This document shows, one piece after another, positions 1 to 41,966 of a DNA stretch of 41,966 nt. The first letter of the stretch is position 1. Each line of letters opens with the position of its first letter. The notes below the pieces were generated by a model. That model saw only the letters and a list, made by a program, of their open reading frames with translations. It was not told the DNA's origin and did not search any database. A program made the translations under genes and the position numbers. The stretch spans positions 1 to 41,966 of the forward strand of contig PUKE01000043.1 of NCBI GenBank assembly GCA_003550425.1, in the 5' to 3' direction. This DNA is from Nitriliruptoria bacterium (GTDB lineage Bacteria > Actinomycetota > Nitriliruptoria > Euzebyales > Egibacteraceae).

Positions 1-58
1 GGCCGTCGACCTGGCCGACGGCTCGCGCGCCCGCCTCGACCTGGACGCGCCCCGGTGA
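1..58 (+). CDS. C-terminal tail of an unknown protein (partial)
   Basis: The frame starting at base 2 is open from the window edge and ends in TGA at 56-58, giving the tail AVDLADGSRARLDLDAPR. Only 18 residues are visible, so no family can be named. The stop overlaps the GTG start of the next gene (GTGA), so the two are probably translationally coupled and co-transcribed. The reading is supported mainly by that overlap, which matches the gene packing elsewhere in the window. Confidence 0.45.
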   Translation, partial: AVDLADGSRARLDLDAPR

Positions 59-627
59 CCGGGTCTGGTCGGGTCGCGCGCCGGCGTCGACTCGGGCTGG
101 CCGCCGCGCTGGCGCTGGCCGCGCTTGCGCTGTGGCGCCATCGGGGCGACCGAGGCCCCCGCGTGGGACCGGAGGCCGACGTCGACCCGGTCGGCGAGCC
201 GCGCGCCCTGACCGCGCTGGCCTGGTGGGTCCCCTCGGCGCCCCGGCACCCGCTGGCCCGCCTGGCCGCGCGCATCTGGGCCGCGCCGCTGTCGGCGCTC
301 GGCCTCGGCCTCGCGGCGGCGAGCGCCACGCGGCCACGACCGCAGGCCGGTGCCCTGGTGGCCGCCCCGGCCGACCGCGGCGCGTTCCGCCTGGGCTTCA
401 CCCGTCGCGGGTTCAGAGCGGTCACCCTCGGGCACGTGATCCTCGCGCGCGAGGAGCCCGACGCGCGGCTGCTGGCCCACGAGCTCGTCCACGTGCGCCA
501 GGCCGAGCGCCTGGGCCCGCTCATGGCGCTGCTGTACCCGGGGCTCATGCCCGTCTACGGCTATGCGCGCCACCCCATGGAGCGCGCGGCCCGTCGCGGC
601 GCACGCGCCGCGACGGCGACGCCCTAG
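55..627 (+). CDS. Small membrane-anchored protein with an HELVH (HExxH) motif
   Basis: Protein of 190 residues, not recognised as a named family. An arginine-rich start is followed by one hydrophobic segment (about residues 13-27), so it is probably membrane-anchored. The C-terminal half contains LAHELVHVRQ, with HELVH at residues 142-146. This fits the HExxH zinc-binding signature of metallopeptidases, but no clear third metal ligand is seen and the domain is short. It could be an inactive peptidase-like fold. The GTG start overlaps the stop of the preceding gene by four bases. At the other end its TAG shares a CTAG tetranucleotide with the TAG of the convergent HhH gene. The coding frame is well supported by codon bias; protease function is inference. 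Confidence 0.7.
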   Translation: MTGSGRVARRRRLGLAAALALAALALWRHRGDRGPRVGPEADVDPVGEPRALTALAWWVPSAPRHPLARLAARIWAAPLSALGLGLAAASATRPRPQAGALVAAPADRGAFRLGFTRRGFRAVTLGHVILAREEPDARLLAHELVHVRQAERLGPLMALLYPGLMPVYGYARHPMERAARRGARAATATP

Positions 628-1265
628 CCGCCCTCGGGGCGGTCCTGCCCGCCGGCGGGCTCCTGCGCGGCCTCGGCAGCGGGCTCGTGTGAGGCCTCGG
701 CAGCGGGCTCATGCAGCGAGCGCTGCAGGCGCGCCTGGATCGCCTCGGCACGCACCCGGTCGATGCCGGGGATCGCCGCCAGCTCGCCGGCGTCCGCCGA
801 TCGCAGCGCCTCCAGGGTCCCGTAGCGCTCCAGCAGCAGCCGCTGCCGCGCCGGTCCGCAGACCCCCGCCAGGGCCCGGGCGTAGGCCTGTGCCTCCCGG
901 GCCTCCTCGACCTCATGGTCCGGCGAGGGCGCCGCGAGTCCGGGCCCCGCCTCGGGGCCACCGCTGGGATCGGCCGCGACAGGCGCGGCAGGGGCGGTGC
1001 CCGACGCGTCCCTCCCCGCCGCGGCATCCGCTGGCGCGGCGGGGGCTGGCTCACCGGCGTCCTGTGCCCCGGCCCAGGGGGCCGGCTCCTCGGGCAGCCC
1101 TGGAGGGCGGCGGCTGCGCCACACGCCGAGCAGCAGGGCCAGGGCGGCGAGCACCCCGAGCACCGCCGCCGCCGCGGCCAGCGCGGTGCGATCGCCGACC
1201 TCGGCGACCCCGAGCAGCAGCAGCACGAAGCCGAGCGCCACCAGGACCATGCTGGCCACGATCAC
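624..1265 (-). CDS. Membrane protein with C-terminal helix-hairpin-helix domain
   Basis: Protein of 213 residues with two N-terminal membrane segments (about 3-21 and 28-48). A long Ala/Pro/Gly/Glu linker follows, then a helix-hairpin-helix-like region (about 147-180) containing LAAIPGIDRVRAEAI, the pattern that contacts DNA backbone in HhH proteins. The C-terminus has an eight-residue repeat (HEPAAEAS type). The chosen GTG start has GGAAGGGGA five bases upstream; in-frame GTG (1259) and ATG (1250) are alternatives. It begins 24 bases after divIVA and is the last gene of the ftsZ-to-divIVA transcript. A membrane-tethered DNA-binding role is suggested by the architecture but not shown. Confidence 0.75.
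   Translation of the reverse strand: MIVASMVLVALGFVLLLLGVAEVGDRTALAAAAAVLGVLAALALLLGVWRSRRPPGLPEEPAPWAGAQDAGEPAPAAPADAAAGRDASGTAPAAPVAADPSGGPEAGPGLAAPSPDHEVEEAREAQAYARALAGVCGPARQRLLLERYGTLEALRSADAGELAAIPGIDRVRAEAIQARLQRSLHEPAAEASHEPAAEAAQEPAGGQDRPEGG
655..722 (-). repeat. 24-bp tandem repeat inside the HhH gene (about 2.7 copies)
   Basis: The octamer GCGGGCTC recurs at 655, 679 and 703 on the + strand, a 24-bp period that keeps the reading frame. It encodes the repeated EPAAEA-type octapeptide at the protein C-terminus. In-frame repeats like this expand and contract easily, so copy number may vary between strains. Confidence 0.7.
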
Positions 1266-1289
1266 CGCGGTCCCCTTCCGTGGGTCATG

Positions 1290-2039
1290 TCAGGCCCCGC
1301 GGCGGCGCGACAGCAGCAGCGGCGGCACCGGCAGTCGCTCCACGCCCTCGCCGGCGGCCTCGCCGGGCGGCGCGTCACCCCTCTCGCCGGGTGTCTCGCC
1401 GGGCGAGGCGCCCCGCGGCCCGGTGGTGGGCTCGTCCCCCTCGTCGGCGCCCGTCGCCTCGCGCGCGGGCGCGTCCTCGGGCGTGGCCGGCTCGGCACGC
1501 GACGGGGCGACCTCCTGGCGGGAGCGCTCAGTGGCGGCGACGAGCCCCACGAGGTGGTCGCGGACCGCGTCATGGTCCACGGCATCGCGCTGGGCGTCGG
1601 CGAGGGCCGCCGCGCGCTCCGCGAGGTCCTCGAGCGTCTCGCGGAGCTCCTGGTGGGCCGCGGCCGCGCCCTGCAGCGCCGCGACCATGCGGGCGATCTC
1701 GTCGCGCGCGGCCCGGTGGGCCTCCGCGGCCTGCTCCCGGGCCTGGCGGCGGATCGTCTCGGCGTCCTCCTCGGCGCGGGCGCGCGGCACCTCCTGCTCG
1801 CGCGGCAGGCGGTCCAGGGCGGCGCGCACCAGCTCCTCGGCACGGTCGGCGCGCGCCTCGGCCGCCTGCGCGCGCTCCTGGGCCCGGTCGCGCTCGGCGG
1901 CCAGCCGCTCGCTGCGCTGCTCGCGCTCGCGCAGGGCCGCGGCCACGCGGTCGAGGAGCGCGTCGACCTCGTGGGGGTCGTAGCCCCGCAGGCGCTGGCG
2001 GAACGCCTGCGCCTGCACCTCGTCGGGCCCGAGGGTCAC
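1290..2039 (-). CDS. DivIVA-domain cell-division/polar-growth protein
   Basis: Coiled-coil protein of 249 residues with the N-terminal DivIVA membrane-binding domain: LTP-like start (TLGPDEV), then FRQRLRGYDPHEVDALLDRV, followed by long Glu/Arg/Ala heptads and an acidic low-complexity tail. DivIVA/Wag31 proteins bind curved membrane at poles and septa and recruit division or polar-growth factors. I chose the GTG at 2039: GGGGGGA lies nine bases upstream and the protein then starts at the conserved domain. A GTG at 2060 would add seven residues and overlap yggT. It lies four bases after yggT. Actinobacterial genomes can carry several DivIVA-domain proteins, so I do not assign it as the sole Wag31. 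Confidence 0.88.
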   Translation of the reverse strand: MTLGPDEVQAQAFRQRLRGYDPHEVDALLDRVAAALREREQRSERLAAERDRAQERAQAAEARADRAEELVRAALDRLPREQEVPRARAEEDAETIRRQAREQAAEAHRAARDEIARMVAALQGAAAAHQELRETLEDLAERAAALADAQRDAVDHDAVRDHLVGLVAATERSRQEVAPSRAEPATPEDAPAREATGADEGDEPTTGPRGASPGETPGERGDAPPGEAAGEGVERLPVPPLLLSRRRGA

Positions 2040-2043
2040 GGCG

Positions 2044-2346
2044 TCAGATCCCCCCGCCACCGGTCAGCAGGCCACCGCCGGTGAGGCCGCACACCAGCGG
2101 GCGCACCAGCAGGCTCAGCACGAGGAACACGATGATGGGCGAGAAGTCGATCGCCGCCGCCCCGACCCGCGCGGTGGGCAGCAGCCCGCGCACCGGCTGC
2201 AGCACCGGGTCGGTGAGCCGGCTGACCACGGCGGCGACCGGGCGCAGCGGCTCGGGCAGGTCGGGGACCCAGGACAGGATGATCCGCACGATCAGGACGA
2301 TGAAGTAGACCGTCACCAGGTCGCACAGGATGCCGAGGGGGTTCAT
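2044..2346 (-). CDS. YggT family membrane protein
   Basis: Protein of 100 residues with two hydrophobic stretches (about 5-27 and 67-90). The connecting part contains LPEPLRPVAAVVSRLTDPVLQPVR, matching the YggT family pattern of a proline-containing loop with a TDP..P.R motif (quoted stretch spans about residues 31-54). The molecular function of YggT is unknown. In actinobacteria and cyanobacteria it sits between sepF and divIVA, as here. It starts at ATG 2346, ten bases after the sepF stop. Co-transcription with division genes suggests an envelope role. Confidence 0.9.
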   Translation of the reverse strand: MNPLGILCDLVTVYFIVLIVRIILSWVPDLPEPLRPVAAVVSRLTDPVLQPVRGLLPTARVGAAAIDFSPIIVFLVLSLLVRPLVCGLTGGGLLTGGGGI

Positions 2347-2356
2347 GGGTGGTCGC

Positions 2357-2893
2357 TCACTCCTGGTTGAAGAAGCCGCGCTCGCTGAGGCGGCGACGCT
2401 CCTCGGTCGAGATCTCGGTCCCGACCGGCGTCAGCAGGAAGACCCGCTCGCCGACGCGCTCGATGCGACCCTCCAGGCCGAAGATCAGCCCAGAGGCGAA
2501 GTCGAGGACCCGCTTGGCGACCGCCTCGCTCGCGCCGGCGAGGTTCATGATGACCGGGATGCCGCTGCGGAAGCGCTCCCCGACCTCCTCCACGTCGTTG
2601 AAGGTCGTCGGGTTGGTGATGTGGACGGTGCTCGAGGCGACCGGCCGCGCCGTCGGCGCGCTCGCGCCGCCAGCGCCGCCACGCGCTCGCACCTCGCCCT
2701 CGCGGGGGTCGCGGGCGTGCCCGCCGCCGGCCGGGGCCAGCCGGCGCACCGAGGCGCCCTCGCCCCGAGGCTCGCCGCGAGCACGCTCCTGGGACTCCCA
2801 GGGCACCTCGTCGTCGACGTCGGGGAGGTCCTCCTCGTCGTAGGGCTCGACGAGGCCGAGGAACTCCATCGCGCGCTTCCAACCGCTGGCCAT
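2357..2893 (-). CDS. sepF: Cell division protein SepF
   Basis: Protein of 178 residues. The N-terminus (MASGWKRAMEFLGL) is the amphipathic membrane-targeting helix. An acidic and low-complexity linker follows, then the SepF core from about residue 90 (VHITNPTTFNDVEEVGERF, GIPVIMNL, RVLDFASGLIFGL). SepF binds the FtsZ C-terminal peptide and tethers the Z-ring to the membrane. It is the main anchor in actinobacteria that lack FtsA, which is consistent with the absence of ftsA here. Its ATG overlaps the yggS stop as ATGA. Confidence 0.95.
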   Translation of the reverse strand: MASGWKRAMEFLGLVEPYDEEDLPDVDDEVPWESQERARGEPRGEGASVRRLAPAGGGHARDPREGEVRARGGAGGASAPTARPVASSTVHITNPTTFNDVEEVGERFRSGIPVIMNLAGASEAVAKRVLDFASGLIFGLEGRIERVGERVFLLTPVGTEISTEERRRLSERGFFNQE

Positions 2894-3615
2894 CAGCTCT
2901 CCTCCTGGGATCCCTCGCGGGATGGACGCGGCCCGAGGATCGCCTCACCGGGGCGCACCAGGGTGGCGCCCTCCTCCACCGCGATGGCGTAGTCCGCGCT
3001 CATGCCCATCGAGAGGTGCTCGACCTCGGGGAACCGCGCCCGCGCCTCGTCGCGCAGCGCGCGCAGCGCCCGGAAGGCAGCGCGCGGGTCGGCATCCAGC
3101 GCCGGGATGGTCATCAGGCCCACGCAGGCCAGGGCGGGCAGCTCGCGCAGGCGCGCCAGCAGCGGCAGGACCTCCTCGGGCTCGCACCCCGCCTTCTGGG
3201 GGTCGCCGGTCACGTTCACCTGCAGCAGCGCGCGCTGGAGCAGGCCGAGGGCGGCCGCGCGCTCGGCGAGGTCGCGGCCGAGCGCCAGGCGGTCGACGCT
3301 GTGGACCAGCGTCGCGGTCCCCACCACGTCCTTGACCTTGTTGCGCTGCAGCTGGCCGACGTGGTGCCAGCGCACGCGGCCACCCAGCGTCGCCGCCTTC
3401 TGCTTGAGCTCCTGGGCGCGGGACTCGCCGACGTCGCGCTGCCCGAGGTCGGCCAGGGCGGCCACGCGCTCGGCGTCGAAGGTCTTGGTCACCGCCACGA
3501 TCGTCACCGCGGCGGGGTCTCGGCCGACGCGCTCGGCGGCGGCACGGACCTCCTCGCGGACCGTGGCGAGGCGGGCGCCGAGGTCCTCGGCGGCGGGGGC
3601 GGGTCGAGGGCTCAC
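2893..3615 (-). CDS. YggS family PLP-binding protein (PLP homeostasis)
   Basis: Protein of 240 residues of the YggS/PROSC (COG0325) family, a single TIM-barrel protein that binds pyridoxal 5'-phosphate and helps control PLP and amino-acid balance. The PLP lysine is in VAVTKTF (Lys44). Other family blocks visible are GESRAQELKQK, WHHVGQLQRNK, LLQVNVTGDPQKAG, GLMTIP and LSMGMSADY. The GTG start overlaps the pgeF stop as GTGA, and the gene ends in an ATGA overlap with sepF. The same frame stays open upstream through pgeF, but that part is not coding in this frame. Confidence 0.93.
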   Translation of the reverse strand: MSPRPAPAAEDLGARLATVREEVRAAAERVGRDPAAVTIVAVTKTFDAERVAALADLGQRDVGESRAQELKQKAATLGGRVRWHHVGQLQRNKVKDVVGTATLVHSVDRLALGRDLAERAAALGLLQRALLQVNVTGDPQKAGCEPEEVLPLLARLRELPALACVGLMTIPALDADPRAAFRALRALRDEARARFPEVEHLSMGMSADYAIAVEEGATLVRPGEAILGPRPSREGSQEES

Positions 3616-4445
3616 GATGCCGATTGTAGGGACGCGCCGCGCTGCGGCGGTGGCACCGACGTCCGCGCGCTGGCCAGCAGCTGGCGACCGGCCGCCGCGA
3701 CGTTCGCGCCGACGGCGCGATGGCTGAACCAGCGGTCGACGTCGCAGCGCGTGCAGCTCCCCGCCTCGTCGGTGGCGCGCACCCCGGCGGCGCGCAGCTG
3801 GGCGCGCACCGCGGCCGGAAGGTCCAGGGCCGGCGCGCCAGCGCGCGTGGTGGCGCGGGCCTGGGGCACCACCATCGTGACCTCGCGCGCGAGGTCGACC
3901 GGGACCTCGTAGCAGCAGCCGCCGATCCCCGGTCCGATCACGGCCTCGAGCGCGTCGGGGCGGCAGCCGGCCTCCTGTGCCAGGGCCGCCACGGCAGCGC
4001 CCACGACCCCCGCGACCACGCCGCCGCGCCCGGCGTGCACCGCCGCGACGCCGCGTCCGGGCGCGACCAGGCCCACCGGCACGCAGTCGGCGACCAGCAC
4101 GCCCACGGCCACGTCCTCGGCGGTGGTGACCAGGGCGTCGGCCTCGGGGACCGCGTCGTCGTCCTGGGTCACCCCACGGCCGCGGTCGGCGGGGCCCACC
4201 GTGGCGACCCGCGCGCCGTGGACCTGGCGCGCCAGGACCAGGTCCTGTGGGGCGAGGCCCATCGGCGCCAGCGCCGCGGCCCGCGCATCCCCGGGATCCC
4301 CGTCGCCGACCCGCGCCGACGCGGTGCCGTGGGCTCGACCGGTGATGGTGACCCGCGCCCGCGGATCGCCAGCCGAGGCCAGGACCAGGGGCGCGTCGTC
4401 GTGCGGCGGCCCGTGACGCGGGACCGCGCGGTCGGCGGCGCTCAA
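3612..4445 (-). CDS. pgeF: Laccase-domain purine nucleoside phosphorylase family protein (PgeF/YfiH)
   Basis: Protein of 277 residues of the multi-copper-polyphenol-oxidoreductase/YfiH family (COG1496). Characterised members act on purine nucleosides, and E. coli PgeF has also been linked to peptidoglycan precursor editing. Motifs seen: [37 protein letters not shown] and [13 protein letters not shown], supplying the conserved His and Cys metal ligands. The usual HAGWRG block reads HAGRGG, so the Trp is missing. Translation probably starts at TTG, because this TTG overlaps the ftsZ stop exactly (TTGA). This family lies next to ftsZ in many bacteria. Confidence 0.88.
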
Positions 4446-5653
4446 CGACGCAGGAACGAGGGGATGTCGAGGTCGTCGTCCTGCTCGACCTCCCCGTCGT
4501 CGCTCGTCGCGCTCCGGCGGGGACCCGCCGCGGGCGCCTCGGGCTCGGGCTCGACGAAGAGGGGGTCCTCCTCGTCGTCGTCATCCGCGGCGCGGGGCGA
4601 GACAGCGCCCTCCCCGCCGGTGGCGGGGCCCGCATGCTCGCTGCCCGAGCCCGCCGCGGACACCGGCTCCTGCGCCGACTGCGCGGACGCGGCGCGGGAC
4701 TCCTCGGCATGGCCCGCGAATCCAGCCGCGATGACCGTGACCTTCACCTCGTCGCCCAGGCCATCGTCGATGACGGCGCCGAAGATGATGTTGGCGTCCT
4801 CGTCGGCGGCGTCGGCCACGGTCTCGGCGGCCTCGTTGATCTCGAACAGGCCAAGGTCGCTGCCCCCGGAGATCGTGAGCAGCACCCCACGAGCCCCCTC
4901 GATCGAGGCCTCGAGCAGCGGCGACTCGACCGCGGCGCGTGCCGCCTCCAGCGCCCGGTTCTCCCCGCGCGCGGTGCCGATGCCCATGAGCGCGCCGCCG
5001 GCGTCGCGCATCACCGTGGACACGTCGGCGAAGTCGGTGTTGATGAGCCCCGGGGTGGTGATCAGGTCGGTGATCCCCTGCACGCCTTGCAGCAGCACGT
5101 CGTCGGCCACGCGGAAGGCCTGCAGCACGCTGGTGTCGGAGTCGCTGATCTCCAGCAGCCGGTCGTTGGGGATGACGATCAGGGTGTCCACGGCCTCGCG
5201 CAGCTCGGCCACGCCATCCTCGGCCTGCGACGCGCGGCGACGCCCCTCGAAGCGGAACGGCTTGGTGACCACGCCGATGGTCAGGGCGCCGAGCTTCTTG
5301 GCCACGTCGGCGACCACGGGCGCGCCCCCGGTGCCGGTGCCACCGCCCTCACCGGCCGTCACGAACACCATGTCGGCGCCCTTGAGCGACTCCTGGATCT
5401 CGTCGCGGTGCTCCTCGCAGGCCTGGCGCCCGATCTCGGGGTCGCTGCCCGCGCCCAGCCCCCGGGTGAGCTCGCGACCCACGTCGAGCTTGGTGTCGGC
5501 GTCCGACATCAGCAGCGCCTGGGCGTCGGTGTTGATGGCGAGGAACTCCACGCCGCGCAGGCCAGACTCGATCATGCGGTTCACGGCGTTCCCCCCGCCG
5601 CCGCCGATCCCGACGACCTTGATGACCGCCAAGTAGTTCTGTGGTGCCGCCAC
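4442..5653 (-). CDS. ftsZ: Cell division GTPase FtsZ
   Basis: Tubulin-like GTPase of 403 residues that polymerises into the division ring. Visible are [16 protein letters not shown] near the N-terminus, the nucleotide-contact NTDAQAL (41-47), the signature GGGTGTGG (about 103-110; often GGGTGTGAAP elsewhere) and the T7-region NTDFADV. An acidic disordered linker follows, ending in the conserved tail [11 protein letters not shown], the docking site for SepF. The GTG start is fixed by AAGGAG seven bases upstream. The frame remains open upstream to 5779, but that extension is unrelated to FtsZ. It is preceded by a 253-bp gap with its own promoter-like element. Confidence 0.97.
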
Positions 5654-5779
5654 TGCTGCGCTCCTTGTCGCGAGCCGGGTGGGAGGGGTCGCCGCCGTGG
5701 CGCGCCAGAGCCGACCCAGGCGCGGGCGGGGAAGCGCGCGGCTCGACGCGGGCGGGTGGCGTGCCCCTCCGGACGCCAA

Positions 5780-5815
5780 CCCTCAACCTGAAGTAGAGGA
5801 TGAGGTTTATGTCAA
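5780..5815 (-). promoter_or_regulatory. Putative ftsZ promoter/operator element
   Basis: In the 253-bp gap upstream of ftsZ this is the only A/T-rich island. The minus strand carries a perfect -35 hexamer TTGACA (5815-5810) followed by TAAACCTCATCC, then TACTTCAGG and TGAGGGTT. AACCTCA (starting just after TTGACATA) and TGAGG(G)TT form an imperfect inverted repeat that could be an operator. The -10 is uncertain: TACTTC is only 14 bp from the -35, and a 17-bp spacing gives TTCAGG. A start here would give a leader of roughly 130 bases. Confidence 0.5.
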
Positions 5816-5906
5816 CCAGCCGATGCGGTCGGAACAGTACGCGCCGGCCCCTGGCCGGTCAAGCAGGCGGGTCGACCGATCAGGCGTGGGCCGCGTCGCG
5901 CGCGGC

Positions 5907-6722
5907 TCACTCCCCCTCGCGGCGCACCACGGGACGGTCGGGGTTGCGCACGTCGATCTCCGAGACCGCCTCGAGCTCCCCATCCTCCCCAGCCTGGCGC
6001 CCCTGGAGATCGGCCACCAACAGCTCGAGCGCCTCGACCTTGTCCGCCAGCCGCTCGCGGTCGCCCAGACGGGCGGTCGCGCCGGCGCCGACGTCCAGGT
6101 GCAGCACGAGGTCGTCGCCCTCGCCCACCTCCAGGCGGTCCAGCCGCGCGTGCACCTCGGTCGCGAGCGCGTCGACCACCGCGACGGCCTCCCGCAGCCC
6201 GTCGCTGGCGAGCCGCTCCCCCGCCTGCGCCCTGGCCTGCGGGGCGCGCACCACCGGCAGGCCCTCCTGGGCTCCCCCACCCAGGACCACGGCCTCGGCG
6301 TCCACCAGCCAGGCGCCCGCCTCGGTCTCCAGGACCAGCAGCGGCTCCCGTGGCTCGACCGCCACCGCAAGGGTGCCCGGCAGCTCGCGCGTCACGACCG
6401 CCTCGCGCACCCAGGGCAGCCGCTGCACGGCCTCGGCGGCCGCGGCGGTGTCGGCCAGCGCCAGCGGGGCGCCGAGCGCGCGTGCGGTGCGCTCCTCCAC
6501 CGCCGCCACGCGCTGCGCGTCGTCCACGCCGCGCACCGCCACCTCCCGGGCCTCCAGCAGCGGCGACAGGCCCAGGCCGAGCGCGAGGGCGACCAGCGCC
6601 ACCGTGACCAGCGCGGCCTGGCGCAGGCGCCGGCGGCGCGCCGCCCCGCGGGCGGCCACGGCCTCGCGGCGCTCGCGCAGGCGCTGGTGCTCGGCGGCCT
6701 CGCCCCCGCGGGTGGCGCTCAT
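5907..6722 (-). CDS. ftsQ: Cell division protein FtsQ
   Basis: Bitopic membrane protein of 271 residues. An Arg-rich cytoplasmic N-terminus is followed by one membrane helix (about 35-55) and then a POTRA-like segment (REVAVRGVDDAQRV...) and the beta domain. FtsQ links FtsL/FtsB and other late divisome proteins at the septum. Sequence is divergent, as usual for this family. The assignment rests on topology, the POTRA region with LPWVREAVVTRELPGTLAV, and position between murC and ftsZ. The ATG overlaps the murC stop (ATGA). Confidence 0.9.
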   Translation of the reverse strand: MSATRGGEAAEHQRLRERREAVAARGAARRRRLRQAALVTVALVALALGLGLSPLLEAREVAVRGVDDAQRVAAVEERTARALGAPLALADTAAAAEAVQRLPWVREAVVTRELPGTLAVAVEPREPLLVLETEAGAWLVDAEAVVLGGGAQEGLPVVRAPQARAQAGERLASDGLREAVAVVDALATEVHARLDRLEVGEGDDLVLHLDVGAGATARLGDRERLADKVEALELLVADLQGRQAGEDGELEAVSEIDVRNPDRPVVRREGE

Positions 6723-8122
6723 CGCCGCCGCTCCAGCTCGGCGAGGATCTGGGGACCCGCCTCCGTGATGTCGCCGGCGCCGATCGTCAGCACCAGGTCG
6801 CCGGGCCGGGCGAGGTCGGCCACCGTGGCGGGGACCGCCGAGACGGCCGGCACCGAGCGCGCCTCGCCGCCCGCCGCCGCGACCGCGTCGGCGACGAGCT
6901 CGCCGGTGACCCCGGGCACCGGGTCCTCGCGGGCGCCGTAGACGTCGGTGAGCACCGCCAGATCGGCCCCGGCGAGCGCGACGCCGAAGTCCTCGGCCAG
7001 GGCCGCGGTGCGGCTGTAGAGGTGTGGCTGGAAGACGGCCAGGACCCGACCCTCGGGCTGGGTCTGCCGCGCGGCCTGCAGGGCGGCGGCCACCTCGGTG
7101 GGATGGTGGGCATAGTCGTCGACCACCGTCACCGCGCCCACGCGCCCCACGAGCTGGAAGCGGCGCTGCGTGCCGCGGTAGGCCTCCAGGCCCGCGCGGA
7201 TGGCCTCGGGCGCGGCGCCGGCGGCCTGCGCCGCCACGGCCGCCGCGGCGGCGTTGGCCACGTTGTGGCGCCCTGGCAGGGACAGGCCCAGGCGCTCGCC
7301 CTGCCAGCCGGCACCCGTCAGGCGGAAGGTCGAGCCCTGCGGGCCGGCCTGCACGTCATGGACGCGCACGTCGGCGTCCGCCGCCTCCCCCACGGTGCGC
7401 CGTGGCGGTCGGGCCTGGTCGGCCAGGGCGCGCGCCTGGGCATCGTCGGCGCCCAGCACCGCCAGGCCGCCCTCGACGCGGCGCTCGAGGAAGCGGCGAA
7501 AGGCCTCCGTGAGCTCCTCCAGGGACCCCCAGCGGTCGTGGTGGTCGAGCTCGACGTTGGTCACCACCGCCACCGTCGGACGGTAGACCAGGAAGGAGCC
7601 GTCGGACTCGTCGGCCTCGGCGACGAAGTGCGGGCCGCTGCCGTGGTGGGCGCTGGTCCCCGCGTCGTGCAGGGTGCCGCCGATGGCGAACGAGGGGTCC
7701 AGCCCGGCTGCCTGGAGCATGACCGTCAGCATGGCGGTGGTCGTGGTCTTGCCGTGGCTGCCGGCCACCAGCAGCGCGCGATGGTCCTCGAGGAGCGCGG
7801 CCAGGAGCTCGGCGCGGGTCAGCAGGGGCAGGCCCTGGGCGCGCGCCGCCGCCACCTCCGGGTTGTGCGCGGGCACCGCGGTCGAGGCCACGACCACTGC
7901 CGCGCCCTCGACGTGGGCGGCGTCGTGGCCCACGTGCACCTGCGCGCCGAGGGCCTGCAGGGCCTCCAGGGCCCGCCCGGCGCGCACGTCGCTGCCCGAC
8001 ACCGCACGGCCGCGCTCGAGCAGCACCGTGGCCAGCGCGCTCATGCCCGCCCCGCCGGCGCCCACCAGATGGACGCGCCCGTGCGCGGGCAGGCGCGGCG
8101 GCGCCGTCTCGTCGGGGCTCAT
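6719..8122 (-). CDS. murC: UDP-N-acetylmuramate--L-alanine ligase MurC
   Basis: Cytoplasmic Mur ligase of 467 residues adding L-Ala to UDP-MurNAc with ATP. Order of motifs: N-terminal Rossmann VHLVGAGGAGMSALA, P-loop GSHGKTTTTAM, EADESDGSFL, NVELDHHDRW, then HNVANAAAA, RRFQLVGR, DDYAHHPTEV and FQPHLYSR in the C-terminal domain. Length and motifs are normal for the family. The ATG overlaps the murG stop as ATGA, and the stop overlaps ftsQ in the same way. No murB follows, unlike clusters that place it between murC and ftsQ. Confidence 0.97.
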   Translation of the reverse strand: MSPDETAPPRLPAHGRVHLVGAGGAGMSALATVLLERGRAVSGSDVRAGRALEALQALGAQVHVGHDAAHVEGAAVVVASTAVPAHNPEVAAARAQGLPLLTRAELLAALLEDHRALLVAGSHGKTTTTAMLTVMLQAAGLDPSFAIGGTLHDAGTSAHHGSGPHFVAEADESDGSFLVYRPTVAVVTNVELDHHDRWGSLEELTEAFRRFLERRVEGGLAVLGADDAQARALADQARPPRRTVGEAADADVRVHDVQAGPQGSTFRLTGAGWQGERLGLSLPGRHNVANAAAAAVAAQAAGAAPEAIRAGLEAYRGTQRRFQLVGRVGAVTVVDDYAHHPTEVAAALQAARQTQPEGRVLAVFQPHLYSRTAALAEDFGVALAGADLAVLTDVYGAREDPVPGVTGELVADAVAAAGGEARSVPAVSAVPATVADLARPGDLVLTIGAGDITEAGPQILAELERRR

Positions 8123-9282
8123 CCTGGCTCCACGGCGCTCGCATGGTCGCCCAGCCCGGCAGCGTCGCGGACCAGTCGCGCGACGGCCTGTGCCGCGTCG
8201 GGTCGCCCCAGCTCGCGCGCGGCCGCGGCCATCGTGGCGGTGCGGTCGCGGTCGGCCAGCAGCGGCGCGACCTCGGCGACCAGCCGCGGGCCGTCCAGCG
8301 CGGCGTCGGGCACGTGGACCGCGCCACCAGCCTGGGCGAGGGCCTGGGCGTTGGCGGTCTGCTCGTCGGCGGCCGCGTGGGGGTAGGGCACCAGCACCGC
8401 GGGGACCCCGACCGCGGTCAGCTCCGCCACCGTCGACGCGCCGGCGCGGCAGACGACCACGTCGGCTGCGGCATAGGCGTCGGCCATCGAGGCGAGGTAG
8501 CGGTGGGTCACCACGTGGAGGCCGCGCCGGTCCCGCGCGCGCCAGGCCGCCTCCACGCGCGTGCCGTCGCGCTCCCCAGCGGCGTGGAGCACCTGCAGCC
8601 CGACGGGCTCGGGCCAGTGCTCGGTGGCCTCGAGGACCGCGTCGTTGAGCCGACGCGACCCCAGCGAGCCGCCGAAGACCAACAGGGTGCGCCGCCGCGG
8701 GTCGAGCCCGAGCCGCACCGCCGCGGGCGTGCGATCCGGCAGGCGCCCGCCCAGGAGATCCCCTCGGATCGGGTTGCCGGTGAGCACCACCCGCTCGGGT
8801 CGCGGGAACCGCTCGGCCACGCCCGGCATGCTCACCGCCACCGCCTGCGCCCATCGGGCTGCCAGCCGGTTGGCGAGCCCGGGCACGGCGTTCTGCTCGT
8901 GGACCACCAGCGGCGTGCGCGCCAGCCGCGCCCCCGCGGCCAGCGGCCCGGCGGTGTAGCCCCCGAACGCGAGCGCGGCCACCGCTCCCTCCGCCCGGGC
9001 CAGGCGCGCCACGCTCGCCCCGGCGCGCACCACGTCGGCGGCGGCCCGCGCTCGCGCGACAGCCGCCTGTCCGCGCAGGGGTGACGCGGGCACCGTGTGC
9101 AGCGCGAAGCCGGCCGCGGGCACCAGCCGCTGCTCGAGTCCCGTGGGGGTGCCCACGAACACCACGCGGATCCCACCCTCGCGCAACGTCTCGGCCACGG
9201 CCAGCGCGGGGTTCACGTGACCGCCGGTGCCGCCGCCGCTGACCAGCACGGTCGGATGGTCGGGGTCTGCTCGCTCGCTCAC
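8119..9282 (-). CDS. murG: UDP-GlcNAc:lipid I GlcNAc-transferase MurG
   Basis: GT-B glycosyltransferase of 387 residues converting lipid I to lipid II at the inner face of the membrane. Seen: VSGGGTGGHVNPALA (N-terminal glycine loop), FGGYTAGP, HEQNAVPGLANR, VLTGNPIR, FGGSLGSRRLN and the UDP-GlcNAc site region RAGASTVAEL...VPYPHAAADEQTANA. The GTG start is preceded by AGGAGG at four bases and overlaps the ftsW stop as GTGA, so the start is well supported. Confidence 0.97.
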   Translation of the reverse strand: MSERADPDHPTVLVSGGGTGGHVNPALAVAETLREGGIRVVFVGTPTGLEQRLVPAAGFALHTVPASPLRGQAAVARARAAADVVRAGASVARLARAEGAVAALAFGGYTAGPLAAGARLARTPLVVHEQNAVPGLANRLAARWAQAVAVSMPGVAERFPRPERVVLTGNPIRGDLLGGRLPDRTPAAVRLGLDPRRRTLLVFGGSLGSRRLNDAVLEATEHWPEPVGLQVLHAAGERDGTRVEAAWRARDRRGLHVVTHRYLASMADAYAAADVVVCRAGASTVAELTAVGVPAVLVPYPHAAADEQTANAQALAQAGGAVHVPDAALDGPRLVAEVAPLLADRDRTATMAAAARELGRPDAAQAVARLVRDAAGLGDHASAVEPG

Positions 9283-10490
9283 GTCGCCTCCTGTGCGCCT
9301 GCGTCCGGTCCGGTCTCGGCGCGACTCCCGCGTCGGGCGATGGCCACCAGCACGCCCACCGCGACCAGGGTGACCAGCAGCGAGGTGCCGCCGAAGCTGA
9401 TGAGCGGCAGCGTCACGCCGGTCACTGGCAGCAGCCCGACCACCGAGCCCATGTTCATCAGCGCCTGCAGCGACACCCAGCCCGTCAGGCTCGCCGCCAG
9501 CAGGCGCTCGAAGGGGGTGGCGGCCCGCCGCGCGGCCAGCACCCCGGCGACCACGAGCGCCGCGAAGGCCAGGAGCACGACCAGGGCGCCGACCAGGCCC
9601 AGCTCCTCGCCGATGATGGCGTAGATGAAGTCGGTGTGGGCGTTGGGGACATACATCCACTGCCCGCGGCCCTGCCCCAGCCCGCGGCCGGTCAGCCCAC
9701 CGGAGGCCAGGGCGATGAACCCCTGCTGGGCCTGATACCCCGCGTCGCCGGCGTGGGCCGCGGGGTCCAGCCAGGCCGTCAGGCGCATCATGCGGAACGG
9801 CGCGGCCAGGATGAGCCCGATGGCCACCGCCACCGCGGCGCCGACCCCCACGCCGACCAGCCGGCCGGGCAGCCCGGCGACCAGCAGCACGATCGCCCCG
9901 GCCGCGGCCACCAGCAGCCCCATCTCGAGGTCCGGGCCCGCCAGCACCAGGCCGGCTGCCAGGGCGATGACCCACAGGCCCGGCAGCAGCAGCGCGTGCA
10001 GGTCCCCGCCTCGCACCCGCGCCCAGCGGCGAGCCAGCACGTGGGCGAGCACCAGCGGCACCGTCAGCTTCGCGAGCTCGCTGGGCTGGAGCCCTACCGG
10101 CCCCAGCGACAGCCAGCGTCGCGCCCCGTGCACCTCGACGCCGATGCCGGGGACCAGCACCAGCGCGCACAGCGCCAGCGACACCCCGAGCGCCGGCCAG
10201 GCCAGGCGCCGCAGCTGGTGCGGGTCGGTGCGCGCGAGCAGCACGGCCACGGGCACCCCCAGCGCGGCCCACAGCAGCTGGCGCCGCGCGATGGCGGTCG
10301 GCGACCCCTCGCGGGCGGCCTCCACGAAGGACGCCGAGAAGGTCATCACGAGCCCGACCGCCAGTAGCAGGGCCGCGGTGACCACGAGCACCACCGCCGG
10401 CATCGGCCAGGCGCGTGGGGCCCGCTCCCGGGCGCGCCGAGCGCGGGCCTCGCGATCGCGTCGGTCCTTGGCGCTGGCGGCGCGGCTCAT
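9279..10490 (-). CDS. ftsW: SEDS glycosyltransferase FtsW
   Basis: Polytopic protein of 403 residues, about ten membrane segments after a basic cytoplasmic N-terminus. FtsW polymerises lipid II into septal glycan together with FtsI. Family blocks: GARRWLSLGPVGLQPSELAKL, GGLTGRGLGQG, PNAHTDFIYAIIGEELG (with the catalytic Asp of SEDS enzymes) and GVTLPLISFGGTSLL. The usual QPD(L/F)GT block reads AGPDLEMG, so the Gln and Gly-Thr are replaced. It starts at ATG overlapping the murD stop (ATGA). Position between murG and murD with the partner ftsI upstream favours FtsW over RodA. Confidence 0.95.
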   Translation of the reverse strand: MSRAASAKDRRDREARARRARERAPRAWPMPAVVLVVTAALLLAVGLVMTFSASFVEAAREGSPTAIARRQLLWAALGVPVAVLLARTDPHQLRRLAWPALGVSLALCALVLVPGIGVEVHGARRWLSLGPVGLQPSELAKLTVPLVLAHVLARRWARVRGGDLHALLLPGLWVIALAAGLVLAGPDLEMGLLVAAAGAIVLLVAGLPGRLVGVGVGAAVAVAIGLILAAPFRMMRLTAWLDPAAHAGDAGYQAQQGFIALASGGLTGRGLGQGRGQWMYVPNAHTDFIYAIIGEELGLVGALVVLLAFAALVVAGVLAARRAATPFERLLAASLTGWVSLQALMNMGSVVGLLPVTGVTLPLISFGGTSLLVTLVAVGVLVAIARRGSRAETGPDAGAQEAT

Positions 10491-11893
10491 GGCGAGGCCT
10501 CCCCCATCGGCGCGTCCAGCCGCTCGACGGCCGCGCGGAACGCCAGGCCCCGCGCCGCGTAGCTCGCGAACTGGTCGAACGAGGCCGCTGCGGGGCTGAG
10601 CAGCACCGTGTCGCCGGGCTCGGCGTGCCGGGCGGCCAGGGGCACGGCCCGGTCGAGCGTGTCGGCGCGGACCGCAGGCACCCCCGCGCGGCGCGCCAGG
10701 GCCTCGACGGCCTCCGCGCCGACGCCGATGGCCACGACCAGGCGGACCCGACCGGGCAGCAGCGCGGCGAGGTCGTCCAGGGCCAGGCCCTTGAGCAGCC
10801 CGCCGGCGATCCAGACGACCGAGTCGTGGGCGACCAGCGCCGACGCCGCCGCGTGGGGGTTGGTGGCCTTTGAGTCGTCGACGTAGCGCACGCCGTGGCG
10901 CACCGCGACCTCCTCGAGGCGGTGCGGCCCAGGGCGAAAGCCCGTCAGGCCGCGCGCCACGCCCTCGGCGTCGGCCCCCGCCACGAGCGCCGCCGCCGCG
11001 GCGCAGGCCGCGTCGGCGACGAAGGCCGGCTCGGCGCTGGGCAGGTCGCTGACCCGCGCGATCGTCGCTGGCGTCGGCGCCAGGCGCGACACGAGCGCGT
11101 CCTCGACCACCCCGACCCCGCCCTCGGGCGGCGCGCCCAGCGTGACCGGCACCTGGCGCGCCGGCGGGGGGTGGGCGTCGCGCACCGCGCGAGCCCCCGC
11201 GTCGTCGACGAACACCACCGCGGCGTCGCCCTCGCGCTGGTTGGCCCACACGCGCGCCTTGGAGGCCGCGTAGTCCTCGAGGTCGGGATGCCAGTCGAGG
11301 TGGTCGGGCGCGAGGTTGAGCAGCACGCCGACCTCGGCGCGCAGGGCCGCGGAGAAGCGCAGCTGGAAGCTGGACAGCTCGGCCACGACCACCGGCGGGG
11401 GGTCGGGCACGGCCAAGAGGTCGCACAGCGGGGGACCGAGGTTGCCGCCGGCCGGGGCCGCCAGGCAGGCCGCGGCGAGCTCGGTGGTGGTGGTCTTGCC
11501 GTTGGTGCCGGTGATCGCCACGAGCGTCGTGCGCCCGGCCGCGCGGCGCCAGGCCAGCTCGGGCTCGCTCCACACCTCGAGGCCACGCGCGAGCGCGCCG
11601 GCCAGCAGCGGGTGGGACAGCGGCAGGCCCGGGCTGGTCACCACCAGGTCGCAGCCCGCCAGCACCTCGGCGTCCGCGCAGCCCAGGCGCACCTGCGCCC
11701 CCTGGCGCCGCGCCAGCGCAGCGCCAGGTGCCACGGCCGCCTCCTCGCGGGTGTCCACGGCCACCACGTCGGCGACCCCGGTGCCCTCGAGCGCGCGCAG
11801 GATCGCCGCGCCCGAGGTGCCCAGCCCGAGCACGCCGACCCGCCGGCCGTGCAGTGCCGCCAGCGCCGCCTCGGGCGCGAGGGGAGCGCGCAT
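10487..11893 (-). CDS. murD: UDP-MurNAc-L-alanine--D-glutamate ligase MurD
   Basis: Mur ligase of 468 residues adding D-Glu to UDP-MurNAc-L-Ala. It shows an N-terminal Rossmann loop VGVLGLGTSGAA, VTSPGLP, P-loop ITGTNGKTTTTEL, NLAPDHLDWH and a C-terminal DDSKATNPHAA with SPAAASFDQF, which are MurD hallmarks (DSKATN, SPAxASFDxF). The ATG shares one base with the mraY stop (TGATG) and the stop overlaps ftsW as ATGA. Confidence 0.97.
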   Translation of the reverse strand: MRAPLAPEAALAALHGRRVGVLGLGTSGAAILRALEGTGVADVVAVDTREEAAVAPGAALARRQGAQVRLGCADAEVLAGCDLVVTSPGLPLSHPLLAGALARGLEVWSEPELAWRRAAGRTTLVAITGTNGKTTTTELAAACLAAPAGGNLGPPLCDLLAVPDPPPVVVAELSSFQLRFSAALRAEVGVLLNLAPDHLDWHPDLEDYAASKARVWANQREGDAAVVFVDDAGARAVRDAHPPPARQVPVTLGAPPEGGVGVVEDALVSRLAPTPATIARVSDLPSAEPAFVADAACAAAAALVAGADAEGVARGLTGFRPGPHRLEEVAVRHGVRYVDDSKATNPHAAASALVAHDSVVWIAGGLLKGLALDDLAALLPGRVRLVVAIGVGAEAVEALARRAGVPAVRADTLDRAVPLAARHAEPGDTVLLSPAAASFDQFASYAARGLAFRAAVERLDAPMGEASP

Positions 11894-12978
11894 CAGCCGC
11901 CCCCCAGCCGCTGCAGGTAGTCGGCGTAGAACAGGCCGAGGCCGAGCGAGGTCACGATGCCGGCGATGATCCAGAAGCGCACGATCACCGTGGTCTCGCG
12001 CCACCCCTTGAGCTCGAAGTGATGATGCAGCGGCGCCATCTTGAACAGCCGGCGCCCTCGAGCCCGGAACACCGCGACCTGGAGCATCACGCTCACCGTC
12101 TCGATCACGAACAGCCCACCGATCAGCACCAGCAGCAGCTCGGTCTCGGTGAGCACCGCGAGCGCGGCCATGAGGCCGCCCAGCCCCAGCGAGCCGACGT
12201 CGCCCATGAAGACCTGCGCGGGCGGGGCGTTCCACCACAGGAAGCCAAGGCACGCGCCGAGCCCGGCGGCGCCCGCCACGGCCAGCCCGTCGGCGTGCAG
12301 CCACGCCTCCAGCGTGTAGAGGCCCTCGAAGGAGCCCGGGATGATGGCACCGTCCTCGTCGGTCTCCACCGAGCCGTGGCGCAGGATCCAGTAGGCGATC
12401 AGCGTGTAGGCCCCGAAGACCATCGCCGAGCTGCCCGCGGCCAGCCCGTCCAGCCCGTCGGTGAGGTTCACGGCGTTGGAGGTGCCCGCCAGGATCACGA
12501 AGCACCAGACCACGAAGAAGGGGCCGAAGTCCAGGGGCTCGAGCGGGCCGATGAGCGACAGCGTCGTGGAGGTCTCGGCCACGTAGGTCGCGCCGAGGGC
12601 GAACAGGACCGCGACCAGGGCCTGCCCGCCGAACTTGGCGGTCGCGGAGAGCCCGAGGTTGCGTCGGCGGCGCAGCTTGATGAAGTCGTCGAGGAAGCCC
12701 ACGCCGCCCATGAGGGCGAAGGTCCCGATGGCCAGCAGCCCGCCCGGGGAGTAGCGAGGCCCGTAGACCATCGTGGCCACGAGGTAGCCGATCACCCCGG
12801 CCGCGATCATCGCGATGCCGCCCATCGTGGGCGTGCCGCTCTTGGTCACGTGCCCCTGCGGGCCGTCCTCGCGGATCGACTGGCCGTAGCCGTGCCCGCG
12901 GAACCAGCGGACCACCAGGGGCGTGGCGACCAGGGAGACCGCCATGGACACCGCGACCGCCAGCAGGATCGCCCTCAT
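11893..12978 (-). CDS. mraY: Phospho-MurNAc-pentapeptide transferase MraY
   Basis: Integral membrane enzyme of 361 residues, about ten helices, that transfers phospho-MurNAc-pentapeptide to undecaprenyl phosphate to make lipid I. Motifs: GTPTMGG, GFLDDFIKLRR (catalytic Asp pair), NAVNLTDGLDGLA, FMGDVGSLGLGG and the late KMAPLHHHFELKGW histidine block. Length is normal. ATG overlaps the murF stop as ATGA. Confidence 0.98.
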   Translation of the reverse strand: MRAILLAVAVSMAVSLVATPLVVRWFRGHGYGQSIREDGPQGHVTKSGTPTMGGIAMIAAGVIGYLVATMVYGPRYSPGGLLAIGTFALMGGVGFLDDFIKLRRRRNLGLSATAKFGGQALVAVLFALGATYVAETSTTLSLIGPLEPLDFGPFFVVWCFVILAGTSNAVNLTDGLDGLAAGSSAMVFGAYTLIAYWILRHGSVETDEDGAIIPGSFEGLYTLEAWLHADGLAVAGAAGLGACLGFLWWNAPPAQVFMGDVGSLGLGGLMAALAVLTETELLLVLIGGLFVIETVSVMLQVAVFRARGRRLFKMAPLHHHFELKGWRETTVIVRFWIIAGIVTSLGLGLFYADYLQRLGGG

Positions 12979-14411
12979 GGGCTGCCCTCCGCGCCCGGCT
13001 CGTCGCCGGCCGCCGCGTCCGCGCCCCCGAGGTCGCGGGCCAGCCCGGCGGCCAGGGACTCGAGCCCGACCGCGCGGCTGGCCTTGACCAGCACCGCGCT
13101 GCGCGCGTCCACGTGGTCGCGCGCCACCGCTCGCGCGGCGTCGCCATCGGCGACCTGCGCCAGCGCGCCGCCGAACCCGGCCGCGCGGGCGCCCGTCGCG
13201 ATCGGCTCGGCGGCCGCGCCCACCACGATCAGGGCGTCCAGGCCCAGCGCGGCGACCCGGGCGCCGACCTCGCGGTGCGCCTCCTCCGTGGTGGCGCCCA
13301 GCTCGGCCATCTCGCCGAGGATCGCCACCCGCGTGCCCGGCACGCCCACCGCGGCCAGCGCGTCCAGCGCGGCGGCGGTGGAGGCGGGGTTGGCGTTGTA
13401 GGCGTCGTTCAGCACCACGCCGCCCTCGGGCAGGTCGTGGGCCTCCAGGCGCCACCGCGAGCCGCGCGCGGTGGCCAGCGCCGCGGCGGCCGCCTCGAGG
13501 TCGACCCCGGCGGCGTCGGCCACCGCGAGCGCGCACAGGGCGTTGACGACGTTGTGGGCCCCGGGCAGCGCCAGGCGCACGGGGACGCGGCGGCCATCGG
13601 GCGCGAGGGCCTCGAAGCTCGCCCGCGCGCGCCGGTCGAGGGTGACCTCGCGCGCGCGCCAGTCCCGCGCGGCGTCGTGGCCCACGGTGACGCTGGCGGC
13701 CACCGTGCGCTCGGCCAGCCCGGCCACGCGGGGGTCGTCGCCGGCCAGGACGGCCAGGCCCTCGGGCGCCAGCGCCTCGACCAGCTCGCCCTTGGCCTGC
13801 GCGACGGCGTCGAGGCTGCCGAGCAGCTCGAGGTGGCTCGCCCCCACGGCGGTGACCACGGCGATGTCGGGGCGCAGCAGCGGGGCGAGGCGCGCGATGT
13901 GGCCGATGCCGCGGGTGCCCACCTCGGCCACCAGCGCCTGGCTGGTGCGCTCGAGACGGGCGCAGGTCAGCGGCACGCCGAGGTCGTTGTTGTAGGAGCC
14001 GGGGGCGGCGACCGTCTCCAGCCCCGCGCCGAGGGCGGCGCGGGTCAGGTCCTTGGTGGTGGTCTTGCCCTGCGACCCGGTGATGGCCACCACCAGCGGG
14101 TCGACGGTGTCGCGGATCCAGGAGCCAAGGCCCTGGAGCGCGTCCAGCGGGTCGTCCACGAGGATCGGCCCGGGCGCGTCGGGCACCGGGCGACCCGCGG
14201 CGACCAGCGCGCCGGTGGCGCCGCGGGCGGCGGCGTCGGCCACGAAGTCGTGCCCGTCGGCGTGCTCGCCGGGCAGGGCGACGAACAGCGCGCCGGGCCC
14301 CGCCTCGCGCGAGTCGATGACGACCCGGTCGGCCACGCGGTCGCCATCGGCAGGGCCCGCGAGGTCCCCGCCGACGATCTCGGCGATCTGGTCCAGCCGC
14401 AGCGAGATCAT
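12975..14411 (-). CDS. murF: UDP-MurNAc-tripeptide--D-Ala-D-Ala ligase MurF
   Basis: Mur ligase of 478 residues completing the UDP-MurNAc-pentapeptide. N-terminal domain with DSREAGPGALFVALPGEHADGH (residues about 31-52), P-loop ITGSQGKTTTKDL, SYNNDLGVPLT, ASHLELLGS, and C-terminal NDAYNANPAST and ILGEMAELG. The NDAYNANPxS block is typical of MurF. No ddl lies in this cluster, so D-Ala-D-Ala must be supplied from a locus elsewhere. ATG overlaps the murE stop (ATGA). Confidence 0.97.
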   Translation of the reverse strand: MISLRLDQIAEIVGGDLAGPADGDRVADRVVIDSREAGPGALFVALPGEHADGHDFVADAAARGATGALVAAGRPVPDAPGPILVDDPLDALQGLGSWIRDTVDPLVVAITGSQGKTTTKDLTRAALGAGLETVAAPGSYNNDLGVPLTCARLERTSQALVAEVGTRGIGHIARLAPLLRPDIAVVTAVGASHLELLGSLDAVAQAKGELVEALAPEGLAVLAGDDPRVAGLAERTVAASVTVGHDAARDWRAREVTLDRRARASFEALAPDGRRVPVRLALPGAHNVVNALCALAVADAAGVDLEAAAAALATARGSRWRLEAHDLPEGGVVLNDAYNANPASTAAALDALAAVGVPGTRVAILGEMAELGATTEEAHREVGARVAALGLDALIVVGAAAEPIATGARAAGFGGALAQVADGDAARAVARDHVDARSAVLVKASRAVGLESLAAGLARDLGGADAAAGDEPGAEGSP

Positions 14412-15889
14412 CGCGCGCCCCCTTGCTCGGCGAGCACCTCGCGCGCCACCGCGCGGTCGTCGAAGTCCACGACGCGGTCGCCGAGGTCCTGGGTGGTCTC
14501 GTGCCCCTTGCCGGCCAGCACCACCACGTCGCCCGGCTCGGCGCGCGCCAGCGCCAGGGCGATCGCCGCGCGCCGGTCGGGCTCCACGTGCAGCTCGCGG
14601 GGGTCCGCCGCCCGTGCCCCGGCCACGAGCGCCGCCAGGATGTCGTCGGGGTCCTCGTGGCGGGGGTTGTCGCTGGTCAGGATGGTGCGGTCGGCCGCCG
14701 CCGCGGCCTCCCCCATGGGGCCGCGCTTGCCCCGGTCGCGATCGCCACCACAGCCGAGCACCACGGTCACCCGCCCCTGCGCGAGCTCGCGGGCCGCCTC
14801 CAGCACGCCCACGACCGCCTCGGGCGTGTGGGCGTAGTCCACCAGGATCGTGAAGGGGGCGCCGGCCTCGACGCGCTCCATGCGTCCGCGCACGTGGCCA
14901 CTGGCCAGGCCTTGCGCGGCGGTGGTCGGGTCGAGCCCGGCCTCCACGCTCATCGCCACGGCCAGCAGCGCGTTGGCGACGTTGAACCGACCCGGCAGCG
15001 GCAGCGTCACCGGCACGTGCCAGCCGGGCCCGCGGGCCACGAACGACGCGCCCGCAGCCGACAGCGCCACCTCGTGCGCGCGCACGTCGGCGTCCTCGGC
15101 GACCACGCCCACGGTGGTCACCGGCACGCGGGCCTGGTCGGCCATCCATCGGCCCCAGGCGTCGTCGATGCACACCGCGGCACGGTCGGACAGCTCCGGG
15201 GTCAGCAGCTGGGCCTTGGCGGCGGCGTAGCGCTCGAGGTCGCCGTGGAAGTCGAGGTGGTCCTGGCTGAGGGTGGTGAACCCCGCGACCGCCACCCGCG
15301 TGCCGCCCATGCGCCCGAGCGCGAGCCCGTGGCTGGACACCTCCATGACCGCGGCGCGGACGCCCTCGTCGCGCAGCCGCCGCCACAGCCGCTGCAGCTC
15401 GCTGGCCTCGGGCGTGGTCCGGGTGCCGGCCTGCGACCAGCCGTGGCCCCGCACCCCGGTGGTGCCGATCAGACCGGCCGGCCGACCGGCATGCTCGAGG
15501 ATCGCGTGCAGCAGGGTGGCGGTGGTCGTCTTCCCGTTGGTGCCGGTCACGCCGAGCACGAGCAGGTCGCGGCTGGGATGGCCGTGCACGACCGCCGCGG
15601 CGGGCCCGAGGGCGTGGGCGACGCGGTCCACCGCGACCTGCGGCACGGGCGCGTCCACCGGGTGCTCGACGAGCAGCGCCGGGCTGCCAGCCGCGGCCGC
15701 GCCCGGGGCGAAGTCATGGCCGTCGGCGCGCGCGCCGGGGCGCGCGGCGAACAGCACGCCGGGTCCGGCCTCGCGGCTGTCGTGCGTCACGTCGGTGAGC
15801 CAGGGGTCGCCGTCGGTGCCGACGGGTCGCCCGTCCACGGCCTCGGCGACGGCCGACAGCGGGGCGCCGGCAGCGGGCGGGTCGGTCAC
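14408..15889 (-). CDS. murE: UDP-MurNAc-dipeptide--meso-diaminopimelate ligase MurE
   Basis: Mur ligase of 493 residues that adds the third stem-peptide residue. P-loop VTGTNGKTTTATL, EVSSHGLALGR, LSQDHLDFHG, YAHTPEAV and GCGGDRDRGKRGPMG are seen. The specificity loop reads DNPR (407-410), the motif of meso-diaminopimelate enzymes; Lys-type enzymes lack the Arg. The wall should therefore be of DAP type. The GTG start has GGAG ten bases upstream. The frame runs open to 16108, but that extension is a low-complexity repeat region. It opens a new transcript after a 215-bp gap. Confidence 0.95.
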   Translation of the reverse strand: MTDPPAAGAPLSAVAEAVDGRPVGTDGDPWLTDVTHDSREAGPGVLFAARPGARADGHDFAPGAAAAGSPALLVEHPVDAPVPQVAVDRVAHALGPAAAVVHGHPSRDLLVLGVTGTNGKTTTATLLHAILEHAGRPAGLIGTTGVRGHGWSQAGTRTTPEASELQRLWRRLRDEGVRAAVMEVSSHGLALGRMGGTRVAVAGFTTLSQDHLDFHGDLERYAAAKAQLLTPELSDRAAVCIDDAWGRWMADQARVPVTTVGVVAEDADVRAHEVALSAAGASFVARGPGWHVPVTLPLPGRFNVANALLAVAMSVEAGLDPTTAAQGLASGHVRGRMERVEAGAPFTILVDYAHTPEAVVGVLEAARELAQGRVTVVLGCGGDRDRGKRGPMGEAAAAADRTILTSDNPRHEDPDDILAALVAGARAADPRELHVEPDRRAAIALALARAEPGDVVVLAGKGHETTQDLGDRVVDFDDRAVAREVLAEQGGAR

Positions 15890-15910
15890 GATCGGAGGGC
15901 TCCAGCGTCG

Positions 15911-15960
15911 CGGTGGGTGCGGTGGGTGCGGTGGTTGCGGTGCGGTGGCTGCGCTCGGTG
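15911..15960. repeat. Degenerate 9-bp tandem repeat upstream of murE
   Basis: The + strand has CGGTGGGTG twice in a row (15911-15928), then CGGTGGTTG, a broken CGGTG, CGGTGGCTG and CGCTCGGTG. It lies 22-71 bases upstream of the murE start, inside the probable murE leader. It could be replication-slippage sequence without function, or could tune leader structure. Confidence 0.65.
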
Positions 15961-15987
15961 CGGTCGATGGTGCGCCGATGCGCTCGC

Positions 15988-16015
15988 AGGATAGCCAAGC
16001 CGTGCCCGCGCACGG
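15988..16015 (-). promoter_or_regulatory. Putative murE promoter with adjacent inverted repeat
   Basis: The minus strand has TATCCT (15993-15988, context GCTATCCTGCG) as a candidate -10. A perfect 6-bp inverted repeat CCGTGC-CCGC-GCACGG (16000-16015) covers the spacer and -35 position. No good -35 hexamer is visible. Weak on its own, but it lies in one of only two real gaps of the dcw cluster. Confidence 0.35.
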
Positions 16016-16028
16016 ATCACCTCCGGCA

Positions 16029-16066
16029 CCAGCGCGGGTCGCCGGCGCCGCCGAGGGCGACGCTGG
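16029..16066 (-). terminator. Imperfect stem-loop after ftsI
   Basis: CCAGCG (16029-16034) pairs with CGCTGG (16061-16066), and TCGCC (16039-16043) with GGCGA (16056-16060), leaving a 4-base bulge. It lies about 40 bases after the ftsI stop. There is no T run, so termination is only possible. Confidence 0.3.
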
Positions 16067-16104
16067 CCCTCGCTGCGCGGCCCGGGGCCGGCAGCCATCC
16101 CGGC

Positions 16105-17964
16105 TCACCCCTCCGGTGAGGAGGGGACGGCCTCGTCGCCGGGGGGCGGCGCCTGCGGCGGGGGCTCCTCGGGGGGCGGCTCCTGCGAGGGGTCGGGTCC
16201 CTCGGCCGAGGACGGCGCGTCCGGGGGGATGCCCTTGGCGGTGAGCGCCGCCTCGGCGATCTCGGCGAACACCGGCGCGGCCGATTGGCCGCCCCAGTGC
16301 GGGTCCGGCTCGTCGAGCATGACGGCCACGACCACGGCCGGGTCGCTGGCCGGGGCGAAGCCAGTGAACACCCCTCGGTAGGCCCCGGGCTCGTAGCCGG
16401 GCCCGTCCTCTCGCGCCTTCTGGGCCGTGCCCGTCTTGCCGGCCACGTGGTAGCCCTCCACCGCGGCGCGCTGCCCGGTGCCGTCCTCCACCACCGCGGT
16501 GAGCATCTCCCGAAGGTCGCGCGCGGCATCCGCGTCGACCACCCGGGTCCGGTCCGGGTCGGCGACGGGCTCATAGCGTCCGTCGCGCACCGTGCCGCGC
16601 ACCAGCGTCGGGTCGGTGCGCACACCGTCGTCGGCGATGGCCTGCGTGGCGCTCGCCAGCTGCAGCAGGGTCATGGCGTACGCCTGACCGATCGCGATGG
16701 TGGGGCGACTCGTGGCGCCCCACTCCTCGGGCTCGGGCAGGATGCCGACGCCGGCGCCGGGGAAGGCCACTCCCGGCTCCTGCCCCACCCCGAGGCGCTC
16801 CAGCATGGCGTGCAGCCGCTCGTCGCCCAGCCGCTCGCCCAGCTCGATGGTCGCGACGTTGCTGGAGCGTGCCACGGCCGTCGTCAGGTCGAGCTCGCTG
16901 GGCTCCGCGCGGTGGGGGTCGGAGAAGCGCCTGCCGCCGACCTCGATCGCCGCCGGCAGGTCGAGGGTCTCATCGACGTGCGTGACCTCGTGCTGCAGGG
17001 CGGCGGCGAACGTCGCGACCTTCCCGGCGCTGCCCGGCTCGAACGCGTCGGTGACCGGGACGTTGCGCCGCCGCTCGGCGGGGACGTCGGCGATCTCGTC
17101 CTGCTCGAACCCGGGGGCGGTGGCCATCGCGAGGACCTCGGCGCTGCGCGCGTCGAGCACCACCGCGGCAGCCTCCTCGGCGTCCAGGTCGTCCAGCGCC
17201 GCGTCGAGCGCGGTCTCGGTGCGGTGCTGCAGGTGACGGTCCAGGGCCAGGACGACGTCGCTGCCTGGCTGTGCGGGCTGCTGGACGCGCTCGGCGGCGC
17301 TGATCGCCTCGCCCGTGGCAGCCCGCTCGACGCGCAGCGACCCGGGCTCGCCCAGCAGCGCATCGTCCAGCGCCTGCTCGAGCCCCGACAGCCCCTCGCC
17401 GTCGATGCCGGCGAAGCCGAGGACCGGTGCGGCCAGCCGCCCACCGGGATAGCTGCGGATGGGCTCGTCGAGGACGTGCACGCCGGGCAGCTCGCGCTCG
17501 GCCAGCCGCTCGCCCACCTCCGCCGGGACCTGACGGGCGAGGTAGACGAAGCTCGTGTCGGGGCGGTCCAAGCGCTCGGCGAGGACCTCGGCGCTGCGGT
17601 CAAGGTCCTCGGCGAGCGCCTGGGCCACCAGCTCGGGGGCGATGCCCGCCTCATGGAGGGTGGAGGGATCGGCCGAGACCGCCGCGCCCTGCTGGGTGCG
17701 CGCCAGCGGGTCCCCGTCACGGTCGAGGATGCTGCCACGCGGCGCGGGCAGCTCGACGTGGTTGACGAGCTGGCGCTCGCCGAGGGCGCGATACTCCTGC
17801 GCCTCCACGGTCTGGAGCATCACCAGCCGAGCAGCGATGAGCGCCGTCAGCAGCAGGTGGCACAGCAGCAACAGGCCCAGGCGCCGGCGACCGTCGGCCC
17901 GGGTCACCGCCCGCGACAGCGCGCTGCCGCGAGCGCGACGCCGCGCCCCGGGGCCTGCGCTCAC
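16105..17964 (-). CDS. ftsI: Septal class B penicillin-binding protein FtsI (PBP3)
   Basis: Transpeptidase of 619 residues that cross-links septal peptidoglycan with FtsW. A short basic cytoplasmic N-terminus and one membrane helix (about 30-50) are followed by the PBP dimer region with RGSILDRDGDPLA. The transpeptidase domain has S312-A-G-K315, S367-S-N369 and K510-T-G-T. SAGK replaces the more common STFK around the active serine but keeps Ser and Lys. The C-terminus is a Pro/Glu-rich tail with no PASTA domain. The GTG start overlaps the ftsL stop as GTGA. Confidence 0.95.
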   Translation of the reverse strand: MSAGPGARRRARGSALSRAVTRADGRRRLGLLLLCHLLLTALIAARLVMLQTVEAQEYRALGERQLVNHVELPAPRGSILDRDGDPLARTQQGAAVSADPSTLHEAGIAPELVAQALAEDLDRSAEVLAERLDRPDTSFVYLARQVPAEVGERLAERELPGVHVLDEPIRSYPGGRLAAPVLGFAGIDGEGLSGLEQALDDALLGEPGSLRVERAATGEAISAAERVQQPAQPGSDVVLALDRHLQHRTETALDAALDDLDAEEAAAVVLDARSAEVLAMATAPGFEQDEIADVPAERRRNVPVTDAFEPGSAGKVATFAAALQHEVTHVDETLDLPAAIEVGGRRFSDPHRAEPSELDLTTAVARSSNVATIELGERLGDERLHAMLERLGVGQEPGVAFPGAGVGILPEPEEWGATSRPTIAIGQAYAMTLLQLASATQAIADDGVRTDPTLVRGTVRDGRYEPVADPDRTRVVDADAARDLREMLTAVVEDGTGQRAAVEGYHVAGKTGTAQKAREDGPGYEPGAYRGVFTGFAPASDPAVVVAVMLDEPDPHWGGQSAAPVFAEIAEAALTAKGIPPDAPSSAEGPDPSQEPPPEEPPPQAPPPGDEAVPSSPEG

Positions 17965-18383
17965 GGGGCGCCTCCCGGGCCGTCGCGGGACTCCGCGGCC
18001 GCCGGCTCGGCCCCCGCGGGCGCTGCCTCGACGAAGCGCGGGTCCTCCACCGGCTCCATGCCCAGCTCCTCGGTGGCGATCGCCTCGATGCGCTCGGGGG
18101 CGCGCAGCTCGGCGACCTCGCCCTCCAGGGCGTCCACGCGGGACTCGAGCGCGGCGATGTCGGCCTCGAGCTCGGACTGGGCGAAGGCCAGCTGCGCGCC
18201 GGCCGCCGAGAGCCCGACCACGCCGATCAGGCCCACGAGCGCGGCCAGCGCGATCGCGGCGACCCACCGCCCGCTGCGTCGGGGCGGGGCGGCCACCTCG
18301 AGCCTCGGCCCGGCGGCCTCGACGGTCGGACGCGGTGGGCGCGACGTGCGGCGGGGCGCGGTGGTGGCGGGTGCGGCGGCCAT
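17961..18383 (-). CDS. ftsL: FtsL-like divisome protein
   Basis: Small bitopic protein of 140 residues. A basic, Pro-rich N-terminus is followed by one membrane helix (about 40-62) and then a short extracytoplasmic coiled coil (about 65-95, ELEADIAALESRVDALEGEV). It ends in an acidic Ala/Pro-rich tail. FtsL proteins are too divergent for firm sequence recognition. The call rests on topology and the invariant place between rsmH and ftsI. Its ATG lies one base after the rsmH stop. Confidence 0.85.
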   Translation of the reverse strand: MAAAPATTAPRRTSRPPRPTVEAAGPRLEVAAPPRRSGRWVAAIALAALVGLIGVVGLSAAGAQLAFAQSELEADIAALESRVDALEGEVAELRAPERIEAIATEELGMEPVEDPRFVEAAPAGAEPAAAESRDGPGGAP

Positions 18384-18384
18384 G

Positions 18385-19437
18385 TCACGTCCTCGGATCG
18401 ATCGGGGTCGGGGCGGGCGCGGGGAGGCGCTCGGCGGCGCGCAGCCGCGCCGAGCGGGCACGGGGGTTGCGGGCGACCTCGTCGGCGTCGGGACGCTCCG
18501 CGCCGCGGGTGAGCAGGCGCACGGTGGGCACGCGGCCACAGCCGCACACCGGCAGGTCGGGCGGGCAGACGCAGGCGTCCGCCGCCTCGGCCAGCGCCTG
18601 CTTGACCGGGCGGTCCTCGAGGGAGTGGTAGGCGAGCACGGCGAGCCGGCCGCCCCGGGCCTGCGGGGAGCCCGGGACGGCCAGGCGCGCGAGCGCCGGG
18701 GGAAGGACGGCACGCACGCGCTCCAGCTCGCCGTTGACCGCGATGCGCAGCGCCTGGAAGGTCCGGGTGGCCGGATGGCGCGGCCCATGCCGTGCCGGCG
18801 CGGGCACGGCGCCCGCGACCACCTCCGCCAGCTGCCCGGTGGTGCGCACCGGACGCGCGCGGACCAGCGCGCGGGCGATGCGGCGCGCGTGGCGCTCCTC
18901 GCCGAGCTCGCCCAGCAGCCGCGCCAGGGCGCGCTCGTCGAGGCGCTCGAGCAGCGCGTGGGCCGGCTCGCCGCCCGAGGGGTCCATCCGCAGGTCGAGC
19001 GGGCCGTCGGCGCGCAGCGAGAAGCCACGCTCGGGGCGGTCCAGCTGCAGCGAGGAGACGCCGAGGTCCAGCAGGATCCCGCGCACCGGGGGCGGCGCGT
19101 CGAGGACCTCCTCGAGGTCGGCGAGGACCTCGTCGAAGGCGCCGTGGACGAGCCGGACGCGGTCGCCGAGCCCGGCCAGGCGCTCCTCGGCCACCTCCAG
19201 GGCCTGCGCGTCGCGGTCGATGCCGAGCAGCGTCGCCTCGGGGTGCGAGGCCTCGAGCAGCGCCCGCGCATGGCCGCCGGCGCCGACCGTGCCATCGATC
19301 AGCAGACCCGGCTCGGGGCTGGCCAGCAGCCCGGTCACCCGCTCGCGCAGGACCGGCTCGTGGACGGGCTCATCGGGCTCGGCGCCGGATGCGCCGGATG
19401 CGCCGCGCGCCTCGGGCGGGGGCGGGGACGCGGGCAT
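18385..19437 (-). CDS. rsmH: 16S rRNA (cytosine1402-N4)-methyltransferase RsmH
   Basis: SAM-dependent methyltransferase of 350 residues (formerly MraW). Seen: HEPVL near the N-terminus, IDGTVGAGGHARALLE (SAM loop), GIDRDAQAL, LLDLGVSSLQLDRPERGFS, ATRTFQALRIAVNGEL and YHSLEDRPVKQ. It methylates C1402 in the ribosomal P site. The N-terminus carries a GASGASGAEPDEP stretch encoded by short GGATGCGCC repeats. ATG shares a base with the mraZ stop (TGATG). An in-frame upstream extension inside mraZ was rejected. Confidence 0.95.
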   Translation of the reverse strand: MPASPPPPEARGASGASGAEPDEPVHEPVLRERVTGLLASPEPGLLIDGTVGAGGHARALLEASHPEATLLGIDRDAQALEVAEERLAGLGDRVRLVHGAFDEVLADLEEVLDAPPPVRGILLDLGVSSLQLDRPERGFSLRADGPLDLRMDPSGGEPAHALLERLDERALARLLGELGEERHARRIARALVRARPVRTTGQLAEVVAGAVPAPARHGPRHPATRTFQALRIAVNGELERVRAVLPPALARLAVPGSPQARGGRLAVLAYHSLEDRPVKQALAEAADACVCPPDLPVCGCGRVPTVRLLTRGAERPDADEVARNPRARSARLRAAERLPAPAPTPIDPRT

Positions 19438-19868
19438 CACAGCATCCCCTCCCCCAGCGGCTGGTCGGTGGCCGCGAAGCTCTCCATGGCCTGGGCCCGG
19501 TAGTCCTCCCAGCGGTCGCGATCCCACAGCTCGATCCGGCTGTCGGCCCCGATGACGGCGACGTCACGGGTCAGGCCGGCGTACTCGCGCAGCCGCGGCG
19601 GGATGGTGATGCGGCCCTGGTTGTCCAGCGCATCGGCATGCGCCGAGGAGGTGACCACCCGGGCGTACATCCGCTGCCGCGCGTCGGTGGGGCGCAGCTG
19701 GCGCAGCTCCTCGAGCACGCGCTGCCAGTCCGCGCGCGGGTGCAGCGTCAGGCAGTGGTCCTGGCCCACGGTCAGCACGAGCCCCTCCTCCAGCGGCTGG
19801 CGGAAGGCCGAGGGCAGGATCAGACGTCCCTTGGAGTCCAGCGTGTGCTGGTACTCCCCCAGGAACAT
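19437..19868 (-). CDS. mraZ: Transcriptional regulator MraZ
   Basis: Protein of 143 residues with two SpoVT/AbrB-type swapped-hairpin domains: MFLGEYQHTLDSKGRLILP at the start and a second copy around LDNQGRITIPPRLREYAG (about residues 70-90). MraZ forms ring-shaped oligomers that bind tandem direct repeats in its own promoter and represses the dcw operon in E. coli. The ATG is set by GAGGAG five or six bases upstream and by the conserved MFLGEY start. It is the first gene of the cluster, with phased repeats upstream. Confidence 0.96.
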   Translation of the reverse strand: MFLGEYQHTLDSKGRLILPSAFRQPLEEGLVLTVGQDHCLTLHPRADWQRVLEELRQLRPTDARQRMYARVVTSSAHADALDNQGRITIPPRLREYAGLTRDVAVIGADSRIELWDRDRWEDYRAQAMESFAATDQPLGEGML

Positions 19869-19942
19869 CGTGCGCTCCTCATGCCCCTCGCTGGTGAGTC
19901 CGCGTCCGCGTCCGGCCGCTGGCTCCACGACCGGACACGAGC

Positions 19943-19998
19943 CGCCACTGCTCTCCCTCGTCCTCCACTGCGCTCCACTTTAGACCACATCTCACCAC
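19943..19998 (-). promoter_or_regulatory. Phased MraZ-box-like direct repeats and mraZ promoter
   Basis: On the minus strand GTGGTG, GTGGTC, GTGGAG and GTGGAG start at exact 10-base steps with 4-base spacers (+ strand 19993, 19983, 19973, 19963). Weaker in-phase copies lie at 19953 (AGGGAG) and 19943 (GTGGCG). Known MraZ operators are direct repeats with 10-bp period (TGGGN-N5 in E. coli). A candidate -10, TAAAGT, lies at 19982-19977 between two boxes, so MraZ bound here would block RNA polymerase. The leader to mraZ would be about 100 bases. Confidence 0.7.
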
Positions 19999-20306
19999 AA
20001 CAGAAGCCCCCGAGCGGCCACGCACCCGACCCGGTGGCCAAGGATCGACCATCGCCGCAGGTCAGCGGGTCAGCGGCGGTGGTGGAGCGAGGTGGGGAGC
20101 GCGATCAGGCGGCCCGGCGACGCTCGCGCATGAGGCGCCGCTCCACGGGCCCTGCGCGGGCTCGACGCCCCGAGACGCCCCGAGTGGGGCGCGCCGAGCG
20201 GCGACCGCGGTCGGGGTGGGGAGCGAGGTGGGGCGTGGTGGGGCGGCGCGGGCGCCCCCTCACGGGCCGGCGGAGGGCCCCGGGCCTCCTCGAGCGTCCC
20301 CGCGCG
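19999..20306. other. Non-coding gap between hnh and the mraZ promoter
   Basis: No convincing gene is seen in this 308-bp stretch. It holds G-rich repeats on the + strand: GTGGAG/GTGGGG at 20082 and 20092 (10-bp step), and GTGGGG at 20184, 20216, 20228 and 20238 (last two a 10-bp step). A GC stem-loop lies at 20272-20289 just after the hnh stop. The open frames here have scrambled Arg/Ala/Pro composition typical of non-coding high-GC DNA. Confidence 0.6.
20272..20289 (-). terminator. Possible stem-loop after the HNH gene
   Basis: GGAGG (20272-20276) pairs with CCTCC (20285-20289) around a GC-only loop. It is 17 bases past the hnh stop. The short stem and lack of a T tract make this a weak call. 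Confidence 0.25.
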
Positions 20307-20975
20307 TCACACCGCCGGCCGTGCGAGGCGCGCCGGCGACGCGGCCTGCGCGGCGGCCGTCGCCCCGTCGACGTAGCGCGCCCAGTCAGGGTCGAGGCTG
20401 CCCACCGCCGCCACCAGCCACAGCGAGGGGCGCGGCGCCACCGGCGCGCGTGCCAGCCGCATGCCGGCCTCGCGCGGGGTGCGGTCCTCCTTGCGGCTGT
20501 TGCACCGCCGGCACGAGGCCACGACGTTCTCCCAGGCGTGCGCACCGCCCCGGCTGCGGGGCACGACGTGGTCCACGTTCTCGGCCCGAGCCCCGCAGTA
20601 CTGGCACCGCCCCCCATCGCGCGCGAAGACCCCGCGGCGGGTGAGCGTCACCCGATCCCGTCGCGGCACGGCCACGAAGCGCCGCAGCCGCACCACGGAG
20701 GGCACTGCCACCTCCATGCCCCCGCCACGACAGGGCGGGCCGGCGGCGTGGAGGACCTCGGCCTTGGCCTGCAGCACCAGCACCACGGCCCGACGCGCGG
20801 CCACGACCGACAGGGGCTCCATCGAGGCGTTGAGCACGAGCGCGCGGCCGCGCACGCCGTGGCGGTCGCCTCGCGCGTGGCCGCCGTCGCGGCGACCGTC
20901 GGCGTCGGCGAGCTCCGCGCTCGCGGGCGCTGGCGGTCCCCCGCGACCCTCGGCCTGACCTCGGCCTGGTCCCAC
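20307..20975 (-). CDS. HNH endonuclease
   Basis: Protein of 222 residues. The conserved part begins with RALVLNASMEPLSVVAARRAVVLVL (about 42-66), typical of a widespread actinobacterial HNH family. The nuclease region has CQYCG, VDHVVPRSRGG, WENVV and CRRCNSRK. The two CxxC pairs form a structural zinc site, and DH...N...N makes the beta-beta-alpha-metal core. The GTG at 20975 has GAGGAGG five bases upstream. A later GTG at 20855 would start right at the conserved part but has a poor ribosome site. Cellular role is unknown. It sits between the dcw operon and the divergent moxR operon and shows no linkage to a restriction or phage gene. Confidence 0.88.
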   Translation of the reverse strand: MGPGRGQAEGRGGPPAPASAELADADGRRDGGHARGDRHGVRGRALVLNASMEPLSVVAARRAVVLVLQAKAEVLHAAGPPCRGGGMEVAVPSVVRLRRFVAVPRRDRVTLTRRGVFARDGGRCQYCGARAENVDHVVPRSRGGAHAWENVVASCRRCNSRKEDRTPREAGMRLARAPVAPRPSLWLVAAVGSLDPDWARYVDGATAAAQAASPARLARPAV

Positions 20976-21013
20976 GCGGACCTCCTCGCGGCGGCACCGT
21001 CCGGAAGGCGCGA

Positions 21014-21091
21014 ACCGTGCGAGGCGCACGGTAGCAGCGCCCCTGACCGGTCCGCGGGCGGCTCCTGCGACCCTGGCGCGGCGGCTACCGT
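21014..21091. promoter_or_regulatory. Divergent promoter region with palindrome (hnh / moxR)
   Basis: A perfect inverted repeat ACCGTGC-GAGGC-GCACGGT spans 21014-21032. Candidate -10 hexamers TACCGT occur on the minus strand at 21033-21028 (toward hnh, overlapping the palindrome) and on the + strand at 21086-21091 (toward moxR, 42 bases before its start). Both are preceded by GC. The palindrome could be an operator covering the hnh promoter. Confidence 0.4.
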
Positions 21092-21132
21092 GGTCCCAGC
21101 CCGCCTCAGCCGAGGCCGCGAAGGGGACGCCG

Positions 21133-22146
21133 GTGGCAGCGAACGAGCGGTCGAGCGGCGAGGTCGAGCAGCTCGCCGCCGAGATGGAGCGGGTCGAGCG
21201 CTCGGTGCGCTCGGTCCTGGAGGGCAAGCCGGAGGTGATCCGGCTGGTGCTGGTGAGCCTGCTCGCCGGTGGGCACGTGCTGCTCGAGGACGTGCCGGGG
21301 GTGGGCAAAACGCTGCTGGCCAAGGCGATCGGCACCACGATCGACTGCAGCGTCAGCCGCGTCCAGTTCACCCCCGACCTGCTGCCCACCGACGTGACCG
21401 GCGTGACGGTCTACCAGCAGGAGAGCGGGGCGTTTCGCTTCCGCCCCGGCGCGGTGTTCGCCAACATCGTGCTGGGCGACGAGATCAACCGCGCTGGGCC
21501 CAAGACCCAGTCGGCGCTGCTGGAGGCCATGGAGGAGCGCCAGGTCACCGTCGACGGGACCACCCACGGGCTCCCCGACCCCTTCCTGGTCATCGCAACG
21601 CAGAACCCCGTGGAGCTCGAGGGGACCTATCCGCTGCCCGAGGCCCAGCGGGACCGGTTCCTGATGCGGCTGTCGATCGGCTACCCCTCCGCTGAGGCCG
21701 AGCTGGAGGTGCTGGAGGTCCACGGCGCGGGCGATCGCCTCGGGAGCCTCGCGCCGGTCACCGACGCCAGCGCGATCAGCCGGCTGCGGCGCGTCGCCGA
21801 GGGCGTGCACGCCGCCCCCGCGCTGCGGCGCTATCTCGTGGACGTGGTGCGCGCCACGCGGGAGCACCCCGCGGTGGAGCTCGGCGCCTCGCCGCGCGCG
21901 TCCCTGTCGCTGCTGCGGGCCGCGCGGGCCCTCGCGGCGATCAGCGGGCGCGACTTCGTGATCCCCGATGACGTCAAGGCGCTGGCGCTGCCGGTGCTGG
22001 CCCACCGCCTGGTGCTCGCCCCCGAGGCCCAGATGCGCGAGACCTCGGCCACCGGGGTGATCCAGGAGGTGCTGGGCTCCGTGGCGGTGCCGAGCCCCGA
22101 GCGACCGTCGGGCGGCCGTCGACGCGCCGCGGGCGCCCAGGGCTGA
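21133..22146 (+). CDS. MoxR family AAA+ ATPase
   Basis: ATPase of 337 residues. Walker A is VPGVGKT (Lys59), Walker B region LGDEINRAGPKTQSALLEAM, followed by TQNPVELEGTYPLPEAQRDRF with sensor and Arg-finger residues (about 153-176). MoxR ATPases act as chaperones, often assembling or activating complexes encoded by adjacent DUF58/vWA genes. The GTG start has AAGGGGA upstream. The stop overlaps the next ATG (TGATG), so it forms an operon with the DUF58 and transglutaminase genes. Confidence 0.95.
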   Translation: MAANERSSGEVEQLAAEMERVERSVRSVLEGKPEVIRLVLVSLLAGGHVLLEDVPGVGKTLLAKAIGTTIDCSVSRVQFTPDLLPTDVTGVTVYQQESGAFRFRPGAVFANIVLGDEINRAGPKTQSALLEAMEERQVTVDGTTHGLPDPFLVIATQNPVELEGTYPLPEAQRDRFLMRLSIGYPSAEAELEVLEVHGAGDRLGSLAPVTDASAISRLRRVAEGVHAAPALRRYLVDVVRATREHPAVELGASPRASLSLLRAARALAAISGRDFVIPDDVKALALPVLAHRLVLAPEAQMRETSATGVIQEVLGSVAVPSPERPSGGRRRAAGAQG

Positions 22147-23432
22147 TGCCCACCGCGCGGGGTCTCGGAGTCCTGCTGGGCGCCGCCCTGCTGTGGGCAG
22201 CGGGCCGCGCGCTCGGGATCGACGAGCTCCTGGTCGTGGCGACCGTCGCCGCCGCGCTGCCGCTGCTGGCGCTCGTCGGCGTGCGAGTGGGCGGCGGGGC
22301 GCTGGCGGTCCGACGTCGGCTGCGCAGCGACCGGCTGGCCCACGACGCCCACGAGCAGGTCGCACTGGACCTGCGCAACGACGGCCGGCTGCCGACCAGC
22401 ACCGTGCTGGCCCGCGAGGTGGTCCCCGACGCGCTGGCGAGCGCCTCGCCCCGGTGGGCGGTGGCGGGGCTGCGGCCCGGCGCGACGATCGCGCTGCCCT
22501 ATCGGATCGCCGCCACGCAGCGCGGGCGCCATCACCTGGGACCCGCCGAGCTGACGGTGACCGACCGCCTCGGCCTGGCGCTGCGACGCCGACGCACCAG
22601 CGCCACGACCCCGGTCCTGGTCTATCCGCCGATCGAGTCGCTGCCCGAGGCGCTCGGCGCCCCCCAGCGGCGCGGCAGCGCCGACGGCGCGCGTCACCGG
22701 CTGCTCAACCTCGGCGACGAGTTCCATACCCTGCGCGAGTACGTGGAGGGCGACGACCTGCGCCGGGTCCACTGGCCCTCCACCGCACGGCGCGGCAAGG
22801 TGATGATCCGCCAGCACGAGCTGCCCTGGCACGCCGAGGCGACCCTGCTGCTGGACACGCGCGCGCCGGCCCACCGTGGCGCGGGCGACGCGTCCACCCT
22901 CGAGGCCGCGATCTCCTCCGCCGCCAGCGCCGCACGGCATCTCGCCGACCGGCGGTTCCTGCTGCGACTGACCACCGAGGCCGACGAGCGCTCGCCCCGG
23001 GTCCAGGACGTCGAGGCGATCCTCGAGCGACTCGCGCTGCTCGACGCCTCTCCGGCGCGCAGCCTGGCCAGCCTCGGCGAGCGCCTGCGCCGCAGCGCCG
23101 GCGAGGGGCTGCTGCTCGCCTGCGTCACGCCACCGCCCGGGCGCGAGCGCGTGGCCGACGCGGCGGACTCGCGTGCGCTGCTCCAGGCCGGCAGCGGCTT
23201 CGCGAGCCGCGCCGCGGTGATCGTCCACGACGGGCAGGACGCCCAGCGCGCCCAGCAGCTGGTGGCGCTGCTGCGCGCGGCGAGCTGGCGCGCGGTGGCC
23301 CGACCGGTCGGCACCCCCCTCGCCGAGGTCTGGCCGGGGCTCGGGGCGCGGCCGAGCGCCGCCGGCTCGGCCCCGGCCGCGACGAGCGCCACGCCCGGGG
23401 CGACCGGGCACGAGGAGGTGAGCGAGGAGTGA
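22146..23432 (+). CDS. DUF58 domain protein
   Basis: Protein of 428 residues with two membrane helices at the N-terminus (about 5-20 and 28-45). The DUF58 signature is in the middle: FHTLREYVEGDDLRRVHWPSTARRGKVMIRQ (about 193-223), matching R.Y..GD..R.IHW..tAR. A vWA-like region follows. The family is almost always encoded beside MoxR, forming a presumed MoxR-client module at the membrane with unclear biochemical activity. The stop overlaps the next start as GTGA. Confidence 0.92.
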   Translation: MPTARGLGVLLGAALLWAAGRALGIDELLVVATVAAALPLLALVGVRVGGGALAVRRRLRSDRLAHDAHEQVALDLRNDGRLPTSTVLAREVVPDALASASPRWAVAGLRPGATIALPYRIAATQRGRHHLGPAELTVTDRLGLALRRRRTSATTPVLVYPPIESLPEALGAPQRRGSADGARHRLLNLGDEFHTLREYVEGDDLRRVHWPSTARRGKVMIRQHELPWHAEATLLLDTRAPAHRGAGDASTLEAAISSAASAARHLADRRFLLRLTTEADERSPRVQDVEAILERLALLDASPARSLASLGERLRRSAGEGLLLACVTPPPGRERVADAADSRALLQAGSGFASRAAVIVHDGQDAQRAQQLVALLRAASWRAVARPVGTPLAEVWPGLGARPSAAGSAPAATSATPGATGHEEVSEE

Positions 23433-25786
23433 GCGCGCCACCGGTGCCCCCGGCACAGCAGCAGGGGGCGGCGCCGGAGCCGGGCCCCGGCACGCCGGGC
23501 GACGACGGCCCCGACCCGGATCGCTCGCCGCCCTCGCCGGCCTCCACGCGCCCCCCAGAGGCGCTGATCGTGGTCGCCAGCCTGGCGCTGCTCGCCGCAG
23601 CCGCGGCGCCCATGGCGCGCCTGTTCATCGGCCCCGAGCTGGTGCGACCCGCGGCAGCGGCCGTCCTGCTGAGCGTGGGCACCCAGGTGCTCGCACGCCG
23701 CGCGGGGCTCGGCGCAGTGGCCGGCACCGCGGTCTCGGCCGCGGCCTTCACGGTGTTCGTGAGCCTGGCCTTCCTGCCCGAGACGACCATGGCCTGGGCG
23801 GTGCCCACGCTCGACACCCTGCTCGCGGGACGCGACCTGTGGCTGTCGGGCATCGAGCTGATCCAGAGCCGCCCGGCCCCGACCTTCGCCGAGCCGGGCC
23901 TGCTGCTGCTGGTGGTCACCGGCCTGTGGTGGGTCGCGCACGCGGTCGACCTGCTCGCGGTGCGCCTGGCCGCCCCCGTGCACGCCGTCGCGGCGGCCCT
24001 GGTGCTGTGGGCGGTGCCGCTGGCGATCGTCCCCGACGGCGTCCCGTGGCGCAATGCCCTGCCCGTGCTCGTCGCCGCGCTGCTGCTGCTGCTGGTGACC
24101 GGCGACGACCGCGCGCGGCGCTGGGGCCGCCCCGCCCGCGCCGGCCGCGGCGACCCGGCCCTGGCGGTGGGCGTGGTCACCGCGGCCGCCGCGATCACGG
24201 TCGGCGTCGTGGTGGCCGAGGACCTGCCCGGCTTCGGCGAGGAGCCCTGGATCCAGGCTGGCGGCACCACGCGCACCGTGGGCGCCGCGAACCCGATGGT
24301 CGACCTCCAAGCCAACCTCGTGGACCAGAGCCAGGAGCCCGTGGCGCGCGTGCGCAGCGAGGAGCCGGTCTACCTGCGCGAGACGAGCCTGGAGCGGTTC
24401 GAGGCTGGCGAGCTGTGGACCGGCGAGGGGTTCAGCGCCGAGCCGGCCGGCACCGAGCCGCTGCAGGCCGAGGCGCAGCAGGAGCACTCGCGCTTCGTGG
24501 AGGTGGAGGTCGAGTCGCTGGGGCTGGCCGGCAGCCGGCTCGTGCCCGCGCCCTATCAGCCCTACCGCCTGTCCGGCGACGTGGTCGAGGAGCGGCTGCG
24601 CTGGGACCCGGCGCAGGCCACGCTGACCGTCGACGGCGACGCCGACCCACCGGGCATCCCCACCGGCGCGACCTACACCGTGGAGGCCGGCATCCCCGCT
24701 CCGCCCGTGGAGGTGGTCCGCGAGGCCGAGGTCGTCGACGACCCCGCCCTCACCGAGCTGTCCGAGGTCCCTGCCTCCGTCACCGACCTCGCCGAGGACA
24801 TCGTGGCCGAGGCCGGGGCGGAGACGCCCTACGAGCAGGCCATGGCGGTCCAGGAGGAGCTGGCCAGCTGGGACTACTCCCTGACGCCCGACCTCGACGG
24901 CCACGACAGCACCGCCATGGAGCGCTTCGTGGAGGTCCGCGAGGGCTACTGCGAGCAGTACGCCGGGACCATGGCGGTGATGCTGCGCCACCTCGACATC
25001 CCCGCGCGCGTCGCCGTCGGCTACACCCCGGGCGAGCGCATCGGCGACGACGAGTTCGTCATCCGCGGCGAGAACCGCCACGCCTGGGTGCAGGTGCGCT
25101 TCGCCGAGCTGGGCTGGCTCGACTTCGAGCCGACCCCGCGCGGCGACGGCAACCTCCTGTCCCCCACCGACGACGACCTCGCGCCGACCGAGCTGGACGC
25201 CGAGCGCGACCGCGACGACCTCGGGGACCTCGACGACCCACTGGATGCCGAGGAGCCGGACGCGCCCGACGAGGACGAGCCGGAGCCCGACGTGCCCGAC
25301 CCGGGCGCGTCGGCCGAGCTCGACGAGGGCGCCGGGGCGGGCGCGGGCGAGGAGGACGAGCACGGGCTCGTCCGCGCCGCGCTGCTGCTGCTCCTCGCCG
25401 CCTCCGGGCTCGGCCTCGTGGCGCGCCGCGCCGCGCCCGAGCCGACGGTGCCCTCGGCGCGCGTGCTCGCGCGCCTGGCGGCCCTCGAGCACCTCGCGGG
25501 TGGGCTGGGCGTGACGCGGGCGCCGAGCGACACCGACGCCGAGCTGCTGGCACGGCTCGCCCGCCACGGTGGCCTCGACGAGCATGAGCTGGCGCCGCTG
25601 GTGGAGGGCGCCGAGCGCGCCCGCTGGGCCCAGGAGGTCCCCGCTGACCTCGCCGAGCAGGCCATCGCCGCTGCGACCCGCGCGCGAGCGGCCCTCCTCG
25701 CTGGCCGCTCGGCGCCGCAGCGGATGGCACTGCGCGTGCGCGCCGCGCTGGCCGCGCTCCGGCCCGCCCGACCCTCGCGGCCCTGA
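23429..25786 (+). CDS. Membrane transglutaminase-like protein (TgpA type)
   Basis: Protein of 785 residues. A disordered Pro-rich N-terminus is followed by a block of membrane helices (about 45-270, six or so) and a large extracytoplasmic part. The transglutaminase-like core has the full catalytic triad: Cys508 in YCEQYAG, His551 in NRHAWVQV and Asp565 in WLDFEPT. A long acidic linker (about 580-640), one more helix (about 648-668) and a cytoplasmic DUF4129-like tail complete the TgpA/DUF3488 architecture. Known homologues are membrane cysteine proteases or transglutaminases of unclear substrate. GTG start overlaps the DUF58 stop. It is the last gene of the moxR operon and is followed by a strong hairpin. 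Confidence 0.93.
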   Translation: MSAPPVPPAQQQGAAPEPGPGTPGDDGPDPDRSPPSPASTRPPEALIVVASLALLAAAAAPMARLFIGPELVRPAAAAVLLSVGTQVLARRAGLGAVAGTAVSAAAFTVFVSLAFLPETTMAWAVPTLDTLLAGRDLWLSGIELIQSRPAPTFAEPGLLLLVVTGLWWVAHAVDLLAVRLAAPVHAVAAALVLWAVPLAIVPDGVPWRNALPVLVAALLLLLVTGDDRARRWGRPARAGRGDPALAVGVVTAAAAITVGVVVAEDLPGFGEEPWIQAGGTTRTVGAANPMVDLQANLVDQSQEPVARVRSEEPVYLRETSLERFEAGELWTGEGFSAEPAGTEPLQAEAQQEHSRFVEVEVESLGLAGSRLVPAPYQPYRLSGDVVEERLRWDPAQATLTVDGDADPPGIPTGATYTVEAGIPAPPVEVVREAEVVDDPALTELSEVPASVTDLAEDIVAEAGAETPYEQAMAVQEELASWDYSLTPDLDGHDSTAMERFVEVREGYCEQYAGTMAVMLRHLDIPARVAVGYTPGERIGDDEFVIRGENRHAWVQVRFAELGWLDFEPTPRGDGNLLSPTDDDLAPTELDAERDRDDLGDLDDPLDAEEPDAPDEDEPEPDVPDPGASAELDEGAGAGAGEEDEHGLVRAALLLLLAASGLGLVARRAAPEPTVPSARVLARLAALEHLAGGLGVTRAPSDTDAELLARLARHGGLDEHELAPLVEGAERARWAQEVPADLAEQAIAAATRARAALLAGRSAPQRMALRVRAALAALRPARPSRP

Positions 25787-25794
25787 CACGCACC

Positions 25795-25819
25795 GCGCCC
25801 CGCCGCGAGGGCGGGGCGC
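25795..25819 (+). terminator. GC-rich hairpin terminator after the transglutaminase gene
   Basis: A perfect 10-bp stem GCGCCCCGCC / GGCGGGGCGC with loop GCGAG starts eight bases after the stop codon. No T tract follows, as is common in high-GC actinobacteria. It lies between convergent genes and may act in both directions. Confidence 0.65.
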
Positions 25820-25909
25820 ACGCATCGATCAGGTCGACGGGATCCCGTCGTCGCGGGCCGCGCGCCCGCGCGTCACGGGCGCGTGCCGGCGACGGGTCGC
25901 GCGTCGGAC

Positions 25910-26272
25910 CTAGGAGTCCGGCGCGGCGTCGGACTCGCCGCCGCGGTGCAAGAAGCGCTCGAGGCCGCTGCGCAGTTGCCCGCCGAAGGCGTCGCCGTCG
26001 TCACCGAAGCGCCGCAGCTGGGCGCCGCCGTAGACGAGGCTCGCGAGCATGACCGCGAAGCCGGCCACGCCCAGCCAGATGATCTGGGCGGGCACCACGG
26101 CGAGCAGCAGGACGAAGCCGAGCACGAACCCGGCGATCGCCAGCTTGACCTTGCGTCGGCTCCCGCCGGTCTCGGCGGACGTCGACACGGTCTTGGCGAA
26201 CTTCGGGTCCTCCTCGCGCAGGCGGGACTCGATGTCCGACAGGATCTGCCGCTCGCGATCGGAGAGGGGCAT
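25910..26272 (-). CDS. DUF3040 membrane protein
   Basis: Protein of 120 residues starting MPLSDRERQILSDIESRLREEDP, the usual DUF3040 opening (L.e.E...L..IE..L..dDP; first 23 residues). Two membrane helices follow (about 43-62 and 65-84), then a basic and finally acidic tail. Function is unknown; in several actinobacteria the family is encoded near mraZ, and here it is about 6 kb away. The ATG has GGAG nine or so bases upstream. TAAAGT, a -10-like hexamer identical to the one before mraZ, lies on the minus strand at 26359-26354. Confidence 0.9.
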   Translation of the reverse strand: MPLSDRERQILSDIESRLREEDPKFAKTVSTSAETGGSRRKVKLAIAGFVLGFVLLLAVVPAQIIWLGVAGFAVMLASLVYGGAQLRRFGDDGDAFGGQLRSGLERFLHRGGESDAAPDS

Positions 26273-26317
26273 GGGCGCTGCTCCGCGTCCGGGTCGGAAC
26301 CGTCACTGTCCGCGCGA

Positions 26318-26342
26318 CCGCCGACACCGCTTCGGTCGGCGG
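26318..26342 (-). terminator. Stem-loop between the crotonase gene and DUF3040 gene
   Basis: A perfect 8-bp inverted repeat CCGCCGAC / GTCGGCGG with a 9-base loop begins about 15 bases after the crotonase stop. It could end that transcript or be part of the DUF3040 leader, since it also lies downstream of the TAAAGT hexamer. No T tract. Confidence 0.45.
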
Positions 26343-26356
26343 CTCCTTTCGTGACT

Positions 26357-27139
26357 TTACCATCCCCAAAATGTCGGCGTCTCACGCGCGCGGGCCGCAC
26401 GTGAGGCTTCCGTGAGATCGCGGCTCGCCAAGCACCGCTGCTGGGCCTGGCGCTCGGCCTCGAGGGCCTCCTCGCGGGTCGCCACGGCCGCGCCGCGCAG
26501 CAGGCGCGGCACCGCCCCCAGGGCCACGGTGGGCCCCGCGGCCAGCGCGGCGGCCAGCTCCCGTCCCCCGTCGGCGGGATCGCCCTCCAGCCGGCGCTCG
26601 GCCAGCCCCCAGGACAGGGCGAGCTCGGCATCCACCGTCCGTCCCGTGAGCGCCAGGTCGGTGGCCCGACCCAGCCCCACCAGGCGGGGCAGGCGCGCGG
26701 AGGCCCCGAGATCGGGCACGAGCCCCCAGCGCGCCTCCAGCAGGCCGAGCTCGGCGTCGGGCGCCACGGCGCGCAGGTGACAGGCGGCGGCCAGCTGCAG
26801 GCCCGCCCCGAGGCAGGCGCCGTGGAGCGCGCCCACGACCGGGATCGGCAGGTCCTCGATCGCGTCGAAGGCCGCCTGGAGCGCGCGGATGTCGGCCTCG
26901 CGCGGCGGGTCCTCGGCGAGCCGACCGAGCTCGTCGAGGTCCAGCCCGGCGCAGAAGGAGGGCCCCTCGCCGCGCACCAGCGCCGCGCGGGCGCGATGCG
27001 CGTGCGCGGCGTCGGCGACCTCGCGGGCGGCCTCGGCGAGGTCGGCGAAGGCGGCGCGGTCCAGGGCGTTGTGGCGCTCCGGGGCGACCAGGGCGATCTC
27101 GGCGACGCCATCGGCGAGGTGCAGCTGGACGCGGCTCAT
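26357..27139 (-). CDS. Enoyl-CoA hydratase/isomerase family (crotonase fold) protein
   Basis: Protein of 260 residues with the crotonase fold: RHNALDRAAF, FCAGLDLDEL (oxyanion-hole loop), GACLGAGLQLAAACHLRA and GLLEARWGLVPDLGASARLPRLVG (about 132-155). In classical enoyl-CoA hydratases the two catalytic Glu residues are 20 apart. Here the first is Gln115 and the second is Glu135. It may therefore catalyse an isomerase, hydrolase or other crotonase reaction rather than standard hydration. ATG preceded by GAGGAG at five bases. It ends in TAA. Confidence 0.9.
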   Translation of the reverse strand: MSRVQLHLADGVAEIALVAPERHNALDRAAFADLAEAAREVADAAHAHRARAALVRGEGPSFCAGLDLDELGRLAEDPPREADIRALQAAFDAIEDLPIPVVGALHGACLGAGLQLAAACHLRAVAPDAELGLLEARWGLVPDLGASARLPRLVGLGRATDLALTGRTVDAELALSWGLAERRLEGDPADGGRELAAALAAGPTVALGAVPRLLRGAAVATREEALEAERQAQQRCLASRDLTEASRAARARETPTFWGW

Positions 27140-27360
27140 GACGGCTCCTCTCTGGCAGCACGGGACGAGGATGGCCTCTGCAGCCCCGTGGCCGGACCTG
27201 ACGCCTGGGGCATGGGCCGCGCGAGCCTACCGATCGTCCAGGGGGCGCCGAGGGCGCGACCGAAACCTGGCCGCCTGGGCAGCGCGCGTCACACGAGCGC
27301 AACACCGGGCCGCTACGGCTGGTGTCGCGCCGCGCCTCGCACGCTCCGACGGAGGACCCC

Positions 27361-27813
27361 ATGCAGGCTCCCCTGCCGCCCCGCAAGACCATCGCCCTGG
27401 TCGCCCACGACAACATGAAGCGCGATCTCGCCGAGTGGGCGGACTTCAACCACGCGGTGTTCGCGCGGCACCGCCTGCTAGCCACGGGCACGACCGGCAC
27501 GATCCTCCAGCACGAGCTGGGCCTGCGCGTCGAGCGCCTGCAGAGCGGCCCGATGGGCGGCGACCAGCAGATCGGCGCCCTCATCGCCGAGTCCGGGGTC
27601 GACGTGCTGATCTTCTTCTGGGACCCGCTGCAGCCCCAGCCGCACGACCCCGACGTCAAGGCCCTGCTGCGCCTCGCGGCGGTCTGGAACATCCCGGTGG
27701 CCAGCACCCGCGCCACCGCCGACTTCCTGATCTCCTCGCCGCTGCTGGACGCGGCCTACGAGCGGCTGGCGCCCGACAGCGTCGAGCACCTGGTGCGACC
27801 GCCCCACGGCTAG
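27361..27813 (+). CDS. mgsA: Methylglyoxal synthase
   Basis: Enzyme of 150 residues converting dihydroxyacetone phosphate to methylglyoxal and phosphate, a bypass of lower glycolysis when phosphate is short. Sequence closely follows E. coli MgsA: ALVAHDNMK (His16), TGTTG, SGPMGGDQQIGA (catalytic Asp68), FFWDPL (Asp88), PHDPDVKALLRLAAVWNIPV (His95, Asp98). The ATG at 27361 is chosen because GGAGGA lies four bases upstream. An in-frame GTG-type start at 27322 would add 13 unlike residues. Its TAG shares CTAG with the convergent dinB stop. Confidence 0.96.
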   Translation: MQAPLPPRKTIALVAHDNMKRDLAEWADFNHAVFARHRLLATGTTGTILQHELGLRVERLQSGPMGGDQQIGALIAESGVDVLIFFWDPLQPQPHDPDVKALLRLAAVWNIPVASTRATADFLISSPLLDAAYERLAPDSVEHLVRPPHG

Positions 27814-29051
27814 GGCACGGGGTCGTCCCCACCAGCCGGTCGCCACGCCTGGCTCGACGGCGCCGCATCGCCCGAGGTGGGGGCCTCGTCGAGCAGCGCC
27901 CCGCGAGTGACCGCACCAGCGCCGAAGCGGGCGCCGGCGGCGTCGGCCGCGCGCTCCAGGCGCGACCAGCGGTCGTCGGCGAGCAAATCCAGCTGGCGCG
28001 CCGCGCCGGCAGGCACGAGGTTGCTGCCGCCCACCCCCACCAGGCGCACGCGAGCCCGCTGCAGGCGCAGCGCCTCGAGCGCCGCGACGACCTCGCGGTG
28101 CAGCGCGGCGGCATCGTCGGCGGGCGTGGTCAGGGTCCGCGAGCGCGTGATCGTCTCGAACGTGGCGTAGCGCAGCTTCAGGGTCACGGTGCGCGCCGCG
28201 ACGCCCTCGCCGCGCAGGCGTCGGGCGACGTCCTCGGCCAGGCGCAGCAGCTCCCGGCGCAGCACCTCGGGGTCGTCGACGTCGGTGGCGAAGGTCTCCT
28301 CGGCGCTGATGCTCCGTGCGGGCTCGTAGGGGGTCACCGTGCGCGGGTCCTCGCCGGCGGCCAGCTCGGCCAGGTGGGTCGCCGCGGCCTGGCCGACCAC
28401 GCGGCGCAGCAGCCCCGGATCGGCGGCGGCGACGTCGGCGACGGTGCGCAGCCCGAAGCGAGCGAGGCGCTCGGCGGTCGCCTCCCCCACGCCCCACAGC
28501 GCGCGGACCGGCAGGGGCGCCAGGAACCCGGCCACCTCCTCGCGCCGCAGGTGGAGCACGCCGTCGGGCTTGGCCCGCTGGCTGCACAGCTTGGCCAGGT
28601 GCAGGTTCGGCGCCACCCCGACGCTGGCGGGCAGGCCCAGCGCGTCGCGGATGCGCGCCCGCAGGTGCGCCGCGATCTCGACGGGCTCGCCGAGCAGGCG
28701 ACGGCTGCCACCGACGTCGAGGAAGGCCTCGTCGAGGCTGAGCGGCTCCACCAGCGGCGTGACGTCGCGCAGCAGGTCCAGGAGCGCGGCGCTGACCTGG
28801 CGATAGCGGTCGAACCGTGGCGGGCGCACCACCGCGTCGGGGCACAGGCGCCGGGCCTTGGCCATCGGCATGGCCGAGGATGCTCCGCAGGCGCGCGCCT
28901 CGTAGCTGGCGCTGGCCACGACGCCGCGCCCGCCCGCGCCACCGACCAGCACGGGGCGACCGGCCAGCGAGGGGTCGTCCAGCGCCTCCACGGCCGCGTA
29001 GAACGCGTCCATGTCGAGGTGCAGGATCGGCTCGGGCGGTCGCTCGGTCAT
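27810..29051 (-). CDS. dinB: DNA polymerase IV (Y-family, DinB)
   Basis: Translesion polymerase of 413 residues. Catalytic carboxylates are intact: LHLDMDAFYAAVE (Asp13) and SLDEAFLDV (Asp107, Glu108). Palm/fingers contain SYEARACGASSAMPM. Other features are the SVGVAPNLHLAKLCSQRAKPDG block (around 140-160), a helix-hairpin-helix thumb (LWGVGEATAERLARFG) and the little-finger domain. No obvious beta-clamp QL.LF motif is seen at the tail. It lies 53 bases after dnaE2 on the same strand, so it is probably co-transcribed from the SOS-box promoter. Because the active site is complete it is DinB rather than the dead ImuB type. Confidence 0.93.
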   Translation of the reverse strand: MTERPPEPILHLDMDAFYAAVEALDDPSLAGRPVLVGGAGGRGVVASASYEARACGASSAMPMAKARRLCPDAVVRPPRFDRYRQVSAALLDLLRDVTPLVEPLSLDEAFLDVGGSRRLLGEPVEIAAHLRARIRDALGLPASVGVAPNLHLAKLCSQRAKPDGVLHLRREEVAGFLAPLPVRALWGVGEATAERLARFGLRTVADVAAADPGLLRRVVGQAAATHLAELAAGEDPRTVTPYEPARSISAEETFATDVDDPEVLRRELLRLAEDVARRLRGEGVAARTVTLKLRYATFETITRSRTLTTPADDAAALHREVVAALEALRLQRARVRLVGVGGSNLVPAGAARQLDLLADDRWSRLERAADAAGARFGAGAVTRGALLDEAPTSGDAAPSSQAWRPAGGDDPVP

Positions 29052-29104
29052 GGTCGGCCAAGGGTAGGCGGTGGGTGCGACGCGACGCTGGGCGCGAGCG
29101 CTGC

Positions 29105-32100
29105 TCATCCGGCGGAGCCACCCGAGGCGTGCCACAGGCGCCGGGGCGCGAGGCTCGCCGGGTCGGCGTCGGGGTCGGCGGCGCGGCGACGCTCCTGGGC
29201 CAGGCGCTCGGCGTCATAGGCGGGATGAGCCGGGTCGGGTGGGGCGGCCGCGGTGGGCGCGGCTGTCGCCGCGGGCGTGGCGGGCGCGTCGGCGAGCGCG
29301 TCGGCCAGCCAGCCCTCCCGCCAGGCGCGGCGCAGCTGGCGCAGGTCCCAGGCGCGCTCGGCGACCAGCGACACGCCGCGACGGCCGGCGCGGACCACCC
29401 GGCCCTCGACGGCCAGCAGCCAGGAGTGGAAGACGGTGGCGGCGCAGCGGTCGTGCACCGCCTCGAAGAGGGCGGCGTCGGCCAGGCCGGTGCCGTCGTC
29501 CAGCGACAGGAAGATCACCCGCTGCCCCGAGCGCACCGGTGGGGTCTGGGTGGCCACCTTCGCGCCGGCCACGCGCACGCGCCGGCCCGTGCGCTGGGTC
29601 CCGCCGGGCTGGGGCCCCAGCCCGCTGGCCTCGCGCAGGTCGGCCGCGCGCGTTGTCCCCAGGGCCGCGAGCAGGTCGCGGTAGAAGTCGAGCACGTGCG
29701 CCGAGCCGTCGAGCCCGAGCACCTCCAGCTCGGCGCGGACCCGCTCGGCGGGGGTGTAGTCGGTCAGGCCCGGCGGTGGCTCCGGGCCGAGCAGGGAGGG
29801 CTGCTCGGGTGGGCACGAGGGGGCCGAGCGCTCGCGGCCGCGCCGTGACCCGCGCCCGCGCGCCGTGCCGCTCCCCCACCGCTCGGCGGTCTCGAGCAGC
29901 ACGTCGCGCCGCGACCGGCCCGGCGCGAGGTCGTCGAGCGCGCCGACGTGGGCCAGCGCCTCGGCGACCGGGGCGTCCAGCCGCGCGCGGGCGCGCAGGT
30001 CGGCCAGCGAGGCGAAGGGCTGGCCGGCGCGCAGCGAGGCGATCATCGCCTCGTCGATGCCGGCGACGTCGGCGAGGCCGGGACGAACGCCGAAGCGCCA
30101 GCCGGGGCGATCGGGGCACGCCCCGAGGTCCATCCCGGCGGTCAGCGTGGGCGCGCCGACCCGCGGGTCCGCAGGGGCGCCCGACGCCAGCGGATCGGGG
30201 ATCGCCTCGACCTGGGCGTGGCGACCCGAGCGGTTGACGTCGACCGGCAGCACCGCCACGCCGAGCTGGCGGGCATCGGCGAGCAGCGCCCGACGCGGGT
30301 ACATCCCCGGGTCGTGGGCCAGCAGCCCGGCGACGAGCTCGGGCAGGTGGTGGGCCTTCAGCCACGCCGAGCGCGCGGTCGGCACCGCGAACGCGGCCGC
30401 GTGGGCCTTGCAGAAGCCGAAGGAGGCGAACTGCGCCAGCGCCTCCCACAGCGCGGCGGCCGCCTCGACGCCCATCCCCCGCCGGCGCGCGCCGTCGACG
30501 ATCCAGGCGCGCAGGGCCTCCACCTCGGTGGGGTCCCCGAGCCGGCGGCGCACCAGGTCGGCGGTCGACAGGTCGCACCCGGTGACCGCGGCGACGCAGC
30601 GCATCACCTGCTCGTGGAAGACGATGACGCCGTGCGTCTCCGCGAGCACGGGCGTCAGGGCGGGATGGGCGACCGTGACGGGCTCGCTGCCGTGGCGTCG
30701 ACGCAGGAACGGGCCCACCATGTCGCTCTTGACCGGGCCGGGACGGAACAGCGAGATGTCGACCACGAGGTCCTCGAGGGTGGCGGGCTCGAGCCGGCCG
30801 ACGAGCTCGCGCTGGCCCGGCGACTCGACCTGGAAGATCCCGAGGGTCCGGGTGGAGCGGATCAGCGCGTAGGCGTCGGGGTCGTCGACGGGCAGCGCGT
30901 CGGGCTCGAGCGCGACGCCGCGCACCCGACGCGCCTCGTCGACCGCGTGGCGCATCGCCGACAGCAGCCGTACCCCGAGCACGTCGAGCTTGCACAGGCC
31001 GAGCACCTCGACGTCGTCCTTGTCGACCTGGGCCATCGGGAAGCCCTCGGCGCTGGGCTGGGTGGCCACCAGGTCGCGCAGGCCGTCGTGGGGGCCGGCG
31101 CCGGGGTCGCCGGCGGCGGGCGCGAGCAGCACGCCCGAGGGGTGCAGCGCGACGTGGCGGGGCAGCCCGTCGAGGCGGGTGGCCAGGTCGAACAGCGAGG
31201 CCAGGTCCTCGCGGCGCAGGTTGGCGCCGCGCAGCTCGGGCAGGTGCTCCAGCGCGGCAGGGACGTCGCCGGCGCGCACGCGCGGGAACGCCTTGGCGAT
31301 GACGTCGACCTCGCCGGCCGGCAGCCCGAGGGCCTTGCCGACCTCGCGCAGCGCCAGGCGCGCCTTGAACGTCTCCAGCATGGTCACGCCGGCCACGCGC
31401 TCGCTGCCGTAGGTCGCGACCACGTCCTGGTAGACCTCGGTCCGCCGGGCCGACTCGACGTCCAGGTCGATGTCGGGCAGCTCGTCGCGGTAGGGGTTCA
31501 TGAACCGCTCGAAGCACAGGTCGTGGCGGATCGGGTCGACGTCGGAGATCCCCAGGCAGTAGGTGACGAGGCTGCCGGCCGCCGAGCCGCGGCAGGCCAC
31601 GAGCATGTCCTTGGCGCGGATGCGGTCGACGATCGCGGCGACGCTCAGGAAGTACGACGCGAGGCCCAGGTGGGCGGTCATGGCCAGCTCGTCGTCGAGG
31701 CGGTCGCGATGGGCGGTCGTGACCTGGGCGTAGCGGGCGGCCAGGCCGGTCTCGCAGCGGGCGCGCAGGGCCGCGTCCGGGTCGGCGTGGGGCGTCTCGG
31801 CGAGGTCCGGCACCCGCAGCCGTCCGAGGTCGAGGTCGACCGCGGCGTCGGCGGCGACCCGCCCGGCGTTGGCGAGGGCGTCGGGACGCTCGGCGAACAC
31901 CTGCGCCATCGCGGCGGGGTCCTTGAGGTAGCCCTCGGCGTTGCGACGACCGCGGTGGCGCGGGGCCAGCGGGGCCTGCGCGCGGATCGCGTCGAGGACG
32001 TCGACGAGGCGGGCGTCGTCGGGATCGCGGTAGCGGGGGCGCTGGTCGGCCACGGGCGGCAGGCCGAGGTCGTCGGCCAGCGCGAAGGCCGCGCGGGCGC

Positions 32101-32746
32101 GCGCGTCGTCCCCGCGGGCGCGGTGGTGGGTGATGCCGACCAGCGTGCCGGCGCGCCCGGCGAGGTCGGCCCAGCGGCGCGCCTCGTCGCGGGCGGCGTC
32201 GGGGCGCCCGGCGGCCAGCAGCCGCCCGGTGGGCGCATCGTCGCCGAGCAGCACCACCAGGTCGCCGTCGGCGCCGTCGCCGACCCATCGCGCCAGGTCG
32301 TCCCAGCGGGCCCGCGGCGCGTCGGCGCCATAGCCGTGCGCGGCGCTGACCAGACGGCACAGGCGGGCGTAGCCGGCGCGGCTGCGGGCCAGGAGGCGCA
32401 CGCGGGCGGGGTCCTCGTCGAGCCACGCGGGCCCGGAGGCAGGGCGGCGGGTGGGCCGCCCGGCCTGCCACCCGGGGCGGTCGGGATCGGGTGCCAGCGC
32501 CAGGTCGACGCCCGGCACCAGCGTCACGCCGGCGTCCTGGCAGGCGCGGGCGAGGGGCACCACGGCGAGCAGCCCGTCACGGTCGCAGACCCCGACGGCG
32601 CGCATCCCCCGCTCGGCGACGGTGGTGGCGAGGTCCTGGGGGCGCAGGGCGCCGTGACGCAGCGAGCGGCTGCTGACCGCCGCGAGGTGCGCGAAGGGCG
32701 GGTCCGAGGCGGCAGCGTGAGCGGACGAGACGGCGGGACGGGCCAC
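29105..32746 (-). CDS. dnaE2: Error-prone DNA polymerase, C-family (DnaE2/ImuC-like)
   Basis: Polymerase of 1,213 residues. An N-terminal PHP region is degenerate: the metal-binding HxH..S block reads HLAAVSS. The DnaE palm follows with RGSAAGSLVTYCLGI and PDIDLDVESARR (catalytic Asp425, Asp427), then LGIFQVESPGQ, FRPGPVKSDMV, FASFGFCKAHAAAFA and a tandem helix-hairpin-helix. The C-terminus has an OB-fold (FLSLDDGTGLADAALFEAVH, about 1065-1085). It lacks the tail of replicative DnaE1 that contacts the clamp loader. The second of two adjacent GTG codons is chosen, six bases from GGAGG. The SOS box, dinB neighbour and domain layout favour DnaE2 over DnaE1. Confidence 0.9.
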   Translation of the reverse strand: MARPAVSSAHAAASDPPFAHLAAVSSRSLRHGALRPQDLATTVAERGMRAVGVCDRDGLLAVVPLARACQDAGVTLVPGVDLALAPDPDRPGWQAGRPTRRPASGPAWLDEDPARVRLLARSRAGYARLCRLVSAAHGYGADAPRARWDDLARWVGDGADGDLVVLLGDDAPTGRLLAAGRPDAARDEARRWADLAGRAGTLVGITHHRARGDDARARAAFALADDLGLPPVADQRPRYRDPDDARLVDVLDAIRAQAPLAPRHRGRRNAEGYLKDPAAMAQVFAERPDALANAGRVAADAAVDLDLGRLRVPDLAETPHADPDAALRARCETGLAARYAQVTTAHRDRLDDELAMTAHLGLASYFLSVAAIVDRIRAKDMLVACRGSAAGSLVTYCLGISDVDPIRHDLCFERFMNPYRDELPDIDLDVESARRTEVYQDVVATYGSERVAGVTMLETFKARLALREVGKALGLPAGEVDVIAKAFPRVRAGDVPAALEHLPELRGANLRREDLASLFDLATRLDGLPRHVALHPSGVLLAPAAGDPGAGPHDGLRDLVATQPSAEGFPMAQVDKDDVEVLGLCKLDVLGVRLLSAMRHAVDEARRVRGVALEPDALPVDDPDAYALIRSTRTLGIFQVESPGQRELVGRLEPATLEDLVVDISLFRPGPVKSDMVGPFLRRRHGSEPVTVAHPALTPVLAETHGVIVFHEQVMRCVAAVTGCDLSTADLVRRRLGDPTEVEALRAWIVDGARRRGMGVEAAAALWEALAQFASFGFCKAHAAAFAVPTARSAWLKAHHLPELVAGLLAHDPGMYPRRALLADARQLGVAVLPVDVNRSGRHAQVEAIPDPLASGAPADPRVGAPTLTAGMDLGACPDRPGWRFGVRPGLADVAGIDEAMIASLRAGQPFASLADLRARARLDAPVAEALAHVGALDDLAPGRSRRDVLLETAERWGSGTARGRGSRRGRERSAPSCPPEQPSLLGPEPPPGLTDYTPAERVRAELEVLGLDGSAHVLDFYRDLLAALGTTRAADLREASGLGPQPGGTQRTGRRVRVAGAKVATQTPPVRSGQRVIFLSLDDGTGLADAALFEAVHDRCAATVFHSWLLAVEGRVVRAGRRGVSLVAERAWDLRQLRRAWREGWLADALADAPATPAATAAPTAAAPPDPAHPAYDAERLAQERRRAADPDADPASLAPRRLWHASGGSAG

Positions 32747-32805
32747 CACGATCCTCCGAGGTCGATGCGGACGCGGGGAAGGCGTCGCTGGATCGCACAG
32801 GAGGA

Positions 32806-32828
32806 TCGAACAGGAGTTCGTCAGTGTA
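32806..32828 (-). promoter_or_regulatory. LexA (SOS) box and promoter of dnaE2-dinB
   Basis: TCGAAC-AGGA-GTTCGT at 32806-32821 matches the actinobacterial SOS box TCGAAC-N4-GTTCGA in 11 of 12 defined bases. Immediately upstream on the minus strand is a -10-like TACACT (32828-32823, context GCTACACT). A start site about seven bases downstream would lie inside the box, so LexA would block initiation. The leader to dnaE2 would be about 70 bases. Confidence 0.8.
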
Positions 32829-32875
32829 GCGCGGTCGGCGTCGCGCGCACCAGCCGTGGGCAGCGGTGGGTCCCG

Positions 32876-32922
32876 GCAGGGGTGGGCCCCGGCCGCCATC
32901 GGCGGCCGGGGCCCACCCCTGC
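32876..32922. terminator. Perfect 22-bp-stem hairpin terminator
   Basis: The arm at 32876-32897 is the exact reverse complement of 32901-32922, with a 3-base loop (ATC). It is almost entirely G/C and has no T tract. It begins 16 bases after the lipoprotein gene stop on the minus strand and separates that gene from the SOS promoter of dnaE2. The symmetric stem would form in either transcript direction. Confidence 0.8.
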
Positions 32923-32937
32923 GCGGATCGCCGCGGG

Positions 32938-33492
32938 CTAGTAGCCGCCGTCGTCCTCGTCGTCCTCGTCGTCCTCGTCGGCGGCCTCGACGTCGGCCTC
33001 GATCGCCTCGCCCTCGGGGGAGACGACGTACCAGACGTCCTCGACGCCCTGGCCGGTCACGTCGCCGGGCTCCTCGTCGCTCACCCAGCCGTACAGCGGC
33101 CAGCCGTCGTAGGTGACCTGCTCGCCCTCCTCGCGCTCGATGGTGTCCACGAGGTCGCCGTCGACGCCCTCGTCCCACGCGGGGTCGTCGGCCATCAGCG
33201 GCGGCCAGTTGTCGGCGCACTCGTCGACGCAGGCGCTCTCGCCGCTGCCGGGCTCGTCCTCCAGGAACACGTACAGGGTCATGCCGTCGCCGTCGACCAG
33301 GTGCTCGCCGAGGTCGCTGTCGGCCACCGCGAGGTCGGCGTCCTCGGCAGCGTCCTCCTCGGCGTCCTCGTCGACCTCCTCCTCGAGGTCCTCCTCGACG
33401 TCATCAGCGGGCTCCTCGGCCTCCTCGCAGGCGGCGACGAGCAGCAGCAGGGCCGCCAGGGCGGCCAGCAGCGTGCGGGCGGATCGGGTCAT
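32938..33492 (-). CDS. Secreted lipoprotein with COG4315-type repeats
   Basis: Precursor of 184 residues. Signal peptide with lipobox LVAAC places the lipidated Cys at residue 22. A very acidic spacer (about 24-60, mostly Glu/Asp/Ala) is followed by two repeat-like units: MTLYVFLEDEPGSG...CVDECADNWPPL, and WPLYGWVSDEEPGDVTGQGV plus DVWYVVSPEG. The TLYVF..D / PLY.W..D patterns and the CxxxCxxxWPP block are those of the COG4315 (DUF-type YxxxxD) secreted lipoproteins, whose function is unknown. The protein ends in an Asp/Glu run encoded by a 9-bp repeat. ATG preceded by AAGGAG at seven bases. It could be a metal- or polysaccharide-contacting surface protein; that is conjecture. Confidence 0.88.
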   Translation of the reverse strand: MTRSARTLLAALAALLLLVAACEEAEEPADDVEEDLEEEVDEDAEEDAAEDADLAVADSDLGEHLVDGDGMTLYVFLEDEPGSGESACVDECADNWPPLMADDPAWDEGVDGDLVDTIEREEGEQVTYDGWPLYGWVSDEEPGDVTGQGVEDVWYVVSPEGEAIEADVEAADEDDEDDEDDGGY

Positions 33493-33637
33493 CGCGAGGC
33501 TCCTTGCCTGTCGCGTCGGGTCACGGGCTGCCGGGGGGCGGGGACCCCGACGGGTCCAGCGTCCCCCTCGCCCCTTCCTACGACACGCGTCGGGGAATCG
33601 GTTGCAGCCGACGCCGTGCGCGCACCACGTCGCCCGC

Positions 33638-33643
33638 TACCGT
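33638..33643 (+). promoter_or_regulatory. Putative -10 element of the MFS transporter gene
   Basis: TACCGT in context GCTACCGTGCG, 74 bases before the GTG start at 33718. It is the same hexamer and context as in the hnh/moxR divergent region. No clear -35 is seen. Confidence 0.3.
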
Positions 33644-33717
33644 GCGCCGCTGGTGGCGTGCCCGGCGCGCCGCCGCCTGCGCGCAGGACCCGCCACCCAC
33701 CCTCGAGGAGCACGCCC

Positions 33718-35025
33718 GTGCCTGCCGTCTCGCCGTCGCGTGCCCGTCCGCGCTCCTCCCACGGCCTGCCGTGGCACGTGGTGGGCGTGGCCATCGTGGC
33801 GCTCGCCCTGACCGCGCCAGGGCAGACCGCGGGCGTGTCGGTCTTCGTCGACCCGATGATCGAGAGCCTCGGGCTGTCCCGCGCGGAGAGCTCGGGGGCC
33901 TACATGGTGGGCACGCTCATGGGCGCGCTCGCGCTCCCGACCGTCGGCCGCGCGCTGGATCGCCTCGGCGTCCGAGCGGTCATGGCGGCGGTCGGCGGTG
34001 CGTTCGGCCTGGCGGTCGCGGCGATGGCCGGCATCACGGGCCTGATCACCCTCGCGGTGGGGTACGCGGGGATCCGCCTGCTCGGCCAAGGATCCCTGTC
34101 GCTGTCGGCGACCACGTCGGTGGCCGTGGCGTTCACCCGGCACCGCGGGCTGGCGATGGGGCTCACCATGGCCCTTGGCAGCGCCATGCTCGGGCTCATG
34201 CCGCTCGCGCTGACCGGGCTGATCGACGCCGTCGGCTGGCAACGGGCCTGGGTGGTCGCCGGCGGGGTGGTGGCGCTGGTCATCGTGCCGCTGGCGCTGA
34301 TCGGCCTGCGTCACGCCGATCGACGCGCACGCGACGACGAGCCACAGGGTGCCGACGGCCAGGCCGCGGGCCCTGACGCCGACGACGCCGACGACGCGGA
34401 CCCTGACGCCGCGGACGGTGGCGTCGCCGACAGCGGCCGAGGGGATGCCACGCGGGCCGAGGCGCTGCGCAGCCCAGCCTTCTGGGCGATCGTCGGAGGC
34501 ACCGTGGCGACCGGGCTCATCGGCACCGGTCTGCAGTTCCACCAGATCTCGCTGCTCGGCGAGCAGGGGCTGACCAGCGAGCAGGCCGCCGCCAACTTCG
34601 TGCCCCAGAGCGTCACGCTCGTGCTCGCCACGCTGGGCACCGGCTGGCTCGCCGACCGCGTGTCCCATCGCGTGATCGTGCCAGCGGCGATGCTGCTGTT
34701 GATCGGCGCGATGCTGCTCAGCCAGGTCGCCCAGCCCGGGCTGCTGGCGCTGCTCTACGCGGTCGGCGTGGGCGGCTCGGGCGGGGCGGCGCGGGCCTAC
34801 GAGGCCGCGGCGGTGCCGCGCTACTTCGGGACGACCCACGTGGGCGCGATCCGTGGGGCCAGCATGACCGTGAACGTGATGGCCACGGCCCTGGGCCCGG
34901 TCGCGCTCGCCGCGGGCTTCCAGGCCGCCGGCACCTATGCGGCCTCGCTGCTGCCCCTGCTGGCGCTCCCCCTGGCGGTGATCGTGCTCGCGCTCGTCGC
35001 TCGCCCGGCGCAGGACCGCGGCTGA
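33718..35025 (+). CDS. Major facilitator superfamily transporter
   Basis: Polytopic protein of 435 residues with about 12 membrane segments in two halves. They are separated by a Asp/Ala-rich cytoplasmic loop (about 205-245). Visible are GRALDRLGVR after helix 2 (the MFS G-x-x-x-D-R-x-G type loop), a helix-rich block with TSVAVAFTRHRGLAMGLTMALG (about 137-158), and GWLADRVSHR in the second half. It resembles monocarboxylate-transporter-like/OFA MFS proteins (start FVDPMIESLGLSRAE), but the substrate cannot be read from sequence. GTG start follows GAGGAG by seven bases. It converges on the next MFS gene with a 10-base gap. Confidence 0.9.
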   Translation: MPAVSPSRARPRSSHGLPWHVVGVAIVALALTAPGQTAGVSVFVDPMIESLGLSRAESSGAYMVGTLMGALALPTVGRALDRLGVRAVMAAVGGAFGLAVAAMAGITGLITLAVGYAGIRLLGQGSLSLSATTSVAVAFTRHRGLAMGLTMALGSAMLGLMPLALTGLIDAVGWQRAWVVAGGVVALVIVPLALIGLRHADRRARDDEPQGADGQAAGPDADDADDADPDAADGGVADSGRGDATRAEALRSPAFWAIVGGTVATGLIGTGLQFHQISLLGEQGLTSEQAAANFVPQSVTLVLATLGTGWLADRVSHRVIVPAAMLLLIGAMLLSQVAQPGLLALLYAVGVGGSGGAARAYEAAAVPRYFGTTHVGAIRGASMTVNVMATALGPVALAAGFQAAGTYAASLLPLLALPLAVIVLALVARPAQDRG

Positions 35026-35035
35026 CCCTCGCCCG

Positions 35036-36382
35036 TCAGGCCTGCCCGGTGCCCACGTCGGCGCGGCGCGTGGCCTCGGCGGTCTCCTCGGCGGCCACGC
35101 GCCGGCCCTCGCGCTCGTCGACGGTCAGCAGCAGCGCGATGCCCACCACGAAGAACAGCAGGATCGAGAGGATCCCGTAGCGCCCCGAGCCGGTCAGCCC
35201 CACGAAGAACGCGAACACGCCGGGCCCCATCATCCCAGCGAACTTGTCCATGACGCCGAAGAAGCCGAAGAACTCGCCGGACTTGTGCGCGGGGATCATG
35301 GAGGCGTACAGCGAGCGCGACAGCGCCTGGGTGCCGCCCTGCACCATCGCCACGAAGAACGCCAGGATCCAGAACTGCACCGCCGAGGTCATCCAGAAGG
35401 CGAACACGACCACGCCGATGTAGACGCACAGGCCGCCCAGGAGGGCGCGCTTGGTCCCGATCCTCCCCGCCAGCCAGCCGAAGGCGAAGGCGAAGGGGAT
35501 CCCCACGAACTGCACCATCACGATCGCGCCGATGAGCGTGCCCTGCCCGATCCCCAGCCCCGAGCCGTACACCACCGAGAGGCGGATCACGCTGCCGATG
35601 CCATCGCCGTAGATGAAGAACGCGATGAGCAGGACGAAGGCGTGGCGGTACTGCCGCAGGCTCGCGAAGGTCCGCCGCAGCCGTCGCAGCGACAGCAGCA
35701 GCGGCCCCACGTCGATGACCTCGTCGGGGTCGGCGCGCGGCACCGGCTCGCCGACCCGCCGCAGCAGCGGCAGCGAGAAGACCAGCCACCAGGCGGCCAC
35801 GGCCAGGAACGACAGGCGCGCCGGCAGCGTGTCGTCGGCCTCGGCCAGCCCGAACAGGTGCGGCAGCTCGATCACCGCGAGCGAGGCGGCCAGCAGCAGC
35901 CCGGCGCCCAGGTACCCCACGGCGAACGCCCCGGTCGACACGCGGTCGACCTCGTGGGGCGCGGCGATGTGGGGCAGCAGCGCGTCGTAGAAGACCGTGG
36001 AGCCGTTCACGCCCACGTTGATGAGCACGAACATGGTCAGGGCGAGCAGCCAGTCGCCCTGCTGGACGAAGTACAGGCCGGCCGCCCCGGTCACGCCCAC
36101 GAGCATGAACGCCGACAGCAGCGGCTTCTTCAGGCGCCGCTGGTCGGTGACCGCCCCGATGATCGGCGCGACGACGGCGACCGAGACGATGCCGATGGTC
36201 GTCGCGGTCCCAAAGCGCGCCTGTGCCGTGGCGGTCGGGACGCCCTCGGCGGCCACCGTCTCGTAGTAGACGGGGAAGATCGCGGTGACGATCACCGCGT
36301 ACATCGCCGTGATGGCCCACTCGTACATGGCCCACGCCCGCAGCTCGCGGCGATGCAGCCCGAGCCGCTCGAGCAGCGGCAT
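35036..36382 (-). CDS. MFS transporter, UMF1/Atg22-like family
   Basis: Polytopic protein of 448 residues, about 12 membrane segments. The N-terminal RAWAMYEWAITAMYAVIV corresponds to the R.W..YDWANS.F block of UMF1 (Atg22-like) permeases. FFIYGDGIGSVIRL, GGTQALSRSLYASMIP and KSGEFFGFFGVMDKFAGMMGP are further family blocks. Eukaryotic Atg22 exports amino acids from vacuoles; bacterial substrates are unknown. ATG at 36382 chosen, with GAGG five bases upstream. A GTG at 36409 is the main alternative and would add nine residues. Confidence 0.9.
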   Translation of the reverse strand: MPLLERLGLHRRELRAWAMYEWAITAMYAVIVTAIFPVYYETVAAEGVPTATAQARFGTATTIGIVSVAVVAPIIGAVTDQRRLKKPLLSAFMLVGVTGAAGLYFVQQGDWLLALTMFVLINVGVNGSTVFYDALLPHIAAPHEVDRVSTGAFAVGYLGAGLLLAASLAVIELPHLFGLAEADDTLPARLSFLAVAAWWLVFSLPLLRRVGEPVPRADPDEVIDVGPLLLSLRRLRRTFASLRQYRHAFVLLIAFFIYGDGIGSVIRLSVVYGSGLGIGQGTLIGAIVMVQFVGIPFAFAFGWLAGRIGTKRALLGGLCVYIGVVVFAFWMTSAVQFWILAFFVAMVQGGTQALSRSLYASMIPAHKSGEFFGFFGVMDKFAGMMGPGVFAFFVGLTGSGRYGILSILLFFVVGIALLLTVDEREGRRVAAEETAEATRRADVGTGQA

Positions 36383-36455
36383 GCGGGCCTCGGGGGGCGC
36401 GGTGGCCACGAGGGACTCGATTCGCTCGGTGTCGGACGCGGCACCTGCGGGCCGG

Positions 36456-36461
36456 ATGGTA
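36456..36461 (-). promoter_or_regulatory. Putative -10 element of the UMF1-like gene
   Basis: TACCAT on the minus strand, context GCTACCATCCGG, about 75 bases before the ATG at 36382 and 47 before the alternative GTG. No convincing -35. Confidence 0.3.
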
Positions 36462-36490
36462 GCCAGTCCGCGCCCGTGCCGACCATGCGG

Positions 36491-36521
36491 CCTCGCGCCG
36501 CGGCCCCGCGGCGCGGCGAGG
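36491..36521 (-). terminator. Hairpin terminator after murJ
   Basis: GCCGCGG and CCGCGGC form the upper stem around a CC centre, and CCTCGC pairs with GCGAGG at the base with a 3-base bulge. It begins 13 bases after the murJ stop. No T tract. Confidence 0.55.
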
Positions 36522-36534
36522 TCGCTCGGCTGCG

Positions 36535-38196
36535 TCAGCCGCCGCGGGAGGGCACGCGCAGCAGCGCGCGGGCCTCGGTTACGCGCAGCGCCCACGTCGT
36601 GGCGAGGTAGACCACGCCCCCCGCCGTGGCCACCAGCGCCCCGCCGGCCAGCGGCGGCAGGCCCTCCAGCAGCGGGCGCAGCGCCAGCGCCACCCCCATC
36701 GCCGCAGCCGTCGCCGCCAGGATGCGGCCGAGCTCGCCGCCGCCGAGGCTCACCGGTCCCAGCCGAGCCCGCACCTGGCGTCGCAGCAGGAGGTGCTCGA
36801 CCCAGGCGCCCACCGCTGCGCCGAGCGACAGCCCCAGGGCGCCCAGGCGCCCCGCGCCCTCCAGCGCCGCGCGCGCCTGCTCGGGCAGCGGGCCGGTCGC
36901 GGGCAGCTCCCCGACGACCGCCAGCCCCTCGGGGGTGAGGGCGACGCGGTCGAGCTGGAGCATCAGCACCGCGCCCAGGGCAGCCGACAGCGCGACGCGC
37001 AGCAGCCCGGCCCGGGCCACCGCCGGGGCGGCCCCGGCGGCGTACAGGGCCGACTGCAGCAGCCGGCTGGCGGTGATCGCCAGCAGCCCGAGCGCGTAGC
37101 CGGCCAGCACCGCCCCGACGGTCAGCGCGTCCTGGGCGTCGAACTCCCCCCGCTGCCACAGGGCGCCGGCGACCAGGTCGCCCGCGACGAGGAAGAGCCC
37201 AGCGACCGGGGCGACGAAGAACGCCACGCGCGCCAGGCCCGCCCGCACCCGCTCGCGACCCGCGCCCGGCGCGTCGGCGCCCTCGGCCGAGAGCTCGGGC
37301 AGCTCGGCGGCGGCCACGCTCATGCCGAACAGGCTGATGGGGAGCAGGTACAGCACCTGGGCGTAGCCCAGCACCGCCACGGCCGTGCCGGCCAGCACGC
37401 TGGCCAGCGCGAGGTCGACCAGCGCCGAGACCTGCGCGCCGCCGCGGGCGAGGACCACAGGACCCACGGCCCGCAGCACCTGGCGCACCCCCGGGTGGCG
37501 GAGCGACACGCCCAGGCGCAGGCCGGTGACCAGCCGCAGCACGCTGGGCAGCTGGACCCCCAGCTGCAGCGCGCCACCGGCCACCGTCGCCCACGCCAGC
37601 ACGATCGCGAGGTCGGAGAGCTCCGTGGGGCCGCCGACGCCGGCGAGCGCGCCAGCGGCCAGCCCCCCGGCGGCGAGCAGCGCGGCGATCTGCGCGGCGT
37701 TCCACAGCACCGGGGCGACGTAGGACAGGAAGAACCGCCGGTGGCTGTTCAGCACCCCGAGGCACCACGCCGACAGCACCAGCAGCCCCACCCCGGGGGT
37801 GACGATGCGCAGCAGCGTCACCGCGAGCTCGCGCGTCTCCCCGGTCAGCCCGAAGGCGATGACGTCCACCAGCGGGCGCGCGGCGAGGACGCCGACCACC
37901 ACCAGGCCGCCGGTGACCGCCACGAGCAGCCCGGCGATGGACCCCGCGACCCGGCCCGCCTCCTCCTCGCGCCCCTGCGCGAGCAGGCGGCTGTAGACCG
38001 GGATGAACGAGGCCGACAGGACCCCCTCCCCCAGCAGGTTCTGGAGCACGTTGGGGATCCGCATGGCCGCGCGGAAGGCCTCGACGGCCCCGCTCGTGCC
38101 GAGGAAGGCCGCGATCACGACCTCGCGGGCCAGCCCGGCGAGCCGCGACAGCCCGATGCCCGCCGCCACCAGGGTCGAGGAGCGGCGGGAGCTCAT
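36535..38196 (-). CDS. murJ: Lipid II flippase MurJ (MviN family)
   Basis: MOP-superfamily membrane protein of 553 residues with about 14 helices. Family blocks: GLSRLAGLAREVVIAAFLG, FRAAMRIPNVLQNLLGEGVLSASFIPVYSRL (about 40-70), LNSHRRFFLSYVAPVLWN, and LPISLFGMSVAAAELPELS. MurJ flips lipid II, made by MraY and MurG in this window, to the outer face for FtsW/FtsI. No C-terminal pseudokinase or extra domain is present, unlike mycobacterial MviN. It begins at ATG 38196 with no strong ribosome site. A -10-like TAGCAT lies about 60 bases upstream. Confidence 0.93.
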   Translation of the reverse strand: MSSRRSSTLVAAGIGLSRLAGLAREVVIAAFLGTSGAVEAFRAAMRIPNVLQNLLGEGVLSASFIPVYSRLLAQGREEEAGRVAGSIAGLLVAVTGGLVVVGVLAARPLVDVIAFGLTGETRELAVTLLRIVTPGVGLLVLSAWCLGVLNSHRRFFLSYVAPVLWNAAQIAALLAAGGLAAGALAGVGGPTELSDLAIVLAWATVAGGALQLGVQLPSVLRLVTGLRLGVSLRHPGVRQVLRAVGPVVLARGGAQVSALVDLALASVLAGTAVAVLGYAQVLYLLPISLFGMSVAAAELPELSAEGADAPGAGRERVRAGLARVAFFVAPVAGLFLVAGDLVAGALWQRGEFDAQDALTVGAVLAGYALGLLAITASRLLQSALYAAGAAPAVARAGLLRVALSAALGAVLMLQLDRVALTPEGLAVVGELPATGPLPEQARAALEGAGRLGALGLSLGAAVGAWVEHLLLRRQVRARLGPVSLGGGELGRILAATAAAMGVALALRPLLEGLPPLAGGALVATAGGVVYLATTWALRVTEARALLRVPSRGG

Positions 38197-38256
38197 CGCG
38201 GGCGGTCCCGCGGCTGCCGGCGGATCAGGGGGATCAGGGGGCTCACCGAGCGCCGG

Positions 38257-38262
38257 ATGCTA
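38257..38262 (-). promoter_or_regulatory. Putative -10 element of murJ
   Basis: TAGCAT on the minus strand, context GCTAGCATCCGG, very like the GCTACCATCCGG before the UMF1-like gene. A two-copy direct repeat GGATCAGGG (38222-38239, + strand) lies in the leader between it and murJ. Confidence 0.3.
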
Positions 38263-38270
38263 GCGGCTCG

Positions 38271-38309
38271 CCCGCCGCCAGGGACCGCGGGCGCGGCGCG
38301 CGCGGCGGG
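38271..38309 (-). terminator. Possible stem-loop after the oxidoreductase gene
   Basis: CCCGCCGC (38271-38278) is the exact complement of GCGGCGGG (38302-38309), with a 23-base GC-rich loop. It lies directly after the TAG of the oxidoreductase gene. The long loop weakens the call. Confidence 0.3.
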
Positions 38310-38310
38310 G

Positions 38311-39846
38311 CTACCAGCCGCGCACGCGCGCCTCGGCCAGCGCCAGGCGGGCCGCGGCCCGGCCGTTGACCCCGTGCACCGCGCCGCCGGGGAACGTCGC
38401 CGCGCTGCCGAGCATCAGGCCCGCGATCGTCGTGCGGTAGGGCGCGAGCGTGGGCACGGGCCGGAACACCAGCTGGTCCAGGGCGTAGGTGCCATCCCCG
38501 ACGTCGCCCTCCGACAGGTTCGGGTTGCGGGCCTCGAGGTCGGCGGGGAGCATCGCGTGGCGGGCGCGGATCCGGTCGCGGAAGCCGGGCGCGAAGCGCT
38601 CGATCTGCTCCTCCATGGCCTCCAGGAACCAGCCGCCCTCCTGCGACCAATCCAGGCCGCGGGGCACGCGGGTGTAGGCCCACGCGGTGTGCTTGCCCTC
38701 GGGTGCCCGGGTCGGGTCGGCGACGGTCTGCTGACCGGCCAGCAGGAAGGGCTCGCGGGGCAGCTGCCCGTCCTTGACCATCAGCGAGGCGCTGCGGATC
38801 GCCTCGGGCGGCCCGGCCACGTGGATGGTGCCCGCGCTCCGCGCCTCCGGCGCGGTCCAGGGGATCGGGCCGTCCAGGGCCCAGTCCAGCTTGACGGTCC
38901 CGGGCCCGTAGCGGTAGCGGCGCAGCCGGCGCGCGTAGGCCGCGCCCAGCGCCTCCTCGCCGGCGAGGTCCACCAGCGCGTGCGGCGTCGTGTCGGCGAT
39001 GACCACGTCGGCGCGCACGCGACTGCCATCGGCGGTGCGCACGCCGGCGACCCGTCCGCCGCGGCTGACGATGCCCACCACCGGCGTGCGGGTGCGCACC
39101 TGCCCGCCGAGGCTGCGCAGGTAGGACACGAGCGCATCGCTGAGCGACTGGGCCCCACCACGGGGGCTCGGCCAGCCGGCCCCGTGGGCCAGCAGCTGCA
39201 GGTACAGCCCCGCCAGCCCACTGCCGGCGTCGTCGGAGCCGATGTCGGCGTGGTGGACCGAGCCCAGCAGCCACGCCCGCGACCCCGGCGAGGCGAACGT
39301 CTCGCCGGCCAGCTCCCAGGCGGGCATCAGCGCGGTGCGAGCGAACTCGAGCACCCCGTCCAGGCCCAGGCCAGCGGCCAGGCGCAGGCCACCGCGCACG
39401 GGGACCCAGCCCGAGAGCAGGGTCCGCCGCAGCGCCGGCCACTGCTCCATCAGCGGGCCGGCGAGGTCGCGCCAGCCGGCCCCGTCCCCGGGGTGCTGGG
39501 CATCGAGGCTGGCGGCAGTGGCGTCGAGGTCGCGGTAGAGGGCCGGTGCCGTCCCGTCGGGCATGGGATGGGCCATCGCCGCCTCGGGGTGCACCCACTC
39601 GAGGCCGTGCTCGGCCAGCGGCCAGCGGGCGAACACCGGGCTCGCCGAGCCGGCCGGATGGACCGAGCTGAACAGGTCGTGGACGAAGCCGGGCTCGGTG
39701 AGCTCGCCGGAGCGCACCGCGCCACCGGGCTGCTCGGCCAGCTCCAGCACCACCACGTCCCGGCCCGCCTCGGCGAGGGTGATGGCCGCGGCCAGGCCGT
39801 TGGGTCCCGAGCCGATGACCACCGCATCGGCGCGCTCGACGGTCAT
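38311..39846 (-). CDS. FAD-dependent oxidoreductase (phytoene desaturase-like)
   Basis: Protein of 511 residues. N-terminal FAD-binding loop VVIGSGPNGLAAAITLAEAGRDVVVLE (about 8-34) is followed by PGGAVRSGELTEPGFVHDLFS (about 39-59). A middle GGAQSLSDALVSYLRSLGGQV block carries the second FAD segment, and the C-terminal YRTTIAGLMLGSAATFPGGAVHG completes the FAD site (about 470-495). This is the NAD(P)/FAD-dependent, COG1233 carotenoid-desaturase-like group, whose members also include retinol saturase-like enzymes. No carotenoid genes (crtB, crtE) are nearby, so the substrate is unknown. ATG overlaps the upstream gene stop (ATGA). Confidence 0.92.
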   Translation of the reverse strand: MTVERADAVVIGSGPNGLAAAITLAEAGRDVVVLELAEQPGGAVRSGELTEPGFVHDLFSSVHPAGSASPVFARWPLAEHGLEWVHPEAAMAHPMPDGTAPALYRDLDATAASLDAQHPGDGAGWRDLAGPLMEQWPALRRTLLSGWVPVRGGLRLAAGLGLDGVLEFARTALMPAWELAGETFASPGSRAWLLGSVHHADIGSDDAGSGLAGLYLQLLAHGAGWPSPRGGAQSLSDALVSYLRSLGGQVRTRTPVVGIVSRGGRVAGVRTADGSRVRADVVIADTTPHALVDLAGEEALGAAYARRLRRYRYGPGTVKLDWALDGPIPWTAPEARSAGTIHVAGPPEAIRSASLMVKDGQLPREPFLLAGQQTVADPTRAPEGKHTAWAYTRVPRGLDWSQEGGWFLEAMEEQIERFAPGFRDRIRARHAMLPADLEARNPNLSEGDVGDGTYALDQLVFRPVPTLAPYRTTIAGLMLGSAATFPGGAVHGVNGRAAARLALAEARVRGW

Positions 39847-40982
39847 GCCCCTCCCTCCTGCGTGGCGGCGTCGCGGCCGGCGGCCTCGGCGATCTGGTGC
39901 AGCATCGACTCCTCGGGCTCGCCCATCCCCCAGAAGGCGTGCTGGGAGTGGTGCCCGACGCGCTGGTAGAGCAGCTCGCGCTGCCAGTCGAGCGGGTCCC
40001 AGGTGCCGACCACCCGCAGCCAGCCGGTGCCCTCGGCCTCGTAGAGCAGCAGGCGGTTGCGGGCGTCGCCGAGGAAGTGCCCCTCGTGGGTGGTCAGCTC
40101 GATGGCGGCCAGCGGCGTGGCGCCGGGCGGCAGCGGCGGGTCCTGCTCGTGGCCGTACCGCGCGAGCGGCTCGACGAGGCTCTCGACGTAGTCGCGCAGC
40201 GGCTCGGGGTCGGCGTCGGTGAGCAGCCGCGTGACCGTCACGTAGCCGCGCAGCAGCAGCGGGACCGGCCCGAGCGGCTCGCCGAGCACCTCGATCTCGA
40301 AGGTCTGGTTGGCGAGCCCACCCGACCGCAGGGGCGTGAACCGGCCGAGCTCGCTGCCGTAGGAGGGCCAGCGCTCGGGGGCGGCCAGCGCGCCGAGGGC
40401 CGCGGTCGGGTCGCCGGCCGGCACCGCTGGATAGGTGCGCCAGCTCTGGTGCGGCCCAGGCTCGCTGGGTGGGGTGATCGCCCCGAGCTGGGCGTCGCCG
40501 AGGCGACGCTCGGGCAGGTAGGCCTGCTTGGCCTGCGCGCTCGGGAACACGATGCCCCACCCGTGGGTGGACGGGTCCTCGCGCTGGGCCGGGAACCAGT
40601 CACCGAGCAGCGTCGCGGCCCCGGCCAGCAGCTGGGCGCGGTCGAGCGTGCCGCGCCGGCCGTCCTCGCCGGTGGTCAGGCGCGCGGGCCCGAACGCGCG
40701 GTGGAACGCGAGCACGTCCCGGGCGGTCAGACGACGCCCGTGCTGATGCCAGGACGTGGTCAGGATCTCGAACGCCAGGCGCAGGTCGTCGACGTGCCGC
40801 CGATGGCGCGGGCGCCGGTAGTAGGCGGCGTTGAGGAAGTCGGTGACCCAGCCGACCGAGCTCGGCGCGGCGATCGTCGTGCCGCTCATGCGCGCGAAGC
40901 GCACCTGTGGGGTCAGGGCCAGGCGGCGGGCCACGAGGCCGGCGCCGAGGCCGATCAGGGCGTAGCGGGACCAGCGGTTCAT
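39843..40982 (-). CDS. Uncharacterised conserved-looking protein coupled to the FAD oxidoreductase
   Basis: Protein of 379 residues that I do not recognise. The N-terminus (MNRWSRYALIGLGAGLVARRLAL) is a basic stretch with a weak hydrophobic segment, so it may be a membrane anchor (about 7-20). The rest is soluble-looking, with Trp- and His-rich segments (TTSWHQHGRRLT, DWFPAQREDPSTHGWG, RVGHHSQHAFWGMGEPE). ATG at 40982 has GAGGAG just upstream; a GTG at 40997 is an alternative. The stop overlaps the oxidoreductase start by four bases, which implies joint expression. A partner, substrate-binding or membrane-tethering role is inference. Confidence 0.8.
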   Translation of the reverse strand: MNRWSRYALIGLGAGLVARRLALTPQVRFARMSGTTIAAPSSVGWVTDFLNAAYYRRPRHRRHVDDLRLAFEILTTSWHQHGRRLTARDVLAFHRAFGPARLTTGEDGRRGTLDRAQLLAGAATLLGDWFPAQREDPSTHGWGIVFPSAQAKQAYLPERRLGDAQLGAITPPSEPGPHQSWRTYPAVPAGDPTAALGALAAPERWPSYGSELGRFTPLRSGGLANQTFEIEVLGEPLGPVPLLLRGYVTVTRLLTDADPEPLRDYVESLVEPLARYGHEQDPPLPPGATPLAAIELTTHEGHFLGDARNRLLLYEAEGTGWLRVVGTWDPLDWQRELLYQRVGHHSQHAFWGMGEPEESMLHQIAEAAGRDAATQEGGA

Positions 40983-41092
40983 GCGCTCCTCGGTCACCTC
41001 GGGGGTCGGGCGGGCCGCGCGGTGTGGTCATGCGCGCCCCACCTCGGCATCATCCTGTCCCACAGCCTGCTCACTGGCGGAGAGGCCAAACG

Positions 41093-41344
41093 ATGGAGAC
41101 GACGAACACCACGGTGGTCACCCAGCTCATCAACCGCGGGCGCGCCCAGGTCGGCGACGTCACCGCGGTGCAGGTGCCGGGCCACCTGTTCGAGGCGGTG
41201 TACGCCGAGGTCGTGGACGCCGGCGGCGACGCCGGGTTCGAGCACTGCGTCGTGGACGGGGTGCGGGTGACCGCGGTGGAGGGCGACGTCCCGCGGGTCG
41301 TGCCCGCCCACGGCGGCGCGCCCGTGACCCTCGACGAGGACTGA
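41093..41344 (+). CDS. Small acidic unknown protein
   Basis: Protein of 83 residues (METTNTTVVTQLINRGRAQV...). No membrane segment, no family recognised. The ATG follows GGAGAGG, a good ribosome site, and codon bias in the frame is strong. It lies 18 bases before the next gene, so the two are probably one transcript. The GTG/ATG divergent gap to the 379-residue gene is 110 bp. Confidence 0.65.
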   Translation: METTNTTVVTQLINRGRAQVGDVTAVQVPGHLFEAVYAEVVDAGGDAGFEHCVVDGVRVTAVEGDVPRVVPAHGGAPVTLDED

Positions 41345-41362
41345 TCGCGGGCCGCGCCGCCG

Positions 41363-41966
41363 ATGGACCCGCAGTGGCTGCTGCTGCCGCTCGGCGCCAT
41401 CCTGCTGGTCGTCACCATCGTCGATGGCCTGCAGACCACCTTCAGCCTGTCGCGCGCCGGGTCGGTCACCGCCCGGCTGGGCGGGGGCCTGTGGCGCGTG
41501 GCGGTGTGGCTGACCGAGCGCACGCGCTGGCGGCCCGTCGCCCGCGCGGGCGAGCTGATCGCGCTCGCCCAGGTCCTCGCCTGGGTGCTCGGGTTCTGGC
41601 TCGCCTGGGGGCTCGTCTTCGCGGCGCCGCACGCGGTCGTGACGGCCGAGCGCGGCGACCCGGCGCCGGCGTGGGCGCGCGTGGCCTACGTGGGCGAGGC
41701 CCTGTTCACCCGCACCCCCAGCGGGCTGGAGCCGGGCGGGCCGGTGTGGGCGATCGTCTCGCCGCTGGTGGCGGGCACGGGGCTGTTCTTCATCACCCTG
41801 ACGATCACCTACCTCGGCTCGATCACCGCCGCCGCCAGTGACCTGCGCTCGGCGGGCAAGCAGGTCTGGTCGCTCGGCGACTCCCCCACCGCGCTGGTGC
41901 TCTCGGCATGGAACGGCCGGGACTTCGGCGCGCTCGCGCTGGTGCTGAGCGACCTGCAGGCCACGA
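41363..41966 (+). CDS. Channel-like membrane protein (partial at window end)
   Basis: The frame is open from ATG 41363 to the window edge, giving at least 201 residues. Helices lie at about 4-24, 68-90 and 133-155. The pattern (helix, loop, helix, re-entrant-like LFTRTPSGLEPGGPVW, helix GTGLFFITLTITYLGSI, then a basic cytoplasmic start) resembles two-helix ion-channel proteins. The K+ filter TxGYGD is absent, with TPSGLEP in its place. It may therefore be a non-selective or non-channel relative. The call is from topology only. Confidence 0.6.
   Translation, partial: MDPQWLLLPLGAILLVVTIVDGLQTTFSLSRAGSVTARLGGGLWRVAVWLTERTRWRPVARAGELIALAQVLAWVLGFWLAWGLVFAAPHAVVTAERGDPAPAWARVAYVGEALFTRTPSGLEPGGPVWAIVSPLVAGTGLFFITLTITYLGSITAAASDLRSAGKQVWSLGDSPTALVLSAWNGRDFGALALVLSDLQAT

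Follow-up and report, generated by a model that had tools for sequence, protein, structure and literature searches.

Do the short repeats that precede mraZ in this Nitriliruptoria bacterium form an ordinary operator of the MraZ regulator, and are they the only candidate MraZ sites at the locus? We addressed this in a stretch of 41,966 nucleotides, referred to here as the window, and in the upstream regions of mraZ in other genomes.

The mraZ promoter array in the window and elsewhere

The mraZ gene (19437..19868, minus strand) was predicted to encode a division/cell wall cluster regulator of 143 aa (TIGR00242, E 1.9e-36, 125.1 bits versus a cut-off of 98.35), residues 1-127 and 1-130 of which could be aligned with the solved MraZ chains 1n0e and 9qlr. 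The predicted protein contains two DXXXR motifs, DSKGR and DNQGR, a motif which we take to be important in MraZ; its nearest named relative, from a Nitriliruptoria bacterium (L049), is 93% identical. The second gene of the cluster, rsmH (mraW; 18385..19437, minus strand; TIGR00006, 277 bits), was taken from the ORF list, and its start is unsettled. Downstream of the array lies the head of the dcw cluster, in which mraZ and rsmH were identified by NCBIfam and the later cluster genes as ORFs only. No MraZ match (E 0.001) was found in G087, G164 and G183, three large genomes (7.9-9.7 Mb) of a single genus, from which MraZ is lost or absent.

Upstream of mraZ, at a distance of 95-130 bp, four GTGG boxes were observed on the minus strand (19963-19998) in exact 10-bp steps, with their first bases at 19998, 19988, 19978, and 19968. 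These are box 1 (GTGGTG, 19993..19998), box 2 (GTGGTC, 19983..19988), box 3 (GTGGAG, 19973..19978), and box 4 (GTGGAG, 19963..19968). The array overlaps a putative promoter: box 3 lies within a -10-like hexamer, TAAAGT (19977..19982, minus strand), whose last two bases are the GT of the box, an overlap that was read from sequence and that is favoured by the score used for anchoring (see below). An earlier note on this DNA had described the four phased boxes and a TAAAGT under them, and both were recovered here, the hexamer at 19982-19977. The -35 position (20000..20005, minus strand), separated by a 17-bp spacer, is occupied by a weak TTCTGT, where TTGAC was found in 17/20 family members. This combination of a weak -35 (TTCTGT or TTCTCT) and a near-consensus -10 (TAAAGT) was characteristic of the genus of the window, including the sister species (L003), and was in the same register as in the family; the rest of the family has the TTGAC -35 in these 17/20 members and a -10 mostly poorer than TAAAGT.

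A run of four phased GTGG was present at a single place in the 2.9-Mb genome (352 contigs). Runs of three were found at three places, two of which overlap in the mraZ array; the third, located on another contig (G000:C25:2412-2435), is the sole other three-GTGG site with 10-bp steps and corresponds to a GTGGGGCCGC tandem repeat. Since the reversed pattern gave 4 places in the whole genome versus 3, the three-box run is at chance level, and no further regulon members can be claimed in this genome from such runs.

The class sample consisted of 66 genomes, of which 62 contained MraZ, yielding 62 loci; two of these (L127 and L133) had too little upstream DNA and were dropped, and 60 were analysed. 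Each promoter was anchored on the box best fitting a -10 and a -35 element, with a required run of at least two GTGG boxes, which all 60 promoters contained. A hexamer xAnnGT, with its GT provided by a GTGG box, was found in 60/60 anchored promoters, under a score that rewards the fit of the A and the GT, and TTG at -35 was found in 55/60, under a score that rewards TTG. In families f1 to f3, GTGG was present at the box 1 position in 25/29 promoters and at box 2 in 29/29, compared with 8/31 and 4/31 promoters, respectively, in families f4 and f5. Box 3, the anchor, is GTGG in 60/60 by construction, and box 4 is GTGG in 5/29 promoters of f1 to f3 (xTGG in 18/29) and in 29/31 of f4 and f5. The promoter of f1 and f2 could be summarised as TTGACaa-GTGGAG-N4-GTGGaG-N4-GTGGAG, with a fourth box that is usually xTGGAG, and that of f4 as TAGAGTGGaGCGAAGTGGAG, where in most cases only boxes 3 and 4 are present; these consensus sequences were built from 15/24 promoters of f1 and f2 (the others being too short or without a run of three) and from 30/31 of f4 and f5. 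Overall, 101 sense GTGG pairs at spacing 10 were counted in the 60 upstream regions. The expectation that the array would recur in related genomes was thus borne out, both by the run of at least two GTGG in all 60 class promoters and by the invariant box 2 of f1 to f3.

Downstream of box 4, weaker, broken or isolated copies were observed in the same 10-bp register (19923..19958, minus strand): box 5 (AGGGAG, 19958-19953), box 6 (GTGGCG, 19948-19943), box 7 (GTGTCC, 19938-19933), and box 8 (GTGGAG, 19928-19923). GTGG was found at these four positions in 3/29, 3/28, 0/19, and 1/15 promoters of f1 to f3, respectively; moreover, in the sister species, box 5 reads ACGGAG and box 6 is off by one base. 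Boxes 5 and 6, which the earlier note had listed as two weaker in-phase copies, are therefore present in the sequence but not conserved, and a downstream extension of the array through boxes 5-8 was discarded in the same way.

GTGG at 10-bp spacing was not confined to the class. In a mostly Bacillota set, formed from the 71 loci L050-L120 by keeping the 69 whose upstream region reached 300 bases or more (and retaining a few others, namely an Actinomycetes bacterium, a Coriobacteriales, and a Kerfeldbacteria), we counted 135 sense GTGG pairs at spacing 10, versus 7 TGGG pairs. An excess of sense GTGG spacings of 21, 31, and 41 (20, 20, and 22 counts) was also observed in these 69 loci, corresponding to a further box placed two helical turns (21 bp) past the third box. 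A mixed actinobacterial sample of 44 loci was drawn from 159 genomes, 24 of them as search results and 20 by choice, if possible with a single locus for each family. Seven of the 44 (L147, L150, L153, L154, L156, L170, and L177) lacked a sense 10-bp GTGG pair within 450 bp, so that exact GTGG is not universal.

Eraso et al. are said to have described, in 2014, the E. coli MraZ operator as three repeats with the consensus TGGGN. The putative operator of the window resembles that of E. coli in its apparent autoregulatory position at the first dcw promoter, its short direct repeats, and its 10-bp period. In contrast to the TGGGN core, boxes 1-4 of the window contain TGGTG, TGGTC, TGGAG, and TGGAG, none of which is TGGGN. 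The difference between TGGGN and GTGG is one between groups, concerns the last base, and is widely shared. The altered specificity that had been proposed for this lineage was rejected, since 10-bp spacing of GTGG was the rule in all four sets sampled at depth: in the class, in two further actinobacterial orders (A and B, see below), and in the mostly Bacillota upstream regions. In Burkholderia cenocepacia, according to the part of the publication consulted, a conserved GTG motif occurs past the -10, in four repeats of 7 nt separated by 3 nt (PMC7761207), and an excerpt on Mollicutes describes AAAGTG[T/G] repeats in the mraZ promoter region (PMC8475190). As far as these excerpts go, the GTG core is common to the window array and to both groups. 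With four repeats reported in Burkholderia too, in the same excerpt (PMC7761207), and with unconserved downstream copies, an array of extended length does not distinguish this lineage. What does hold is the identification as an MraZ operator-like array: it comprises four direct GTGG repeats, at least three being taken as typical, with a GTG core and a 10-bp period, at the right gene, overlapping the promoter and conserved throughout the class, and its run of four is unique in the genome. The repeats of the mraZ promoter are thus probably an ordinary MraZ switch.

Inverted box pairs upstream of the promoter

The unusual part of the region, located beyond the repeats covered by the earlier note, consists of inverted, helically phased box pairs. 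In the window, a putative proximal pair, GTGGAGCGAGGTGGGG, was found on the plus strand at 20082..20097, its centre 107 bp, or 10.2 turns, from box 3, and a putative distal pair, GTGGGGCGTGGTGGGG, at 20228..20243 (plus strand), its centre 253 bp, or 24.1 turns, from box 3. An inverted 10-bp GTGG pair was present upstream of the promoter, at most 450 bp from the start codon, in 56/60 class promoters, compared with 1.4/60 expected from dinucleotide shuffles and with sense-strand pairs in 6/60 for the same upstream stretch. A proximal pair, defined as nearer than 134 bp, was observed in 35 class promoters, a distal pair in 48, and both in 27. When all spacings on the opposite strand were considered in the 60 class regions, spacing 10 dominated (98 pairs), followed by spacing 3 (39 pairs, which are overlapping GTGGTGG) and spacing 13 (24 pairs).

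Inverted pairs were picked by two CCAC alone. Their consensus on the mraZ strand was CCCTCCACTTCGCACCACC for the proximal sites of f1 and f2 (20 sites), and the distal and f4 sites were alike; in all, 20 and 22 inverted sites of f1 and f2 and 10 and 29 of f4 and f5 were used. On the mraZ strand, the inverted sites read cccTCCACTTCGCxCCACC; reverse-complemented, this is the promoter operator of the sister family f4. Because selection used the two CCAC only, the conserved TTCGC spacer and flanks constitute independent evidence. Genome-wide, two-box sites were searched by the exact consensus word alone: GTGGWGCGAAGTGGAG was found in 26 copies in 24/66 class genomes, 16 sense and 10 inverted, none of which is farther than about 410 bp from an MraZ domain match, and its reversed control gave 0 copies in the 66 class genomes. 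The genome of the window contains 0 exact copies of GTGGWGCGAAGTGGAG, its own two pairs being deviant.

The mraZ promoters of the mostly Bacillota set resemble the window in carrying GTGG at 10 and 20 bp, but differ from it in that no inverted 10-bp GTGG pair was found within 350 bp in any of the 69 loci. Eight of the 44 mixed actinobacterial loci contained inverted pairs, as did 19/30 loci of order A and 29/33 of order B (48/63 together), a proportion that is no unbiased frequency, as these orders were chosen because pairs had been seen there. The loci used for these orders were those returned by the searches and those already in the sample: 30 from 61 genomes in order A, and 33 in order B, for which two overlapping searches had each covered 59 genomes and found MraZ in 56. 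Since no pair was found in 4/60 class genomes (L010, L128, L130, and L141) or in 11/30 order A loci, the inverted sites are not indispensable. In the sister species (L003), a short tandem array of alternating CCACCCGCT and CCACGGCGCT units was observed at the place of the distal inverted pair, about 310-380 bp ahead of mraZ, and is a possible source of spacing changes.

A further putative binding site, TGACCTGCG (20056..20064, minus strand in the window), was found to favour certain distances from the -10 box. When a single mismatch was tolerated, it was present in 20/60 class promoters (2 in one shuffle of each) and in 36/63 promoters of orders A and B (1 in one shuffle of each). Most matches (47/56) preceded the anchor by 84-87, 74-77, or 54-55 bp, that is, about whole turns apart. 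In many promoters of f1 to f3, this element adjoins the proximal inverted pair; it is perhaps an activator site.

Helical phasing of the inverted pairs

In the class, when periods between 6 and 20 were scanned, the spacing of the inverted pairs from the -10 fitted best at 10.5 (n = 96, R 0.63). The same period was obtained with one distance per genus (n = 72, R 0.58, p 4.4e-11 at 10.5), although this and the following Rayleigh p-values assume independence, and the genomes are related. Genus-unique distances peaked at 10.5 in f1 to f3 (n = 44, p 1.5e-8) and likewise in f4 and f5 (n = 28, p 6.6e-4), and the two groups had a nearly equal phase. Distal pairs alone gave a best period of 10.8 in the class (n = 49, p 1.2e-5 at 10.5); in the distal-only subsets, the best period was 10.9 in f1 to f3, and the signal was weak in f4 and f5 (n = 23, p 0.01). 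When f1 alone was considered with box 1 as anchor, the peak was at 11.3. No phasing was seen for single GTGG boxes on the strand of the inverted pairs (n = 163, R 0.10, p 0.18). The offset of the box centres from whole turns was 0.2 bp in the class; with centre distances this close to whole turns, the sense and inverted boxes are turned to one side of the helix.

A similar pattern was detected in orders A and B (n = 88, R 0.48 and p 2.2e-9 at 10.5, offset 0.6 bp), where the best period was 11.3 (R 0.60) and not 10.5. The 63 proximal distances of the class and both orders fell at 83-87, 93-97, 106-107, and 116-118, with none between. Altogether, 56/63 proximal and 83/121 distal distances were within 2 bp of whole turns, versus 38% by chance. 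Length differences within genera also favoured whole turns (53 overlapping comparisons, mean cosine 0.45); exceptions near half turns (3.5, 6.6, and 8.5 turns) were observed within genera g23 and g32.

A possible looping operator and its alternatives

LacI, GalR, and AraC are looping repressors with auxiliary upstream operators for the same protein, placed in helical phase. As helical phasing of distant operator copies typifies proteins that make contact over the intervening DNA, we read the inverted pairs as auxiliary operators: separated candidate sites for one protein are present in the sequence, and the spacing between them is helically phased. We consider it probable that the region upstream of mraZ is an autoregulatory operator in which the inverted pairs serve MraZ as auxiliary operators, share a DNA face with the array, and work by looping. 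Two kinds of site would make up the operator: the direct GTGG array, which covers the promoter and whose box 3 falls within the -10 element, and, farther upstream, one or two inverted sites of two boxes each, at about 80-120 bp and about 140-330 bp from box 3. An octameric MraZ ring on the promoter array would block RNA polymerase, and the inverted sites would be taken, perhaps cooperatively, by the same or a second ring. The DNA between the sites would then form a loop, or two rings would stack face to face, an arrangement that could account for the inverted polarity. Either would raise the local MraZ concentration and sharpen the repression of mraZ and the following genes as MraZ accumulates. 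Loops of 80-120 bp are stiff and may depend on a bend or on a second protein.

LacI, GalR, and AraC bind palindromes or half-site pairs as dimers, whereas the predicted MraZ sites are one-sided strings of boxes, with inverted polarity between groups, for a predicted AbrB-like ring binder. Elsewhere, MraZ is an octameric toroid of the AbrB-like superfamily, according to the part of the publication consulted (PMC7761207), and by analogy such a toroid would be expected to have spare binding faces. The excerpts concerning B. cenocepacia and Mollicutes (PMC7761207, PMC8475190) mention no inverted upstream sites, and we found no description of inverted or looped MraZ sites in the open-access literature searched (titles and starts of abstracts). 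These putative phased sites, found in the class and in two further high-GC Actinomycetota orders, thus appear to be undescribed in that literature.

Other explanations of the inverted pairs were considered. They might be upstream activator sites at which MraZ contacts RNA polymerase in phase, so that low MraZ activates and high MraZ represses. Class I activators, too, are expected to be in phase with the promoter, and the proximal pair adjoins the phased TGACCTGCG element in many promoters of f1 to f3; however, 140-330 bp is too far for direct contact without looping, and the promoter array lies over the -10, as for a repressor. We regard this activator reading as unlikely. The orientation of the pairs, which point away from mraZ, would also suit an operator of a divergent promoter or of an antisense RNA, and gene-like ORFs pointing away were indeed called, from a rough reading of composition, at 15/23 callable loci with pairs in order B and 6/13 in order A. 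In the class, however, the same rough call placed 43/49 callable upstream ORFs in the direction of mraZ, 40 of them with inverted pairs (11/60 being uncalled), and a divergent promoter is unlikely there. Furthermore, no -10-like hexamer was seen before the pairs in the consensus, an Rfam search of 19400-20800 found no RNA, and a divergent promoter would need no phasing to that of mraZ. Overall, an operator of this kind seems distinctly improbable.

The phasing also bears on the remaining alternatives. If the inverted pairs acted in a read-through RNA, forming with the promoter array an insulating or terminating hairpin, the complementarity of pair and array, which exists by construction, and the often codirectional upstream gene of the class would be accommodated, but RNA pairing predicts no helical steps in spacing, and we give this possibility very little credence. 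It is likewise improbable that the array alone is functional, as an ordinary MraZ array, the pairs being relics or decoys or having arisen as a by-product of composition in a G-rich region. The high G+C content and the CCAC-rich tandem array of the sister species would be in keeping with such an origin; against it stand the excess over shuffles that keep dinucleotides (56/60 versus 1.4 expected), the conservation of a spacer that was not selected for, and the lack of phase in single boxes.

The reading of the pairs as auxiliary operators that act by looping has a wider form, to which we attach about as much belief as disbelief: the MraZ of high-GC Actinomycetota may be a DNA-looping regulator, its rings joining array and inverted pairs at whole turns, and the TGACCTGCG element may belong to a second regulator that is displaced by the loop or cooperates with it. 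If so, MraZ must hold DNA at two points with opposite polarity, and division-gene promoters across a large phylum would include a conserved upstream control region. The spacing of the sites, set at half or full turns, would then provide a simple bench handle on MraZ action.

Finally, two features of the DNA upstream of the mraZ promoters were observed. A C[RK][RK]CN motif was found in a same-direction frame upstream of mraZ in 19/60 class loci versus 0/63 loci of orders A and B. In the window, an ORF upstream of and codirectional with mraZ (20307-21389, minus strand) contains an HNH-like stretch resembling the IscB and Cas9d models, with 48 bits, far under their cut-offs of 175 and 375.
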